This document shows positions 1-64,000 of a DNA stretch of 64,000 bases, piece by piece. The notes below the pieces were generated by a model. The model was not told the origin of the DNA. It was given only the letters and a program-made list of their open reading frames with translations, and made no database searches. The DNA lies in assembly GCF_009753675.1 (NCBI RefSeq), contig NZ_WQLV01000019.1, positions 1-64,000 on the forward strand, read 5' to 3'. Source of the stretch: Parasedimentitalea huanghaiensis (GTDB lineage: Bacteria; Pseudomonadota; Alphaproteobacteria; Rhodobacterales; Rhodobacteraceae). Position numbers and translations under genes: made by a program. Within the stretch, counting starts at the first letter, position 1, and each line of letters starts with the position of its first letter.

Positions 1-1163
1 GCTGCGGCCGTCTGTTCCAGCGTTGCCGCCTGACTTTCGGTGCGCTGAGACAGATCATCCGACGCCTGGCTGATCTCCGTCGCGCCATTGCGAATGCTGT
101 CAGCTGAGTTGATGACATCAGAAATCGTTGAGCTGAGTGTTGTCAGGGTCCGGTTGAAGTCACTGCGCAGCTGTTCGTGATCTGCCGGGAAGGGTTCTGT
201 CAGCGGTTTCGAGAAATTACCATTGGCCAGATCCACCAGCCCGTGGCTTAGCTTCTCCACAACGTCATGTTGTTCTCTTTGCTGTTCGGCCCGTTCTTCC
301 TCAGCACCCCGGGCGCGTTTCAAGTCATCCCGAAGACTAACCAGTGTCTTACCGATTTGACCCAGTTCATCCCCACGGCTAGCCGATGCAACTTCACCGT
401 CCAGATTACCTGCGGCCACTTCGTCCATGTCTTCACAGATTTTTGTGATCGGACGCGTGATGGTACGGATGGTGAACAATGCGATAAGCATCAAGGTTAG
501 TCCAGCTAGGGCCACGCCAATCAGAATATTACGGGTCAGATCTTGCGAAGCAAGCAGAGGTGCCTGAATGTTCTCGCGTACTTCTAGGACGCCGCGCACA
601 TCGCCAATTTCCCAATCGGACTTGGGCGTGTCTGGGTGGGCATTGTGGCAGGACACACAGCCTTCGGCGACCATTGGATCAGCGACTGCAACGCGCAGGT
701 AGGTTTCGCCATTTTCGATTTCTTGTCGTTTGAATGTTCCATCGGGATTGGCGCTCAAATACTCCCATGCGTCTTGCATGAAGCTGTCCATTTCACGCCC
801 TACACGGCCAGGGAAAGGGAAGGGACTATAGAGCGATAAGCTGGTGCCCTGTTCAGCAAGCAGTGCATTGACATCATGCACAAATGTGGCAGGGAGGGGG
901 ATCACGCTGGGGTCGTTGGCATGATCGATCCCTGCGGACATATCCGCAGATTGCTTTACATCCTTGATTACATTTCTTGTGTAGTATCCGCGGATTGCCT
1001 TGATTTGATTGACTACTCCTGTTGCGGAAGTGGTGGCAAAATCAATGGTGTTTTTTTCAAGAATTCGAGGAATGGATAGCCAGGCAATGCCAAGGCACAA
1101 GAGTATGAAAAGTGGGATTGGAAAGGTCAATCTAAAGGCAATCGACTTAAGCATCTTCTGCAT
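1..1163 (-). CDS. Methyl-accepting chemotaxis protein with c-type haem sensor domain (3' end outside window)
   Basis: Membrane chemoreceptor; the start and about 387 codons are visible, and the C-terminus lies beyond the left edge. The N-terminus has a hydrophobic helix (about residues 6-22). A periplasmic domain follows with the motif C169-V-S-C172-H173, the signature of covalent c-type haem, in a context like the DUF3365/Tll0287-like sensor family. A second membrane helix precedes a HAMP linker, and the last visible residues enter the coiled-coil signalling domain. The start at 1163 has a GGAG Shine-Dalgarno sequence. The gene follows another chemoreceptor on the same strand with a 227-base gap. 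I infer a redox- or gas-sensing receptor that controls CheA; the ligand is not proven by sequence. Confidence 0.88.
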   Translation of the reverse strand, partial: MQKMLKSIAFRLTFPIPLFILLCLGIAWLSIPRILEKNTIDFATTSATGVVNQIKAIRGYYTRNVIKDVKQSADMSAGIDHANDPSVIPLPATFVHDVNALLAEQGTSLSLYSPFPFPGRVGREMDSFMQDAWEYLSANPDGTFKRQEIENGETYLRVAVADPMVAEGCVSCHNAHPDTPKSDWEIGDVRGVLEVRENIQAPLLASQDLTRNILIGVALAGLTLMLIALFTIRTITRPITKICEDMDEVAAGNLDGEVASASRGDELGQIGKTLVSLRDDLKRARGAEEERAEQQREQHDVVEKLSHGLVDLANGNFSKPLTEPFPADHEQLRSDFNRTLTTLSSTISDVINSADSIRNGATEISQASDDLSQRTESQAATLEQTAA

Positions 1164-1275
1164 GTCTGGCGCTCCATCTTAGCCAAACCGGTACCACATC
1201 CATTCTGGCCGCAGAACGGTATCGTTCTGAGCGGGTACGTTTTCGGCTCACATCATATTTGGGGAGTGCAGAAGT

Positions 1276-1294
1276 AGGGTAATTCTCTTACCCT
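1276..1294. promoter_or_regulatory. Inverted repeat upstream of the haem chemoreceptor
   Basis: AGGGTAA, a 5-base spacer and TTACCCT form a perfect 7-bp inverted repeat 113-131 bases upstream of the chemoreceptor start at 1163. The word TTACCCTAC also occurs upstream of the third chemoreceptor gene (about 11466-11474). This could be an operator shared by chemotaxis genes, but only two occurrences support it. Confidence 0.3.
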
Positions 1295-1332
1295 TCGATT
1301 AAGCTATCGCAAATATGACCACTGTCAGAATA

Positions 1333-1376
1333 GGAACTGCACCACGGACCCTTATGTTGGGGACGTGATGCAGTCC
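1333..1376 (-). terminator. Stem-loop downstream of the 786-aa chemoreceptor
   Basis: Arms at 1333-1346 and 1364-1376 pair over about 13 bp with one bulged base and one mismatch, with a CCC/GGG inner stem. It begins 15 bases after the stop of the chemoreceptor at 1391. No clear T-run follows, so it may be a transcript 3' end stabiliser rather than a classical intrinsic terminator. Confidence 0.45.
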
Positions 1377-1390
1377 TTAGTGGTCTGAGA

Positions 1391-3751
1391 TTAATAGTCT
1401 TTCCAGATATCAGCAGTACTTGATGTCGCATTGACTGTTTTTTTCTCAGGCAGGTCTTCTGGAACAGTGTCCCAACTGTCTCCATGAGCCGTTGGTGAAA
1501 CCACTTCATCGGCGTCTAGATTGCGCGAAGAAGAAGCTTGTTTTTCATCAATGGTGAAATGGGCCACCAGATTGGACAGTTTGCCTGCGTCAGTGTTCAG
1601 CAAATGACTGGCGGCGGTGGCCTCTTCCACCATGGCGGCATTTTGCTGAGTCACTTGATCCAGCTGGGTCACACCAATATTGATTTCAGCCAGACCTGTG
1701 GACTGTTCTGACGATCCAACGGCCATTTCAGAAACCAGCTGCGAGATGTGACCAACCCTGTCCACAATGCTGATCAGGGCTGTGCCTGCCTTGCCGACCA
1801 GCTCAACGCCTTCTTCCACTTGCTTTGAACTGTCGCCAATTAGGGTTTTGATTTCCATGGCAGCGTCCGAGGAGCGCTGGGCAAGGGCCCGCACCTCAGA
1901 GGCAACAACCGCAAAGCCGCGACCTGCTTCGCCGGCACGGGCGGCTTCGACACCCGCATTGAGCGCCAGCAGATTGGTCTGGAAGGCAATGTCATCGATG
2001 ACGCTGATGATTTGACTGATATGGCGCGCCGAGTCCTCGATTCCCGTCATAGCGGTCACCGCATTTTGGACCACCTTGTCGCTTTCCACGGCCTCATCTC
2101 TGGCTTCGTTGACAATGTTTTCCACACTCAAGGCGCCTTCCGCCGCAGATTTGACACTTGCGGTCATTTCTTCGAGTGCTGCCGCAGTTTGTTCCAGTGT
2201 TGCGGCCTGGCTTTCAGTGCGTCGAGACAGATCATCAGAGGCCTGACTGATTTCGGTTGCACCGTTGCGGATGCTGTCGGATGACCCAATCACCTCGACT
2301 ATGGTTGAACTCAGGGTTTTCAGGGTTCGGTTGAAATCACTTCTCAATTGTTCGTGGCCTTCTGGGAAGGGCTCAATCAATGGTTTTGTGAAGTCGCCGT
2401 CTGCCAGGTTGACCAGCCCATGGCTTAACTTGTCGACCATATTGCGTTGCTCCTCCTGCTGGACTGCAAGTTGGGTTTGCGCAACGGAGGCAGCTTTTAG
2501 GTCGGCTTTAAAGCCTTCCAGAGTGACGGCGATGGTGCCGAATTCATCGCCGGCCTCGGTGCCGGCAACCTCGCTGTCATAATCCTGATCTGCAATGCGC
2601 TCTACGCTTTGGGCCAATGCTCCAACTCGGCGGGCAATGCCGCGGGCAGCAAACCATGAAAGAAGCGCAACGATCAACGAAACCACCAAGACCTGAACGG
2701 CAGATGATCGTAGCATTTCGTGTTCGGAGGTGAGGGCTTCTCCACTATCGATTTCAAGAACAATGCCCCAGGTTTTTCCGTCGAAAGTGAAAGGAATAGA
2801 TTCAGCTTCGACCGATTGCCCTTTCAGCCCTGTCACGCCTGAGAGGGCATGGTGACCTTCAAGGAATGATTCCTCAATTTGGGGCAAGTTGGGCAAAGCA
2901 TCCAATATCTGGTGACCTTCTGGATGAGGTGACGCGGTCAATGCGGCACCGTCTTCACGCACCAAATAGACCAGCCCGGATTCACCTAGAATATCCGATT
3001 GGGACAAGATTTTGGCCATCTGGTCAATTGGGATTTGCAGTACAAAGACCCCCAACAATTCGCCGTTGCGAATGACAGGGGTAGAAATAAACATGGCCGG
3101 TGCACCATGACTTGGCGCATAGGCGTCCATGGACGTGAAATGCACCTCACCCTTTTGCAGAGTTATGGCCGATTGAAACGCTTCGCCAAGACCCGAGGAA
3201 CTATAAAGTCCAGTCCGGAAGTTCGTCGCAAAATCATCTTCCTTAAACACTGAGTAAACAAGATCCCCATTGGGGTTCAAAAGGAAGAGATCATAGTAAT
3301 GCAGCTCGCGCTGGAAACTTTGGAAACCCAAGTGATACTGTTCATGCAGGTCGGACCAAAGTGACTGATCAGAAGCCTTAAGAAGTTCGTCCTTCTTACC
3401 AAGCGGATTTGGGTTATCTGCGATATAGGCGGTGCGGAGATGCTCACCTGCTCTGTCACCCAGTTGTTGCCAGGCCGAGTCGAATTCAACGAGCGCGGTT
3501 TCCACACTTTTGCTTGCGCTTAAGGCGCGGGTCTCCGTTTCTATCCGTTCAAGCCAATCGCTAAGAGCGTGCTCGCGCTCGGACAGCAAAGTGTAAAACG
3601 CGGCTTCGCGGTTAGTCTGAAGCACTGTATGGGTCTGCCAAGCATACATAAGACCTGACGCCATGGTTAGTAGGATTGTTGGCAGAGCAATCAACAGAGG
3701 CAGCTTTTTACTGAGCTTTAGTCTGTTCCACAGAGTGAATATGCTGGTCAT
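1391..3751 (-). CDS. Methyl-accepting chemotaxis protein with double Cache sensor
   Basis: A 786-residue chemoreceptor. Membrane helices lie at about residues 17-37 and 351-369. The large periplasmic region between them carries two Cache-like strands-and-loops (around 152-177 and 258-275), fitting a dCache small-molecule sensor. A HAMP linker follows, then the coiled-coil signalling domain with the hairpin tip containing [19 protein letters not shown]. The protein ends in DIWKDY, which fits the aromatic xWxx(F/Y) pentapeptide that tethers the methyltransferase CheR and methylesterase CheB in other receptors. Its signalling domain is very close to those of the other two receptors here, which suggests duplication with different sensor domains. 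The ligand cannot be named from sequence. Confidence 0.95.
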   Translation of the reverse strand: MTSIFTLWNRLKLSKKLPLLIALPTILLTMASGLMYAWQTHTVLQTNREAAFYTLLSEREHALSDWLERIETETRALSASKSVETALVEFDSAWQQLGDRAGEHLRTAYIADNPNPLGKKDELLKASDQSLWSDLHEQYHLGFQSFQRELHYYDLFLLNPNGDLVYSVFKEDDFATNFRTGLYSSSGLGEAFQSAITLQKGEVHFTSMDAYAPSHGAPAMFISTPVIRNGELLGVFVLQIPIDQMAKILSQSDILGESGLVYLVREDGAALTASPHPEGHQILDALPNLPQIEESFLEGHHALSGVTGLKGQSVEAESIPFTFDGKTWGIVLEIDSGEALTSEHEMLRSSAVQVLVVSLIVALLSWFAARGIARRVGALAQSVERIADQDYDSEVAGTEAGDEFGTIAVTLEGFKADLKAASVAQTQLAVQQEEQRNMVDKLSHGLVNLADGDFTKPLIEPFPEGHEQLRSDFNRTLKTLSSTIVEVIGSSDSIRNGATEISQASDDLSRRTESQAATLEQTAAALEEMTASVKSAAEGALSVENIVNEARDEAVESDKVVQNAVTAMTGIEDSARHISQIISVIDDIAFQTNLLALNAGVEAARAGEAGRGFAVVASEVRALAQRSSDAAMEIKTLIGDSSKQVEEGVELVGKAGTALISIVDRVGHISQLVSEMAVGSSEQSTGLAEINIGVTQLDQVTQQNAAMVEEATAASHLLNTDAGKLSNLVAHFTIDEKQASSSRNLDADEVVSPTAHGDSWDTVPEDLPEKKTVNATSSTADIWKDY

Positions 3752-4063
3752 GATCGCGGATCTCTCATCAAAAGGTTACTTTTTAAGTGGCCGAACAAAA
3801 AAGGGGGAGGCCTGCGCTCATCGTGCCCAAAATATGTTTCGGGCGCGTTAAGTTGGGAGATTTCCGTGAATAAACTTCAATTATAGATTGCAAGCAGGTA
3901 CTTGTGATATGGGTAAGGGTCTTTGCGAGAGACGGAATTGACCCGTTGGAACGGGAAGCCCGCGAATGGTGTGGCTTGCTCGCGGGACAGTCGAGTGCAA
4001 AGAACAGCTCGATTTTCCTGTGAGGCTTGATAGAAACCCATATGCCTTATCTGGGAGAGACCA
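3752..4063. other. Intergenic region between chemoreceptor and TRAP operon
   Basis: No gene is supported here. Two small hairpins lie in the presumed TRAP leader: CCCGT/ACGGG (3942-3955) and CCCGCGA/TCGCGGG (3959-3986). They could be part of the 5' untranslated region of the TRAP operon. Promoters of the two divergent units should also lie here, but no clear -35/-10 pair stands out. Confidence 0.5.
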
Positions 4064-5023
4064 ATGATCAAACTTTTTAAACCGTTCGTTGCCGCCGCTA
4101 TCGTTACCGGGCTGGCCGCGACTTCGGCTTATGCGCAGACCCGCGTGACTTATAAATCCGCCAAAACCACATCGTCATATTACCAGATGGCGGTTCAGAT
4201 TGCCGAGGCAATGAAGGCCGGATCTGATGGCGATATTGTTGTTACGGTCGAGGAAAGCCAAGGCTCGGTGCAGAACGTGATGGAGGTAAAAGCCCGCAAT
4301 GGTGACTATGTGTTCACCACTCCGCCGGTCCTGGTCAGTCTGGCACAAGGCGGCAAGGCGATGTTCAAGGACAAGAGCGACCCGGCCTTTGACGAGATCC
4401 GTGCCCTGTTCCCAATTCCATCACTGACAATGCATTTTGTCATGTCCGATGCGTCAGGCGTGACCGACTTTGCAAGTCTGGAAGGTAAAACGCTGCTGTT
4501 GGGCAAGGGATCGTTTGGTGCTCGTGAAGGGGAAAAATATCTCAAGCTGTTTGGCCTTGAGGGCAAAGTTGAGATTGCGGATGTTGAGCTCTCTGGTGCT
4601 GTTCCTGCGTTGAAAAATGGCCAGATCGATGGTTTTGTCACTGCTGGATCATACCCAGCCCCCAACGTGATCGAGGCCGCCGCGTCAACGGGCGTTTCAG
4701 TCCTGTCATTGAATGACGAGCAAATTGCAGCCAGCAAGCGCGCCCGGCTGGTCATTCCGGCTGGCACCTACGCGGGTCAGGACAGAGACATTGTTACAAC
4801 GTCCTTGCCCGTTGTCGCCTTCACCACCACCAAGATGGACGAGGCTACCGCTTATGCGCTGACTAAAACTTACTGGGAAGGCAAAGCCGATATGGGCGCT
4901 GCAGCCCCGTGGTGGAACGGTGTGGACCGCGGCCTGATGGCAAATATTACGGGTAAAATTCATCCAGGTGCGTTGAAGTATTACACTGAAGCTGGGTTTG
5001 AACTGAGTGACGCGCAAAAATAA
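4064..5023 (+). CDS. TAXI-family TRAP transporter solute-binding protein
   Basis: Periplasmic binding protein of a TRAP uptake system. A Sec signal peptide (cleavage after SAYAQ, about residue 25) precedes a mature part with the TAXI-family N-terminal pattern KSAKTTSSYYQMA, in which a small molecule is bound between two lobes. Length, 319 aa, is typical. The ATG at 4064 follows a strong GGGAGAG. It lies 74 bases before the fused permease gene, and the two form one operon. TAXI systems are known for glutamate and other organic acids, but the substrate here cannot be read from the sequence. Confidence 0.9.
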   Translation: MIKLFKPFVAAAIVTGLAATSAYAQTRVTYKSAKTTSSYYQMAVQIAEAMKAGSDGDIVVTVEESQGSVQNVMEVKARNGDYVFTTPPVLVSLAQGGKAMFKDKSDPAFDEIRALFPIPSLTMHFVMSDASGVTDFASLEGKTLLLGKGSFGAREGEKYLKLFGLEGKVEIADVELSGAVPALKNGQIDGFVTAGSYPAPNVIEAAASTGVSVLSLNDEQIAASKRARLVIPAGTYAGQDRDIVTTSLPVVAFTTTKMDEATAYALTKTYWEGKADMGAAAPWWNGVDRGLMANITGKIHPGALKYYTEAGFELSDAQK

Positions 5024-5097
5024 GCTGACCTGATCGTCAGAGAAAAACGGCCGGGCAGGCAATTGCCCGGTCCTGTTATCTAAAGGCCCCAGAAAAT

Positions 5098-6882
5098 ATG
5101 ATCGATACACAGTCACGTATGACCCAGCATCCTATTTGGTTGGGATTGGCAGCCCTAATGGTGATGTTTCATCTGGGTTTGATTTTCTGGGGGCTGGTCC
5201 CTAATCTCGTCAGCCGCCCTTTGCATTTAACTTTCGTATTACCTTGGGTTTTTGTTTTTGCTGCCAAATCTCGGGCGCAATTGATCTCGGGTGGGGTGCT
5301 GACAGTACTGGGGGGGGCTTCTGCACTGTGGATAGCGCTGAACCATGACATGCTAGGTGACCAGTACGGCTTTCTTGAGGGGGACTTTCAGACCGCAGTG
5401 GCTTTAACCCTTTTGGTCTGCGTGATCGAAGCCGCGCGCCGTGCAATTGGCTGGCCGCTGCCCTTGGTCGCAGTTGCAGCATTGGGGTATGCACTGTTTG
5501 GTGACGCTATCCCGGGCGAATTTGGGCACTCAGGCACCCCCTTGCCTAGTTTTCTGGGCACCATGACAATAGCGGAGGGTGGAATTTGGGGAAGCCTGAC
5601 CGCAGTTTCCGTCGGGGTGGTGTCGATTTTTGTGATTTTTGGCGCGGTTTTGAACGCGGGTGAGGCCGGGCAGGGTTTTATGAATGTTGCTGCAGCAGCG
5701 GCCGGGCGTCTTAAAGGTGGGGCGGCCAAGGTCTCGGTGATTTCATCAGCGCTGTTTGGTTCCATTTCGGGTTCTGCTTCGGCCAATGTTGCTTCAACGG
5801 GCGCTATCACTTTGCCCGCAATGACCAAACTTGGCTATCCTAAACGTCTGGCCGCTGCGGTAGAGGCTGTGGCGTCGTCGGGTGGACAAATTATGCCGCC
5901 ATTGATGGGGGCAGGTGCCTTTGTCATGGTTGAGCTGACAGGTGTTCCCTACACCTCGATCATGGGCGCCGCCATCCTGCCTGCAGTGCTGTTTTTCTTT
6001 GCTGTCTGGGTGGGTATCAACGCTTATGCCAGCCGGTTTAAGTTGCGTGGTATTGACGCGAGCGAACAACCCGCAACGCGCGACGTAGTGATCACATCCG
6101 GGTTTTTTCTGGTGCCATTTTCGGTTCTTCTTTGGGGTATGTTTGGGGCCGGATATACCCCCCAATACGCCGCCTGTATGGCGATACTTGCCGGAGCGGT
6201 ATTGTTGATGTTTAACCGTGAAGCCCGGTTTGACCGCAGTCAGTTTGCCGCAAGGTTGTCTTCGGCTCTGCTGAATGCGGCACGTCAGATCGGGATGATC
6301 GCTTCGATCATCTTTTGCGCGTCTATCATCATTGGCGTGTTGTCGATTACCGGGCTGGGCGTGAAAATCACCTCACTGATCCTGTCTGGGTCAGGTGGGT
6401 TGCTGTGGCCGTCTCTACTGCTGACCGCAATAGCCTGTCTGGTTCTGGGGATGGAGGTGCCGACCACTGCTGCCTATGTCATCTGCGTCTCTGTTGCGGG
6501 GCCAGCGCTGATCCAGCAGGGGCTGGAGCCACTGCAGGCGCATCTGTTTGTGTTCTGGTTTGCGTTGCTGTCCACTATCACTCCACCAGTCTGTGGGGCG
6601 GTGTTCATCGCCGCAGGGATGATTGGCGAAAACTGGATCAAGGTTGCGCTAACTGCAATGGCGCTGGGCGTTGGTCTTTATGTCATTCCTTTGGGGATGA
6701 TAGCCAATCCAGACATTTTACGGCTGGCTGAAACCCCTATGGCCGCACTGTTTGCCTTTTTGCGCATGGCAGTTGGCTTGGCGGTGCTAAGCTATGGCTT
6801 GATCGCCTTGTCCGCCCTGTACGCCAAGGTGTGTGTTGGCTTGCTAGGGCTGGCTATCGTTATGTCTGGTGTAGTCTTCTAG
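5098..6882 (+). CDS. TRAP transporter, fused small and large permease subunits
   Basis: Integral membrane protein of 594 aa made almost wholly of hydrophobic helices. The first part corresponds to the 4-helix DctQ-like subunit and the rest to the DctM-like subunit, a fusion that is the rule for TAXI-type systems. Conserved DctM features include the glycine/serine/alanine-rich segment GSISGSASANVASTGAITLP (about residues 222-241) and a second repeat near MEVPTTAAYV. It drives sodium- or proton-coupled uptake with the binding protein encoded just upstream. Transcription ends near a shared hairpin at 6934-6957. Confidence 0.92.
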   Translation: MIDTQSRMTQHPIWLGLAALMVMFHLGLIFWGLVPNLVSRPLHLTFVLPWVFVFAAKSRAQLISGGVLTVLGGASALWIALNHDMLGDQYGFLEGDFQTAVALTLLVCVIEAARRAIGWPLPLVAVAALGYALFGDAIPGEFGHSGTPLPSFLGTMTIAEGGIWGSLTAVSVGVVSIFVIFGAVLNAGEAGQGFMNVAAAAAGRLKGGAAKVSVISSALFGSISGSASANVASTGAITLPAMTKLGYPKRLAAAVEAVASSGGQIMPPLMGAGAFVMVELTGVPYTSIMGAAILPAVLFFFAVWVGINAYASRFKLRGIDASEQPATRDVVITSGFFLVPFSVLLWGMFGAGYTPQYAACMAILAGAVLLMFNREARFDRSQFAARLSSALLNAARQIGMIASIIFCASIIIGVLSITGLGVKITSLILSGSGGLLWPSLLLTAIACLVLGMEVPTTAAYVICVSVAGPALIQQGLEPLQAHLFVFWFALLSTITPPVCGAVFIAAGMIGENWIKVALTAMALGVGLYVIPLGMIANPDILRLAETPMAALFAFLRMAVGLAVLSYGLIALSALYAKVCVGLLGLAIVMSGVVF

Positions 6883-6930
6883 ATCTTTGTTTGGCGATTG
6901 GTCCGGCTGGGCCTTTTTGTTGGACCCATA

Positions 6931-6957
6931 AAAAAGGCGCCCAGATTTGGGCGCCTT
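6931..6957 (-). terminator. Bidirectional intrinsic terminator between the TRAP permease gene and icd
   Basis: A perfect 10-bp stem (arms 6934-6943 and 6948-6957, loop GATT) preceded on the plus strand by AAAAA, which gives a T-run after the stem for leftward transcripts. It is therefore a good terminator for icd, and the stem can also stop rightward TRAP transcripts, since the genes converge here. Confidence 0.85.
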
Positions 6958-6981
6958 ATCTTGTTTGACCATGGCCAAAGT

Positions 6982-9195
6982 TTAGCCAATGATTGCGTTC
7001 AGCGTCGCGCTGGGCCGCATCACTGCTGCGGTCTTGGCCGGGTCTGTGTGGAAATATCCGCCCAGATCAGCAGGTTTGCCCTGCGCAGCAGCCAGCTCCG
7101 CAGTAATCTGCTCTTCCTTTGCACCCAGTTCAGCTGCAATCGGAGCAAAGTGCGCGGCCAGTTCAGCGTCATCGGACTGTGCAGCCAAAGCTTCGGCCCA
7201 GTAGCGGGCGAACCAGTAGTGGCTGTCGCGGTTGTCAGGCTGGCCAACTTTGCGCGATGGCGAACGGTTGTTGTCCAGAATGCCCTGCGTCGCAGCCTCG
7301 GCAGCAACACCCAGAACGCCAGCTTTGGCGTTGCCTTGGCTGTCAGCCAGGAAGTTCAGGCTTTCACCCAATGCGCAGAATTCGCCCATCGAGTCCCAAC
7401 GCAGGTGGTTTTCTTCGACCAACTGCTGAACGTGCTTGGGGGCAGAACCGCCAGCACCGGTTTCAAACAAGCCGCCACCGTTCATCAGTTTCACAATCGA
7501 CAGCATCTTGGCCGAGGTGCCCAGTTCCAGAATTGGGAACAGGTCGGTCAGGTAATCCCGCAGCACGTTGCCAGAGATGGCGATGCTGTCGTTGCCTGCA
7601 GTGATGGTTTTCAGCGACTGGGCTGTTGCCTCACGTGGGGCCATGATCTGGAACTTGTCCGCAACGCCAGCAGCGTCCAGAATAGGTTTCACATATTCGA
7701 TCAACTGAGCATCGTGGGCGCGGTTTGCGTCCAGCCAGAAGATCGCCTCGGAACCTGTCAGGCGCTGACGGTCCATGGCCAGTTCGATCCAGTTCAGGAT
7801 CGGAGCTTTCTTGGCCGTGCAGGAACGCCAGATATCGCCGACCTCCACGTCGTGGCTGTGCAGTGTGTCGCCATTGGCCAAAACCACACGGATCACACCG
7901 TCGGCTGGGGCCTCAAAAGTGGTTGGGTGCGAGCCGTACTCTTCAGCCTTTTGCGCCATCAGGCCAACGTTGGCGACAGAGCCAACAGTTGTCACATCCA
8001 TAGCACCGTTGGCTTTGAAGAAGTTGATGGTCTCATCATAGATGGTGGCGTAGCAACGATCAGGGATGACACAGTTGGTGTCGCCCTTATTTCCTGCAGC
8101 ATCCCAGCCTTTGCCGCCAGCGCGGATCACAGCAGGCATCGAGGCGTCGATGATCACATCGGACGGAACGTGCAGGTTGGTGATGCCTTTGTCGCTGTCG
8201 ACCATATACATGCCCGGACGATCCGCAGTTACAGCGTCAATCGCAGCCATGATGTCGGCATTGCCGGCAACGCGGTCCAGCAGGTCACCCATGCCAGAGT
8301 TTGCGTTTACACCCAAAGCATCCAGCTCAGCACCGAATTTCTCGAAGACCGGCGCCAACCATGCCTTAACCGCGTGGCCAAAGATGATCGGGTCCGAGAC
8401 CTTCATCATGGTGGCCTTCATGTGCAGCGAGAACATGGTGCCGTCGGCCTTGGTGTCCTCAATCGCACCTGCCAAGAAGGATGCCAGTGCTTTGGCGGAC
8501 ATGAATGTCGCGTCAGCAACGGTGCCTTCTTCCAGTGGCCAGCTGTCTTTTAGCGCAGTGACAGAACCGTCTTTGGCGACAAATTCGATTTTCGCATCAC
8601 CGGCCTGTGCGGCGGTGATCGTCGCGGATTTTTCGTTGGCGTAGAAATCATTGCCCGGCATGGACGAGACTTTGGTCTTGCTATCGCTGGCCCATGCACC
8701 CATCGAATGAGGGTTGTTTTGGGCGTAGTTTTTCACAGCGCGTGCTGAACGACGGTCCGAGTTGCCTTCGCGCAGAACCGGGTTCACAGCGGAACCCTTG
8801 ATGGCGTCGTAACCGGCACGAACAGCTTTTTCTTCGTCTGTTGATGGCTCTTCGGGATAGTCGGGCAGGGCGTAGCCCTGTGACTGCAGCTCGGTGATCG
8901 CGGCAACCAGCTGAGGTACCGAAGCCGAGATGTTTGGAAGTTTGATGACGTTGGCTTCTGGTGTTTTCACCAGTGTACCCAGTTCAGCCAGATCGTTGGA
9001 CTGACGCTGCTCTTCTGTCAAACTGTCTGGAAACGCCGAAAGAATACGGGCTGCCAGTGAAATGTCCTTGGTGCCAAAGTTCACGCCGGCGGCGCTGGCA
9101 AAGGTGCGAATGATCGGCAACAGTGAGGCACTGGCCAACTCAGGCGCTTCGTCTACGATGGTATACAATACATCGGAGTTTGATTTTTCTGCCAT
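6982..9195 (-). CDS. icd: NADP-dependent isocitrate dehydrogenase, monomeric type
   Basis: Oxidative decarboxylation of isocitrate to 2-oxoglutarate with NADP in the TCA cycle. The whole protein matches the single-chain, about 740-aa IDH family, not the usual 45-kDa dimeric form. Recognisable blocks include [19 protein letters not shown] and [21 protein letters not shown] place the start at the ATG at 9195 (737 aa), which has GAAAGG upstream. A longer frame begins at 9246 and would add 17 poorly conserved residues. The gene stands alone between a TRAP operon and a chemoreceptor and ends at a strong terminator. Confidence 0.95.
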
Positions 9196-9408
9196 TATTC
9201 TCAACCTTTCAGCGATTTCGGAAACTTTGGTAAATCGATGCAACACGCTGCACCCAGAATTGATCCCATATTGCCGGTCAAGGGGCGCGAATTGCGACTC
9301 TTGCGGCCTACGTTATGCGCCTCATGTAAAACAAGGAGCGCTGACGTTCAATCGTCTGGAGGAAAAAACGACCGAACATATTGCCGCGCTTTGACATAAA
9401 GACGGAAA

Positions 9409-9435
9409 TCCCCCATCGCCTGAACGATGGAGGGA
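9409..9435 (-). terminator. Stem-loop downstream of the third chemoreceptor
   Basis: CATCG/CGATG core with further C-G pairs and one mismatch, loop CCTGAA, about 45 bases after the chemoreceptor stop at 9480. A short T-containing stretch follows on the minus strand. The remaining bases up to 9195 should hold the icd promoter. Confidence 0.4.
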
Positions 9436-9479
9436 TGCCAATTTGCGGGTGTTCCTCGAGTGGAATTCAAGGAGAAGGA

Positions 9480-11375
9480 CTAGAAATCCTGCCAAAGGTC
9501 CTTCGCTGCGGATCCTTCGGACATTGCGGCTGCCACTGGGATAGCGGCGGCTGTATCCCAGCCATCCTCGCCGTGAGAAGTTGGACCAGAAATTGAGTTC
9601 GTCGGAGCCGCTGTTGCAAGTATTGGTGTACTTGATCCACCAGTGATCGTGAAGCGGGACACCAACCCAGACAGTTTGGTGGCGTCGGTATTCAGCAAAT
9701 GGCCTGCGGCGGTCGCCTGTTCCACCATTGCAGCATTTTGCTGCGTTACTTGATCCAATTGGCTAACACCCATGTTGATTTCACCAAGACCTGTCGATTG
9801 TTCACTGGCCCCTTCGGCAATGCCGGAAATCTGTTGGGAAATATCCGTAACACGCTGAACAATACGGTCCAGTGCACCGCCGGCCTTGCCGACAAGGTCT
9901 ACACCTCGCTCAACCTGCTGCGAGGAGTTTCCAATCAGGGTTTTGATTTCAGTGGCCGCATCCGAGGACCGCTGGGCCAGAGCACGCACTTCGGAGGCGA
10001 CAACAGCAAAGCCACGGCCTGCTTCGCCCGCACGCGCGGCCTCAACACCGGCGTTGAGAGCCAGAAGATTGGTCTGGAAAGCGATATCATCAATGACCCC
10101 GATGATCTGCGAAATGTGATGGGCGGAATTTTCGATCTCGTGCATCGCTTCGACGGCATTTTTCACCACAGTTCCGCTGTCTTGTGCTTCGCTTCTGGCT
10201 TCCTGCATCAAGTTTTCAACACTTCTGGCACCTTCAGCAGCTGACCGTACGCTAGCCGTCATTTCTTCCAGCGCAGCAGCGGTTTCTTCCAGTGTCGCAG
10301 CTTGGCTTTCGGTGCGGTGTGATAGGTCATCAGACGCCTGACTAATCTCATTCGCACCGCTGCGGATGCTCTCAGAGGCTTCAATCACTTGGACCACTGT
10401 ACCGTTCAATGTCTCCAAGGTTTGGTTGAAATCAAGCCTCAGCTGTTCGTAACCTTCGGGGAATGTTTCGGTGATTTGCCCTGTGAGATCGCCGTCGGAC
10501 AATGCAGATAGGCGCTGGTTTAAGGTTTCGACCACACCACGTCTTTCTTGATCTCGGGCTTCCTGGCCACGTTCCATTTCACGTTGTTTCTGAAGTGATT
10601 GGCGGAACACTTCAACTGTCTGGGCCATCAACCCGATTTCGCTACGTACCTGCGTTGCCGGAACTTCCGTTTCCGTTTCCCCGTTCACCATTCCCTGCAT
10701 GCGAACCTGCAATGCACCCAAGGGGGCGGTTACGCTGCGGGCGATTACATAGCCTGCTCCTGCAAGCAGCAGGAGACAAACAGCCATTGTGGCCATTGCG
10801 GCCTTGCGCATCCAGCTAAGACTGGCTTCGATATCAGAGACATAAGAGCCGGTTCCAATAATCCATCCCCAGGGTTTATACAGCTGTACATAGCCAATTT
10901 TCTGCTCAGGCTGATCTGCATTTGGTTTTTGGAACCAGTATCGTACTGCCCCAGCACCAGCCTGGCTTTGGGCCACCTTGTTCATCTCTTCGAAGATCTT
11001 CAAACCATTGATGTCTTCCAGATCGGCTTTGTTGGTTCCTTCCCATTCAGGCTTGAATGGGTGCGCCTGCACGATATTGTCCACATCGTTGACGAAAAAA
11101 TACCCGGCAGTTCCAAACCGCAGACTGTTCAACTGATCATGGGCAATTTTCTTGGCATCATCACGCGACAGTTCTCCTGATTCAACACGCGCTTCAAGGG
11201 CAGTCAAAAGGCTGATGGCGGTATCAGTGGCATGGTGTAACTCGTTTTCACGCATCGAGTAGGCGTTGTCGACTGCGCGAGACAGTAGAATAACGGTGAG
11301 GAAGGCGATCATAATCAGCGAGAGGGCAATCACCGCATAGATGCGGGTGGATAGGCGATAAAGTGCAGCAGGCAT
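9480..11375 (-). CDS. Methyl-accepting chemotaxis protein with single Cache sensor
   Basis: Chemoreceptor of about 631 aa. I chose the ATG at 11375 because AAAGGA lies 11 bases upstream; the frame is open for 14 more codons. A membrane helix near residues 12-32 is followed by an sCache_2-type periplasmic domain with the pattern [19 protein letters not shown], a second helix, a HAMP linker and the signalling coiled coil. The tail reads DLWQDF, again an xWxxF tether for CheR/CheB. The signalling part is nearly the same as in the two receptors at 1-3751, while the sensor differs. sCache receptors often sense organic acids, but the ligand here is unknown. Confidence 0.95.
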
Positions 11376-11825
11376 CGTAAGTTGTTTCCTTTGCGGTGTT
11401 CGATATTCGAACAGCACCTAGGAAACGGCTCCTAATATTTCCTTAGATGCCGGAGAAAAAAATTGTTTTACCCTACGGAAAAAGGCTTTTCTCTCTACCA
11501 AGGTGTATTTCCCAAACACGTTACTCGTTTGGCGTGCTAGCTTCGCGCTCGCGTTGAGCCAAAAATGCTGTGATGCAGAATTCATGCAGCAGATTCGCTT
11601 TACCAAGCCAAAAATGGTCAAGTCGTCGGTATCTTGTTGCCTAGGATAAATGGCCTGACCCACGCCTTAGGCTGAGGTCTGAATTCGATGCAATTGAGCC
11701 CCCAGAAATTAGTTCATGCTTTTTCTGAGGTCTTCATTAGACTGACAAAGACACTACAGGCCGTGACCTGCCTGATAATTGGTACGGGGATTTGACCAAG
11801 CACGATAATTTCTAAGGGGCTTTTG
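11376..11825. other. Divergent intergenic region (chemoreceptor / NrtS-cyclase)
   Basis: About 450 bases without a convincing gene. An 81-codon minus-strand frame at 11418-11663 has no family likeness and no good ribosome site. The stretch should contain the promoters for the leftward chemoreceptor and the rightward NrtS-cyclase pair. TTACCCTAC at about 11466 repeats a word found upstream of the first chemoreceptor gene. Confidence 0.5.
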
Positions 11826-12101
11826 ATGACCAAACCCAAAGCAACCTATCAAGCCGCTCCATCTTTGCGGCACATGGTATTTGGTGACGGAACCCCAAGA
11901 AAGGCGCTGATGACCGCATTGGTCGTCGGTACCATTTTGACCTTGATCAATCATGGGGACCTAGTCTTGGCGGGAGAATTACCACCAATGTGGAAGGTGC
12001 TGCTGACCTATTTAACCCCTTTCTGTGTGACCACTTGGGGGGCGGTGACGGGTAAGCGTGCCCAATGGCAGCTTGATTTTTCGGCAAAGACAGATGGCTG
12101 A
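11826..12101 (+). CDS. nrtS: NrtS-like nitrate/nitrite carrier
   Basis: A 91-residue membrane protein with two predicted helices (about 29-47 and 55-77). The segment VVGTILTLINHGD in helix one and the second helix around LLTYLTPFCVTTWGAV match the NrtS family, whose founding members from cyanobacteria were shown to transport nitrate. The ATG at 11826 follows AAGGGG with 6 bases spacing. The cyclase gene starts 21 bases after the stop, so the two are very likely co-transcribed. Transport of nitrate here is inferred from the family, not shown. Confidence 0.75.
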   Translation: MTKPKATYQAAPSLRHMVFGDGTPRKALMTALVVGTILTLINHGDLVLAGELPPMWKVLLTYLTPFCVTTWGAVTGKRAQWQLDFSAKTDG

Positions 12102-12122
12102 TGTGTGTTCTAGGGAGTTATC

Positions 12123-13403
12123 ATGAAAGTTGAGGATCTATTCAACCAAAAGAATATCGTCGAACTGAGTTTCTTCAATTTTCGCAACGCTATAACAGCG
12201 GCATATTATGCCAACGAGGATTTTGAGATCCTCAAGGTAAACGACAACTTCCTGCACTTTTTTCCGGTGTTGGGAAATGTCTCCAACGCATATTTTCCAG
12301 ATGTTTTGGAGCAACTGGGTGTTCCGGGCGTTCAAATTGATACCTGGATCACAGGTATCCGTGAAGACGGATCGGTGCGAATTCCTGAGATACACATCTC
12401 TGATAATGGAAACAGCCGGGTCTATGCGCTGATGTCGGCACGTACGAAAGATCCCAGTTTTTCTTATCTCAATGGCATCCAGGGTCAGTTTGTCGATCGC
12501 ACCGAAGAATGGGCTCTGCGGCATGAGCGGGAGGAACTGCTGGAGCAGAAAATCCGCGACCGTGAGATCATTGAAGAGAAAAGCTCCCAGTTGGAACATC
12601 TTGCAACACGTCTGGCGAAATATCTCTCACCGCAGATATATGAGAGCATTTTTGCAGGCAAACAGGACGGTAGCACCAGAACCAAGCGTAAAAACCTGAC
12701 CATTTTCTTTTCTGATATTGAACACTTCACGGACTTGTCTGACACGTTAGAGCCAGAACGTCTGACATCAGTGATCAATTCCTACCTCTCGGAAATGTCT
12801 GCAATTGCCATTCAATGCGGTGGAACCATCGACAAATTTATCGGCGATGCGGTGATGGTTTTCTTTGGGGACCCAGAGAGTGATGGTGAGGAGGAAGATG
12901 CGTTAAAGGCTGTTGAGATGGCACTGTTGATGCAGCAACGTGTTGGCGAGTTGCAGAACCATTGGAAAAAGCTAGGTGTGCCAAAGCAGATGAGAGTGCG
13001 CATGGGAATTACCTCTGGTTTTTGCACTGTCGGTAACTTTGGCTCAGAGAAACGGCTTGATTACACTGTCCTGGGTGGCCCTGTGAATTTGGCATCACGG
13101 CTTGAAGGATTGGCTGAGCCGGGCTGTGTGTTGATATCTGAGAGCACCTGCAACCTGATTTCAGAACATGTTGCTTGTGAACCCGTTGGAGAGATAAATC
13201 CAAAGGGGTTTGCGCGTCCGGTTGAGGTGTTCAAGGTGTTGGAATTCCGCTCTGCAGAACATCGTGACCGAATGTTACGGCGAAGACTTTCACGGAGTGG
13301 TAGCCACGTCGAAGTGAACGTGATCGACAGTAGTAACATCCGCGCCGCTATAGAAGAGCTGCGTCGAATTCAGCAAGATTTCGAACGGCAACTGGATAGT
13401 TAG
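12123..13403 (+). CDS. Class III adenylate/guanylate cyclase with PAS-like N-terminus
   Basis: A soluble 426-aa signalling enzyme. Residues 1-130 look like a PAS-type sensor, 130-170 form a charged helix, and 190-385 are the cyclase homology domain. Both metal-binding aspartates are present (D198 in FFSDIEHF and D242 in FIGDAVMVFFGD), together with K238 and D313 as base-reading residues, plus N322 and R326 for the transition state. The lysine/aspartate pair favours ATP, hence cAMP. It sits 21 bases after the NrtS gene, with a GGGAG ribosome site, so the cyclase and the nitrate carrier may act in the same response. The PAS ligand is unknown. Confidence 0.9.
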   Translation: MKVEDLFNQKNIVELSFFNFRNAITAAYYANEDFEILKVNDNFLHFFPVLGNVSNAYFPDVLEQLGVPGVQIDTWITGIREDGSVRIPEIHISDNGNSRVYALMSARTKDPSFSYLNGIQGQFVDRTEEWALRHEREELLEQKIRDREIIEEKSSQLEHLATRLAKYLSPQIYESIFAGKQDGSTRTKRKNLTIFFSDIEHFTDLSDTLEPERLTSVINSYLSEMSAIAIQCGGTIDKFIGDAVMVFFGDPESDGEEEDALKAVEMALLMQQRVGELQNHWKKLGVPKQMRVRMGITSGFCTVGNFGSEKRLDYTVLGGPVNLASRLEGLAEPGCVLISESTCNLISEHVACEPVGEINPKGFARPVEVFKVLEFRSAEHRDRMLRRRLSRSGSHVEVNVIDSSNIRAAIEELRRIQQDFERQLDS

Positions 13404-13415
13404 CAAATGGGTGGC

Positions 13416-14192
13416 TCAAATTGTGGCCATTAATTGCCTTAATGAGCGCACGTTCATGCGTTTGTACGCCTTTTTTCGGTGCGTGATGATCGTGGTCTCA
13501 GCCAACCCGAGGATCTCGGCAATTTCGCTTGCAGTGCGTCCTTTAATGGTCATTGCCGCGACTTCGCGCTCGCGTTTGGTCAGATCGGGAAAGCTGACTG
13601 CCAGTCGAGTTTGGATATCCTGACCTTGCCAAGTATTCCCTTTTAGAGAAAAGGCAACATGGCGTTCTGTCGTAGCAAGTAGCAGGCTCAGAACGGCGGT
13701 TGCCGGGTCGTGCATTTGGGGTGAAAATGCGCCATCTTCGGCGCTGGAATACAGACTAACCGATAGTCCGAACGTCTGTGTGCGCCGGATTAGGGAAACG
13801 CGTGCCGAAATTCCCGGTTGCTCATAGCAATCCCGCCGATAGGTAAAGTCCTTTATACTGGCGGCGTGTTGAATAGTCAGAAAATCGCCAAGCCCTGAAG
13901 CACCTGCCAACAAGGCAGCGTTTTTGTCATTCGCACTATAACGTTCATAGCCCTTGGCGGCTTGTTCGGCCCGTCGTTGTCCCAGACAGCAAGCCGTTCC
14001 AACCAATAGGGGATGATCACGGTCACCCTGACAAAACATTGAGATAAAGCTGGCCCCGGTTATTTGTTTTGCAAAATCTAGCGCTGCTTTAACATATGTC
14101 GGCGTCCCGATGGTCGCCGTAAGCTCACACAAGGGGCGAACGTCAAAGGCAGCTTTTGGCAGGGCTTCGCTTAATTTGCGGTCAATGATCAT
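13416..14192 (-). CDS. LuxR-type transcriptional regulator
   Basis: A 258-residue regulator. The C-terminal segment from about 198 (LTKREREVAAMTIKGRTASE) to 250 is a clear LuxR/GerE helix-turn-helix. The N-terminal 190 residues resemble no autoinducer domain that I can recognise and lack an obvious phosphorylation Asp pattern. The ATG at 14192 is chosen over an upstream frame start (14387) because GGAG lies 7 bases before it. The gene is divergent from the deiodinase-like flavoprotein at 14370, and the 177-base gap would hold both promoters. Control of that neighbour is a reasonable inference. Confidence 0.85.
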   Translation of the reverse strand: MIIDRKLSEALPKAAFDVRPLCELTATIGTPTYVKAALDFAKQITGASFISMFCQGDRDHPLLVGTACCLGQRRAEQAAKGYERYSANDKNAALLAGASGLGDFLTIQHAASIKDFTYRRDCYEQPGISARVSLIRRTQTFGLSVSLYSSAEDGAFSPQMHDPATAVLSLLLATTERHVAFSLKGNTWQGQDIQTRLAVSFPDLTKREREVAAMTIKGRTASEIAEILGLAETTIITHRKKAYKRMNVRSLRQLMATI

Positions 14193-14369
14193 TGTCGTTC
14201 TCCAACCACAAAAAATGGCTGACTGGAAGCCAGGGCTATATGTGTAAATCAGACCATTACACGATCTGTATTTGGCGTCAAAAGTCCTCACTAATGAGGA
14301 ATGCACCAATGGGCGATATGGGCGTAGTAAGATGTCATCACGTGCTGCAGATGACCAAGGAGTGCAACC

Positions 14370-15062
14370 ATGTTTGCAAAAGATCACATCGAATATGAAG
14401 CTGTTGATCTACCAGATCGCACCGAGTTGAGCGATGCCGAGATGCTGACTGAGGCACAGGCGTTTTACGACAAAATCAAGCGTCGACACACAGTGAGGGA
14501 CTACACAGATCGTCAAGTTCCTCGTGAGGTCATTGAGGAGTGCATTCGTGCTGCGGGAACCGCGCCATCTGGGGCCAACCATCAGCCGTGGCATTTTGTG
14601 GCGATTTCGGATCCGGCTTTCAAACATCGCATCCGCTTGGCTGCTGAAGAAGAAGAGCGCAAGTTCTATGAGGGCGGAGCAGGGGACGAATGGTTGAAGG
14701 CGTTGGAACCCATCGGCACCAATGATGATAAACCACATCTGGATCAGGCCCCTTGGCTAATTGTGGTGTTTGCCCAACGGTGGGGGCATTTTGATGATGG
14801 TGAACGGTTCAAGAATTACTATGTTCCGGAAAGTGTCGGAATCGCTTCGGGGTTCTTGCTGACCGCATTGCACTGTGCGGGGCTGGTCACCTTGACCCAT
14901 ACGCCCAACCCGATGCGTTTTTTGAACGAAATGCTGGGCCGCCCAGCGTCAGAAAAACCGATCATGATTGTAGCGGTTGGTCACCCTACCGCAGATGCCA
15001 AAGTGCCAAAAGTGGCCAAGATGAAAAAGCCCCTCGATGAAATTCTAACAGTGGCTGAATGA
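14370..15062 (+). CDS. Iodotyrosine-deiodinase-like nitroreductase-fold flavoenzyme
   Basis: FMN enzyme of the nitroreductase superfamily, 230 aa. Beyond the general fold (RRHTVRDYTDR; TAPSGANHQPW) it has the marks of the iodotyrosine deiodinase branch. The active-site lid triad of human IYD (Glu157, Tyr161, Lys182) aligns with E96, Y100 and K121 here, and the C-terminal VGHPTADAKVPKVAKMKKPLD parallels the human VGYPSKEATVPDLKRKPLD. Bacterial members remove iodide or bromide from halotyrosines by reduction. GGAG precedes the ATG. A 12-bp hairpin lies just after the stop. Physiological substrate is inferred only. Confidence 0.82.
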   Translation: MFAKDHIEYEAVDLPDRTELSDAEMLTEAQAFYDKIKRRHTVRDYTDRQVPREVIEECIRAAGTAPSGANHQPWHFVAISDPAFKHRIRLAAEEEERKFYEGGAGDEWLKALEPIGTNDDKPHLDQAPWLIVVFAQRWGHFDDGERFKNYYVPESVGIASGFLLTALHCAGLVTLTHTPNPMRFLNEMLGRPASEKPIMIVAVGHPTADAKVPKVAKMKKPLDEILTVAE

Positions 15063-15067
15063 TCCCA

Positions 15068-15094
15068 TCTCCCGGTTACTTTGTGACCGGGAGA
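15068..15094 (+). terminator. Stem-loop after the deiodinase-like gene
   Basis: A 12-bp stem (15068-15079 with 15083-15094, one G-T pair, TTT loop) begins 6 bases after the stop codon. There is no long T-run. It separates converging transcripts from the flavoenzyme and the ABC importer. Confidence 0.6.
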
Positions 15095-15191
15095 CAAGCT
15101 TTAAGTGTGGCTCCAGTAGTCTGGATTGTCCGACCAGTTGAGGGACAAGCCAAGAATGTCTCCTTTGGGGGGGATGGCCCTAGGAAAAAAC

Positions 15192-16001
15192 CTAAACCCG
15201 CCAGCGCAATAGTCGGCGTTCAATCATTCCGATGCAAATGCTCAGCGTGACACCTAGTATCGACAAGATTGTGACCCCAGCAAACAGTCGCTCCAGATCG
15301 TACAGTGATCCGGCCTCGAGGATATAGGCACCGATGCCGTACTCGGCACCCAGCATTTCAGCCGCGACCAGTAGGATGATGGCAATTGCCAGACTGATCC
15401 GCAGCCCGGACAGGATGCCGGGCATGGCGCCGGGCAGCACGATCTTGCGGACAATCGACCACCAGCTGAGGTTAAAGCTTTGCCCCATGCGGATCAGCCC
15501 GCGGTCGACATTGTCCACTGCGCCATAGGTGGCCACCACCGTGGGGGTGAAAGTGCCAAAGGCGATAAGCGCGTATTTGGATCCTTCGTCGATGCCAAAC
15601 CAGATCACAAACAGGGGTAGCAGTGCGATTTTGGGGATTGGGAACAGGGCGGCCACCAGAGGCACTAACCCGGCGCGGACATAAGAGAACAACCCGATCA
15701 TCACACCAACCGCGATACCGACGCTGGCCCCCAGTGCGGCGCCGACGATAAGCCGAGATAGCGACACACTCAGATGTTTCCACAGCAAACCTGTGCTGTA
15801 GAGCTCGCCAAAGGTTTTGAGCACATCCGAGGGTTTGGGTAGGGTCAGTGCCGAAATCCACCCTTGTCGGGTCCCCATCTCGGCCAGCGTGATCAGTACG
15901 ACAAAGACCACCAAGCCAACCCAACGGCGCGAGGAGGGGGCAAAGCCGCCGCCACGAAAAGGGACAGGGCGAGTTTCGCCGGAGTTTGTGAGATCAGACA
16001 T
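15192..16001 (-). CDS. ABC transporter permease, SsuC/TauC family
   Basis: Inner-membrane permease of 269 aa with about six helices and the conserved cytoplasmic loop (around LPGAMPGILSGLRISL, residues 190-205) that docks on the ATPase. The family imports sulfonates, nitrate, taurine or pyrimidine precursors. Its ATG at 16001 overlaps the stop of the ATPase gene by 8 bases, so translation is likely coupled. It is the last gene of a leftward binding protein-ATPase-permease unit. Confidence 0.92.
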   Translation of the reverse strand: MSDLTNSGETRPVPFRGGGFAPSSRRWVGLVVFVVLITLAEMGTRQGWISALTLPKPSDVLKTFGELYSTGLLWKHLSVSLSRLIVGAALGASVGIAVGVMIGLFSYVRAGLVPLVAALFPIPKIALLPLFVIWFGIDEGSKYALIAFGTFTPTVVATYGAVDNVDRGLIRMGQSFNLSWWSIVRKIVLPGAMPGILSGLRISLAIAIILLVAAEMLGAEYGIGAYILEAGSLYDLERLFAGVTILSILGVTLSICIGMIERRLLRWRV

Positions 16002-16761
16002 TGATCAGCTCCGCATCTGCTGCCTGCGCTTCTTCGCGCATCAGCTGCCACAGGTATTTTTGTTTCTCTTCCAGCTCGGCATTGCCCAGCCCACGTTGTT
16101 CCAGTGGTTGGTCCAAGTGCACAATCTCGCGGATCTCTCCGGGGCGGCGGGACATAACGACAATGGAGTGGCCCAGCCGCACGGCCTCGGCCAGATTGTG
16201 GGTCACGTAGACGGCCGTAAATGGCGTGCGGGTCCAGAGGTTGACCAGATCATCCATCAGTAATTCACGGGTTTGGCTATCGAGCGCAGACAGGGGTTCG
16301 TCCATCAGCATCACAGCTGGGTTCACAGCCAGTGCGCGTGCGATTGCCACTCGTTGCTTCATGCCGCCGGACAGTTGCTTGGGCAGGGCCTCGGCAAAAT
16401 CAGTCAGCTTGGTGCGGGCTAGAACGTTCTGGATGATGTCATCGGCGTCTTGGATGCGAATGCCGTGATCCTCTAGTACCAATGAGATATTGCCGTGCAC
16501 AGTGCGCCAGGGCAGCAGGGCAAAGTCCTGAAAGACATAGGTTAGCGGGTTCAGGCAATCGGCGGGTGGAGTGCCGACCTGCAAGATCTCACCCGCGCTG
16601 GGCTGTTCCAGCCCGCCAATCAATCGCAAAAGAGTGGATTTTCCGCAACCCGATGGGCCGACGATACAGACGATTTTGCCGGATGGGATTTCAAGCGAAA
16701 TGTCCCGCAAGACTTCGGTTTGGTCATAGCGGTGGCTGACGCCTGATAGGCGGATGTCCAT
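15994..16761 (-). CDS. ABC transporter ATP-binding protein, SsuB/TauB family
   Basis: Peripheral ATPase of the importer, 255 aa from the ATG at 16761 (AGGA 9 bases before it; a longer frame starts at 16845 within the repeat element and is unlikely). Walker A is VGPSGCGKST, the Q-loop is YVFQDFALLPW, the signature is LSGGMKQR, Walker B is VMLMDEPLSALD, and the H-loop is VYVTHN. All motifs are intact. It is placed between the binding-protein and permease genes, with a structured repeat in the gap before it. Confidence 0.93.
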   Translation of the reverse strand: MDIRLSGVSHRYDQTEVLRDISLEIPSGKIVCIVGPSGCGKSTLLRLIGGLEQPSAGEILQVGTPPADCLNPLTYVFQDFALLPWRTVHGNISLVLEDHGIRIQDADDIIQNVLARTKLTDFAEALPKQLSGGMKQRVAIARALAVNPAVMLMDEPLSALDSQTRELLMDDLVNLWTRTPFTAVYVTHNLAEAVRLGHSIVVMSRRPGEIREIVHLDQPLEQRGLGNAELEEKQKYLWQLMREEAQAADAELINV

Positions 16762-16821
16762 GGGGTGCTGTCCTGTGGGGGTTGGATCTGAAAACGCCCT
16801 GAGACTCTGGCTGGTAGGGCG

Positions 16822-16895
16822 GCGTTTGACCTTGAGGAGGTGCAAAGCGCCTTCCCGTGCGGAAAGTCAGGCGCTGCCCGGCCTGTCAGCCGGGC
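16822..16895. repeat. Structured intergenic repeat, copy 1
   Basis: A 74-base element with a second copy at 52138-52210. On the plus strand it has an outer stem (16822-16830 with 16866-16874), an inner hairpin of GGAGGTGC-AAA-GCGCCTTCC type (about 16832-16852), and a 3' hairpin GCCCGGC/GCCGGGC (16876-16882 with 16889-16895). It lies between the binding-protein gene and the ATPase gene of the importer, 15 bases after the binding-protein stop. In that place it may stabilise or uncouple the binding-protein part of the mRNA, as REP elements do between malE and malF in Escherichia coli. Confidence 0.8.
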
Positions 16896-16910
16896 ATAAA
16901 ACTTTTGAAA

Positions 16911-17930
16911 TTAGCCCAGTGTCTTGACGTAGCTGCTGTCCACAACTGTATCCAGCGTGATGTCACCATCAACCAGGCCTTCGGACTGGAACCAGCTTAG
17001 CTGATCCTGTAGCGATGCGGTGTTCATCGCGGCGCCTTCGTTCAGGCGCATGGTGCCATTGATGATCGACTTGGCGGCCTTTTCACGTGGTTTATCGGCG
17101 TAGACATATTTATGGATCAAATCGACCATCTCGTTTACGCCGTCATCGCCGTGGGCACGGTCAATCATGGTGGAGTTGTAATCTGCGACACCCTTGGAAA
17201 AGCCAGCCAGAAAATCACCAGTCATGCCACGTTCATCAGTAGCGTTTTTGGCCGAGGTGAACACGGTGGTAACCTGATAGTCGGGCAGAACATCGGACAC
17301 GTTGCCGATGATGTGGACGGCACCGGAACCGGCCAGCGGTTTTGCGATATGCGGGACAATTGACCATGCATCAATCTGGCCCGATTTCAGCGCGCCTATG
17401 ATGGCGCCGACCTTTTGCAGCGGTTTGAAAGACATCGAGATGCCTTCTTTTTGCGCCAGCTTAGAGCCCATGTAGTGGAACGAGGAACCGGCGCTGGTGA
17501 TGCCATAGCTTTTGCCATCCAGCATAGCAGGACTGGTTACGCCGGTCTGGAATGCGGCGTCTGAGACCAGGTATTTCTGACCGTCGATGCCTGCTTCCTC
17601 GGACAGTGCGCCACCGATGATCTTGATCGCGCCCTTATCGGCCAGCGACACCAGACCGCCAGACATGGCTGTCACGGCGTAGTCGACATCACCCGAGGCG
17701 ATCGCAACGGCCATTGGTGTGGCCGCCTGAAAGAACTTCAGCTCGACATCCAAACCGGCCTCTTTGAAATAATCACGCTGGAGCGCGATGAAGCTGGCGG
17801 AATGGCTGGTAAAGCGCAGCGCGCCAACCCTGATCTTGCGACCCTGCGACAGTGCTGGAGTGGAAAGACCGGCGGCAGCAACAGTGCCGCCCATCAGAGC
17901 CAGTGCCTTGCGGCGGTTCAAAGTTGTCAT
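16911..17930 (-). CDS. ABC transporter substrate-binding protein, NMT1/SsuA-like, Tat-type signal
   Basis: Periplasmic binding protein of 339 aa. The N-terminus MTTLNRRKALALMGG contains a twin-arginine, and the signal ends near PALSQ, so export by the Tat route is likely. The mature part has the NMT1/THI5 pattern: residues ASGDVDYAV near 75 and a hinge segment GKSYGITSAGSS near 145. The ATG at 17930 is preceded by GAGAGGG. First gene of the importer operon, followed by a hairpin repeat and the ATPase. No nearby gene points to the substrate (aliphatic sulfonate, pyrimidine and nitrate are all possible in this family). Confidence 0.87.
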   Translation of the reverse strand: MTTLNRRKALALMGGTVAAAGLSTPALSQGRKIRVGALRFTSHSASFIALQRDYFKEAGLDVELKFFQAATPMAVAIASGDVDYAVTAMSGGLVSLADKGAIKIIGGALSEEAGIDGQKYLVSDAAFQTGVTSPAMLDGKSYGITSAGSSFHYMGSKLAQKEGISMSFKPLQKVGAIIGALKSGQIDAWSIVPHIAKPLAGSGAVHIIGNVSDVLPDYQVTTVFTSAKNATDERGMTGDFLAGFSKGVADYNSTMIDRAHGDDGVNEMVDLIHKYVYADKPREKAAKSIINGTMRLNEGAAMNTASLQDQLSWFQSEGLVDGDITLDTVVDSSYVKTLG

Positions 17931-18184
17931 GGTATCCCTCTCAAAATGCACATCCATATGCCGCGACTACACTTTGGGCCGGGCTCGGCAATTAGTGCTT
18001 ATTTCTCAACCGCTCCGGTCTTGGAGTCAATCGCTGCGCATAGGGTTGATGCACTCGATCAGATAAATTTGTTACAGCACATAGAGTTGTGCGCATCTCG
18101 CACTCGGAAGGGCGAAATGCATACAGTATCAGGTTGAGTCCCTGATGTTTGGGACGAAGCTGCGTTGTGCGACGAAAATCTGGT

Positions 18185-18715
18185 TCAGTCGCGCAGTTCG
18201 GCTGGTGTAACGCCCCACAGTTTCTGTTTGGGGACCCAACCGCGGTAACCGCCAGCTGAAATACGGCACCAATCCTGCGAGCAACTGCCGAGACGCGCCA
18301 CGACACCCAATTCAAAAGCTGCGGTGATTTGAGCGTTCTCGCTGGGCTGTGCCCGCAGGGTCAGCATGTCTTCTTCGATCAATACAGTGCGGTTGCCCGA
18401 CAACAGCGCATAGTGGACCCAACCGCCAGCGCCATCACGGTCGCGGACCCGGCGCCAGTGGCCATATTCGGCTGTGATCTCCAGAGGCATGTCACGACGC
18501 TTGAATACCCAGTCGATACGGTGTGTCAGCGACGGGCCTCGTCTGACATTGCCTTCGGAGGCTTTCATGGAAACATAGCGCGGTAGCGGTAGGTTGGTCA
18601 CCTGACCACGTTCCTGACCGGGCGCGGGATTGCCTGCCATTACAGAAGGGGAAGACACCAGCAGCACAAAAAGCGCTGCCACCAATGGGCGCAATCTAAA
18701 AACCGAAAATGTCAC
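18185..18715 (-). CDS. Secreted bacterial SH3 domain protein
   Basis: A 176-residue exported protein. A signal peptide (hydrophobic 9-24, cleavage near VMAG) is followed by two SH3_4/SH3b-like modules (about 45-105 and 110-170), with the marker patterns NVRRGPSLTHRIDWVF, GGWVHYALL, LTLRAQPS and YRGWVPKQKLWGV. Two cysteines (in GSCSQDWCR) may form a disulfide. Such proteins usually bind the cell wall. The start is a GTG with a weak ribosome site. It is divergent from the dehydrogenase gene at 18924. Confidence 0.85.
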   Translation of the reverse strand: MTFSVFRLRPLVAALFVLLVSSPSVMAGNPAPGQERGQVTNLPLPRYVSMKASEGNVRRGPSLTHRIDWVFKRRDMPLEITAEYGHWRRVRDRDGAGGWVHYALLSGNRTVLIEEDMLTLRAQPSENAQITAAFELGVVARLGSCSQDWCRISAGGYRGWVPKQKLWGVTPAELRD

Positions 18716-18923
18716 TGCCTGCTCGCTCTTTTTTCTCGTTGCCTGTTTACCACCGGGCCGAAGCGTTTTTCATGCCGTTGCCTCTGCCGGGTCTCCCCGC
18801 GGGCTGGTTCCAGAAAACTGCGTCACTTGGCGTCGATGGGGTGGAAGGGTTCTTGTGCCCTTTGCCATCCTACGCCACGATGGCACAGAACAGGCCAGTA
18901 TGAAAAGAAATAGGAGTGGGCAA

Positions 18924-19910
18924 GTGGCAAGAGAACGTCTGAGTGTTGTCGTAACGCGACGGTTGCCAGAAGTGGTTGAGACCCGCCTAAGCGAATTATT
19001 TGATGTCACCCTACGCACTGAGGATACGCCGCTAACCCGTGCCCAGCTGGCCGAGATTATGGCGCGAGCGGATGTGTTGATCCCCACCGTGACGGACACC
19101 ATCGATGCACGGTTGCTGGCTCAGGCGGGCGAACGCCTTAAACTCATTGCCAATTATGGCGCTGGGGTGGATCATATTGATGTCGCCACCGCTCGTCAGC
19201 GCGGCATTCTTGTCTCCAACACGCCCGGTGTTCTGACCGATGATACGGCTGACATGGCCATGGCGTTGATTATGGCAGTGGTGCGCCGCATCCCCGAGGG
19301 TCTGGGAATCATGCAAAAAGGTGACTGGCAGGGTTGGGCGCCAACTGCATTGCTGGGCGGGCGCATGACAGGCCGCCGTCTCGGGATATTGGGTATGGGC
19401 AGCATTGGTCAGGCTGTCGCGCGCCGCGCTGCTGTTTTTGGCATGCAAGTCCACTATCACAATCGTCGTCGGCTCCGCAGTGAGACCGAAGCTGAACTAC
19501 AAGCCACTTATTGGGAGAGCTTGGATCAGATGGTGGCGCGGATGGATGTGATTTCGATCAATTGCCCATCGACGCCATCGACATTCCACCTGATGAACGC
19601 GCGCCGTTTGAAACTGATGAAACCCAATGCAGTGATCGTCAACACCTCACGCGGTGAGGTGATTGACGAAATGGCGCTCACCCGGATGTTACGGGCTGGC
19701 GAAATCGCCGGGGCGGGACTGGATGTCTATGAACACGGCACCAACATCAATCCGCGCCTGCGCGAGCTGCCTAATGTGGTTCTTTTGCCTCACATGGGCT
19801 CAGCAACCGTTGAGGGGCGGATAGAGATGGGTGAAAAGGTACTGCTGAATATCAAAACATTTGAAGATGGCCACAGGCCCCCGGATCAGGTTGTTCCGTC
19901 AATGTTATAG
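18924..19910 (+). CDS. D-2-hydroxyacid dehydrogenase (glyoxylate/hydroxypyruvate reductase type)
   Basis: NAD(P)-dependent oxidoreductase of 328 aa. The nucleotide site is LGILGMGSIGQAVARR, and the catalytic triad is given by the Arg in NTSRGEVID, the Glu near LDVYEHG and the His in LLPHMGSAT. Family members reduce glyoxylate or hydroxypyruvate, which fits one-carbon and photorespiratory-type metabolism in this group. The GTG at 18924 has AGGAG 7 bases upstream. An in-frame ATG at 18900 has only a weak site, and the open frame back to 18630 overlaps the SH3 gene and is not believed. ThpR follows after 15 bases. Confidence 0.9.
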   Translation: MARERLSVVVTRRLPEVVETRLSELFDVTLRTEDTPLTRAQLAEIMARADVLIPTVTDTIDARLLAQAGERLKLIANYGAGVDHIDVATARQRGILVSNTPGVLTDDTADMAMALIMAVVRRIPEGLGIMQKGDWQGWAPTALLGGRMTGRRLGILGMGSIGQAVARRAAVFGMQVHYHNRRRLRSETEAELQATYWESLDQMVARMDVISINCPSTPSTFHLMNARRLKLMKPNAVIVNTSRGEVIDEMALTRMLRAGEIAGAGLDVYEHGTNINPRLRELPNVVLLPHMGSATVEGRIEMGEKVLLNIKTFEDGHRPPDQVVPSML

Positions 19911-19925
19911 AAGCGAAATTCTGGA

Positions 19926-20477
19926 ATGCGTGCCTTTTTGGCGATCGATCTGCCCGAGCCTGTTGTTTCTGCACTTATGCAGGTGATTTTGGCTTTGCCA
20001 GTCGGTCGCCCGGTGTCCGAAGACAACCTGCACCTTACACTAGCGTTTCTGGACGATCGAAGTGAGGACGAGTTAGAACAGCTGCACTATGAACTCCTCG
20101 ATTTGCAAATACCCCAGCTTGAACTGGGTTTTGACGGGTTGGGCAGTTTTGGCTCCGGTGCACCCAAAATCCTGTTTGCGCGGATTACTGACAATGCCGC
20201 GCTGATGGACCTGCACCGTCAGATTCGCCGCGCAGCCCACCGTGCAGGAATAGTGTTGGCGAGGGAGCGTTATAAGCCACATGTGACACTGGCCCGATTT
20301 GGGCGTGGTGTACATTGGCGCGACGCGGATCAACTGGCGGTGTTTGTCGCCGATCATGTGTCTCTGACCTTGCCGACATTCCCAGTGAACACATTTTCAC
20401 TGTTTGAATCCCAGTTGCACCAAGAAGGTGCACTTCACCATCAACTTGCCGAATACGAATTTGCAGGACAGGCTTGA
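19926..20477 (+). CDS. thpR: RNA 2',3'-cyclic phosphodiesterase (2H family)
   Basis: Small soluble enzyme of 183 aa that opens 2',3'-cyclic phosphate ends of RNA; older name 2'-5' RNA ligase. Both catalytic HxT motifs are present, H36-L-T38 in NLHLTLAF and H119-V-T121 in KPHVTLARF. The start MRAFLAIDLP is typical. It begins 15 bases after the dehydrogenase stop and is likely in the same transcript, although the two have no known shared role. Confidence 0.92.
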   Translation: MRAFLAIDLPEPVVSALMQVILALPVGRPVSEDNLHLTLAFLDDRSEDELEQLHYELLDLQIPQLELGFDGLGSFGSGAPKILFARITDNAALMDLHRQIRRAAHRAGIVLARERYKPHVTLARFGRGVHWRDADQLAVFVADHVSLTLPTFPVNTFSLFESQLHQEGALHHQLAEYEFAGQA

Positions 20478-20576
20478 TCCCATCCCAGGACGTTACGACC
20501 CATACATCGATAAGGTGTTGCAGTTTTTTCAGTTAAAGACCTAGGCTGCGGTTGTTTGATTTGTTTGGAGGGTATT

Positions 20577-22361
20577 ATGAGACGGATATTTCTAGGGCTG
20601 CTGACAAGCTCAACACTGGTGTTTCCAGCTTATGCACAGCAAGCGGCGGACGCCGTAGCCCCCGAGGCGGCGACCTCTGGCGAATTTGAGGCTATTTCAC
20701 CTGCCGTTGCAGCCTCCCTTGAGGCCAAACTGGCTGGGCAGGTGGTCAAATCGGACAACTGGATGATTTCAGCGGCTAACCCGCACGCGGTTGAGGCCGG
20801 AGCCGAAGTCTTGCGTGCAGGTGGATCTGCCGCTGATGCGATGGTTGCGGTGCAAACCGTGTTGGGGTTGGTTGAGCCACAGTCTTCGGGTCTTGGCGGC
20901 GGCGCCTTTTTGGTTTGGTATGATGCTGCAAGCGGGAAACTGACAACATTAGATGGCCGCGAAACCGCGCCACTGGCCGCAACGCCAACCCTGTTTCAGG
21001 ACGAAAACGGAGAGCCTTTGAAATTCTTCGATGCGGTTGTAGGCGGGCGATCCGTGGGGACACCGGGGACACCGGCGCTGATGGCTGAAGCTCACCGCCG
21101 GTGGGGGCGATCTGAGTGGTCCTCACTGTTCGAGGCAGGAACGCAGCTGGCCAAAGATGGATTTACCGTGTCACCGCGTCTTGCTGGGTTGATCGAACGG
21201 GACGCCGAGCGTTTGTCCCGATTTCCCCGTACTGCGGATTACTTCCTTCCCGGCGGAATGCCATTGCAGGCAGGTGATGTGCTGACCAATGAAGAATACG
21301 CACATACGCTCGGCGTTTTGGCGGACAAGGGCGCGGAAGGCTTCTATTTTGGGCGTATCGCGGATGAAGTGGTCGGCGCAGTGACCCATGCTCCAGGCAA
21401 TCCCGGTGTTTTGTCGTCAATGGACATGGCCTTGTATAAGGTCAAAGAGCGCGCACCAGTCTGTGCAGCTTACCAATCTTTTGAGGTCTGTGGCATGGGC
21501 CCGCCATCCTCTGGGGCTCTGACGGTTGGGCAAATTTTGGGCATGGTTGGTCAATATGATCTGGCCACATTGGGCGCTGACAATCCTGAAAGCTGGCGGC
21601 TGATCGGAGATGCTTCGCGGCTCGCGTTTGCCGACCGGGGTAGGTACATGGCTGACAGTGACTATGTCCCAATGCCTACCAACGGTCTGGTGAACGCTGA
21701 ATACCTGACCCAACGGGCTGCCTTGCTATCGGGTGACGATGCATTGGCCGAGGTGGCGCCAGGTTCGCCTGAATTTGACCACGCGCTTTGGGCTGATGAC
21801 GAGTCGATTGAGCTACCATCAACCTCGCATATCTCGATTGTTGATCAGTACGGCAACGTGCTGTCGATGACGACAACGATAGAGAACGCTTTTGGCTCGC
21901 GCTTGATGGTGCGAGGATTTCTGCTGAACAACGAACTCACCGATTTCTCATTCCGCAGCCACCGTGACGGGGTGCCGATTGCCAACCGTATTGAACCGGG
22001 CAAGCGCCCACGCTCATCAATGGCCCCAACAATTGTGATGCAGGAGGGTAAGCCAGTGCTGGCCATCGGCTCACCCGGTGGCAGCCGGATCATTGGTTAT
22101 GTCGCCACGTCGATCATTGCCTGGGCTGATTGGGGCATGGATTTGCAACAGGCGATTGCACTGCCACATGCGGTCAACCGGTTTGGCACCTATGATTTGG
22201 AAGAGGGGACTGAGGCCGCTGTTCAGGAGGAGGCCTTGATCGACATGGGTTACGAAGTCAAACTCCGCGCACTTAATTCGGGACTTCACGCCATCGAAAT
22301 TGGCGACGGTCTGCAAGGGGCTGCAGATCCAAGACGTGAAGGGATCGCGCTGGGCGATTAA
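20577..22361 (+). CDS. ggt: Gamma-glutamyltransferase
   Basis: Periplasmic N-terminal-nucleophile hydrolase of 594 aa that cleaves gamma-glutamyl bonds of glutathione and related peptides. A signal peptide (to about residue 22, PAYAQ) is followed by the large subunit. The self-cleavage site and nucleophile is T416 in PSTSHISIVD, which starts the small subunit. The glycine-rich segments SSGLGGGAF and SPGGSR are in place. The ATG at 20577 has GGAGG; the TTG seven codons earlier is not needed. Stands alone in its transcript as far as can be seen. Confidence 0.94.
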   Translation: MRRIFLGLLTSSTLVFPAYAQQAADAVAPEAATSGEFEAISPAVAASLEAKLAGQVVKSDNWMISAANPHAVEAGAEVLRAGGSAADAMVAVQTVLGLVEPQSSGLGGGAFLVWYDAASGKLTTLDGRETAPLAATPTLFQDENGEPLKFFDAVVGGRSVGTPGTPALMAEAHRRWGRSEWSSLFEAGTQLAKDGFTVSPRLAGLIERDAERLSRFPRTADYFLPGGMPLQAGDVLTNEEYAHTLGVLADKGAEGFYFGRIADEVVGAVTHAPGNPGVLSSMDMALYKVKERAPVCAAYQSFEVCGMGPPSSGALTVGQILGMVGQYDLATLGADNPESWRLIGDASRLAFADRGRYMADSDYVPMPTNGLVNAEYLTQRAALLSGDDALAEVAPGSPEFDHALWADDESIELPSTSHISIVDQYGNVLSMTTTIENAFGSRLMVRGFLLNNELTDFSFRSHRDGVPIANRIEPGKRPRSSMAPTIVMQEGKPVLAIGSPGGSRIIGYVATSIIAWADWGMDLQQAIALPHAVNRFGTYDLEEGTEAAVQEEALIDMGYEVKLRALNSGLHAIEIGDGLQGAADPRREGIALGD

Positions 22362-22469
22362 TTAGAACACTGTTGTGTCCGGTCGGGGAGCTCCCATCGT
22401 CTGGGCACGACACTTACGACTTAATAGTTGGTTGCACTTGGTAACTACCCTGGGTTCTATTGTACCTGC

Positions 22470-22494
22470 GAGGCCAAGGTGACACCATGGCCTC
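22470..22494. promoter_or_regulatory. 25-bp dyad upstream of the D-lactate dehydrogenase-type gene
   Basis: GAGGCCAAGGTG, one central base, then CACCATGGCCTC: 11 of 12 positions are symmetric. It ends 22 bases before the ATG at 22517. The length and symmetry suit an operator for a dimeric regulator such as a GntR-family protein, although a transcript hairpin is also possible. No regulator gene is adjacent. Confidence 0.45.
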
Positions 22495-22516
22495 ATTACA
22501 GAAATAGGAGCCGATC

Positions 22517-23920
22517 ATGGTGCAAGCCACCTCATTGCCGCGCAACGAATCCGGTATCAAAGCCGCCATCAGTGTGTTGAAGCAGCTGTTCGGCGACCGT
22601 TTGCAAACCAGCGACGCCATTCGCGAGCAGCATGGTCACACCACCACATGGATTAACAACCAGATGCCGGACGCAGTGGTGTTCCCAGCAGATACCAACG
22701 AAGTGTCGCAGATTGTCAAATGTTGCGCTGAGTATGGCGTGCCCATTATACCCTTTGGCACCGGCACGTCGCTCGAGGGGCACGTAAACGCTCCGGCTGG
22801 CGGTATTTCGGTTGATACAACCCAAATGAACCAAATTTTAGCGGTACACACTGAAGATCTGGATGTTGTGGTGCAGCCGGGCGTCACCCGCGAACAGCTC
22901 AATACCTTCTTGCGTGATCAAGGGCTGTTCTTCCCCATTGATCCCGGCGCCAATGCCTCGCTGGGCGGTATGGCAGCGACACGCGCCTCGGGCACCAACG
23001 CGGTGCGCTATGGCACCATGAAAGACAATGTCATCGCGCTCGAGGTAGTGATGGCGGATGGGGCCGTGATCCGCACCGCGCAACGGGCCAAAAAGTCTTC
23101 GGCAGGGTATGATATGACCCGCCTTATGGTAGGCTCCGAAGGGACCCTGGGTCTAATCACCGAACTGACCTTGAAATTGCAAGGCATCCCCGAGGCGATC
23201 AGTTCTGCCCGCTGTTCATTCCGCACCGTTGATGACGCTTGTCGTGCGGTGATGATGACCATCCAATACGGTATCCCGGTTGCTCGGATTGAGTTGCTGG
23301 ATGAACTAAGTGTCAAGGCCGCCAACGCCTATTCCAAACTGGAGTTGCCTGAAACACCGCTGTTGCTGATGGAATTCCATGGCTCTGAGGCTGGTGTCGC
23401 TGAACAGGCCGAGATGTTCAGCTCTATTGCCGAGGAGTTTGGAGGCTTTGACACTGCCACGACCACTTCTACCGAAGAACGGAACAAACTGTGGCAGGCG
23501 CGTCATGATATGTATTGGGCCTGTATGCAAATTCGCCCGGGCGCCAAGGGGATCTCGACAGATGTCTGTGTGCCAATCTCGCGGTTGGCGGAATGTGTCG
23601 GCGCGGCTCAGGAAAAGGCAGATGCCTTAGGGTTGATTGCACCTATCGTGGGGCATGTCGGGGACGGCAATTTCCACGCGTTGCTATTGATAGATATGGA
23701 CAATGCCGAAGAACGCGCAAGGGCGGATGACTATGTGGCCTGGCTGAATCAATTGGCGATTTCCATGGATGGCACCTGTACTGGAGAACACGGTATCGGT
23801 CAGGGTAAACGCCCTTATCTCAAAGTGGAATTGGGAGAGACCACTCGCTATATGGCCGCGATCAAGGCGGCGTTGGACCCTGATAATATCTTGAACCCCG
23901 GCAAGATCCTGATCGATTAA
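22517..23920 (+). CDS. FAD-linked oxidase, D-lactate dehydrogenase (cytochrome) type
   Basis: Flavoprotein of 467 aa. Residues 50-230 form the PCMH-type FAD domain (IPFGTGTSLEGHV; PIDPGANASLGGMAATRASG), and the C-terminal domain has GHVGDGNFH, which holds the metal-binding His pair, and CTGEHGIGQGK. It oxidises a D-2-hydroxyacid and passes electrons to the respiratory chain. The GlcD subunit of glycolate oxidase is the main alternative, but GlcE and GlcF genes are absent nearby. The ATG follows AGGAG. A 25-bp dyad lies just upstream. Confidence 0.88.
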   Translation: MVQATSLPRNESGIKAAISVLKQLFGDRLQTSDAIREQHGHTTTWINNQMPDAVVFPADTNEVSQIVKCCAEYGVPIIPFGTGTSLEGHVNAPAGGISVDTTQMNQILAVHTEDLDVVVQPGVTREQLNTFLRDQGLFFPIDPGANASLGGMAATRASGTNAVRYGTMKDNVIALEVVMADGAVIRTAQRAKKSSAGYDMTRLMVGSEGTLGLITELTLKLQGIPEAISSARCSFRTVDDACRAVMMTIQYGIPVARIELLDELSVKAANAYSKLELPETPLLLMEFHGSEAGVAEQAEMFSSIAEEFGGFDTATTTSTEERNKLWQARHDMYWACMQIRPGAKGISTDVCVPISRLAECVGAAQEKADALGLIAPIVGHVGDGNFHALLLIDMDNAEERARADDYVAWLNQLAISMDGTCTGEHGIGQGKRPYLKVELGETTRYMAAIKAALDPDNILNPGKILID

Positions 23921-24000
23921 AATACTGGTCTGTAGTGCGCCCTGATCGCTTAGGTAGCGCGAAATAGCCTCCTTCAGCCTGCCATAATTTTGCACCAGTT

Positions 24001-24026
24001 CACCCTGTACCAGACTGTGCAGGGTG
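24001..24026 (+). terminator. Stem-loop between the D-lactate dehydrogenase gene and a small ORF
   Basis: CACCCTG/CAGGGTG (7 bp, 12-base loop) followed by TTGTTGT. It may end the dehydrogenase transcript or be a leader hairpin for the small gene starting at 24046. Confidence 0.4.
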
Positions 24027-24045
24027 TTGTTGTAGGAGCAGGCAG

Positions 24046-24309
24046 ATGGGGTTGCGTAAATCGTTAGGGATCATTGCCGTGTGCACGCAGGTGGTTGTGG
24101 TTGTCGATTACAACATGCAGAGCCAACAGGCCGGGCTCGGCCCCGGTGAATTGAGCATGAAGGCCTATAGTGCCATTGTTCAGGCACGCTATAACACTCC
24201 AACGGTTACGGCTTCAGGCTTGAGCGCGGTCCAACAGGGGGGGCAGGGCAGCGATGCGCCGCCGACACCCGTCTGTGTCCGCCGCGGCACGTCGTTGAAC
24301 TGCCAATAG
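24046..24309 (+). CDS. Small exported or membrane-anchored protein, CVRRGT-tail family (copy A)
   Basis: An 87-residue protein I do not recognise. Residues 5-20 are hydrophobic (signal or anchor), followed by VVDYNMQSQQAGLGPGE, a low-complexity middle, and the tail CVRRGTSLNCQ with two cysteines. AGGAG precedes the ATG with 7 bases spacing, which supports real translation. A paralogue with the same layout follows at 24425. The Cys pair may form a disulfide in the periplasm. Function unknown. Confidence 0.75.
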   Translation: MGLRKSLGIIAVCTQVVVVVDYNMQSQQAGLGPGELSMKAYSAIVQARYNTPTVTASGLSAVQQGGQGSDAPPTPVCVRRGTSLNCQ

Positions 24310-24424
24310 AGCCAACTGAATCCAATCAAAGATGCCTTGCCCACGCCGCAAAATTGCCGGATTTCTCAGCTTTATGAGCAATTAAAATTAACCTTTAACT
24401 AACGCGCCTTTATGGAGAATCCTG

Positions 24425-24805
24425 ATGGCGATTGCTCAGAATATCTGTTTCGCTGCGACCTGCGGTCTCGTCGTTCTTGTCGCTGATTACGGTCAGCAGT
24501 CACGTCGAGCCCAGCTCCCCTTTGGACAAATGGGTGCGGTGCAATACGTTGCAGTGTTCAGCAACCGATTCCAGTCAATCGAGGGTGTCCCTAAAATCAA
24601 TTTGACTGCCATTGCCGACATGACTGCGAACTGGTCTTTGGTCAACGGTGAAGAGCCAATCGACCCAGCAATGCCACAAGTGATGGCCAACCCAGACCAG
24701 CGCGAAGACAGAATCGGGGTCCGCGTCAACAAGGGGGTAGCCGGTCCCTCTTCGCGCGCCAGCGCTGCAGGCTGCGTCCGGCGCGGGACTATCTTGAACT
24801 GCTAA
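24425..24805 (+). CDS. Small exported or membrane-anchored protein, CVRRGT-tail family (copy B)
   Basis: A 126-residue paralogue of the protein at 24046. Shared features are a hydrophobic N-terminus, a VxDYxxQSxxAxLxxGxM segment after it, and a C-terminal CVRRGTILNC. The middle is about 40 residues longer. GGAG lies 7 bases before the ATG. The two genes are 115 bases apart on the same strand. Function unknown; conservation of the tail in both copies suggests it is the functional part. Confidence 0.75.
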   Translation: MAIAQNICFAATCGLVVLVADYGQQSRRAQLPFGQMGAVQYVAVFSNRFQSIEGVPKINLTAIADMTANWSLVNGEEPIDPAMPQVMANPDQREDRIGVRVNKGVAGPSSRASAAGCVRRGTILNC

Positions 24806-25036
24806 GGCTCCGCTACAGATCCTAAAATACGAAAGTCCTGATCTGAACGCCTGACAGAAGCTGATGATTTCCCATTGCACAAAAGACTCCAGTTCCGAAC
24901 CATTCCTGGAAAATATGCCGATGAGTGGCGCGAGAGGTCGGTTTTGCCGGTTTTTGCGTCGGCTGGATTTGGCCCAAGACCTTTGGCTTGGGCATAACCG
25001 TATCCAAGCGAGTCATATTTGTCGGAGAGCGGCCCC

Positions 25037-27535
25037 ATGAAAACTCAAGTCAAAGCCCTGGTTGTCGGTGGCGGTGCCGTAGGCACATCAATTGCCTATC
25101 ACTTGGCCAAAGCAGGCTGGGACGATGTCATGCTGATCGAACGCGACGAGCTGACCTCGGGCTCGACTTGGCACGCCGCAGGCCTGCTGCCGCTGTTCAA
25201 CATGTCCTATGCGACAACACACATCCACAAATACTCGGTCGATTTCTACAAATCGCTCGAGGAAGAAACCGGCTTGAACGCAGGTTTTGCAGTAGTTGGC
25301 AACCTGCGCATGGCCCAGACCGAAGAGCGCATGGATGAATTCAAGCTCTACGCCTCGACCGCTGAAACCTGTGGGGTAGATTACGAGTGGCTGACTGCTG
25401 ATCAGATCAAGGAACGTTGGCCACTGATCCGCACTGACGATCTGAAAGGCGCGATCTATCACGCTGAGGACGGCTATATTAACCCCGCCGATGTGACCAT
25501 GGCGATGGCCAAGGGTGCGCGTCAACGCGGTGTCGACATCCAGCGCAAGGTTCAGGCCGATGCCTTTCACTGGAACGGCACCCACTGGGAAGTCACCTGC
25601 ACCAAGATGGTGGAGAAGGGCGGCAACCTCGTGCCAAGCGACGAACAGTTCGTCATCACTGCCGAACACGTTGTCACCGCATCCGGCAACCACGCCCAAC
25701 GCACCGCCAAGATGCTGGGCATCAAGATGCCCGCGATCCCGGTGGAACACACCTTTATCGTCATGGACAAAGATCCCGAGTTGGTGAAATGGCGCGAAGA
25801 GGGCAACCCGGAACACCCTGTTGTGCGCGATGCCGACTCTGAGTCTTATGCCCGCGAAGAGCGTGGTGGCTGGATTCTAGGTATCTACGAACACGGCGCG
25901 CCTGCGCGGTTTGAACACGGCGTGCCAGATAGCTTCCGCGCCGATCTGTTCCCGCTCGATCTGGACCGGATTGCCGAGCAGTACATGGCGATGACCGAAC
26001 GGGTGCCGTCTTGCGCCGAGTCTGGCCTGAAAGACGATTTCAACGGCCCGATCTGCTATACTCCTGACGGAAACCCATTGGTTGGTCCGGCACCTGGCCT
26101 GCGTAACATGTGGCTGGCCGAGGGCTTCAGCTTTGGCATCACTGCTGCTGGCGGCACCGGCTATTACCTCGCGCAGATGATGGTCGACGGCGAAGCCGAA
26201 ATCGACATGGCCTCGCTCGACCCGAAACGCTACTCCTCCAACTGGATGACCACCGAGTTTGCCGCGCGCAAAAACGAAGAGTGCTACGAGCACGTTTACA
26301 TCCTGCACCACCCGGACGAAGAGCGCCCCGCAGCACGGGGCCTGCGTACTTCTCCAGCCTATGACCGCCAGAAAGAACGCGGTGCGCAATTTGGTTGGGT
26401 CAACGGCTGGGAACGCCCCAACTATTACGCTCCGCTTGGGTTCAACGACGCCGAGTCCCGCAGCTTCCGTCGTGGTGGCTGGTGGAAACACGCGGTAGAG
26501 GAAGCCAAAGCAATCCGCGAAGGCGTTGGTCTTGTGGACGCAACCGCGTTCACCAAGCATGTGGTCAAGGGGCCAGGTGCCACTCAGTTTCTTGACTGGT
26601 TCACCTGCAACAAGCTGCCCAAGGTGGGCCGCATCAACCTGACTTATGCGCTAACGGCGGCTGGTACCACCCGCACCGAATACACCATCGTGCGCAACGA
26701 CGAGAACAACTACTACCTCGTCTCGGCCGGGGCTTGGACAGAATACGACGCCGACTTCCTGCGCAAGTCTGCCGAAGACAAGATGGAGGAGTTTGGCTAC
26801 ATCGAGATCCAGGATGTCACCACCCAGTGGGGCGTCTTTGCCATCGCTGGCCCCAAGTCGCGTGATGTGCTGAAAGAGATCATCGTCGACGCCGATCCAG
26901 ACACAGCCCTGTCGAATAAACGCTTTCCATGGCTGTCGGCCCGCCAGATTGAGCTGGGCATGTGTCCGGTCAACGCGATCCGCGTGGCCTATACCGGCGA
27001 GCTGGGCTGGGAGTTACACCACCCGATTGAAATGCAGAACTACCTATTCGATCTGCTGGAAAAAGCCGGTGAAAAACACGGTATGAAGCTGGTCGGTGCC
27101 CGAGCCCAGAACTGGTTGCGTCTCGAGAAGTCATATCGCGCCTTTGGCACCGAGTTGGGCCGTGATGCCACCCCAGCCGAGGCCGACCTGCCGCGGTTTA
27201 TCGACTTGTCCAAAGACTTTCATGGCAAGGATGCCATGGTTGAAACCGGCGTGCGGGTCAAATGCTGCACCTTGCTGATCGAGGGCCCGGCAGATGCCGA
27301 CCCTTGGGGCCGAGAAGTGCTGTATACGCCAGAAGGCGAGCGCGTTGGGCGTCTGACCTCGGGCGGCTATTCGGTCGCGTTCGAGAAAAGCATCGGTATG
27401 GGTTACGTTAAACCCGAACTGGCAGTGCCGGGTACCAAGCTGAAGGTCAAGATCATGGACCAGCTATGGGATGCCGAAGTGACGGTAGACAGCCCTTATG
27501 ATCCGAAAAACGAGGCTATTCGGGTGACGGGCTGA
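25037..27535 (+). CDS. GcvT-family FAD oxidoreductase (dimethylglycine/sarcosine dehydrogenase type)
   Basis: An 832-aa two-part enzyme. Residues 1-370 are a DAO-type FAD domain (VVGGGAVGTSIAYHL). H46 in GSTWHAAG is at the place of the histidine that carries covalent FAD in dimethylglycine and sarcosine dehydrogenases. Residues from about 440 on are GcvT and GcvT_C folds, which take the formaldehyde unit onto tetrahydrofolate. It should demethylate a methylated amine derived from glycine betaine or choline. GGAG lies 9 bases before the chosen ATG. Exact substrate is not decided by sequence, since Roseobacter genomes carry several paralogues. Confidence 0.87.
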   Translation: MKTQVKALVVGGGAVGTSIAYHLAKAGWDDVMLIERDELTSGSTWHAAGLLPLFNMSYATTHIHKYSVDFYKSLEEETGLNAGFAVVGNLRMAQTEERMDEFKLYASTAETCGVDYEWLTADQIKERWPLIRTDDLKGAIYHAEDGYINPADVTMAMAKGARQRGVDIQRKVQADAFHWNGTHWEVTCTKMVEKGGNLVPSDEQFVITAEHVVTASGNHAQRTAKMLGIKMPAIPVEHTFIVMDKDPELVKWREEGNPEHPVVRDADSESYAREERGGWILGIYEHGAPARFEHGVPDSFRADLFPLDLDRIAEQYMAMTERVPSCAESGLKDDFNGPICYTPDGNPLVGPAPGLRNMWLAEGFSFGITAAGGTGYYLAQMMVDGEAEIDMASLDPKRYSSNWMTTEFAARKNEECYEHVYILHHPDEERPAARGLRTSPAYDRQKERGAQFGWVNGWERPNYYAPLGFNDAESRSFRRGGWWKHAVEEAKAIREGVGLVDATAFTKHVVKGPGATQFLDWFTCNKLPKVGRINLTYALTAAGTTRTEYTIVRNDENNYYLVSAGAWTEYDADFLRKSAEDKMEEFGYIEIQDVTTQWGVFAIAGPKSRDVLKEIIVDADPDTALSNKRFPWLSARQIELGMCPVNAIRVAYTGELGWELHHPIEMQNYLFDLLEKAGEKHGMKLVGARAQNWLRLEKSYRAFGTELGRDATPAEADLPRFIDLSKDFHGKDAMVETGVRVKCCTLLIEGPADADPWGREVLYTPEGERVGRLTSGGYSVAFEKSIGMGYVKPELAVPGTKLKVKIMDQLWDAEVTVDSPYDPKNEAIRVTG

Positions 27536-27549
27536 TTACAGTCCTTTGA

Positions 27550-27587
27550 GACGGGAAGGGAGCTGTAATCCAGGTCTCCCGCCCGTC
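27550..27587 (+). terminator. Stem-loop after the GcvT-family gene
   Basis: GACGGG/CCCGTC and GGGAG/CTCCC stack into an 11-bp interrupted stem 15 bases after the stop. It is the first of three hairpins in 110 bases (the next has arms at 27592-27598 and 27604-27610). No T-run. Confidence 0.55.
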
Positions 27588-27621
27588 ACCATTCAGATAT
27601 GAAATCTGAAGGTTCCCGTTG

Positions 27622-27660
27622 GGCCAAGCAGGCCGCGCCAAAGGCACGGCCTGCTTGGCC
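27622..27660. terminator. Long perfect hairpin between converging genes
   Basis: Arms 27622-27635 and 27647-27660 form a perfect 14-bp GC-rich stem, and the 11-base loop can form a small GCC/GGC inner stem. It lies between the rightward GcvT-family gene and the leftward HNH gene and probably acts as a bidirectional transcription barrier, although no T-run flanks it. Confidence 0.6.
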
Positions 27661-27694
27661 TGTGGCGACGCGCATCGCGCGGCGCAATTCAATA

Positions 27695-28435
27695 CTATTC
27701 CAGCAACCGGTTATAGAAACGGCGACGGTGTTGCTCCAGAAAGGTTTGATTCGGTAGAAATCTGGTTGGCATTGTTAGTCTGCGACTATCCACCTTCTCG
27801 AGGCTCTTGCGTGCATCCCAAGGTACATCAGATGCCACTTGCATTTGGTAGTCTTCATCGAAGGTGATTAGATGCCGGTCAAATGCTCGATCATGCAAGG
27901 TATTTAAGCAAAGACCATTAGTGGGGTTAAGGCGCAGTTTTGGGGCATCAGCCCAACCAACAATATGGCTAGCGTTCAAAAGGCGGGGATCATTTACTTC
28001 GGTCAAAGCACATCGATTTTGATATCCGGTCAATATCATGTCCCGAAAGAACTGCTGCCCACGCCTAGCTGTTGTAGGCGCGGAGACATCATTTCCTGTC
28101 CGGCTTTTCCAGGCGGTAGCGTTGTCCGCAAATCCAAAACCTGAGGTGTTGAGATGTACTGGGAGTGATGCATCAATAATTGTTTCTGGGGTTTGTAGGA
28201 ATTCCTGCCAGACGATGCGATCAGTGGCCGAGGCGTTGCTCATTCCGCCTTGTGGCAGACTGTCATCTAGCGCTGCCAGATTGCCAAGTTTGAGTGCGAC
28301 GGCACTGGGGGTGCGGTCAACAACGGCCGCGAGGGCTTTGACCTCTCTGTTACCTTTGTGAAACTTTCCAAATTCGAGCCTCAGATACAACGCAAGTGCT
28401 AGTCGTACCTCGGGCTTTGTCCAATTGCGTCGCAT
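27695..28435 (-). CDS. HNH endonuclease
   Basis: A 246-residue protein with a C-terminal HNH nuclease fold. C142 is in RCALT, H157 is in NASHIVGW, N173 is in PTNGLCLN, and H181 is in LHDRAFDR, all in the order of the HNH_2-type nucleases often found in orphan restriction enzymes. The N-terminal part (1-60) looks like a small helical DNA-binding domain (TPSAVALKLGNL). There is no methylase gene next to it, so a modification-dependent or stand-alone nuclease is likely. Divergent from psd. Confidence 0.85.
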   Translation of the reverse strand: MRRNWTKPEVRLALALYLRLEFGKFHKGNREVKALAAVVDRTPSAVALKLGNLAALDDSLPQGGMSNASATDRIVWQEFLQTPETIIDASLPVHLNTSGFGFADNATAWKSRTGNDVSAPTTARRGQQFFRDMILTGYQNRCALTEVNDPRLLNASHIVGWADAPKLRLNPTNGLCLNTLHDRAFDRHLITFDEDYQMQVASDVPWDARKSLEKVDSRRLTMPTRFLPNQTFLEQHRRRFYNRLLE

Positions 28436-28659
28436 ATAACTCTCAAATCGAATTCACTTCGAGGCTGCCAGGCCTGACGAGAGAGGGCAAGTAGACATTA
28501 AGTGAAGTTTTCCTTCCCCCAAACGTCCGACAAAGGTATCGAACAAAGAGAAATGCCCGTCCCTTAGGCGGTCAAAATGAAAATGAGATTAATCGTGTTG
28601 TACCTTTCTACGAGATCGGGCAAAAAGCGACTATCCTTTACCAAAAGGCGACATGCTCC

Positions 28660-29352
28660 ATGCGGATGCGCGATACATTTATTAAACCGATGCACCCCGA
28701 AGGCCGCAAATTCGTCGCCATTTTTGCGGCGATCACATTTGTATTGTTCCTGTTGGCGGAATTCTTGGGTTGGATCGGCGTTGGTCTGACTGTCTGGTGT
28801 TACTACTTTTTCCGCGATCCCAAACGTGCCACTCCGACCCGTGAAGGGTTGTTGGTCAGCCCTGCGGACGGCATTGTTTCGCTGATCGAAAAGGCCGTTC
28901 CCCCTGCCGAACTTGGGATGGAAGACAAGGCACTTACCCGTGTCAGCGTGTTCATGAGCGTCTTTAACTGCCACGTGAACCGGACACCAATTGCTGGTAA
29001 AGTAGCAGCTATTGCCTATCGTCCCGGTAAATTCCTGAATGCCTCGATGGATAAGGCCAGTGTAGACAACGAACGCAACAGCCTGTGTATCGAGATGGCA
29101 GATGGCCGTCAGATCGCTGTCGTCCAAATTGCAGGGCTGGTTGCACGTCGTATTGTCTGTTTTGTCAGTAAAGGCCAGCAAATGCAGACGGGTGAACGCT
29201 TTGGTTTGATCCGCTTCGGCTCCCGTCTGGATGTGTATCTGCCAGAGGGCGTCGAGCCCTTGGTGAGCTTGGGTCAAACTATGGTTGCCGGCGAAACCGT
29301 TTTGGCAGATTTCACGTCAGAGGAAACTGCTCGTGTAGCGCGGACAGTCTGA
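28660..29352 (+). CDS. psd: Phosphatidylserine decarboxylase, short proenzyme form
   Basis: Makes phosphatidylethanolamine from phosphatidylserine at the inner membrane. The 230-aa proenzyme has two membrane helices near residues 17-50, conserved SPADGIV and CHVNRTP, and the processing site G187-S188 in [12 protein letters not shown], where cleavage gives the pyruvoyl group. This is the short archaeal-like/alphaproteobacterial form. It is directly followed by pssA (3 bases apart) and pmtA, so the whole route from CDP-diacylglycerol to phosphatidylcholine is encoded in order. Confidence 0.95.
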
Positions 29353-29355
29353 CTC

Positions 29356-30102
29356 ATGGCCGACGGATCACATACCCCAAAGACGGACGTTCCAATTGTC
29401 CACCTCTTGCCCAATCTTCTGACTTTTGCGGCCATCTGTGCCGGATTGACGGCTATTAGGTTTGGCTTTGAAGGGGATTTTGAACGGGCGGTCTACCTGA
29501 TCTTATTGGCCTGTGTTCTGGATGGATTTGATGGCCGTCTGGCACGGCTGCTCAAGGCCCAGTCAAAAATCGGGGCTGAACTGGATTCGCTTGCCGATTT
29601 TTTGAATTTCGGCGTCGCACCTGCACTGATCCTTTATGCTTGGGGCTTGCAAGAGATGAGCCGTGCAGGTTGGATCGCGGTACTTGCCTACGCAATGTGC
29701 TGTGTGCTGCGGCTGGCGCGGTTCAACGTTTCCAGCAAATCTGACGACGAGGATACGGACCCTTCATATTTTGTCGGTGTTCCGTCACCGGCTGGTGCAT
29801 TTCTGGTGATGCTACCGATGTTCATTTCATTTTTGTTTCCGGAAATTCCGCAGATTCCGCCACTCGTTGTGGCTTTGTTCACAGTCTTGGTTGGCCTACT
29901 GATGATCAGCCATATTCCAACCTATTCGTTCAAAAATATGGCGATTATGCGTGATCAGGCCAAGTTTTTTGTGCTTGGCGCTGTGTTGCTTGCAGCGGCG
30001 TTGCTCACCTATCTCTGGGCGACGCTTGTACTTCTGAATATTGTTTACATTGTCGGTATTGTCTGGGCGCTGCGCCGCTCGGGCAGGACCAAGGCCAAAT
30101 AA
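29356..30102 (+). CDS. pssA: CDP-diacylglycerol-serine O-phosphatidyltransferase
   Basis: Integral membrane enzyme of 248 aa that makes phosphatidylserine. The CDP-alcohol signature DGxxAR-x8-G-x3-D-x3-D is complete (DGRLARLLKAQSKIGAELD and following SLAD, about residues 59-83). Several hydrophobic helices follow. It starts 3 bases after the psd stop and ends 10 bases before pmtA. Confidence 0.95.
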   Translation: MADGSHTPKTDVPIVHLLPNLLTFAAICAGLTAIRFGFEGDFERAVYLILLACVLDGFDGRLARLLKAQSKIGAELDSLADFLNFGVAPALILYAWGLQEMSRAGWIAVLAYAMCCVLRLARFNVSSKSDDEDTDPSYFVGVPSPAGAFLVMLPMFISFLFPEIPQIPPLVVALFTVLVGLLMISHIPTYSFKNMAIMRDQAKFFVLGAVLLAAALLTYLWATLVLLNIVYIVGIVWALRRSGRTKAK

Positions 30103-30112
30103 AGGTAGATCC

Positions 30113-30739
30113 ATGGACATCAACGCTGTGAAGACCTCCTATGCGAGGTGGGCACCGGTTTATGACAAGACGTTTGGCGCGATCACCAATGTTGGTCGCC
30201 GTCGTTCTGTCGCCTACGTCAACGGACGCAGCGCGGGCAAGGTGCTTGAAGTGGGGGTGGGAACCGGTCTGGCACTGCCATTCTATGATCCAAAATTGAA
30301 CGTCACCGGTATCGATTTCAGTGATGACATGTTGGAAAAGGCACGCAAAAAGGTGCGCAAGAAAGACCTAAGCCATGTCGAAAGCCTTCGGCAAATGGAT
30401 GCGCGGGATCTTGATTTTCCAGACAACCATTTTGATACCGTCGCAGCCATGCACATTGTGTCAGTTGTGCCAGAGCCAGAGCGCGTGGTGGCTGAGATGG
30501 CGCGGGTTTGCAAACCTGGAGGTCATATCGTCATCACCAACCACTTTGCCCGCGATAAGGGCTTTCTGGCTGCCGTTGAGCGGATCTCGGCACCGTTCTC
30601 CAATCTGTTGGGCTGGCATTCTGACTTTGAAGTCAGCACAGTTTTGGGTGAGCCAACCCTCTCTGTGGTCGAAAAGAAAACCTTGCCACCCATGGGCATG
30701 ATGACATTTCTTGTGCTGGAAAAATCCAAGGCAGCGTAA
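30113..30739 (+). CDS. pmtA: Phosphatidylethanolamine N-methyltransferase
   Basis: SAM-dependent methyltransferase of 208 aa. Motif I is VLEVGVGTGLALP, and post-I is VTGIDFSDDML. The start MDINAVKTSYARWAPVYDKTFG is close to PmtA of Rhodobacter sphaeroides, which methylates phosphatidylethanolamine three times to phosphatidylcholine. AAAGG lies 7 bases before the ATG at 30113. The gene position right after psd and pssA strongly supports this assignment over a ubiquinone methyltransferase. Confidence 0.92.
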   Translation: MDINAVKTSYARWAPVYDKTFGAITNVGRRRSVAYVNGRSAGKVLEVGVGTGLALPFYDPKLNVTGIDFSDDMLEKARKKVRKKDLSHVESLRQMDARDLDFPDNHFDTVAAMHIVSVVPEPERVVAEMARVCKPGGHIVITNHFARDKGFLAAVERISAPFSNLLGWHSDFEVSTVLGEPTLSVVEKKTLPPMGMMTFLVLEKSKAA

Positions 30740-30820
30740 GAACGCCGCCTGAGAAAAGTCCCTGAAATATCTTGACCACCACTCCCGTAGGGATGTGGGA
30801 TAAGCAGCCATACTGCAGTT

Positions 30821-31156
30821 CTAGTTTGTTAGTTCGTCGAAGCAGGTCATAGCCCTTGCGGCATACATCATTGCCGGGCCACCACCCATTTGGATGGACA
30901 TCGCCAATACATCTGCAACTTCGGCACGGGTGGCACCGGCTTTGACCAGCGCCTCGACATGTAAGCCAATGCAGTCTTCGCAGCGTCCGGCGATAGCGAT
31001 GCCAAGGGCGATAAACTCTTTGGTTTTGAAGTCCAAAACCCCGCCCTGTTTTACCGCTTTGCTTAACCCGCCGAAGGCCTGCGCGGCTTCGGGTATGGCG
31101 CTGTTCAAGTTGCGTAGCCCTTTGCGGGTGTCACTTAGTTTATCGCGACAGCTCAT
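30821..31156 (-). CDS. AhpD-like carboxymuconolactone decarboxylase family protein
   Basis: A 111-residue helical protein of the CMD/AhpD family. E47 in KTKEFIALG and the redox site C59-E-D-C62 with H66 (C-x2-C-x3-H) are as in AhpD-type peroxidases, so thiol-dependent peroxide or disulfide reduction is likely. The ATG at 31156 has AAGGA 7 bases before it. Its ribosome site lies inside an 11-bp hairpin arm, and a candidate FNR-type site lies upstream, so regulation by redox state is plausible. Confidence 0.88.
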   Translation of the reverse strand: MSCRDKLSDTRKGLRNLNSAIPEAAQAFGGLSKAVKQGGVLDFKTKEFIALGIAIAGRCEDCIGLHVEALVKAGATRAEVADVLAMSIQMGGGPAMMYAARAMTCFDELTN

Positions 31157-31164
31157 GGTGTTTT

Positions 31165-31204
31165 CCTTCATTACACATCTGATTTACAGAATATGTAATG
31201 AAGG
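31165..31204 (-). promoter_or_regulatory. 11-bp inverted repeat covering the ribosome site of the AhpD-like gene
   Basis: CCTTCATTACA and TGTAATGAAGG are perfect complements with an 18-base spacer. In the minus-strand mRNA the second arm contains the Shine-Dalgarno AAGG, 9 bases before the ATG. If transcription starts upstream of the first arm, folding would hide the ribosome site; otherwise the repeat may be a DNA operator. Confidence 0.5.
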
Positions 31205-31219
31205 AGGCCGCACAGAACT

Positions 31220-31233
31220 TTGATCTAGGTCAG
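31220..31233 (-). promoter_or_regulatory. Candidate FNR/FnrL-type site upstream of the AhpD-like gene
   Basis: TTGATCTAGGTCAG against the consensus TTGAT-N4-ATCAA: the left half is perfect and the right half matches at three of five positions. It is about 64 bases upstream of the start codon, a distance suitable for activation. Confidence 0.4.
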
Positions 31234-31269
31234 TCTTTGGATTTATCAGAGATGGCCAAGGAGTAGATG

Positions 31270-31920
31270 CTATTTCTGCGCAATCAGGGCCAGATTATTG
31301 GCTGGCATCTCGATCACCTCGACCATTTCCAGGCCTGCCTCTTGCAGCCAATCCATGGTGTCAAAATCATCCTTGTACCCAGTTGCCGGATCATGCGCGA
31401 TCAACGAGGCGTGAAAGGCGGCATCGTTGTCGTTGGTCAGTTCGTCACTGCGCAGAAAGGGGCCGTAGATCACCAGTCGGCCGCCAGCGGCCAGGGCTTT
31501 GGCTGCCTCAGAAATTAAAATGCGCGCTTCGATCTCGCTGATCAAATGCAACAGGTTGCTCAGCATAATCAAATTCTGGTCGGCCAAATCAGTGCCCCAA
31601 CCGGGCACAGTGGCATCCAACTCAAGAGCAGGCAGTACATTGGTGAGCGTCGTTTCAGCGACATGGGCATCAATGCTTGCACGGCGGGCCGCCTCAACTT
31701 CGGTGGGCTGCCAACTAAGGCCTGGCAGACAGGCGGCATAGCCCACCACATGCTGGCCTGTACCACTGGCGATTTCGAGTGCCCGGCCTTGCTTTGCTGC
31801 GACCTCCGTCAGCAGGTCACACAGGGGTTGCAGATTGCGGGCGGCAGAGGGTGCGAACAGTTTGCCTCCGTTGTGTGGAGTGGCAACCGAAGCTGAGCCG
31901 GGAACAGAACGAACGACCAT
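31270..31920 (-). CDS. DUF938 family SAM-dependent methyltransferase-like protein
   Basis: A 216-residue protein of the DUF938 family. LEIASGTGQH is motif I of a Rossmann methyltransferase and LIMLSNLLHLI the region after motif II. The substrate is unknown. Its ATG overlaps the stop of the flavoprotein gene by one base (TGATG), so the two are translated together. AAAGG lies 8 bases upstream. Confidence 0.85.
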   Translation of the reverse strand: MVVRSVPGSASVATPHNGGKLFAPSAARNLQPLCDLLTEVAAKQGRALEIASGTGQHVVGYAACLPGLSWQPTEVEAARRASIDAHVAETTLTNVLPALELDATVPGWGTDLADQNLIMLSNLLHLISEIEARILISEAAKALAAGGRLVIYGPFLRSDELTNDNDAAFHASLIAHDPATGYKDDFDTMDWLQEAGLEMVEVIEMPANNLALIAQK

Positions 31921-32996
31921 CAATGAAACCTTTCAGGAGAAAGTTGTGCCAGGATACCTGTGTCCAGCTCTGGTTTTCGTCCAGCAACCAAATCAGCCAG
32001 CAATCGACCGGCGGCTGGGGCGGTTTGGAAGCCAAACCCCCCTTGTGCGGCGCACCAGAAAAAGTTGGAGACAGTTGGATCAGGACCCAGCACGAGCGCC
32101 TTGTCAGGTGAAAAGCTACGCAGCCCGGCCCAGTTGCTTTCCACTCGCGTCACCGGTGTGACAACCATTTCCTCATAGCGCGCTAAACCTTCTGCCAAGA
32201 CCATATCATCAGCAAAGGCGTCATGTGGCTTCATTAGATCAGTATCTGCAGGGGAAACCAATAGCTTGCCCGCCTCAGGTTTAGCGTACCACTCCTCACC
32301 GGCGCCTAACATCATTGGCCATGAGGATACGTCATGCCCATCGGGGGCGGGCAGCAGCGCCATTGAACGGCGAAGAGGTTGAATGCCAATTGGGGAAACC
32401 CCGGCCAGGTCGGCAATTTGATCAACCCAGGCTCCCGCTGCGTTAATCAGAACCTTGGCCTTATAGATCTTTTCACCCGCGGAAACCTGCCAGCCGTCAT
32501 CTGTTGAGGTGATAGATGTCACGACGGTTTTGGTCTGCGTCGTTCCTCCGTTCGCCCGTATCATCCGCGCAAAATCGTGGATCAACCGATCGGTGTCGAT
32601 GTCCAACGCTATATCATGAAAAGCAGCAGCAGTGACTGTTTTGCGGTTTAGGATCGGCACGCGGTTGATCGCGTCGTCAAGGCTGATTTCCTGTAAGTCC
32701 AATTCTTTCAGATCGGTGGCAAATTGTTTCGTCTGATCCGCAGTGGCCAGTAGCATCAAGCCTCGCGGGGTCAGATAGCCACCATTTGCGTGGTAAAAGT
32801 GGTCCGCACTGGCGCGGCTCAGCGCAACGGTTGATGTATTTCCATAGTTCGGCTCAAACAATGCTGCCGAACGACCAGAAGCATGGTAGCCAAGCGCGTT
32901 TTCCATTTCCAAAACGGTAACAGAGCCAAGTTCAGACAGCTGAGCGGCGGCGCTGACACCTGCGATGCCGCCGCCAATAACGATAAAATCAGCCAT
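31920..32996 (-). CDS. FAD-dependent D-amino-acid dehydrogenase, DauA-like
   Basis: A 358-aa flavoprotein with the Rossmann motif VIGGGIAGVSAAAQL at the very start. It aligns over its length with D-arginine dehydrogenase DauA of Pseudomonas aeruginosa: the segments GYHASGRSAALFEPNYG, INAAGAWVDQIADLAGV, NWAGLRSFSPD and AAQGGFGFQTA correspond closely. It should oxidise D-amino acids to keto acids with electrons passed to a quinone or other acceptor. AGGA is 7 bases before the ATG at 32996. Coupled to the DUF938 gene by TGATG. Confidence 0.85.
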   Translation of the reverse strand: MADFIVIGGGIAGVSAAAQLSELGSVTVLEMENALGYHASGRSAALFEPNYGNTSTVALSRASADHFYHANGGYLTPRGLMLLATADQTKQFATDLKELDLQEISLDDAINRVPILNRKTVTAAAFHDIALDIDTDRLIHDFARMIRANGGTTQTKTVVTSITSTDDGWQVSAGEKIYKAKVLINAAGAWVDQIADLAGVSPIGIQPLRRSMALLPAPDGHDVSSWPMMLGAGEEWYAKPEAGKLLVSPADTDLMKPHDAFADDMVLAEGLARYEEMVVTPVTRVESNWAGLRSFSPDKALVLGPDPTVSNFFWCAAQGGFGFQTAPAAGRLLADLVAGRKPELDTGILAQLSPERFH

Positions 32997-33199
32997 TACA
33001 TGGTCCTGTGTTTCAGCTTTTGGATTGCCGTCGCGGTAGTGAGGGCGTTGGTTGCAGACCATTGCATGGTCACAATACCGGGGGAAAGCAGAAAAGAGGT
33101 CGCCTGAGCCGTGCAATTATAACTTGGTTTTCAATCTCTTCCAGTGTCAGTATGGGCCAAAGAGATAGTTAATCATTTAAATTTTCTGGAGGAAAAGCC

Positions 33200-33649
33200 G
33201 TGTCCACATCCACTGCTAATACCCACGCCATGGCGACAGGACATATTCCGGGCTATCTGCCAGGCGCCGATGGCAGCGATCCACTGTTCACCGGGATGGT
33301 GGTCTTTACCATCTTGCTCGTGCTCTTGATTGGGTCATTCTATTTCAAGCTGCACGCGATCCCCGAGCATATGGCGCACGAGGATAATCACACGCAAATG
33401 CAGGTGATTGGTATTCTGGCCCTGCTGGCACTGTTTACACACAACAACATTTTCTGGGTGATCGCGTTGCTAGTGGCGGCTTTCCGAATGCCAGATTTTC
33501 TTACGCCGTTACAATCAATAGCCAGTTCACTCGATTATCTGAAACAACGTGATCAGGCTCCAGCTCAACCTCAGCCCCAACAACCTGCTGAAACCCAAGA
33601 GACAGCCGAGGCCACGGTTGGGCAAACTGAAGGAGAGACCAATGCTTGA
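33200..33649 (+). CDS. DUF3302-like inner membrane protein (YibI-type)
   Basis: A 149-residue protein with two helices (about 32-50 and 66-96) and a glutamine/proline-rich C-terminal tail. The core KLHAIPEHMAHEDNH and GILALLALFTHNNIFW resemble the DUF3302 pattern of Escherichia coli YibI. YibI is also encoded beside an HlyD-type protein, YibH, which is the same arrangement as here. The start is GTG at 33200 with GGAGG 7 bases before it. The stop overlaps the HlyD start by 8 bases. Role unknown, possibly an envelope export pair. Confidence 0.68.
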   Translation: MSTSTANTHAMATGHIPGYLPGADGSDPLFTGMVVFTILLVLLIGSFYFKLHAIPEHMAHEDNHTQMQVIGILALLALFTHNNIFWVIALLVAAFRMPDFLTPLQSIASSLDYLKQRDQAPAQPQPQQPAETQETAEATVGQTEGETNA

Positions 33650-34877
33650 GCTACTTTTTTGTTCCATGCTGACCGTTCTCCCAGACTTCCTTTTTCGACG
33701 TTACGCACAGGGCAAGCGGATTGGCGAAGAGATAAACCTGTTTTCGGTTTGGTATGAATTGCGTTGGGGAATTACCGCCTGTGCGATCCTGACAATCTCT
33801 TTGATCACCACGATTTTCTACTACCACCCGGCAACCACCAAAGTTGGGTCGTTTTTTCGTACGGTAACTATTCTGCCTGAGACCAGTGGTCGGGTGATTG
33901 AAGTGCTACAAGACAATAATGCGCTAGTAGAGGCGGGCGACGTAATTTTTCGCCTCGACGATGCCAGCCAAGCCGCAGCTGTTGCCACTGCCGAGGCAAA
34001 GGTGAACGAAACGGTTGCATCTCTTTCGGTTGCTGCCACCGATCTGGCGGCAGCAGATGCAGGTGTTGGACAGGTAAAGGCGGCCCTGCAGCAGGCTCGA
34101 GACGATCTTGAGCGGAATCTGACCCTGCGTGAGCGCGGCTCTAGTGCTGTTCGCGAAACTGAGATTGAGAGACTGGAAAACCTGGTTAACAAACGCGAAG
34201 CAGAACTGGACGCTGCCGAAGCGAATAAATCATCGGTTGAGGAAAAAATATCGGTTCTGATCCCTGCGCAGATGGCAAGCGCCGAGGCAGCGCTGAAACA
34301 GGCCGAGGCAGAGCTGGCTAAAACTGTTGTCAAAGCCAGCGTTCCGGGTCGTGTTGAACAGTTCGAGCTGCAAGAGGGCGATTACATCAATCCGATCTTG
34401 CGTCCTGCAGGTATTCTGGTGCCAACCGAATTTGTAGATCGGGAGCGTTTTGCAGCCGGGTTTGGGCAATTGACCGCGAATGTGATCAAACCGGGAATGT
34501 ACGCAGAGATGGGCTGTTTGTCCAAGCCGTTCACTATCATTCCAATGGTTGTTGTCGGGATACAGGATGTGATTTCCGCAGGTCAGATGCGGCCTTCGGA
34601 TGTTCTGCGCGATGTCCAGGATAATGGCCGCCCGGGCACGCTTACAGTGTTCTTGGAACCCGTCTACGAAGGGCAGGCTGATGATATCCCACCGGGCAGT
34701 ACTTGTCTGGCCAATGCCTATACAAACAACCACGACCTGTTGGATAACCCAGATCTGGGCACAGGTGAGTGGCTGTTCCTGCATATGGTCGATACGGTTG
34801 GCATTGTGCATGCCTTGTTACTGAGGATCCAAATGCTGATGCTGCCGGTGCAGACACTGGTGTTCTCGGGACACTGA
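33642..34877 (+). CDS. HlyD-family membrane fusion protein
   Basis: A 411-aa periplasmic adaptor. One membrane helix near residues 46-66, then a biotinyl-lipoyl half (ILPETSGRVIEVLQDNNALVEAGD), a long alanine-rich coiled coil (about 105-215), and the second lipoyl half with KASVPGRVEQFELQEGDYI. AAGGAGA precedes the ATG at 33642. There is no transporter gene next to it, only the small DUF3302-like partner, as in YibH-YibI. A strong terminator follows. Confidence 0.87.
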   Translation: MLELLFCSMLTVLPDFLFRRYAQGKRIGEEINLFSVWYELRWGITACAILTISLITTIFYYHPATTKVGSFFRTVTILPETSGRVIEVLQDNNALVEAGDVIFRLDDASQAAAVATAEAKVNETVASLSVAATDLAAADAGVGQVKAALQQARDDLERNLTLRERGSSAVRETEIERLENLVNKREAELDAAEANKSSVEEKISVLIPAQMASAEAALKQAEAELAKTVVKASVPGRVEQFELQEGDYINPILRPAGILVPTEFVDRERFAAGFGQLTANVIKPGMYAEMGCLSKPFTIIPMVVVGIQDVISAGQMRPSDVLRDVQDNGRPGTLTVFLEPVYEGQADDIPPGSTCLANAYTNNHDLLDNPDLGTGEWLFLHMVDTVGIVHALLLRIQMLMLPVQTLVFSGH

Positions 34878-34898
34878 TTTTTCTGAAATAGACTGAAG

Positions 34899-34932
34899 CA
34901 GGCCCGGAATTGCTCCGGGCCTGTTTTGTTTT
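34899..34932 (+). terminator. Intrinsic terminator after the HlyD gene
   Basis: A perfect 10-bp stem (34899-34908 with 34914-34923) is followed by TTTTGTTTT. It serves the rightward HlyD transcript and lies directly after the stop of the leftward MATE gene. Confidence 0.9.
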
Positions 34933-36334
34933 AGGTGGTTGGGCTGGTCTGAGGTGTGGAACGCAATTGCAACAGAACAACTACTGTTACTGCAAGCACC
35001 ATTATCTCGGCCACAACGCCAGCGTACCAGATGCCGGGCTCGCCAATGACAAAGGGCAAGGCAAAGGTAAGTGGGATTGCAAATAGATAGGTGCGCGACA
35101 GTCCCAGAATTGCAGCGCGCGCAGCATCACCCACGGCCTGAAAATATCCGGCTATCATCATCAGAGGCCCAAACAGGAACAGGGTCAGGGTCCCAATGGG
35201 CAGAATGCGTGCCAGCTCTTGCTGAATAAGCATATCATTGATGAACACGCCGCCCAACCAAGGAGCGGTAAGGACAAAGGCAAACTGCACCAATGCGCAA
35301 TATCCAAAGGCAACGGTCACAGAAATAAACGTTGCTTTATGCGCACGCTCGGTCTGTCTGGCACCATAGTTGTTGCCGACGATGGTTTGGAAGGCCAGAC
35401 TGAGTCCAAGCAAAGGCAAGAAGGTAAAAGTCATCAAGCGCGTCATGATACCAAAGGCCCCACTGGTAGGTTCAAAGTGATCTCCAGCCCAAACCTGAAG
35501 ACCAAACAGGGTGACGCCTGCTGAAAGTGACAGCCCGATGTAGCCAAGGCTGGAAGGCGCGCCTAAGGCTAGCAATTCACGCCAGTACTGGGCGATCGGC
35601 GTGAATGTAAAACTGGTCTGACCGCTGTTTGAACGATGCCGATACAGAATAATTGCCGCCATGGCGCAGATCTGTGACAAGACTGTACCATAGGCCGACC
35701 CATTCACCCCCCATTGGATTTGGACCACAAACAGCCAGTCAAACACGATGTTCAGGATAGCCGACAGCAGGGTGATAAAGGTCATAGCAGGCAACAGACC
35801 TTCGGCGCGGAGCGCGTCGATGTTGATGGCCAGCACAAACACCAGTGGTGAGCAGAAAATCAGGATTGCCATATAACCCCATCCCAAATCCGCCAGTACT
35901 TCAGATCCGTTTGCCACCCAGATCGACAACTGCCCGCCGAACAGTGCAAAGCCAATGATAAGGATCGCACAAACCAGCATTGAAAGTTGTATGGCGCTGG
36001 TAAATACTGCTTGCGCCGTGGTGATATTGCCAGCACCTGTCTGTCGCGCATAGACCGATGAAAAACCGTTTGAAACCAATGTCGAAAGTGCAATCAGCAT
36101 CATATAGAGCGGGAACATGAGTGTGACGGCCACAACAGCATCGGTGCCGACGTAGATGCCCAGAAAATAGGCGTCAACAACGGTGAACAAACCGTTCACC
36201 AGCATCACCAGTACAATAGGCAACGCCGTTTTAAGGAAGAGCGGCATGATTGGGCCAGACAAATAGATATTATCAGGGTGCCGGGTGTCGGCGACCTGTC
36301 CCGCGCCATGCGCAGGGCGTTCAGTATTAGACAT
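34931..36334 (-). CDS. MATE family efflux transporter
   Basis: A 467-aa exporter with about 12 membrane helices in two homologous MATE halves (for example PIVLVMLVNGLFTVVDAYFL early, and LGAPSSLGYIGLSLSAG in the second half). It is driven by sodium or proton flow and exports cationic drugs or metabolites. The ATG at 36334 has CGAGG 6 bases upstream. No regulator is adjacent. Confidence 0.93.
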   Translation of the reverse strand: MSNTERPAHGAGQVADTRHPDNIYLSGPIMPLFLKTALPIVLVMLVNGLFTVVDAYFLGIYVGTDAVVAVTLMFPLYMMLIALSTLVSNGFSSVYARQTGAGNITTAQAVFTSAIQLSMLVCAILIIGFALFGGQLSIWVANGSEVLADLGWGYMAILIFCSPLVFVLAINIDALRAEGLLPAMTFITLLSAILNIVFDWLFVVQIQWGVNGSAYGTVLSQICAMAAIILYRHRSNSGQTSFTFTPIAQYWRELLALGAPSSLGYIGLSLSAGVTLFGLQVWAGDHFEPTSGAFGIMTRLMTFTFLPLLGLSLAFQTIVGNNYGARQTERAHKATFISVTVAFGYCALVQFAFVLTAPWLGGVFINDMLIQQELARILPIGTLTLFLFGPLMMIAGYFQAVGDAARAAILGLSRTYLFAIPLTFALPFVIGEPGIWYAGVVAEIMVLAVTVVVLLQLRSTPQTSPTT

Positions 36335-36444
36335 CAAAAACCTCGTTTTGTGTTCGGATGCGGATTTCAGGCTGGGGCTCGCATTACCAACAAACCGCAA
36401 AAAAACGGAAGTCAGATATCTCTGCTTGAGGCTTCACCAAGGAA

Positions 36445-36495
36445 AATCCCGCGAACGGCAGGGGCTCAAACCCTGTGCGCCTGTGATGCGGGATT
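36445..36495 (-). promoter_or_regulatory. Structured leader or operator upstream of the MATE gene
   Basis: An outer 8-bp stem AATCCCGC/GCGGGATT (36445-36452 with 36488-36495) encloses a 5-bp hairpin CAGGG/CCCTG (36459-36475). On the minus strand a TTGACA box (36506-36511) lies just before it. It does not match a riboswitch class that I know, nor a complete tRNA. Confidence 0.35.
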
Positions 36496-36616
36496 GGAGA
36501 ATGCCTGTCAAGATTGCGAGTTTCAGTCTTGGTCTTGCCCTGTTGTCAAAGGATCACATTACAGGCTCCGCATATTGTGACTGGTGACTGGGGCGTGGCA
36601 GGCGATAATAGGGGGC

Positions 36617-37222
36617 ATGTTAGACGCTCGTATTCGCCCCTTCATCGACCCGCTGCTGAATGCACAGGGTCGCAAACTGGCCCGCTTTGGGATCAGTGCC
36701 AATCAGGTCACTTTGCTGGGGTTGACGCTGGGCCTGACCGCGGCACTCCTGATTGCTTTGGGTGCACCGGGTTGGGCATTGCTGCCTCTGTTGTTGTCGC
36801 GTCTGGCAGACGGGTTGGACGGTGCGGTGGCACGGGCCAGTCAGCCCAGCGACTTTGGCGGCTTGCTGGATATCTCCTGCGACTTTGCCGTTTACGGAGC
36901 TGTTCCTCTGGGATTTGTACTGGCAGATCCCGCATCCAATGGTGTTGCTGGGGCATTCCTGCTGGCCAGTTTCTATGTCAGCGGCACCAGTTTTCTGGGC
37001 TACGCGATACTGGCTGAGAAGCGCAAGATGACCACACAAGCACAGGGAGTAAAAACGCTGTATTATGTGGGAGGACTGCTGGAAGGGGCTGAAACCATAG
37101 GGTTCTTTGTATTGCTGTGCCTTTGGCCGGTTGCTTTTGCACCATTGGCCTGGGTGTTTGGCACGTTGTGTCTTGTTACCGCAGCTGCACGGGTTTGGCT
37201 GGCATGGCGGGTGTTTAGCTAG
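36617..37222 (+). CDS. CDP-alcohol phosphatidyltransferase family protein
   Basis: Membrane enzyme of about 201 aa that joins an alcohol head group to CDP-diacylglycerol or a similar donor. The signature is DGAVARASQPSDFGGLLD followed by ISCD, with seven residues instead of eight between AR and G, as in some alphaproteobacterial members. Four to six helices follow. The start is uncertain: ATG 36617 has AGGGGG very close, while GTG 36584 would add 11 residues. The product lipid is unknown; it is distinct from PssA at 29356. Confidence 0.82.
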   Translation: MLDARIRPFIDPLLNAQGRKLARFGISANQVTLLGLTLGLTAALLIALGAPGWALLPLLLSRLADGLDGAVARASQPSDFGGLLDISCDFAVYGAVPLGFVLADPASNGVAGAFLLASFYVSGTSFLGYAILAEKRKMTTQAQGVKTLYYVGGLLEGAETIGFFVLLCLWPVAFAPLAWVFGTLCLVTAAARVWLAWRVFS

Positions 37223-37574
37223 AGTTTTAGTGTCAGGTTTGAGAATGCTCCTGTAAAGTCACACTGATTGAAACTAAAATCGCGCGCGTAGGGTCTGCAA
37301 TGGTCTAGAACTGTAGTTGTAGATCACGTCCAAGAAACGGTTGAAGCGAAGTCAATTTGGCACGCTCAAAGTGGAATGGTTGGCATCAGATCTTCATAAT
37401 ATCGAAAATTTAGCGGATTTCCATTCAAGAACCCCATTAAAAACAAGAAGGGTTCCCTCCCAAATGATAGCTGCATCGGATTTGCCTAAAACAGTATTTT
37501 CTTCATCAACTCAGAGGCCATTTTCCGTGCTATTCTGGCGTTCAGAGCTGAACAAATAATATAGGCGGTACCCA
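37223..37574. other. Intergenic region before the CBS protein gene
   Basis: No gene supported. Only a 6-bp hairpin GAACCC/GGGTTC (37429-37455) is notable. The short 72-codon frame inside has no family likeness. Confidence 0.5.
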
Positions 37575-38018
37575 ATGAAGGCTTCAACGCTAAGTGATAT
37601 GATCGCCGGTCAACAGGTGCATAGTACATCCCCCAATGATACAGTGCGAACCGCCTGTATCATCATGACCTCCGTGAATGTCGGCGCCCTTCCAGTCGTA
37701 GACGACAACGGAACGCTTGTTGGGATATTTAGTGAGCGAGATGTCATCCAACGCAGCGTTATCGTGTACCGCCCATCGGCGACAACACTGGTCAAGCAGG
37801 TGATGACCCCCAATCCACAGTGGCTTTCGCCGGATGCAAAACCGATCGAAGCATACCAGATAATGATCAAAGGCAAGTTCCGACATTTACCGATCTGCGA
37901 CGAGGGAAAGGTTTTGGGGATCGTTTCTATTCGCGACTTCAACCCTCCAAGCAATTCCATATTCGACCGGCTGCGCGGAAATACCGCCAAGGCCAGTGCG
38001 CCAGCTCGGTTGTTTTAG
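37575..38018 (+). CDS. Two-CBS-domain protein
   Basis: A 147-residue soluble protein made of a CBS pair (about 8-65 and 75-130). Typical strand-turn patterns are GALPVVDDNGTLVGIFSERD and HLPICDEGKVLGIVSIRD. CBS pairs bind adenine nucleotides or similar ligands and usually regulate a partner. There is no fused catalytic domain and no obvious partner gene. GGCGG precedes the ATG. Confidence 0.9.
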   Translation: MKASTLSDMIAGQQVHSTSPNDTVRTACIIMTSVNVGALPVVDDNGTLVGIFSERDVIQRSVIVYRPSATTLVKQVMTPNPQWLSPDAKPIEAYQIMIKGKFRHLPICDEGKVLGIVSIRDFNPPSNSIFDRLRGNTAKASAPARLF

Positions 38019-38303
38019 AAGAGCAGCTGCAAGGTCGTTCGAAAAGGGCTGTTTGGCATAGGATAGCATCTCTACCGCTAACAATAGGCCGTTGAGCAAT
38101 ATAGTTCGATGGCTAGCAATCAAATACTCTGAATTGGCGGTGTTACTTCCACAGAGCAAAGCATTTATTGTTGGAAGGCGATAGGGCTCTTGTTTGCGGG
38201 GCAAGGGGCGCGCAGCATCACTGCCATCGCCTGAGCTTCCCCCGGGAAGAACCTCCATACCTTCCCAAGGTCTGGCGCTGGTGCTGCAGGTTTGTCGAAA
38301 AGG

Positions 38304-38753
38304 TCATTCTCGGTTAAATTTGGCTTGGAGCTCGTCGTTTTTAACGGGTTCAGTAGAGTAGATGTCAAAATCCAACGAGATCTGGTGAGCTGCAAGCATC
38401 TCGATAGTTTCAGATCTAAGTCGCAAGCCTTCGTTGCTCTCTTTCATGATCAGCCCACAGAAGAATTCAACATCGTAGTGCTGGGATAGATGTGCCCACA
38501 TATCTAGATCATCGGTCAGTTGCTCTAAGATTTCGACTACTTGAATGTCGAGATCACCGGGGCATTTACGTTCCGCTGTTTTCCTCCAAATACCAGTTCG
38601 GGAAGTCACCTGCTTCCCTTTGGGGGTTTGGAACGTAACGCCCTTACAACGGGTAATGTCTGGGTCACCGGCTAGCATTCTTGTTACTTCATCGGGATCG
38701 AGCGTATCCCCCATGACACGTAAAGACGCAGCAGTTTCGCATATCGTGACCAT
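38304..38753 (-). CDS. DUF4279 family protein
   Basis: A 149-residue soluble protein. The pattern ASLRVMGDTLDPDEVTRML near the start, a GIWRKT segment, and the late LDFDIYS motif fit DUF4279, a family common among orphan proteins and some contact-system immunity genes. No toxin gene is beside it. The function is unknown. The gene stands alone between the CBS gene and the purine operon. Confidence 0.75.
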   Translation of the reverse strand: MVTICETAASLRVMGDTLDPDEVTRMLAGDPDITRCKGVTFQTPKGKQVTSRTGIWRKTAERKCPGDLDIQVVEILEQLTDDLDMWAHLSQHYDVEFFCGLIMKESNEGLRLRSETIEMLAAHQISLDFDIYSTEPVKNDELQAKFNRE

Positions 38754-38826
38754 CTAATTCCCACTTTCACCTACAGCTATTGCGAGACTGCTCTACGTAG
38801 ATCTAGATAACCAGACCCAACAAGCA

Positions 38827-38855
38827 GAAAGGCCCGCCAAAATGACGGGCCTTTC
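38827..38855 (-). terminator. Terminator of the purine uptake/xanthine oxidation operon
   Basis: A 10-bp perfect stem (38827-38836 with 38846-38855) 22 bases after the stop of the BMP gene. On the minus strand the stem ends with TTTC. It probably ends the seven-gene transcript from xdhA. Confidence 0.7.
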
Positions 38856-38876
38856 GGTATCTCACAAGCGATCCGC

Positions 38877-39950
38877 TTACTGCGGGATTTCGCCTTCGAT
38901 GCCTTCAACGAAGAAGTTCATGCCAGCCAGTGTGCCGTCGTCAGCTGTCTCGCCGTCTGCCAACCAGGCAGAGCCGTCCTGCTTGCTGATTGGACCTGTA
39001 AAGGCATGGTAAGAACCATCAGCCAGTGACGCCTGCAGAGCAATCGCTTCGGCTTTTACCTCAGCTGGAACTGCGTCCGAGATGTCGCCGATGCCAACCA
39101 TGCCAGCGCCGATGCCGTCCCAAGTCATCACAGATTCCCATGTGCCATCCATGACAGCCTGTGTACGGGCAACATAGTAGGGGCCCCAGTTGTCGATGAT
39201 TGAGGAAACGCGTGGTTTAGGACCGTACTCTGACATGTCCGAAGCCTGACCAAAGGTGATCACGTTACCAGCTGTCTGGGCCGCAGCCTGAGGCGCCGTT
39301 GAATCAGTGTGCTGCAGGATCACGTCAGCACCCTGTTCGATCAGAACCTTGGCAGCGTCTGCTTCTTTGGCTGGGTCGAACCATGTGAAGGCCCAAACGA
39401 TCTTGAACTGAACATCAGGGTTAACCTTTTTGGCGTGGATGTAGGCCGAGTTGATGCCACGGACAACTTCGGGGATCGGGAAGGACCCGATGTAGCCAAC
39501 GATGTTGCTCTCGGTCATGTGGCCCGCGATGGTGCCTTGCACAGCACGGCCTTCATAGAAGCGGGCTGAGTAAGTCGACACGTTTGGCGCGGTTTTATAA
39601 CCGGTTGCGTGCTCGAACCGAACGTTGGGGAATTTCTTCGCAACGTTGATGGTTGGATCCATGTAGCCAAAAGAGGTGGTGAAGATCAGGTCAGCGCCTT
39701 CCAGCGCCATCTGGGTCATCACACGCTCTGAGTCGGGGCCTTCAGCTACGTTTTCAACATAAACAGTTTCGACCTTGTCACCAAAGGCTTCTACAACGGC
39801 CTTGCGGCCCTGGTCGTGCTCGTATGTCCAGCCGCCGTCGCCGACGGGACCTACATAAACAAAGCCTACCTTGGTTTTGTCTGCGGCCATGGCTGTTGTC
39901 GCCAGACCCAGCGCCATCGCGGCACTGGTTAGAAGGGTTGTCAGTTTCAT
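38877..39950 (-). CDS. BMP-family nucleoside-binding protein of an ABC importer
   Basis: Periplasmic binding protein of 357 aa. Signal peptide to TTAMAAD (about residue 22). The mature protein starts KTKVGFVYVGPVGDGGWTYEHDQGR, the BmpA/Med pattern found in purine nucleoside receptors (PnrA, NupN). There is no lipobox cysteine, so it is free in the periplasm. GGAG lies 7 bases before the ATG at 39950. It is the last gene of the leftward cluster that also encodes two permeases, the ATPase and xanthine dehydrogenase; hence purines are its probable ligands. Confidence 0.9.
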   Translation of the reverse strand: MKLTTLLTSAAMALGLATTAMAADKTKVGFVYVGPVGDGGWTYEHDQGRKAVVEAFGDKVETVYVENVAEGPDSERVMTQMALEGADLIFTTSFGYMDPTINVAKKFPNVRFEHATGYKTAPNVSTYSARFYEGRAVQGTIAGHMTESNIVGYIGSFPIPEVVRGINSAYIHAKKVNPDVQFKIVWAFTWFDPAKEADAAKVLIEQGADVILQHTDSTAPQAAAQTAGNVITFGQASDMSEYGPKPRVSSIIDNWGPYYVARTQAVMDGTWESVMTWDGIGAGMVGIGDISDAVPAEVKAEAIALQASLADGSYHAFTGPISKQDGSAWLADGETADDGTLAGMNFFVEGIEGEIPQ

Positions 39951-40045
39951 CAAAAGTCTCCCAGGTTGATTGTCATTGGCCCCAAAATATTGGGGCAGGT
40001 TAGAACGCCCCCCGGTTTGCCGGGGAGCGTGAAAATTGCGGCCTC

Positions 40046-40966
40046 TTAACGGGAGGCGTGGAAATTGCGGCCCAGGGCAGCGGGCGCGCTGCTCTTGTCG
40101 GCGGAAAGGATGACAAGCACAATGATTGTAATCACATAGGGCGACATTGCCAGATATTCGACAGGGATGGCAACGCCTGCGGCCTGCAGATTAAGCTGTA
40201 CAACGGTGATGCCGCCAAAAAGATAGGCACCCAACAAGGCACGCCAGGGTTTCCAGCTGGAGAACACCACCAACGCCAGGGCAATCCAGCCTACACCGGC
40301 TGTCATGCCTTCGGTCCACTGTGGTACCCGGATCAGGCTGATATAGGCGCCACCCAAGCCAGCACAGGCGCCGCCGAACATGATGGCCAGAATGCGGATG
40401 CGTACGACCTTGTATCCCAGGGCATGGGCCGCATCGTGGTTTTCACCAACGGCGCGCAGCACCAGCCCGACACGGCTGTACTTCAGCAGGGCCCAGACAC
40501 CTGCGGTCAAGGCGATGCCAATATACAGAATTGGGTCATGGCCAAACAGGATCGGCCCAATGACCGGTAGATCGCTGAGGAATGGAATTTCCAGCTTGCC
40601 CATTTGTGGTGGCTTGATACCAACATAGCTTTGTCCCAGCAGTGCTGAGAGACCAAGGCCGAACAACGTCAGGGCCAGCCCACTGGCCACCTGATTGGCT
40701 TGTGCCACTTGGGTCAGCAGGACAAACAAAAGTGAGAACACCGCACCACAGGCTGCTGAGGCAATAAAGCCCAGCCAAGGTGAGCCTGTTTCGACCGTAA
40801 TGGCAAAGCCGCCAATGGCGCCGATAATCATCATACCTTCGACACCAAGGTTCAGCACGCCGGCTTTTTCCACCACTAATTCGCCGATTGCAGCTAACAG
40901 GATAGGGGTTGCTGCCACCATGAGAGAGGCGATCAGCAGGACGGGATTGATTGCGCTCAGATCCAT
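40046..40966 (-). CDS. Nucleoside ABC transporter permease, NupQ-like
   Basis: A 306-aa permease of the branched-chain/ribose type fold with about 8-9 helices and the conserved ATPase-contact region around ENHDAAHALGYKVVRIR. It is the second permease of the importer. The ATG at 40966 lies one base after the preceding permease stop, with GGAGG upstream. Confidence 0.9.
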   Translation of the reverse strand: MDLSAINPVLLIASLMVAATPILLAAIGELVVEKAGVLNLGVEGMMIIGAIGGFAITVETGSPWLGFIASAACGAVFSLLFVLLTQVAQANQVASGLALTLFGLGLSALLGQSYVGIKPPQMGKLEIPFLSDLPVIGPILFGHDPILYIGIALTAGVWALLKYSRVGLVLRAVGENHDAAHALGYKVVRIRILAIMFGGACAGLGGAYISLIRVPQWTEGMTAGVGWIALALVVFSSWKPWRALLGAYLFGGITVVQLNLQAAGVAIPVEYLAMSPYVITIIVLVILSADKSSAPAALGRNFHASR

Positions 40967-40967
40967 G

Positions 40968-42050
40968 TTACGCCACCTCCGGTTTATGCAAAGTGATGCG
41001 GTAATTGGTCAGCAGGTCTAGTGCCAGCAGGAAGAAGAGCAGCATGCCCTGGAACACTTGGATAGCAGCTGACGGCAGGCCCAGATTGGATTGGGCGATA
41101 TCGCCGCCGATATAGGTCAGCGCCATCAGTCCGCCTGCCAACATGATGCCAATGGGATGCAACCGGCCCAGAAAGGCCACGATGATTGCGGTAAAGCCAT
41201 AGCCAACATTAAAGTCGATGCTGATTTGTCCCGCAGGTCCTGAAACCTCGAACAGCCCAGCCAAGCCAGCCAATGCGCCGGACATACCCAAACACAACAA
41301 GATCAACCGCGAGGGATTGACCCCGGCAAACCGCGCCGCACGGGGGGCTTCACCCGTCAGTCGTATGTGAAATCCCAACATGTGCCGGTTCAACAAAACG
41401 TAGGCAAAGATGACGGCAATCAGCGCTGCCACCACCCCCCAGTGCATACCAGAGCCCGCAATCAGATCGGCGTTAAAGGCGCTGGGATAGTCTTGTAGGT
41501 TGCGTGATCCGGGAAAGCCAAATCCTTCGGGGTTTTTCAGGAACCGCAAGGATGCGGAGGCCAGTAGTTGCTCTGCAACATAGACCAGCATCAGTGATAC
41601 CAGAATTTCGTTGGTGCCAAAGCGGACCTTCAAAACCGCCGGGATCATCGCCCAAGCCCATCCGCCAAGCGCGCCACTGATCACCATCAGTGGAAAAATG
41701 TACCAAGCTTCATAAGGGTAGAAGGCCAGTCCAACGGCTGCCCCAACAATGGCGCCAATGATGTATTGCCCCTCAGCCCCGATGTTCCAGATGCCTGCCT
41801 TGAAGCCCAGGCTCAAACCGATGGCAATCAGCACCAAGGGCGCACCTTTGACCAGCAGCTGCGGGCGATAGTAAAAGGCAAACTCGCCAAACAGCGGATC
41901 CCAAAAAATGGTCCGGATGGCTTCAATCGGAGGCTTACCCAGCATTGCGAACAACAGCCCGCCAAACACCATGGTTGCCAGCACCGCCACCAGCGGGGTT
42001 GCCAGCGACCAGGCCCGCGACGGCTGTGGCCTTTTCTCTAGGCTGATCAT
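40968..42050 (-). CDS. Nucleoside ABC transporter permease, NupP-like
   Basis: A 360-aa permease with about 9 helices. It has GIWNIGAEGQYIIGAIVG and the GEAPRAARFAGVNPSR contact loop, both common to the BMP-linked permease pair. AAGGGG precedes the ATG at 42050. A 66-base gap separates it from the ATPase gene. Confidence 0.9.
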   Translation of the reverse strand: MISLEKRPQPSRAWSLATPLVAVLATMVFGGLLFAMLGKPPIEAIRTIFWDPLFGEFAFYYRPQLLVKGAPLVLIAIGLSLGFKAGIWNIGAEGQYIIGAIVGAAVGLAFYPYEAWYIFPLMVISGALGGWAWAMIPAVLKVRFGTNEILVSLMLVYVAEQLLASASLRFLKNPEGFGFPGSRNLQDYPSAFNADLIAGSGMHWGVVAALIAVIFAYVLLNRHMLGFHIRLTGEAPRAARFAGVNPSRLILLCLGMSGALAGLAGLFEVSGPAGQISIDFNVGYGFTAIIVAFLGRLHPIGIMLAGGLMALTYIGGDIAQSNLGLPSAAIQVFQGMLLFFLLALDLLTNYRITLHKPEVA

Positions 42051-42116
42051 TGTGCTGCCCCTTGCTTCTTTTTGTTGTAAATACTCACGCCGAAGGCGAA
42101 TTTTCCGAGTTTGAGG

Positions 42117-43634
42117 TCAATCATGTGCGACCTCCATTCCGTGGGCGCCACCCAACATCAGGCCTATTTCGTCGACGGTCAGCCCGGCTGCTGGGCGCGG
42201 TGCGCTTAAGCGACCTTCGTTCAGCGCGGCAAAACTGTCCGAGATTTCCATCAGCTCATCCAGATCCTGACTGATACAGATCACCGCTGCACCCTTGGCA
42301 GCCAGATCCAGCAAGGATTGCCGGATGTCAGCTGCGGCTGCGGCGTCCACACCCCAGGTGGGCTGGTTTACCACCAGCACGTCGGGGTCTTGTAGCACTT
42401 CGCGGCCAATCACGAACTTTTGCAAGTTGCCGCCTGACAGGGATCGCGCTGCATTTTCAGGCCCAGGTGTGCGCACGTCAAAGGACTTGATCACCGTTTC
42501 GGCGAATTCCTTGGCTGCGCCCCAGTTCAGAAAACCATTGGTCTCCAAGTTCTGACGGACCGATCCGGTCAGCATGGCATTTTCCGTCAAGCTCATATCT
42601 GGCGCAGCCGCATGGCCCAATCGTTCCTCGGGGGCAGCAAGCACACCCAGACGGCGTCGCGCGACCGGGCCCAATTGACCAATGGCTTCACCATTCAGCT
42701 TGACTGCATCCGCTTCGGTGACTGTTTCACCGGACAATACGTTCAGCAATTCATCCTGGCCATTGCCAGCCACGCCGCCAATACCCAGCACTTCACCTTT
42801 GCGCACCGTTAGGTGCACGTTTTTCAGCGCTGTGCCAAAGGCCGAGGGGGAGGGAACCGAAAGGCCCGACACATCCATAGCCGCAGCACCAAATTCGCGA
42901 CCCGACCGTTCTGGAGTGTGTAGGGTCGAGCCCACCATCAGCTCCGCCATGTCACGCGCCGAAGTCTCGGCCGGTGTACATTCACCGACGTTTTTACCCA
43001 GTCGTAGAATGGTGGCGTGATCACACAGGGTGCGGATCTCTTCCAGCTTGTGGCTGATGTACAGGATTGAGGTGCCTTCAGATCGCAATTTCTGCAGCGT
43101 CTGGAACAAGATCTCGACCTCTTGCGGTGTCAGCACTGATGTAGGTTCATCCATGATCAGCAGCTTGGGGTCTTGCAGCAGGCAGCGAATGATCTCGACC
43201 CTTTGGCGCTCGCCTGCCGACAGATCGCCAACTGTGCGGTAGGGGTCCAGAGGCAGACCATAGGCCTCAGAGACTTCGCGGATACGGGTAGCCAGATCCT
43301 TCATCGGCGGTGGGTTTTCCATGCCAAGCGCAATGTTTTCAGACACATTAAGGGCGTCGAACAGTGAAAAGTGCTGGAACACCATAGCAATGCCATCACC
43401 ACGAGCCGCGCGGGGTTCAGGGGGGGCATAGGGTTGGCCCCGCAACAGCATCTGGCCGCTGTCAGGTTTCACCAATCCATAAATCATTTTCACTAGTGTG
43501 GATTTTCCGGCCCCGTTTTCCCCCAACAGCGCGTGGACTTCTCCCTCGCCGATATCGAAAGTCACAGTGTCGTTGGCCACCACTCCGGGGTAGGCCTTGG
43601 TCAGCCCTTGCAGGCTCAGCAATGGAACAGTCAC
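42117..43634 (-). CDS. Nucleoside ABC transporter ATP-binding protein, two ABC domains
   Basis: A 505-aa double ATPase like NupO/RbsA. The first domain has an intact Walker A (LLGENGAGKST), signature (LSAGERQR) and Walker B (LLIMDEPTSVL). The second has the usual weakened Walker A (GVAGNGQDE), signature LSGGNLQK and an altered Walker B ending NQPTWGVD. Its start overlaps the xdhC stop by 4 bases (ATGA), which ties the transporter to the dehydrogenase genes. Confidence 0.92.
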   Translation of the reverse strand: MTVPLLSLQGLTKAYPGVVANDTVTFDIGEGEVHALLGENGAGKSTLVKMIYGLVKPDSGQMLLRGQPYAPPEPRAARGDGIAMVFQHFSLFDALNVSENIALGMENPPPMKDLATRIREVSEAYGLPLDPYRTVGDLSAGERQRVEIIRCLLQDPKLLIMDEPTSVLTPQEVEILFQTLQKLRSEGTSILYISHKLEEIRTLCDHATILRLGKNVGECTPAETSARDMAELMVGSTLHTPERSGREFGAAAMDVSGLSVPSPSAFGTALKNVHLTVRKGEVLGIGGVAGNGQDELLNVLSGETVTEADAVKLNGEAIGQLGPVARRRLGVLAAPEERLGHAAAPDMSLTENAMLTGSVRQNLETNGFLNWGAAKEFAETVIKSFDVRTPGPENAARSLSGGNLQKFVIGREVLQDPDVLVVNQPTWGVDAAAAADIRQSLLDLAAKGAAVICISQDLDELMEISDSFAALNEGRLSAPRPAAGLTVDEIGLMLGGAHGMEVAHD

Positions 43635-44566
43635 GCGCGTCTATCCTTCTTTAACTCTTCCTTTGCGCCTGCGCGCAGAATTTCCCCTGCAACGCCGACC
43701 GCAATCATCTGCGGATGTTTGCCCAGTGACGGATCGCCAATGGGGCAAGTGATCCGGGCGATATGCCCGGCGCTGTGTCCCAACCCACCCAGCCGGGAGC
43801 GAAATCGCGCCCATTTGGTGGCTGAGCCGATGAGACCAGCAAAAGAAAATTCATGCTTCAACAAGGCGTGGCATAGCGCCAGATCGAGTGTGTGGGAATA
43901 GGTGAGTACCAAATGTTGAGCATTTTCAGGTGCGTGTGGAACCAAAAGCGTCGGGTCAGAGGCCGGAACAGCTGTTACGCCTTCTGCAATGTTCTCCGGA
44001 AAACGCTCAGGTGCGGTATCCACCCAGGTGATGTCCAAGTCTGGCAGGGGGGACAGCACATCAACTAGGGCACGACCCACGTGTCCGGCGCCCCAGATCC
44101 ACAAAGGTGTGTCGGGCTTGTGCACGGGTTCAATCATCCAACCATCGATCAGCTGCGGGACGGGGCGCTGGCCTTGATTGCGCAGTTTTGTCAACACGCG
44201 TGTGACGGACATCGGCACTGGGGCAGGGTCCGCTGGTCGGGCGATGAGTTCCTCGTCCAGTGCTGCCACTTTCGCTGCATCGTAGACTTCGCTCAGCAGA
44301 AAAACGACACCGCCACAGCATTGGCCCAGATCGGGGCCAAGCGCGTGTTTGCTCAGCACCCGGTCTTTGGACTGTGAACGGGCTGTCTCGGCGGCCTCAT
44401 ATTCCAATGTGCCGCCGCCGATGGTTCCGGACTGGCCCGAAGACCAGACCAGCATCGCCGCACCGACTTCGCGAGGGGAGGAGCCACGAATGTCGGCGAT
44501 GACAACCCGGGTGACACGCCCATGGGCGGTCACCGCGGATTTCAGACCCTGTAGGTCAAACCCCAT
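43631..44566 (-). CDS. xdhC: Xanthine dehydrogenase accessory protein XdhC
   Basis: A 311-aa chaperone that binds and sulfurates the molybdenum cofactor and loads it into XdhB. N-terminal XdhC_CoxI region (RVVIADIRGSSPREVGAAML; GTIGGGTLEYEA), and a C-terminal Rossmann part (WIWGAGHVGRALVD). The ATG at 44566 is chosen because GGAGG sits 7 bases before it; it overlaps xdhB by 11 bases. Confidence 0.93.
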   Translation of the reverse strand: MGFDLQGLKSAVTAHGRVTRVVIADIRGSSPREVGAAMLVWSSGQSGTIGGGTLEYEAAETARSQSKDRVLSKHALGPDLGQCCGGVVFLLSEVYDAAKVAALDEELIARPADPAPVPMSVTRVLTKLRNQGQRPVPQLIDGWMIEPVHKPDTPLWIWGAGHVGRALVDVLSPLPDLDITWVDTAPERFPENIAEGVTAVPASDPTLLVPHAPENAQHLVLTYSHTLDLALCHALLKHEFSFAGLIGSATKWARFRSRLGGLGHSAGHIARITCPIGDPSLGKHPQMIAVGVAGEILRAGAKEELKKDRRA

Positions 44567-46874
44567 CACGGACCCTCCGGATCGTGGTATAGACCTGTTC
44601 AGCCGTTGCGGGCGCATCCAGCGCCGGATAGGCATCGCCAAAAGCCGATACCGCATCGCTGAGCGCCAGGAAGGTCGAGATGCCTAGGTTAAACGGCGGT
44701 TCGCCCACGGCCTTGGACCGATAAATCGTATCCTCGGGGTTGCGGCCATCCCACAGATCTACGTTGAACACATCGGGACGGTCGGAACAGGCAGGGATTT
44801 TATAGGTCGACGGCGCATGGGTGCGCAGGCTGCCTTTGTCATCCCAGACCAGTTCCTCGGTGGTCAGCCATCCGGTGCCCTGTACATAGGCACCTTCGAC
44901 CTGGCCGATGTCCAGATCCGGGTTCAGCGATGCGCCGGCATCATGCAGGATATCGGTGCGCAGGATGCGATTTTCACCAGTCAGCTGGTCCACCACCACT
45001 TCGGTAATGGCCGCGCCATATGAGAAGTAGAAGAACGGACGTCCCTGGCCCTTGATCCGGTCCCATTTCACCTTGGGGGTTTTGTAGTACCCGGTTGACG
45101 ACAGGCTGATACGTCCCTGATAGCACTGCGAGGCGGCTTCCTCAAAAGTCATCACATCGTCACCGATGATCACTTGACCATCTTCGAATTTGACAGCTTT
45201 GGCATCACACTGGTGGCGCTCGGACAGGAACTCGGCCATGCGGTCACGGATGGTGTCACAGGCAGCCTTGACCGCCATGCCGTTCAGGTCTGACCCGGAC
45301 GAAGCCGCGGTGGCCGAGGTGTTGGGCACTTTGGCGGTGTCGGTGGCGGTGATCTTGATCACATCCATGCCAACGCCAAAGCGCGACGCTGCCACTTGCG
45401 CCACCTTTTGGAACAGGCCCTGACCCATTTCGGTGCCGCCGTGGTTCAGGTGAACCGAGCCATCCTGATAGACATGCACCAGTGCACCCGCCTGGTTGAG
45501 GTGGGTGAGGGTGAAGGAGATGCCAAATTTGACCGGCGAGAAGGCGATGCCGCGCTTGAGCCGGGACTGGCCCTTGTTCCACTCGGCAATTTCAGCCTTG
45601 CGGGCAGCATAGTCTGAGGTTTCAAGCAGCTGATCGGTCATGCCGTGCAGCTCAAAATCGGTGACTTCCATGCCATATGGCGTGGTGTTGTCAGCCCGAA
45701 CCCGGTTGTTGGGCGCGTCATAGTAGTTGCGTTTGCGCAGCTCGACCGGATCCAGCCCCAGATCATGGGCAATGTGATCCATCACGCGCTCGATCCCAAC
45801 CATCCCCTGAGGGCCACCAAATCCGCGATAGGCGGTGGCGCTTTGGGTGTTGGTTTTCAAGCGGTGGCTTTCAATGCGAATGGCCGGGATGGCATAGGCG
45901 TTGTCGGCGTGCAGCATGGCGCGGTCGGCCACGGGCAGGGACAGATCCTGCGCCCAGCCGCAGCGGGTCATGTGATGGAATTCGACCCCCAGCAGCTGGC
46001 CGTCATTATCAAAACCAGCGCGGTAGGTGATGCGGAACTCGTGCCGTTTGCCGGTGATGATCATGTCATCGTCACGGTCATAACGCATCTTGCAGGGCTT
46101 GCCAGTGTGGCGTGCGGCAATGGCACAGGAGACCGCCAGCGCGTTGCCCTGGCTTTCCTTGCCGCCAAAACCGCCACCCATACGGCGGGTTTCAACCCGG
46201 ACTGCATGCATTGGCAGGCCGATGGCCTCTGCCACCTTGTGCTGGATCTCGGTTGGGTGCTGGGTCGAGCTGGACACCAGCATGTCGCAGCCTTCTTGCG
46301 GCAGGGCCAAAGCGGCCTGACCTTCAAGATAGAAGTGCTCTTGGCCGCCGATCTCGAACGTGCCTTTGACACTGCGTGGGGCAGCATCAATCGCGGCGGC
46401 GGGATCACCCTTGGTGTAGATTCGCGGGCCATCCTCAAACCGGCTGTTGGCCGCCATCGCCTCGTCCATGGTCAGAATCGGGGTTTCTTCGACATAGTCG
46501 ATCTTACCCTTTTTCGCGGCGGCACGGGCAAGGTTGTGGCCTGTGGCGACAACCAGGAACACCGGCTGACCGACATGATTAACGGTGCCGTCAGACAGCA
46601 GCGGTTCGTCGTGGATCGACGGCGAAACATCATTGGTAAAGGGCAGGTCGTCGGCGGTCAGCACTGCAACCACGCCTTTGCTGGCCTTGACCTCGGACAG
46701 GTCCATTGACTGGATCCGGCCCTTGGCAATGGGAGAGGTGCCAAAGGCCAGATGCAGGCAGTCAACGGGCATTGGTATGTCGTCGATATAACGGGCTTTG
46801 CCGGTCACATGCAGCAGGGCTGCGTCATGGGGCAAGGGCTTGGCGACGGGGCCTTTGTTGCTCAGGTCGTTCAT
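44556..46874 (-). CDS. xdhB: Xanthine dehydrogenase, molybdopterin-binding subunit
   Basis: The 772-aa catalytic subunit, which oxidises hypoxanthine and xanthine to urate. Close to Rhodobacter capsulatus XdhB in length and order. The catalytic base is E725 in KAVGEPPF. The substrate-binding pair is the Glu in GGKESQGN and the Arg in TAYRGFGGPQG. GGMGGGFGGK-type cofactor loops are intact. The start overlaps the xdhA stop (ATGA). It works as a heterotetramer with XdhA. Confidence 0.96.
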   Translation of the reverse strand: MNDLSNKGPVAKPLPHDAALLHVTGKARYIDDIPMPVDCLHLAFGTSPIAKGRIQSMDLSEVKASKGVVAVLTADDLPFTNDVSPSIHDEPLLSDGTVNHVGQPVFLVVATGHNLARAAAKKGKIDYVEETPILTMDEAMAANSRFEDGPRIYTKGDPAAAIDAAPRSVKGTFEIGGQEHFYLEGQAALALPQEGCDMLVSSSTQHPTEIQHKVAEAIGLPMHAVRVETRRMGGGFGGKESQGNALAVSCAIAARHTGKPCKMRYDRDDDMIITGKRHEFRITYRAGFDNDGQLLGVEFHHMTRCGWAQDLSLPVADRAMLHADNAYAIPAIRIESHRLKTNTQSATAYRGFGGPQGMVGIERVMDHIAHDLGLDPVELRKRNYYDAPNNRVRADNTTPYGMEVTDFELHGMTDQLLETSDYAARKAEIAEWNKGQSRLKRGIAFSPVKFGISFTLTHLNQAGALVHVYQDGSVHLNHGGTEMGQGLFQKVAQVAASRFGVGMDVIKITATDTAKVPNTSATAASSGSDLNGMAVKAACDTIRDRMAEFLSERHQCDAKAVKFEDGQVIIGDDVMTFEEAASQCYQGRISLSSTGYYKTPKVKWDRIKGQGRPFFYFSYGAAITEVVVDQLTGENRILRTDILHDAGASLNPDLDIGQVEGAYVQGTGWLTTEELVWDDKGSLRTHAPSTYKIPACSDRPDVFNVDLWDGRNPEDTIYRSKAVGEPPFNLGISTFLALSDAVSAFGDAYPALDAPATAEQVYTTIRRVRDGV

Positions 46875-48241
46875 ATCGCCACCTCCAGAACCGAGGTCGT
46901 TTCGCCGTTCATCTCGGCAAAATAGCGAGCCAGCAGATTGCTGGCGCTGTCCAGGCGATAGTCAGCCGAGGCACGCATGTCGGTCATTGGGGTGTAGTCC
47001 TTGCCAAATTCAGCCATGGCTTTGGTGACGGTCTCTTCGGTCCAGGGTTGGCCGATCAAGGCGTTTTCAACGTGGGTGGCACGGTGCGGGGTACCCGCCA
47101 TGCCGCCAAATGCGATACGGGCAGAGGCAACGGTGCCGTTGTCCACGGTTACGTTAAAGGCACCCAGCACGGCCGAGATGTCTTGGTCAAACCGTTTGGA
47201 GATTTTGTAGACGCGCAGGGTGTCGGCTTGGCGCGGGAAACTGACGGCCTCGACAAATTCACCCGCTGCACGGTCCTGCTTACCGTATTCGATAAAGAAG
47301 TCTTCGAGCGCGATGTCGCGGCGGCTGTCACCTTTGCGCAGATGCAGAGTGGCCCCCAGAGCGATTAGAGCTGGCGGGTTATCCCCGATGGGTGAGCCAT
47401 TGGCGATATTGCCACCAACCGTGGCGGCGTTGCGGACTGGCATCGAGGCATAGCGGCGGATCATTTCACCGTATGATGGGTGCAGCGGTTCGATCACCTC
47501 GCGCATGGCGTTCATGTCGACCATGGCTCCCAGACGGACACGAGTGTCCGTGACCTCGATCTGTTTCAGATCGGCGCAGCCTTCGAGGAAGATCACCGGA
47601 TCCAGCTGGCGCATGCCCTTGGTGACCCAAAGGCCCACATCGGTGGCACCCGCGACCAGAACTGCATCTGGGTTGTCGGCATAGACCTTGGCCAGCTCAT
47701 CGGATGAGCGCGGCGAAAATTCACCAGCGTTGGCTGGGGCAGGCAGCTCGGTGCCTTCTTTCTTGATCCAGACGGGAACTGGCTGTTCCTCAACTGCTTC
47801 GGCGGCGCGGATGATTGGGGCATAGCCGGTGCAGCGGCACAGGTTGCCGGCCAGTTGGTCGTCGTGATCGGTGGCGCCGTTTTTGTGGGCGGTGACCATC
47901 GACATCACAAAACCCGGCGTGCAGAAGCCGCACTGCGAGCCGTGATGGGTGATCATTTCCTGCTGCACCGGGTGCAGTTCACCAGTGTCGCTGGCGACAC
48001 CTTCGACGGTGCGCACGGATTTGCCGTTAAGCTGTGGCAGGAATAGAATGCAGGAGTTGAGGGATTTGGAGCCGTTGGGATCCGTCACCATAACTGTACA
48101 GGCGCCGCAATCGCCTTCGTTGCAGCCTTCTTTGGTTCCTGTAAGGTGGCGCTCTTCTCGAAGCCAATCCAACAGCGTCACTGTCGGCTCTGCGTCCGGC
48201 AGCGTTACCTCCTCACCGTTTAAGTGAAAGGTGATTGTCAT
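46871..48241 (-). CDS. xdhA: Xanthine dehydrogenase, iron-sulfur/FAD subunit
   Basis: A 456-aa electron-transfer subunit. The plant-type [2Fe-2S] cluster has cysteines in GCNEGDCGACTV and NSC, the second cluster has CGFCTPG and CRCTG, and the middle-to-C-terminal part is the FAD domain (VAGATDVGLWVTK; IGGNIANGSPIGD type). The whole reads like R. capsulatus XdhA. I take the ATG at 48241 rather than the frame start at 48316. First gene of the seven-gene cluster; its promoter must lie in the divergent gap to dnaE. Confidence 0.95.
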   Translation of the reverse strand: MTITFHLNGEEVTLPDAEPTVTLLDWLREERHLTGTKEGCNEGDCGACTVMVTDPNGSKSLNSCILFLPQLNGKSVRTVEGVASDTGELHPVQQEMITHHGSQCGFCTPGFVMSMVTAHKNGATDHDDQLAGNLCRCTGYAPIIRAAEAVEEQPVPVWIKKEGTELPAPANAGEFSPRSSDELAKVYADNPDAVLVAGATDVGLWVTKGMRQLDPVIFLEGCADLKQIEVTDTRVRLGAMVDMNAMREVIEPLHPSYGEMIRRYASMPVRNAATVGGNIANGSPIGDNPPALIALGATLHLRKGDSRRDIALEDFFIEYGKQDRAAGEFVEAVSFPRQADTLRVYKISKRFDQDISAVLGAFNVTVDNGTVASARIAFGGMAGTPHRATHVENALIGQPWTEETVTKAMAEFGKDYTPMTDMRASADYRLDSASNLLARYFAEMNGETTSVLEVAI

Positions 48242-48596
48242 TGTTGAAACCCGTCGCGTTACATTGTTTTGCCGAATTGCCATCCTTCGATGCGACGTAG
48301 AAGAAATGGCGGGCATTGTCGCTTGCTGTCCTTAGCGTAGAAAGCAGATCCTTAGTCTGGCAAGGAAAAGTCACTCTGCGCTGCAGTATTACGAGGTGAA
48401 TTGATGTGTCCAAAAGACCAATTTTTAGGTTGTTCCCGTTAAATTTCATAGAGTTGAGGGATTTTCTCTTCTTAACGCTTATATAACACTTTCAACAAAA
48501 GCAGAACAATGGGCGTGGATATTCTGTCAAAATGAGGGCGAAGCGACTCGGATAATCAGCTTTCACAGGGTGTCCGCAATGGGCTAACTTGCCTTT
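48242..48596. other. Divergent intergenic region xdhA / dnaE
   Basis: 355 bases without a gene. It should hold promoters of both the purine operon and dnaE. I see no clear inverted repeat, and no regulator gene is adjacent. Confidence 0.5.
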
Positions 48597-51500
48597 ATGA
48601 CCCAAACTCCTCGATTCATTCACCTGCGCTCCCACACCGAATACTCCCTTCTAGAGGGGGCGTTGCGGCTAAAAAAGCTGCCTGATTTGTGCAAAAAGCA
48701 TGACATGCCCGCGATTGCGGTGACGGACAGTAACAACCTGTTTTCGGCGTTGGAATTTTCCGTTTCAGCCAGTGGTGCTGGTGTGCAGCCAATCATTGGC
48801 TGCCAGATGGATTTGCGGTTTGCCGAACCCGCACCGGGTGAGCGGCCCCGGCCTCCTGCGTCTATGGTGCTCTTGGCGCAGAACGAGACGGGTTATGAGC
48901 ATCTGATGAAGCTGAACTCTTGCCTGTATATGCGGCAGGGGAGCGAGTTACCCTATGTGACGCTGGATGAACTGGAGGTGAATTCCGGTGGTGTCATCTG
49001 TCTAACCGGTGGACCAAACGGCCCTGTGGGGCAGCTGTTGCAGATGGGACAGCGGCCCGCCGCGCAAGAGCTGATGGACCGGCTCAAGGCGATATTCCCT
49101 GACCGGCTGTATGTGGAGCTGCAACGCCATCCGGGTGAAGGTGGCCAGCCCGAAGCGGAGAAACTGACCGAACGTGGCCATGTGGAAATGGCCTATGCGA
49201 TGGATCTGCCGCTGGTCGCGACCAATGATGTCTATTTCCCCAATACCGAGATGTACGAAGCCCATGATGCGATGATCTGTATAGCCGAGGGCGCCTATGT
49301 TGATCAGGTCGAAGGACGGCGCAGGCTGACTGCGCAGCATTACTTCAAGAGCCAAGAGGAAATGGTCACGCTGTTTGCCGACCTGCCCGAAGCAATTGAG
49401 AACACAGTTGAGATAGCCAAGCGCTGTGCCTTTAAGGCCTATTTACGTGATCCGATCCTGCCCAAGTTTGCCGATGACGAGGTTGCTGAACTGCGTCGTA
49501 TCGCCAACGAAGGCCTGCAAAAGCGCCTCTCAGTGATCCCGCACGCGGTGACGGTTGAGGAATACCAAAAACGGCTCGATTTCGAGCTGGATATCATCGA
49601 AGGCATGGGATTCCCCGGTTACTTTCTAATCGTTGCCGATTTTATTCAGTGGGCCAAGGATCACGACATTCCCGTGGGGCCGGGGCGCGGTTCGGGTGCG
49701 GGGTCGCTGGTGGCCTATGCGCTGACGATTACCGACCTTGACCCGCTGCGCTATTCGCTGCTGTTCGAACGCTTCCTAAACCCAGAACGGGTATCTATGC
49801 CCGACTTCGACATCGACTTTTGCATGGATCGCCGTGAAGAGGTGATCAAATACGTGCAAGAGAAGTACGGTCGCGACAAGGTTGGGCAGATCATCACCTT
49901 TGGTGCGCTGCTGTCCAAGGCGGCGGTGCGCGACATGGGGCGGGTGCTACAGATGCCCTATGGCCAAGTGGACCGGCTGTCCAAGCTGATCCCGGTTGAA
50001 GGCGTCAAGCCGATGTCCATCGTGGACAGCCTGAAGGAAGAGCCGCGCTTGCGAGAAGAGGCCCGCAACGAAGAGGTTGTGGACCGGCTGCTGAAGTACG
50101 GCATGCAGGTCGAAGGTCTGTTGCGCTCTGCTGGTACTCACGCGGCGGGGGTAGTGATTGGCGACCGGCCGCTGGATGCGCTGGTGCCGCTGTACCGCGA
50201 TCCGCGATCCGACATGCCGGCGACCCAGTTTAACATGAAATGGGTGGAACAGGCCGGGCTGGTCAAGTTTGACTTTTTGGGTCTGAAAACCCTGACCGTG
50301 ATTCAAAGTGCGGTGGATTTGATCAAGGGCGAGGGGCGTGATCTGCATATTGCCGCTGATGGCACCCAGCTGTATGATCCACCCGAAGGCGCGGTGAACG
50401 AAATCAACGCCATCCCGTTGGATGATATCCCCACCTATAAGCTTTATGCAGCCGCTAAAACGGTGGCGGTATTCCAGGTGGAATCCAGCGGTATGATGGA
50501 TGCGCTAAAGCGGATGAAGCCCAACTGTATCGAGGACATCGTGGCGCTGGTGGCGCTATATCGTCCTGGCCCGATGGAAAACATCCCGACCTATTGTGAG
50601 GTCAAGAACGGGCTGAAAGAGATCACCTCGGTTCACCCGCTGATCGACCACCTGCTGGCCGAAACCCAAGGTATCATCATCTACCAGGAACAGGTGATGC
50701 AGATTGCCCAGGTGATGGCGGGTTATAGCCTTGGCGGGGCTGACCTGTTGCGCCGTGCGATGGGTAAGAAGATCAAAGAGGCGATGGACGCTGAACGTCC
50801 GAAGTTTGAAAAGGGCGCGGCGGCAAATGGCGTGCCGCCCAAAAAGGCCTCGGAAGTGTTCGACCTGTTGGAAAAATTCGCCAACTACGGGTTCAACAAA
50901 TCCCACGCGGCGGCATATGCAGTGGTGTCCTACCAGACCGGCTGGCTCAAGGCGAACCACCCGGTGGAGTTCATGGGCGGGGTGATGAACTGCGATATTC
51001 ACCTGACCGATAAGCTGGCGGTGTTTTTCGAAGAGGTGAAAAAGGGGCTGGGTCTGCCCTATATTCCGCCCTGCGTGAACCGCTCGGAGGCGATGTTCAA
51101 CGTAATCGATGGGGTGTTGATCTACGCGCTGGGCGCGTTGAAAAACGTCGGCGTTGAGGCGATGAAGCTGGTGACCGATGCGCGTCGTGCCTATGGCGAG
51201 GATCGACCCTTTGCGACCCTGTATGACTTTGCCCGCAGGGTGGATTTGAAAAAAGTAGGCAAGCGGCCATTGGAAATGCTGGCACGGGCTGGGGCCTTTG
51301 ACCAGCTGGACCCTAACCGCCGCCGGGTGTTTGACAGCTTGGAACCCTTGGTCAGCTACTCGAATGCGATCCATGAGCAGAAGAATTCAAACCAGGTATC
51401 GCTGTTTGGCGATGCGGGTGAGGATCTGCCCGAACCGCGTATGTCCGGCACACCGGATTGGTTGCCTGCTGAACGGTTGAGCGAAGAGTTCAAGGCGATT

Positions 51501-52109
51501 GGCTTTTATCTGTCTGGCCACCCGTTGGATGACTACATGCCCGCGTTGAAACGCAAAGGCGTGATGACGCTGGATGAGGTTCTTGAAAAGGCCAAGCGTG
51601 GGCCGTTTCTAGCCAAGATGGCGGGGGTTGTCGCTGGATGTCAGGAGCGTAAATCGGCGCGTGGCAACCGCTTTGCCTTTGCCCAACTATCGGATACGAC
51701 TGGCGGGTTTGAGATTACGCTATTTTCCGAAGCGCTAGAGAAAAGCCGCGAACATCTGGTGACCGGTGGCAAGGTTGTGCTGAGCGCCGAGGCGACGGTG
51801 GAAGCTGACCAGCTGAAACTGCTGGCGCGATCTGTCGGCCCCATTGACGCTGCTGTGGCTGATGCCGGTAATAGTAGTCTGCGGGTTTATGTGACCGAAC
51901 CTGCCGCAGTGGCGACCGTGGCGACGGTGCTGGAAGAGGCCCGCGCTGCGGCCAAGAACGCCAGCCGTGGCGAGGTGCTGATGTACCTGCGTGACTCTAC
52001 TTTGCCAGGGGATGTGGAACTGGATTTGGGGCAGTACTTCCCGATCAATCCGCAGATCAAAGGTGCGATTAAATCGCTTGATGGCGTGGAGGATGTTGAA
52101 GAGATTTAG
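48597..52109 (+). CDS. dnaE: DNA polymerase III alpha subunit
   Basis: The replicative polymerase subunit, 1170 aa. N-terminal PHP domain (HLRSHTEYSLLEG, 9-21), then the polymerase palm with the catalytic aspartates D405 and D407 in MPDFDIDFCMD, the GPGRGSGAGSLVAY motif before it, and the fingers (LRRAMGKKI; NYGFNKSHAAAY). A helix-hairpin-helix and an OB domain (LAKMAGVVAGCQERKSARG) follow. Length fits DnaE1, not the shorter DnaE2/ImuC. Ribosome site is weak. A structured repeat follows 28 bases after the stop. Confidence 0.97.
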   Translation: MTQTPRFIHLRSHTEYSLLEGALRLKKLPDLCKKHDMPAIAVTDSNNLFSALEFSVSASGAGVQPIIGCQMDLRFAEPAPGERPRPPASMVLLAQNETGYEHLMKLNSCLYMRQGSELPYVTLDELEVNSGGVICLTGGPNGPVGQLLQMGQRPAAQELMDRLKAIFPDRLYVELQRHPGEGGQPEAEKLTERGHVEMAYAMDLPLVATNDVYFPNTEMYEAHDAMICIAEGAYVDQVEGRRRLTAQHYFKSQEEMVTLFADLPEAIENTVEIAKRCAFKAYLRDPILPKFADDEVAELRRIANEGLQKRLSVIPHAVTVEEYQKRLDFELDIIEGMGFPGYFLIVADFIQWAKDHDIPVGPGRGSGAGSLVAYALTITDLDPLRYSLLFERFLNPERVSMPDFDIDFCMDRREEVIKYVQEKYGRDKVGQIITFGALLSKAAVRDMGRVLQMPYGQVDRLSKLIPVEGVKPMSIVDSLKEEPRLREEARNEEVVDRLLKYGMQVEGLLRSAGTHAAGVVIGDRPLDALVPLYRDPRSDMPATQFNMKWVEQAGLVKFDFLGLKTLTVIQSAVDLIKGEGRDLHIAADGTQLYDPPEGAVNEINAIPLDDIPTYKLYAAAKTVAVFQVESSGMMDALKRMKPNCIEDIVALVALYRPGPMENIPTYCEVKNGLKEITSVHPLIDHLLAETQGIIIYQEQVMQIAQVMAGYSLGGADLLRRAMGKKIKEAMDAERPKFEKGAAANGVPPKKASEVFDLLEKFANYGFNKSHAAAYAVVSYQTGWLKANHPVEFMGGVMNCDIHLTDKLAVFFEEVKKGLGLPYIPPCVNRSEAMFNVIDGVLIYALGALKNVGVEAMKLVTDARRAYGEDRPFATLYDFARRVDLKKVGKRPLEMLARAGAFDQLDPNRRRVFDSLEPLVSYSNAIHEQKNSNQVSLFGDAGEDLPEPRMSGTPDWLPAERLSEEFKAIGFYLSGHPLDDYMPALKRKGVMTLDEVLEKAKRGPFLAKMAGVVAGCQERKSARGNRFAFAQLSDTTGGFEITLFSEALEKSREHLVTGGKVVLSAEATVEADQLKLLARSVGPIDAAVADAGNSSLRVYVTEPAAVATVATVLEEARAAAKNASRGEVLMYLRDSTLPGDVELDLGQYFPINPQIKGAIKSLDGVEDVEEI

Positions 52110-52137
52110 GCTGGGGGGCTTCGTTCAACTGAGGGAC

Positions 52138-52210
52138 GTGCCTGACCTTGGGGAGGTGCAAAGCGCCTTCCCGGGGGGGGGAGGTCAGGCGCGGCCCGGC
52201 GGTGCCGGGC
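52138..52210. repeat. Structured intergenic repeat, copy 2
   Basis: Second copy of the element at 16822-16895. A 12-bp outer stem (52138-52149 with 52181-52192), a 10-bp inner hairpin with AAA loop (52150-52159 with 52163-52172), a run of nine G, and the 3' hairpin GCCCGGC/GCCGGGC (52194-52200 with 52204-52210). Differences from copy 1 keep the pairing. Here it follows dnaE and may mark its transcript end. Confidence 0.8.
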
Positions 52211-52711
52211 TTCCAATTCTAGGCGTTTCTCTGAGGCCACAACCGGGATTCGTGCTCTGTTGGAAGCGTGGCTGGGCAGTTTCCCACCCAGCCTCTCCCT
52301 ATCGGACGTCGCTTGATTGCTGGCGCCTTGAGGAGGCAACGCAGGCAATCCGTCTCTTTTAGGGGTGAGCAGTTACAATACTTGGATGGTTTGTTTCTGA
52401 TCACCTTATGGCCCTCACAATGCTGCCCTGCGGCGTGAGCGCAATCAAGTTCGGGTGGTTTTCCTTTCCCCGAACTTGGATTGGTGTTTTTTTGGACTGG
52501 AAATTCTTGCGGTGGTCACGTTTTGGGCAGGTTGCGTTTGGTGCGAGTGTGCAGATGAATTTGGGGAGCTGGATAGTCGGGCCTTGTGATGCTGTGAAGC
52601 AGATGTCGCTGGTTCCTGATAATGTGATTAAACCTGCCTTTAACCTTGGAATGCGATCTTGTGGGCTATAGGTGTATCTGAGTCGCATATTGTAAACCAG
52701 ATGAGTGTTTC
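52211..52711. other. Gene-free gap after dnaE
   Basis: About 500 bases with no believable protein gene; the frames at 51991-52362 and 52401-52688 have no family likeness and no ribosome site. It holds the two-hairpin candidate RNA described separately. Confidence 0.5.
52413..52493 (+). ncRNA. Candidate small RNA or orphan terminator (two hairpins plus T-run)
   Basis: A weaker hairpin CTCAC/GTGAG (52414-52439) is followed by a perfect 10-bp stem (52446-52455 with 52469-52478), extendable by AAT/ATT across a bulged G, then T7 at 52487-52493. No gene lies upstream within 280 bases except past another hairpin, so this could be the 3' part of an independent small RNA. No promoter is proven. Confidence 0.4.
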
Positions 52712-53143
52712 ATGACCAAACTTGAGATTATGCAGAGTTGGTTTTCCCGGATTTGGGAAGATGCAGATGTGTCGGCGCTAGATGATTTACTGTCGCCTGA
52801 AGTTGGTGAAGACACGGTGTTCGACGGTGTTATTGCGCCGCGAAGTGAGCTGCCGGAGTTGGTCAAGATCATGCATAGCTTGGTTGGGCCGATGCGGTTC
52901 AGCATTTCCCGATGTCTGGAAGATGGGGATTGGTGCAGCATTGATTATGAAATGACGGCGGATGGTCTGGGTGGTGTGACGCCGGTGCGTGCGGGCGGGC
53001 TGATGATGGCGCGGATCAAGGATAACCGCATTGTTGAGATGACCACCAAGTTTGATGGTTTCGCTTTGTTTGAGCAGTTGGGGCAGTTGCCCAATGATGC
53101 CCTGATGGCTTGTTTGACAGGGCAAAAACTCCGCTGGGCCTAG
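52712..53143 (+). CDS. NTF2/SnoaL-like protein
   Basis: A 143-residue protein with the cone fold pattern of NTF2-like proteins: N-terminal helix IMQSWFSRIWEDADVSALDDLL, then strands ending with RIKDNRIVEMTTKFDGFALFEQLGQLP. Such proteins may be small isomerases, hydrolases or ligand binders. There is no catalytic motif by which to choose. Stands alone. Confidence 0.75.
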   Translation: MTKLEIMQSWFSRIWEDADVSALDDLLSPEVGEDTVFDGVIAPRSELPELVKIMHSLVGPMRFSISRCLEDGDWCSIDYEMTADGLGGVTPVRAGGLMMARIKDNRIVEMTTKFDGFALFEQLGQLPNDALMACLTGQKLRWA

Positions 53144-53264
53144 TGGTGTAGGTGCTTGCGCTCCTCAAGCAAGTCTTAGTGAAGACCAGAATAGTGGTCT
53201 TCTCGATCTGTGTTCTGTTAACGTCCGACATTTTGGTGCCTCTATAAGTTGGCAATCAATCAAC

Positions 53265-53879
53265 TTATGGAACTTTGAGCTTGGCGACGTCTTTGACCAG
53301 CCGTAGGGCCTCTTTGCGCTCTTTCAGGAGCGACTTCATTGCTTTTTGCAACTGTTTTCTGACTTTCCCAATTGCAGTCAGAACGCCCGTAACTTGGTCG
53401 AACCAGCCAAATGCCATGCTCAGAACCAACCGGAATTTGTTGAAAACTGCCAACACAGCATCCAGAATGCCAAGTTCTTTCCACAGGTCAGTGATCAGCC
53501 CGACAATTTTCGTGAAGGTTTCGACGTACTTGCGCACGACGGTTTTCAAAAACCGAATGACCTCGTTTTTGTCGGCCTTTTTGCGGATGGTTGCCAGAAT
53601 ACGCTTACCCAGTTGGATGATATCTTTTAGCAATTTTTCAATTGGTGACAGAAAGTTCAAGATGGCGCGGATCGTATCGGTAAGCTGGCTAATGACCTTT
53701 TTGCCAACTGTTTGGGCTAGATCTTTAGCTGCCGAAAGTACGTTTTTCAAAAATTTCTGCAATGGCGTCAGGTAGGATTTTACCCGCTTCCATACCGATT
53801 TATAAAAATTGAGCACGCGTTTTTGGTGCTCGACGATTGCCTCTTCGACAAACTTTACCGGATCATTGGATGGTGCCAT
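53265..53879 (-). CDS. Lysine-rich all-helical protein of unknown function
   Basis: A 204-residue protein that I do not recognise. Almost the entire chain is predicted as amphipathic helices with many lysines and arginines and few acidic residues. Two similar segments, LTPLQKFLKNVLSAAKD and LSPIEKLLKDIIQLGKR, suggest internal duplication of about 45 residues. No signal peptide, no cysteines after the chosen start. AAGGAG precedes the ATG at 53879, so it is surely translated. Membrane-surface or DNA binding is possible, but this is inference. Confidence 0.8.
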   Translation of the reverse strand: MAPSNDPVKFVEEAIVEHQKRVLNFYKSVWKRVKSYLTPLQKFLKNVLSAAKDLAQTVGKKVISQLTDTIRAILNFLSPIEKLLKDIIQLGKRILATIRKKADKNEVIRFLKTVVRKYVETFTKIVGLITDLWKELGILDAVLAVFNKFRLVLSMAFGWFDQVTGVLTAIGKVRKQLQKAMKSLLKERKEALRLVKDVAKLKVP

Positions 53880-54008
53880 GGCACATCTCCTTGAAATACT
53901 CGTACACAAAACACAGGGCTGGCGAGCCAGCGTCAGAAAACAAGTTCAGCCTGTGTCGCGGTCCGTTAGAAATCAAGGGGAATATAAATGGGTCAAAACC
54001 CTGATTGA

Positions 54009-54203
54009 TTAATAGTGTGGTGGGCGTTCGTTGCCAAATGTGGCGCTGCCGCCTGCATCCTGATCGCGGCCAGCTTCTCGTTGCATCAACATCTGTACGC
54101 GCCGGGTCAGCGTGGCAATTTCACTTTGCTGCTTGGCCATTACATCGCTCATGTCTTCGACCGTGCGGGTCAGATGGGCGATTTGTTCTTCTAGGTCTTG
54201 CAT
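54009..54203 (-). CDS. slyX: SlyX family protein
   Basis: A 64-residue coiled-coil protein (LEEQIAHLTRTVEDMSDVMAK and on) with a tail ending RPPHY, as in SlyX proteins. Function is not known. Divergent from hisS. Confidence 0.88.
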   Translation of the reverse strand: MQDLEEQIAHLTRTVEDMSDVMAKQQSEIATLTRRVQMLMQREAGRDQDAGGSATFGNERPPHY

Positions 54204-54342
54204 GGGGCTCTCCTGCGGATGGTAGGGCTGTCATAGGCGGGAAAGGTTGATGGGGCAACGGTCTGCCACTGCCTATACCTTGCTGTTGTTACATGCATCG
54301 GATAGACCGCGCGGCGACACCACTCCCAAAGGGACCATACCC

Positions 54343-55833
54343 ATGGCTAAGCAAAAGAAAGCCCCACGCCCCAAGGCCCAGACGCCCAAGGGGTTCCGCG
54401 ATTATTTCGGCGCCGAGGTCACTCAGCGCACCGAGATGCTGCATGCGATTGCCGGGGTCTATCATCGCTATGGGTTTGAAGCGCTGGAAAGTGCCGCTGT
54501 TGAGACGGTCGAGGCGCTGGGCAAGTTCCTGCCTGACGTTGATCGTCCGAACGAGGGTGTGTTTGCCTGGCAAGAGTTTGACGAAAAAGAGAACGGCGAT
54601 TGGATGGCGTTGCGCTATGACCTGACGGCGCCATTGGCACGGGTCTATGCCCAACACCGCAATGACCTGCCGACACCCTATCGCCGTTTTGCAATGGGGC
54701 CGGTGTGGCGTAATGAAAAGCCGGGACCAGGGCGCTATCGCCAGTTCTATCAGTGTGATGCGGATACTGTCGGCACCGCGTCGATGGCGGCAGATGCCGA
54801 GATCTGCATGATGCTATCGGATACGTTGGAAACCGTCGGCATACCTCGCGGCGACTATCTGGTGCGTATCAACAACCGTAAAGTTCTGAACGGTGTGCTG
54901 GAGGCCATGGGCCTAGCGGCGGATGATCCTAAGCGTGACGACGTGCTGCGGACCATCGACAAGTTCGACAAGGTGGGCGAAGCCGGTGTGCGGCAACTGT
55001 TGACCAAGGGGCGGCTGGATGCTTCGGGGGCCTATATCGACGGTGTTGGTCTGTCCGATGAACAAGCTGCACCGGTGCTGGCTTTCTTGACCTCAAAGGC
55101 GACTGATGCAGCTGGCACGCTGGATAATCTGCGGTCTGCGGTTGGCGAAAGTAAGGTGGGTGCCGAAGGCATTGCCGAGCTGGAACAGATCGGTGAATTG
55201 CTGGCTGCCGGTGGCTATGGTCCGGACCGGATTGAGATTGATCCATCCGTTGTACGTGGTCTGGGTTATTACACTGGCCCGGTCTACGAGGCTGAGCTGA
55301 CCTTTGAAATTCTAGACGACAAGGGGCGCAAGCGGCAGTTTGGGTCTGTTGCCGGCGGTGGACGCTATGACGACCTGGTCAAACGCTTCACCGGGCAAGA
55401 AGTGCCTGCCACTGGATTGTCCATTGGCGTGGATCGTCTGTTGGCGGCGCTGCGCGAGAAGGGTCGGATTACCGCCGATCCTAAGGGGCCGGTTGTGGTC
55501 ACTGTGATGGATAAGAAACGCATGGCGGACTATCAGGCCATGGTGGCCGAGCTGCGCAATGCGGGCATCCGGGCCGAAGTTTATCTGGGCAACCCCAAGA
55601 ACTTTGGCAACCAGCTGAAATATGCAGACAAGCGGAACTCGCCCATCGCCATTATCGAAGGTGGCGACGAGAAGGAAAAGGGCGTGGTGCAGATCAAGGA
55701 CCTGATCCTTGGTGCCAAAATTGCCGAAAGTGCAACGCTGGAAGAATGGAAAGAGCGCCCCAGCCAGTTTGAAGTCCCGCGCGACCAACTGGTTGCTAAG
55801 GTACGTGAAATTCTGGATGGGCAGGATCAGTAA
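54343..55833 (+). CDS. hisS: Histidine-tRNA ligase
   Basis: Charges tRNA-His. Class II synthetase of 496 aa with a lysine-rich start ([20 protein letters not shown]). Motif 2 is [20 protein letters not shown], the His-specific motif is [14 protein letters not shown]-like, motif 3 is [11 protein letters not shown], and the anticodon-binding domain begins at about 395. AAAGGG precedes the ATG at 54343; the frame upstream to 54247 is not needed. First gene of hisS-hisZ-hisG; the stop overlaps the hisZ start (TAATG). Confidence 0.96.
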
Positions 55834-56921
55834 TGCCAAATCGTTCTGATATTCAGGCCCGCGCCGCCCGGCTGCGCGTGAGTTTTGAAGCTGCAGGGGG
55901 GCTGGTGGTTGATCCGCCCCTGTTGCAACCGGCTGGTACTTTGCTGGACCTATATGGCGAGGATATTCGTGCTCGTGCCTATGTGACCACTGATGCGCTG
56001 CGCGGTGAGCAGATGCTGCGCCCGGATTTCACGGTCCCTGTTGTGCAGATGCATATGCGCGACGGTGCCGAACCAGCACGTTATACCTACTCGGGTGAAG
56101 TGTTCCGGCGTCAGGAATTAGATCCAGATCGGATGAATGAATATGTTCAGGTTGGGTACGAGATCTTTGATCGCGACAATCCGGCCTCGGCGGATGCCGA
56201 AGTGTTTGCGATGATTGCATTGCAGGTTCGAGGTTTGAACCTGCGGGCAGCCACCGGCGACATCGGTATATTGATGGCTGCTGTGCAGGGATTGAACACT
56301 ACAGACCGACGCAAGGCCGCACTGATGCGCCATATCTGGAGACCACGCCGGTTTCGTGCCTTGCTGGACCGTTTCTCAGGTCGGGTCGAGCTGCCCGAGA
56401 GCCGCAAAAAACTATTGTCGACGGAAGGACCGTTGACAGGAACGTCGGTTGAAATCGGCAAGCGTAGCCGGGCTGAGATTGATGCGCGGGTTGAAGCCTT
56501 GCGCGAAGATGCGACAGTCGCGCCAATTTCCGAGAATGAAATGCTGGCGCTTGAGGCCCTGATGGCGGTGCGCGAAACTGTGCCCTATGCGTTGGAGCAG
56601 CTGCGCGATATCGCTGTTGACCTGCCCGCGATCACCCCAGCGCTGGATCGACTGGAAGCCCGCGCTGCGGCCTTAGCTGCGCGCGGTGTGTCAGTTGAAA
56701 ACCTTGACTTTGAAGTCTCCTTTGGCCGGACTTCGATGGAATACTACGACGGGTTTGTCTTTGGGTTTTATGCCGAGGCACGCCCTGACTTGCCTCCTAT
56801 TGCCAGTGGTGGCCGCTATGATGCGCTGACCCGACAGCTCGGGCAGGGGGCCGAAATCCCTGCTGTCGGTGGCGTGTTGCGCCCGGATTTGATCCTGATG
56901 TTAGAGGAGGCACAGTCATGA
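55833..56921 (+). CDS. hisZ: ATP phosphoribosyltransferase regulatory subunit
   Basis: A 362-aa HisRS-like protein without aminoacylation activity that forms a complex with short HisG. It has class II-like segments (FTVPVVQMHMRDGAEPARYTYSGEVFRRQ; GGRYDALTRQLG) but lacks the synthetase anticodon domain. Starts on the last base of the hisS stop region and ends 4 bases into hisG. Confidence 0.95.
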   Translation: MPNRSDIQARAARLRVSFEAAGGLVVDPPLLQPAGTLLDLYGEDIRARAYVTTDALRGEQMLRPDFTVPVVQMHMRDGAEPARYTYSGEVFRRQELDPDRMNEYVQVGYEIFDRDNPASADAEVFAMIALQVRGLNLRAATGDIGILMAAVQGLNTTDRRKAALMRHIWRPRRFRALLDRFSGRVELPESRKKLLSTEGPLTGTSVEIGKRSRAEIDARVEALREDATVAPISENEMLALEALMAVRETVPYALEQLRDIAVDLPAITPALDRLEARAAALAARGVSVENLDFEVSFGRTSMEYYDGFVFGFYAEARPDLPPIASGGRYDALTRQLGQGAEIPAVGGVLRPDLILMLEEAQS

Positions 56922-57616
56922 GCCTCAAACTGGGTGTGCCGTCCAAGGGACGGCTGATGGAAAAAACTTTCAAATGGTTTGAAAAGCGCGGTGTGACCCT
57001 GTCGCGCAGCGCTTCGGACCGGGAATATGCCGGTCGGGTCGACGGCGTTGATGGTGTTGATCTGGTACTGCTGTCTGCGGGTGAAATCCCGCGTGAATTG
57101 GCGGCGGGGCGTATTCATCTTGGTGTCACGGGAACGGATCTTGTGCACGAAAAACTGCCGCGGTGGGAACAGCAGGTCGAACAGGTCGAACCAATGGGCT
57201 TTGGACAGGCCGATCTGATCCTCGCGGTGCCGCAGTCCTGGGTGGATGTGGATACGGTGGATGATCTCGATGCGGTGGCTTCAGCGTTTCGGGCGCGGCA
57301 CGGGCACCGGTTGCGGATCGCGACAAAATACCATCGATTGGTGCGGGAATTCCTCACCGACGGTGGTGTGGCTGATTACCAGTTGGTTGATAGCCAGGGG
57401 GCTACCGAAGGCACGGTCAAGAATGAGACTGCTGAAATGGTCGCGGATATCACCTCAACCGGAGAAACCCTGCGGGCCAACCACCTGAAGATCCTGAGCG
57501 ACGGACCGGTGCTGAAGTCGCAGGCCACCCTGTGGCGCAGCCGGTCGGTTGTGATGACCGACAAAGAAAAGGCTGCGCTGAAGCAGATGTTGGCGCTTTT
57601 GCGCGGCGAATCCTAA
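56918..57616 (+). CDS. hisG: ATP phosphoribosyltransferase, short form
   Basis: First enzyme of histidine synthesis, 232 aa. The short form lacks the C-terminal ACT-like domain and needs HisZ for activity and feedback by histidine, which fits the adjacent gene. Start block SLKLGVPSKGRLMEKT and VTGTDLVHEKLP are present; the phosphate loop is around DGGVADYQLVDSQGATEGTVKN. ATGA overlap with hisZ. Confidence 0.96.
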   Translation: MSLKLGVPSKGRLMEKTFKWFEKRGVTLSRSASDREYAGRVDGVDGVDLVLLSAGEIPRELAAGRIHLGVTGTDLVHEKLPRWEQQVEQVEPMGFGQADLILAVPQSWVDVDTVDDLDAVASAFRARHGHRLRIATKYHRLVREFLTDGGVADYQLVDSQGATEGTVKNETAEMVADITSTGETLRANHLKILSDGPVLKSQATLWRSRSVVMTDKEKAALKQMLALLRGES

Positions 57617-57628
57617 GGTTAGATTTAA

Positions 57629-57664
57629 TGGCGTTGCCGGAGGTTTCCCGGTTCGGTAACGCCA
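57629..57664. terminator. Stem-loop between hisG and the DUF1489 gene
   Basis: An 11-bp stem with one G-T pair (57629-57639 with 57654-57664) lies between the two converging stops. No long T-run on either side. Confidence 0.6.
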
Positions 57665-57668
57665 CTCT

Positions 57669-58100
57669 CTATAGCACACCAATTTCAGCTAACGCCTGGT
57701 TCAATTCGGGCGGTAGGCTATCCTCGGCGCTGGCCCCTTCACGCAAGTCAGGGGGGCTGTCCTCTGGTTTGAGGTAGCGCCAGCCTTGAAAGGGGCGGCG
57801 CAGGGCGCTTTGGGTGCGGTGAATTTCTGGGTCCAGCACAAAGGCGCAGCGCCGAATGCCGTCTTCACCAATCACCTCATCAAATCGCAGGATACGCTGA
57901 CGGCACTGAATGGCGCCTTTGATCACCCAATAAATGGACCCACCTGCGACGATTTCAACCTCGCGCTTGGGCCACATGCGGGTAACATGACGTGGCAAAT
58001 CATCCGGGGATTGCGCGCGCCGCATTTCCTGCCACGCGGTCAAAGTTTCTACACTTTCTGACCCGACCGAAAGCTTGATTAGATTGATAGTGTTATCCAC
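57669..58100 (-). CDS. DUF1489 family protein
   Basis: A 143-residue alphaproteobacterial orphan. Typical start NLIKLSVGSESVETLTAWQ and segment GGSIYWVIKGAIQCRQRIL. The function is unknown. The start is GTG at 58100 with GGGGA upstream. Divergent from nrdJ. Confidence 0.85.
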   Translation of the reverse strand: MDNTINLIKLSVGSESVETLTAWQEMRRAQSPDDLPRHVTRMWPKREVEIVAGGSIYWVIKGAIQCRQRILRFDEVIGEDGIRRCAFVLDPEIHRTQSALRRPFQGWRYLKPEDSPPDLREGASAEDSLPPELNQALAEIGVL

Positions 58101-58131
58101 AGGTCATCCCCAGAGTCGTCCCCAAATCGTC

Positions 58132-58178
58132 CGTATATTGTAGTCACTCCCTTGGGGGAAACAAGGTATTGTGGTACA
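58132..58178 (+). promoter_or_regulatory. Two candidate NrdR boxes upstream of nrdJ
   Basis: TATATTGTAG (58134-58143) and GTATTGTGG (58166-58174) share the core TATTGT of the NrdR consensus, with their cores exactly 31 bases apart, the three-turn spacing usual for NrdR box pairs. The left halves of both boxes are poor matches. Confidence 0.4.
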
Positions 58179-58276
58179 CTCCTCAGGAAAATGCGCCGCA
58201 GTCGTCGATTCCAAGTTGAGACATGGGCCTTGCCTGTGTATCGAGATCGTTCCTCAAGCCTAAAGGGATTCGCTAA

Positions 58277-60562
58277 ATGAGCCGCTTTGCTGCCCCCATC
58301 GCCGCACAAATCTGGGATATGAAATACCGTTTCAAAGAAGCAGACGGTACGCCCATTGATACCACAGTTGAAGACAGCTGGCGGCGGATCGCCCGCGACC
58401 TGGCTAAGGTGGAAAAAGACCCAGCGGCTTGGGAAAATACGTTTTATGCGGCGCTGGATGATTTCAAATATCTACCAGCTGGGCGGATCACTGCCGGTGC
58501 CGGTACTGCGCGTCAAGTGACCCTGTTCAATTGCTTTGTCATGGGTACCGTACCGGACAGCATGTCGGGCATCTTTGAAATGTTGAAAGAAGCGGCGCTG
58601 ACCATGCAGCAGGGCGGCGGGATCGGTTACGATTTCTCAACCATTCGACCCCGTGGCGCGGATGTCAAAGGTGTCGCGGCTGATGCCTCGGGTCCGCTGT
58701 CATTTATGGATGTCTGGGATGCAATGTGCCGCACCATTATGTCGGCGGGCTCACGCCGGGGCGCGATGATGGCGACCATGCGCTGCGATCACCCGGATAT
58801 CGAAGATTTCATCACTGCCAAGTCTGACTCGGCCCGCCTGCGTATGTTCAACATGTCGGTGCTGATTACTGATGATTTCATGGATGCAGTCAAGGCAGAT
58901 GGCTCGTTTGAGCTGCAGTTTGGCGGTAAAGTCTATCAAACCGTTCAGGCGCGTGATCTGTGGAACAAGATCATGCAGGCAACCTATGACTATGCCGAGC
59001 CGGGTGTGATCTTTATTGATCGTATCAACAAGGCCAACAACCTGTCTTATGTTGAAAAGATTGCCGCCACCAATCCCTGTGGTGAGCAGCCACTGCCACC
59101 TTATGGTGCTTGCCTGCTGGGCTCGATTAATATGGCCCGCCTTGTGGCCAATCCGTTTGAGACAAATGCTGCGATGGACGAAGTCGCCATGCAAGAGCTG
59201 GTCACCACCGCCGTGCGGATGATGGACAACGTGGTGGATGCGTCAAAGTTTCCACTACCCGAACAGCAGGCCGAGGCCCTGGCCAAGCGCCGGATTGGGC
59301 TGGGTGTGACTGGTCTGGCTGATGCATTGCTGATGCTGGGCCTACGCTATGGATCAGACGAAGCGGCGCGTCAGACGGAAACTTGGTTCAAAGCAATCGC
59401 CCGCGCCGCCTATCTGGCGTCAGTGGACTTGGCCAAAGAAAAAGGTCCGTTCCCACTGTTTGATGCCGAGGCCTATCTGGCGTCGGGCAATATGATGAAC
59501 ATGGACGACGATGTACGTGACGCCATTCGCGAACATGGCATCCGCAACGCACTGCTGACCTCGATTGCCCCCACCGGCACAATTTCACTGTACGCAGGCA
59601 ACGTATCCTCGGGCATCGAGCCTGTGTTTGCCTATGCCTATACCCGCAAGGTTCTGCAAAAAGACGGCAGCCGTACGGAAGAGGAAGTGGTGGATTACGC
59701 GGTGCAGATGTACCGTGAGAAATACGGCGCAGACGCCAAATTGCCAGGCTATTTTGTTAACGCCCAGACGCTGGCCCCTGCAGATCACGTCAAGATGCAG
59801 GCTGCGGCTCAGAAATGGATCGACAGTTCGATTTCTAAAACCATCAACTGCCCCGAAGACATCAGCTTTGATGAATTCAAAGAGGTCTACATGCAGGCCT
59901 GGGATCAGGGCTGTAAGGGCTGTACCACCTATCGTCCAAATGATGTGACGGGGTCGGTTCTGACCGTTTCGGAAAGCTCCGAAAAAGCCCCAGGTGAAAC
60001 TGCCGATGCGCCACATGAAAGTGACAGCGCCGAGGTCGTTTATATGTCCGAACCTCTGGACCGTCCGCAAAGCCTGGAGGGGCATACCTACAAGCTGAAA
60101 TGGCCGGATTCCGAGCACGCAATTTACCTGACCATTAACGATATTCTGTTGAATGGGCATCGTCGCCCGTTTGAGGTCTTCATCAACTCCAAAAACATGG
60201 AGCACTATGCCTGGACACTGGCGTTAACCCGAATGATTTCGGCTGTGTTCCGTCGCGGTGGCGATGTGTCCTTTGTGGTCGAAGAGCTGAAAGCGGTGTT
60301 TGATCCGCGCGGTGGCGCCTGGGTTCAGGGCAAATACATTCCGTCGATCCTGGCGGCCATTGGTGGCGTGATTGAGACCCATATGATCAACACTGGCTTT
60401 ATCGAAGGGGAAGGTATGGGGCTAAAAGCCGATCCTACCGCCGAGGTGGTCAACCTGGGTGCACCGCGTGGCAAAGCCTGCCCTAGCTGTGGCCAGTTTG
60501 ACATGCAAATGGTCGAAGGCTGTATGACCTGTCGAAGCTGTGGCCATTCCAAATGTGGCTAG
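58277..60562 (+). CDS. nrdJ: Adenosylcobalamin-dependent ribonucleotide reductase (class II)
   Basis: Makes deoxyribonucleotides with vitamin B12 as radical source, with or without oxygen. 761 aa. C86 in LFNCFVMG is one redox cysteine of the active site; N266, C268 and E270 in TNPCGEQPLPP are the radical-site residues. The loop GGGIGYDFSTIRPRG is conserved. A TSCPD-type domain lies near the end (YKLKWPDSEH), and the C-terminus is a zinc-ribbon with CPSCG and CRSCGHSKCG that takes up reducing power. No activity cone at the N-terminus. Candidate NrdR boxes precede it. Confidence 0.95.
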   Translation: MSRFAAPIAAQIWDMKYRFKEADGTPIDTTVEDSWRRIARDLAKVEKDPAAWENTFYAALDDFKYLPAGRITAGAGTARQVTLFNCFVMGTVPDSMSGIFEMLKEAALTMQQGGGIGYDFSTIRPRGADVKGVAADASGPLSFMDVWDAMCRTIMSAGSRRGAMMATMRCDHPDIEDFITAKSDSARLRMFNMSVLITDDFMDAVKADGSFELQFGGKVYQTVQARDLWNKIMQATYDYAEPGVIFIDRINKANNLSYVEKIAATNPCGEQPLPPYGACLLGSINMARLVANPFETNAAMDEVAMQELVTTAVRMMDNVVDASKFPLPEQQAEALAKRRIGLGVTGLADALLMLGLRYGSDEAARQTETWFKAIARAAYLASVDLAKEKGPFPLFDAEAYLASGNMMNMDDDVRDAIREHGIRNALLTSIAPTGTISLYAGNVSSGIEPVFAYAYTRKVLQKDGSRTEEEVVDYAVQMYREKYGADAKLPGYFVNAQTLAPADHVKMQAAAQKWIDSSISKTINCPEDISFDEFKEVYMQAWDQGCKGCTTYRPNDVTGSVLTVSESSEKAPGETADAPHESDSAEVVYMSEPLDRPQSLEGHTYKLKWPDSEHAIYLTINDILLNGHRRPFEVFINSKNMEHYAWTLALTRMISAVFRRGGDVSFVVEELKAVFDPRGGAWVQGKYIPSILAAIGGVIETHMINTGFIEGEGMGLKADPTAEVVNLGAPRGKACPSCGQFDMQMVEGCMTCRSCGHSKCG

Positions 60563-60900
60563 TTTCGCGCTAACCGGTACACTGTTAAACCATGCATATA
60601 TTGTCCAAATGGGTGAGTTAAGCCAGTTTTTACCGGCATAAAACGCCCAAAATTTCGCGAACCCTTGTTTTACTGGGGTTCGCGAACATCGCGAAACAGT
60701 GTTTTGCGAGAGCGCATTACCCTTAGTGCCAATCCTGCTGACCTTGACTGAATTTTGGTTTCGATCAATCTTTCTGCATGGATTCGAATAAGCTCATATC
60801 AATCATAGACGCCGTTTCTACTCGCTGAACGACCAGCTCAGCTGGTTGGTAATCCAATATCTGGATGCGTAGCATTCGAACCCACTTCGGGAGAACCAGA
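60563..60900. other. Intergenic region after nrdJ
   Basis: 338 bases without a gene. It holds the TTCGCGAA hairpins described separately. Composition becomes AT-richer from here to the right edge. Confidence 0.5.
60654..60709. terminator. TTCGCGAA repeats forming two hairpins after nrdJ
   Basis: TTCGCGAACCC (60654-60664) pairs with GGGTTCGCGAA (60676-60686) as a perfect 11-bp stem, followed by a second near-perfect stem (60689-60697 with 60701-60709). The octamer TTCGCGAA occurs twice, 25 bases apart, and a third near copy ATCGCGAA follows. A terminator or a protein-binding array are both possible. Confidence 0.5.
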
Positions 60901-61167
60901 ATGACATCAGTAAACAATACAGATGTCGAAGTAGACAATGAGCAGTTTCTGAAGCTCTGTGATCGCTTATCTGCCTACTTGCTCGAAACACGAAAACGAA
61001 ATCTGGCGCGTGCTCTTATGGGAGATGATGAATTTTCTAACGGTATGGTTGGAGAAGACTTTACTAGCTTTGAACAGGATCTTACCCGTGGACTGCAACT
61101 GACGCCTTATGATCAGTTGCGAATTCAGTCACGTGTTCGGAACATCCTAAGACCGTCAAATTCTTGA
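60901..61167 (+). CDS. Small protein of unknown function
   Basis: An 88-residue acidic/basic mixed helical protein (VDNEQFLKLCDRLSAYLLETRKRN). GGGAGA lies 6 bases before the ATG at 60901, which supports expression. I do not recognise a family. Confidence 0.55.
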   Translation: MTSVNNTDVEVDNEQFLKLCDRLSAYLLETRKRNLARALMGDDEFSNGMVGEDFTSFEQDLTRGLQLTPYDQLRIQSRVRNILRPSNS

Positions 61168-61553
61168 TCCGTTTGTCAAGAAAGGTGGGCCACCAACTTT
61201 CGTAGATAAACTTTGACCAATCAAGTTTCTTAGCGACCAGAACTCTTTCATGGCGAATAGTCCAGAACACCCTGTTCATCGTGTTGCCCTATCATCCACC
61301 TTGTAGCTGGCAGAAATGGGTCATTGTCGGCCCAAGGCCGAGTGTTCGTTTCGACCGTCTGGTGCTCGACGCGGCACTTCAGTACAAAGGTTCGCTATGA
61401 GCTTGGGAGCTGCCATTACACGCATTCTATATCAAAGGCAGGAGTGCGCAGAAAACGGGATGCAAAATTTGATCAGCTTCCGTTAGGCCAAATCTCAGAT
61501 ATCCGTAGCGAAGGTCTCTTTTAGATCGGGCGAAACATTCACACGCTTCGTCT
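61168..61553. other. Gene-free gap in the right-hand accessory region
   Basis: 386 bases with only short, unsupported frames. I see no repeat or terminator of note; it may contain decayed coding sequence. Confidence 0.4.
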
Positions 61554-62219
61554 TCATCGCTTTTTTGCGAGATACTCGAACTCTGTTTTTCCTGCTTTTA
61601 TCGCCAGCTGCACCCAATCATTTTCCAGGTCAGGAATCTCGACTTTTTCTACGGTTACTTCAATTAAGCGCGTTGTATACTTGAGTGACTTTACCACTGT
61701 CTCGCCGAGGAAATTCAGGAAACGATCCTGATCTGGTGGGTAGTTCAGATCCGTCTCCCCTTCAAAAATCTTGTGGCCAGAGGATGGATCTGTGTAAGTA
61801 TTTATTACAGTTTCAAGTACCCACCAAGACAGCAACAATGGTTGTCCAGATTCCTCTTTTCCCAGAGTAGTATAAGCATGCGGTTGCCACTCAAATGTCT
61901 TGGCGGTTAGATCTGGGACAAGATGGCCGACATACTTATTCCGGATATATTTGAAGAACTCGAATGCCTTGGAAAGTTCACTGTGCATTGTAGCGAGTTC
62001 AGGATGATCTTTGTAGAGCGTTCTCGAGATACCAGCGACATCAGCGACATTGGCGATCTCCAGCATGATATAGCGGAATAGTATTTGCCGCAGGCTGTGG
62101 GCCTCGATTGCTGCGTCAAGCCCTTCCTTGTCGAAGCCGACATTGTTTGCAGCGTTATGCGCTGTCTGTAATCCGTGTTGTGCTAACATCGCCGCAGAGC
62201 AAATATGTCGATAGTCCAT
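61554..62219 (-). CDS. HEPN-like helical protein of unknown function
   Basis: A 221-residue, mainly helical protein. The segment FFKYIRNKYVGHL has R93-N94-x4-H99, the R(N/D/H)x4H pattern of HEPN-fold ribonucleases and related proteins. A conserved basic C-terminus follows. It is leftward, like the zinc-hook ATPase gene upstream, but separated by 411 bases. HEPN proteins often act as toxins or effectors in conflict systems; that role is inference here. Confidence 0.6.
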   Translation of the reverse strand: MDYRHICSAAMLAQHGLQTAHNAANNVGFDKEGLDAAIEAHSLRQILFRYIMLEIANVADVAGISRTLYKDHPELATMHSELSKAFEFFKYIRNKYVGHLVPDLTAKTFEWQPHAYTTLGKEESGQPLLLSWWVLETVINTYTDPSSGHKIFEGETDLNYPPDQDRFLNFLGETVVKSLKYTTRLIEVTVEKVEIPDLENDWVQLAIKAGKTEFEYLAKKR

Positions 62220-62630
62220 TGTTCGTGATCATCTCAAGTTTATGCTCCGTAAGCAGGAACCTCTATTTTAATACATACAATCAAATATTTAATGTCAACT
62301 TGAACCACCGCATGTAAACTCGAAGAAGGCAATATAGCTACACGCCCTGTCCAACAGTCGGATTTGCGACATTGGGTGAATCTGGGGCGCTCTGACGTAG
62401 TTCATGTTCCCGAACATGCCACGGAATCTACTGACCGCTGCGATGACGGGCCGCGTCGCAGCATTGCAAGTTCGGGGCGACTGACCTGTATGGGCCGTTC
62501 GCTACATTTTTGAGTGAGTGAAATGGCCCAATTGCTGCACCATGCACATTTCGACTAGAAGGGTGGCAAGCAGATATTTGCTGCAAGTGCAAAGGGTGTT
62601 GTTTCAAACCGCCGAAGCGGACCTTGGAGT
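62220..62630. other. Gap between the HEPN-like and ATPase genes
   Basis: 411 bases with no convincing gene on either strand. No insertion sequence ends, direct repeats or tRNA-like attachment site could be recognised. Confidence 0.4.
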
Positions 62631-64000
62631 TTACTGGGATTCTTCTAGAGGGAAGAAGCCATAGCGTCCCAATGTGGTCGATTTTGTGAACTTAGTGATT
62701 CCCTCACCTTCGGAAAACTCCGAAGGGATTGATTTTCTATTTTCTAAGATAATGGTCTGGGTCGACGTCCAAGTCGCCAGTGATTGAAGGAATCGTAGAT
62801 TAACATCCGTCTCAGACAAATCGTCAGCATCATCTTCAGGCTTCTCGTATGCCAATAACGGTGAATCAAGAATTACAAACCCAGGATGGGGCAACCGCTT
62901 GTCTTCAGTGAATTTGAGTAGACCAAGTGTCGCTGCGGCATGCGTTATTGCTCGATGGCCTTTACCGTTACTAGAGCGGTGTTTGCCATTGATTACAAAG
63001 TCCCTCGTTTCTTTGTCGAAATGAACGATTGGTTTCTTCGCTAACCCCCATGCATCCAAGAAGCTTGCCACGCGCTTTGACAGTTCGAAGAGTGGTTTGG
63101 TAGGCAAAGGCGAACTTACATCGTCCTCGGTCGTTTCTGTTCGTGACTCTTGCTCAATTTCGCGCTGTTTCTGATGAAGTCGATCTAAGTTTTCGAACAA
63201 CTCAATGTTTCGCTCAACTTCGGACTTTTTGTCTAGAAGCTCTGAGAACCGGCTTCTCTGTACGGAGACCTGCGGACTGATGTCGCTCAAACGGCTGCTT
63301 GCTCGCTCAAGGGCCTGTTTTGTTTCTGGAAGTTGCTGCTCAACGTCTGACTGTTCCCACTGCAGCGTTTCCACAACATCTTTCAGCTCGCTCTGTAGAG
63401 AACGAACCTTCGCCTGCTCCCCCTCGGCTGCCGTTACAATCGCTTCGGTGCCTAAGCCGCAATCCTTAGTAGGGTCATGGGATTCCGGCTTGGCTCCGCA
63501 CATTGGACAATTTCCCGATGGTAGTGCATAGAATAAGGTGCCCGCTTCTCTGATGTTTTCTAACCTCGTCAGATCAATCGTGTACTGATGATCAAGAAGT
63601 GCAAACCGTGCCAACATCTCCGAGATTTCTGACAGTCGATCTTGGGCTTCAGTTAGATCAGATCGCTGTTGATTGCGTTCGATCAAGGCTTCACGATAAT
63701 TAGCCTCAGTGGAACTCAAGACTTGTCGCTCTGAATCTAACGATTCTTCTATCCGTGTAATTTGTGACTGCATCTCTCCTCTGAGATCGTCTTCATCACC
63801 AAGGCTCGAAATCTGTTCTTCGCTCTCTTCGATGAATTCAGACAAGAGCTGCAATCTAGCTCGTCTGGAAATTACTATCCGCTCTTTTTCCTCAGGTATC
63901 AGTTTACGGTCATCCACTCCGGTCAATAGAAAACGTAGACGTGATTTGTCTGCGGTAGCGCTTACATATTGTTCGCTAATGAACGGCGAAACCTCACGTT
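62631..64000 (-). CDS. SMC/Rad50-like zinc-hook ATPase (5' end outside window)
   Basis: The C-terminal 456 or more residues of a coiled-coil ATPase. The frame is open through the right edge, so the TTG at 63926 is not the true start. Two long coiled-coil arms flank a CxxC (CPMCG, about 63498-63509), a zinc-hook-like turn. After the second arm come the ABC-type signature region (SSNGKGHRAITHAAATLGLL) and a Walker B-like HPGFVILDSPLL, then TIILEN as the last switch. The N-terminal Walker A lies outside. Such ATPases occur in DNA repair and in anti-phage (ABC-three-component type) systems. Confidence 0.8.
   Translation of the reverse strand, partial: REVSPFISEQYVSATADKSRLRFLLTGVDDRKLIPEEKERIVISRRARLQLLSEFIEESEEQISSLGDEDDLRGEMQSQITRIEESLDSERQVLSSTEANYREALIERNQQRSDLTEAQDRLSEISEMLARFALLDHQYTIDLTRLENIREAGTLFYALPSGNCPMCGAKPESHDPTKDCGLGTEAIVTAAEGEQAKVRSLQSELKDVVETLQWEQSDVEQQLPETKQALERASSRLSDISPQVSVQRSRFSELLDKKSEVERNIELFENLDRLHQKQREIEQESRTETTEDDVSSPLPTKPLFELSKRVASFLDAWGLAKKPIVHFDKETRDFVINGKHRSSNGKGHRAITHAAATLGLLKFTEDKRLPHPGFVILDSPLLAYEKPEDDADDLSETDVNLRFLQSLATWTSTQTIILENRKSIPSEFSEGEGITKFTKSTTLGRYGFFPLEESQ

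Follow-up and report, generated by a model that had tools for sequence, protein, structure and literature searches.

The DNA analysed here, a stretch of 64,000 nucleotides from Parasedimentitalea huanghaiensis (the window), carries two copies of an intergenic element of ∼80 nt that belongs to a structured, multi-copy family. We consider that the element is probably a REP/MITE-like, non-autonomous dispersed DNA repeat of Rhodobacteraceae/Roseobacteraceae, spread via a folded single strand; the family is apparently uncatalogued. Spread of this kind would explain the copy number, the random orientation, the strand-specific fold, the modular inserts and the decay of the copies.

Two copies of the element in the window

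The initial annotation described two copies, at 16822-16895 and 52138-52210, sharing an outer stem, an AAA-loop hairpin and an identical GCCCGGC/GCCGGGC 3' hairpin with the loops CTGTCA and GGT. All of these parts are present. The copies had been located correctly, and their limits can be drawn more sharply, as listed here together with the adjoining genes.

16816..16895, + strand: element copy A, whole unit (AGGGC ... GCCGGGC), antisense to the surrounding operon; 84.8 bits with covariance model R1
16817..16831, + strand: copy A, outer stem, 5' arm (GGGC + GGCGTTTGACC)
16836..16854, + strand: copy A, AAA-loop hairpin (GGAGGTGC-AAA-GCGCCTTC)
16865..16879, + strand: copy A, outer stem, 3' arm (AGTCAGGCGC + TGCCC)
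16876..16895, + strand: copy A, 3' hairpin (GCCCGGC-CTGTCA-GCCGGGC)
52132..52210, + strand: element copy B, whole unit, 22 nt past the stop codon of the dnaE-like gene and sense to it; 83.2 bits
52138..52149, + strand: copy B, outer stem, 5' arm (GTGCCTGACCTT)
52150..52172, + strand: copy B, AAA-loop hairpin (GGGGAGGTGC-AAA-GCGCCTTCCC)
52182..52192, + strand: copy B, outer stem, 3' arm (AGGTCAGGCGC)
52194..52210, + strand: copy B, 3' hairpin (GCCCGGC-GGT-GCCGGGC)
16911..17957, - strand: ABC-transporter substrate-binding protein gene (Pfam NMT1), stop codon 15 nt from copy A
15994..16758, - strand: ABC-transporter ATPase gene, next in the same operon, downstream of copy A
48597..52109, + strand: gene directly upstream of copy B, which from general knowledge of the protein we take to be dnaE-like

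A 21-base core, GGAGGTGCAAAGCGCCTTCCC, occurs exactly twice in the window, against an expectation of 0.00, and the predicted folding energies of the two copies lie well below those of dinucleotide shuffles (z of -3.2 and -4.6). The 5' arm of the 3' hairpin in copy A is able to pair instead with the 5' GGGC. The C-G/T-G exchanges in the outer stem, from which the initial annotation argued that pairing is preserved, are as it described, but in copy A one pair is lost to a C-A mismatch where GACC faces GGTC in this stem. The two copies alone are therefore weak evidence of selection on structure.

The element belongs to a family found mostly in Rhodobacterales

What had been noted as a second copy 35 kb away is indeed there, although this understates the number: a BLAST search with copy A of its own genome (4.86 Mb, 40 contigs) gave ∼25 copies, and a covariance model (R1) built from 19 BLAST-found copies gave ∼35, with reverse-strand matches at the same places set aside. 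The same model found 29–56 copies in each of seven congeners and 1–12 in many other genera of the family, the carriers being 24 of the 37 sampled genomes of the family, own genome included. Outside the family, none of 141 sampled alphaproteobacteria had the element at an E-value of 1e-7. A pattern scan of named genomes likewise returned mostly Rhodobacterales (Leisingera, Ruegeria, Loktanella, Yoonia, Aliiroseovarius, Roseobacter, Litoreibacter and others). Roseobacters such as Phaeobacter, Leisingera, Ruegeria and their relatives are model marine bacteria, and many of them carry the family.

Sixty Phaeobacter, Leisingera and Tritonibacter plasmids also carry the element, which is unannotated in those of the records that were examined. 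No record in a phage collection matched it, so carriage by phages is unsupported. A high-scoring copy (L129, 86 bits) lies in a record labelled Nocardioides marinus DP1N28-1, an actinobacterium; the strain name series is common to Leisingera isolates, and this is probably a mislabelled or contaminated assembly.

A covarying fold with two exclusive pairings

The unit consensus reads A-GGGC, GCGCCYGACCY, GGGTGGGTGC-RAA-GCGCCYTCCC, loop, RGGTCRGGCGC, GCCCGGC-loop-GCCGGGC. Its ends are sharp: the 5' side opens with A-GGGC, the A being present in 96% of copies, and the 3' side closes with the GGGC arm. In an alignment of 90 copies from many genera, 96.2% of the pair cells are paired, double-sided changes occur in 19 of the 28 pairs, and 252 cells have both partners changed, where shuffles average 61.5. 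This covariation signal is lost when the partners are slid by 1–3 columns. As judged from these alignments, the fold of the element is real. The initial annotation had named a lack of further copies, or copies that break the stems, as what would speak against it; the search gave instead many structured copies with the pairing quoted above. This supports a repeat family, one of the two options it had put forward, and we found nothing in support of the other, a separate small-RNA gene.

Indeed, although an RNA-like conserved fold with covariation is what a multi-copy family of small RNA genes would show, we regard such a family as highly improbable. The copies often fit closely between co-directional genes, which leaves hardly any space for promoters, and they have no U-run terminator. 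In agreement with the initial annotation, which could link the element to no named RNA family, no Rfam family scored above its gathering threshold; permissive matches to whalefall-1 (E 0.83) and CRISPR-DR9 were rejected as being at chance level. In an R. pomeroyi sRNA study, terms on repeats gave nothing on such a family.

The pairing is not confined to one arrangement. In several copies a change in the 5' GGNC is matched in the middle GNCC and in the 3' GGNC, giving a GGAC/GTCC/GGAC trio (L171, L144, L102, L168, L038, L045) or GGTC/GACC/GGTC (L033). These linked changes indicate that the middle strand has a choice of two partners and hence that two mutually exclusive folds are available; folding prediction places some copies in one of these and others in the alternative.

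The loop before RGGTCRGGCGC is short and G-rich, and some copies have instead an extra hairpin of ∼30 nt. This module (GTTTTGCCGAAGGCAAACCTTCGGTTTGACGG) sits between the AAA hairpin and the 3' arm, in five copies of the own genome (L015, L020, L021, L022, L025) and in the orthologs L257, L269, L270 and L273, and may be present or absent at one site depending on the species. In L282 (genome G004) and L024 the element encloses a different palindrome (CCGTCCAGGAAATGATCC...GGATCATTTCCTGGACGG, whole or in part), perhaps a nested second repeat family.

Copies lie mostly behind stop codons, in either orientation

Gene context was taken from a simple, crude codon-based gene finder, with which the annotated plasmid records mostly agree. 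Among the 78 copies with genes on both sides, 30 are sense, 31 antisense, 17 convergent and none divergent. Divergent gaps make up 32% of the other gaps in the same loci, and the probability of 0 in 78 is near 1e-13. The orientation of the element relative to genes is random. Its distance to the facing stop codon has a median of 24 nt, against 200 nt under random placement, and a stop codon is no more than 20 nt away in 47% of copies, compared with 9% for the null. Most copies are found between co-directional genes, often with only 6–20 nt on either side. Copy A separates the substrate-binding protein gene of an ABC-transporter operon from its ATPase gene, and another copy sits between rfbB and rfbD. 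One annotated exception, L220:2501-2581, falls within the coding sequence of xdhC on a plasmid of Leisingera aquaemixtae.

The excess close to stop codons, the absence from divergent gaps and the two operon junctions just mentioned all favour a cis-acting mRNA element, a reading which we find possible but rather unlikely. Here the hairpins would shield the upstream message from 3' exonucleases, or would slow ribosomes as these reach the stop codon; neighbouring operon genes would be held at different levels, as for E. coli REP, and selection would keep the sites occupied. It has been described that 3' structures stabilise operon segments (PMC5927463) and, in PMC12306157, which draws on earlier work, that E. 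coli REPs at most 15 nt from a stop codon reduce translation. By analogy, REP-like effects of the element on translation or mRNA stability are plausible. Should it act in mRNA, the same ready-made structure would stand behind the stop codon at dozens of operon junctions in each genome, with an effect on gene ratios that is directly testable. However, part of this placement is already accounted for by promoter avoidance.

Strong GC-rich hairpins behind genes, together with the 17 convergent cases, could also suggest a transcription terminator, possibly a bidirectional one. We think this very unlikely, since TTTT occurs within ∼14 nt of the element in only 5 of 90 copies in the forward direction and 10 of 90 in the reverse, and since the element mostly lies, with the narrow margins given above, between genes that run in the same direction. 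We also considered whether the element inserts beside a 3' hairpin that is itself a common host terminator, and rejected this; in the loci examined, GCCCGGC/GCCGGGC hairpins are found almost only in elements.

Sites differ in occupancy and arrangement between species

Twelve own-genome sites were traced in the seven congeners through their joined flanks, and the regions were compared. The element was present in ∼41 of the 84 site-by-species combinations, even though the intergenic flanks were often unalignable, and where it was missing at the L036, L046 and L048 sites in other species another hairpin was found. That about half of the combinations are occupied, and that a missing element is often replaced by another hairpin, again favours an mRNA element. 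At other sites the element itself differed. It was reversed in G007 at the L044 site, and was of another subtype or in the opposite orientation at the L037 site (G004, G007) and the L034 site (G005). The 3' hairpin stood alone at the L040 site in G005 and at the L051 site in G002 and G003, and half an element was left at the L044 site in G001. No clean empty site was seen, the ‘empty’ ones retaining either part of the element (one half or one hairpin) or a different hairpin, and the orthologous comparisons gave no target-site duplication.

Orthologous copies are more alike (similarity 0.84) than other copies (0.77). No homogenisation within a genome was detected: copies from the same genome and copies from different genomes are both at 0.77, which gives no sign of current activity, and no near-identical recent copies stood out. 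In two strains of Leisingera aquaemixtae, copies in opposite orientations follow the same gene. We rejected a new insertion as the cause, for the reversal lies within a diverged block of ∼400 bp, which is explained by recombination or import of a diverged allele.

In L287, L288 and L290 (genomes G007, G002 and G001, respectively) another hairpin, CCGGTTTCTTGCAAGAAACCGG, is present at an own-genome element site. In L272 (G007, L038 site) the centre of the element is deleted, leaving a near-perfect palindrome with the right arm altered to match the left; from its sequence, this looks like palindrome correction or template switching.

The fold belongs to one strand of the element, and resident copies appear to drift

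Wobble positions are strongly asymmetric, with 191 G-T combinations, which pair on the forward strand only, against 30 A-C combinations, which pair on the reverse strand only; a covariance-model search may favour G-U over A-C, and the BLAST-found copies show the same overall direction. The bias is 36 against 15 in copies sense to their genes and 47 against 9, outside the wobble-consensus column, in antisense copies. As antisense copies share it, the folded strand belongs to the element and not to the host mRNA, which tells against a cis-acting mRNA element. Rare changes, in contrast, are nearly unbiased, with G-T and A-C numbering 22 and 17 in the BLAST-found copies and 26 and 20 in all copies.

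For changes at individual sites, positional orthologs at least 85% alike were compared. Single changes kept the pair in 33 cases and broke it in 76 (0.30, against 0.37 in a neutral simulation), and 18 cells were kept through double-sided change; these counts are non-independent, since one event may be shared by several species pairs, and the alignment was fitted to the model. Individual copies thus lose pairs at a rate near neutral, a second point against the mRNA element. The selection on structure suggested by the initial annotation consequently holds for the family, where pairing is kept and covaries, and does not extend to individual copies. The simplest reading of these sequence comparisons is that the fold was selected during spread of the element and that resident copies are now drifting. 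A strand-specific fold combined with stem breaking near chance fits selection during propagation better than selection on each host mRNA. Nearly unbiased rare changes and near-neutral stem breaking are also what is expected of inert copies derived from a once-selected source lineage.

Comparison with known repeat systems

The element resembles the REP, BIME and REPIN repeats of E. coli and Pseudomonas in being a dispersed extragenic foldback with a short unit, found in both orientations and occasionally as inverted doublets, often 1–20 nt from a stop codon, and with compensatory stem changes and alternative folds (REP features from PMC3116915, PMC3733652 and PMC12306157). A head-to-head pair of elements 25 nt apart in G003 recalls REP doublets. 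As for REPs and REPINs generally, the copies are extragenic, multiple, palindromic and near the 3' ends of genes. Unlike REP, the element is longer and asymmetric, with a bulged stem, an AAA hairpin and a separate 3' hairpin, and it has tens of copies rather than hundreds. Membership of the RAYT-driven REPs was rejected. At the 5' boundary, where the consensus is A-GGGC, the tag GTAG occurs in 2 of 90 copies and CGTC in none of 90, and the RAYT/TnpA domain PF01797 is absent from the own genome and from four of the eight genomes of the genus. The loci surrounding those Y1 genes that do exist contained no element.

ERIC, NEMIS, RPE and MITEs are likewise multi-copy structured intergenic DNA without coding capacity, and presumably moved in trans. 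ERIC, NEMIS and RPE are not known to share sequence with the element. The ends of the element, AGGGC and GGGC, are same-strand sequence and not the inverted repeats of a MITE. When the arm pattern was used to look for a longer, autonomous form enclosing an ORF, mostly known copies were returned. A survey of such families (PMC2267715) makes no mention of Rhodobacter, Roseobacter or Silicibacter, and the searches of papers open without subscription, one of them for the core sequence, gave no description of the family.

Integron attC sites share with the element a single-strand, strand-specific fold and a position behind stop codons. We give attC-like recombination sites almost no credence: the attC core GTTRRRY/RYYYAAC is near an end in few copies (3 of 85 right ends and 4 of 90 left ends), the element takes both orientations relative to genes, and no cassette arrays were seen.

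A possible mode of spread

In the dispersed-repeat reading that we prefer, one strand of the element would become single-stranded and fold, and would be recognised by its shape, by analogy with IS200/IS605 and REPIN systems, with the moving enzyme supplied in trans. Once in place, copies would drift. They would persist mainly behind stop codons, and it is mainly there that sites would be re-occupied, since such an insertion leaves promoters and coding sequence intact; a hairpin in this position may be tolerated by, or even useful to, the upstream mRNA, as for REPs. We infer both the mobility of the element and its effects on RNA. If the element is mobile, its mover should be findable, as it must act on shape and not on a REP tag.

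A more specific proposal, which we put forward as an unlikely one, is that of a RAYT-free foldback repeat moved or exchanged by its single-stranded shape, in which GGNC, GNCC and GGNC would be interdependent through two exclusive folds, and in which post-stop sites would be re-occupied by different hairpin cassettes across species. If true, such RAYT-free, shape-driven exchange would amount to a hairpin-exchange system aimed at operon junctions.

Other repeats in the window

Model R1 gave a very weak third match in the window, at 38201-38286 (26.7 bits, E 0.03), which may be a decayed copy or a chance match. The window also contains a direct repeat of 300 nt, 1551-1850 against 9646-9945, which is 71% identical and probably reflects paralogous genes.
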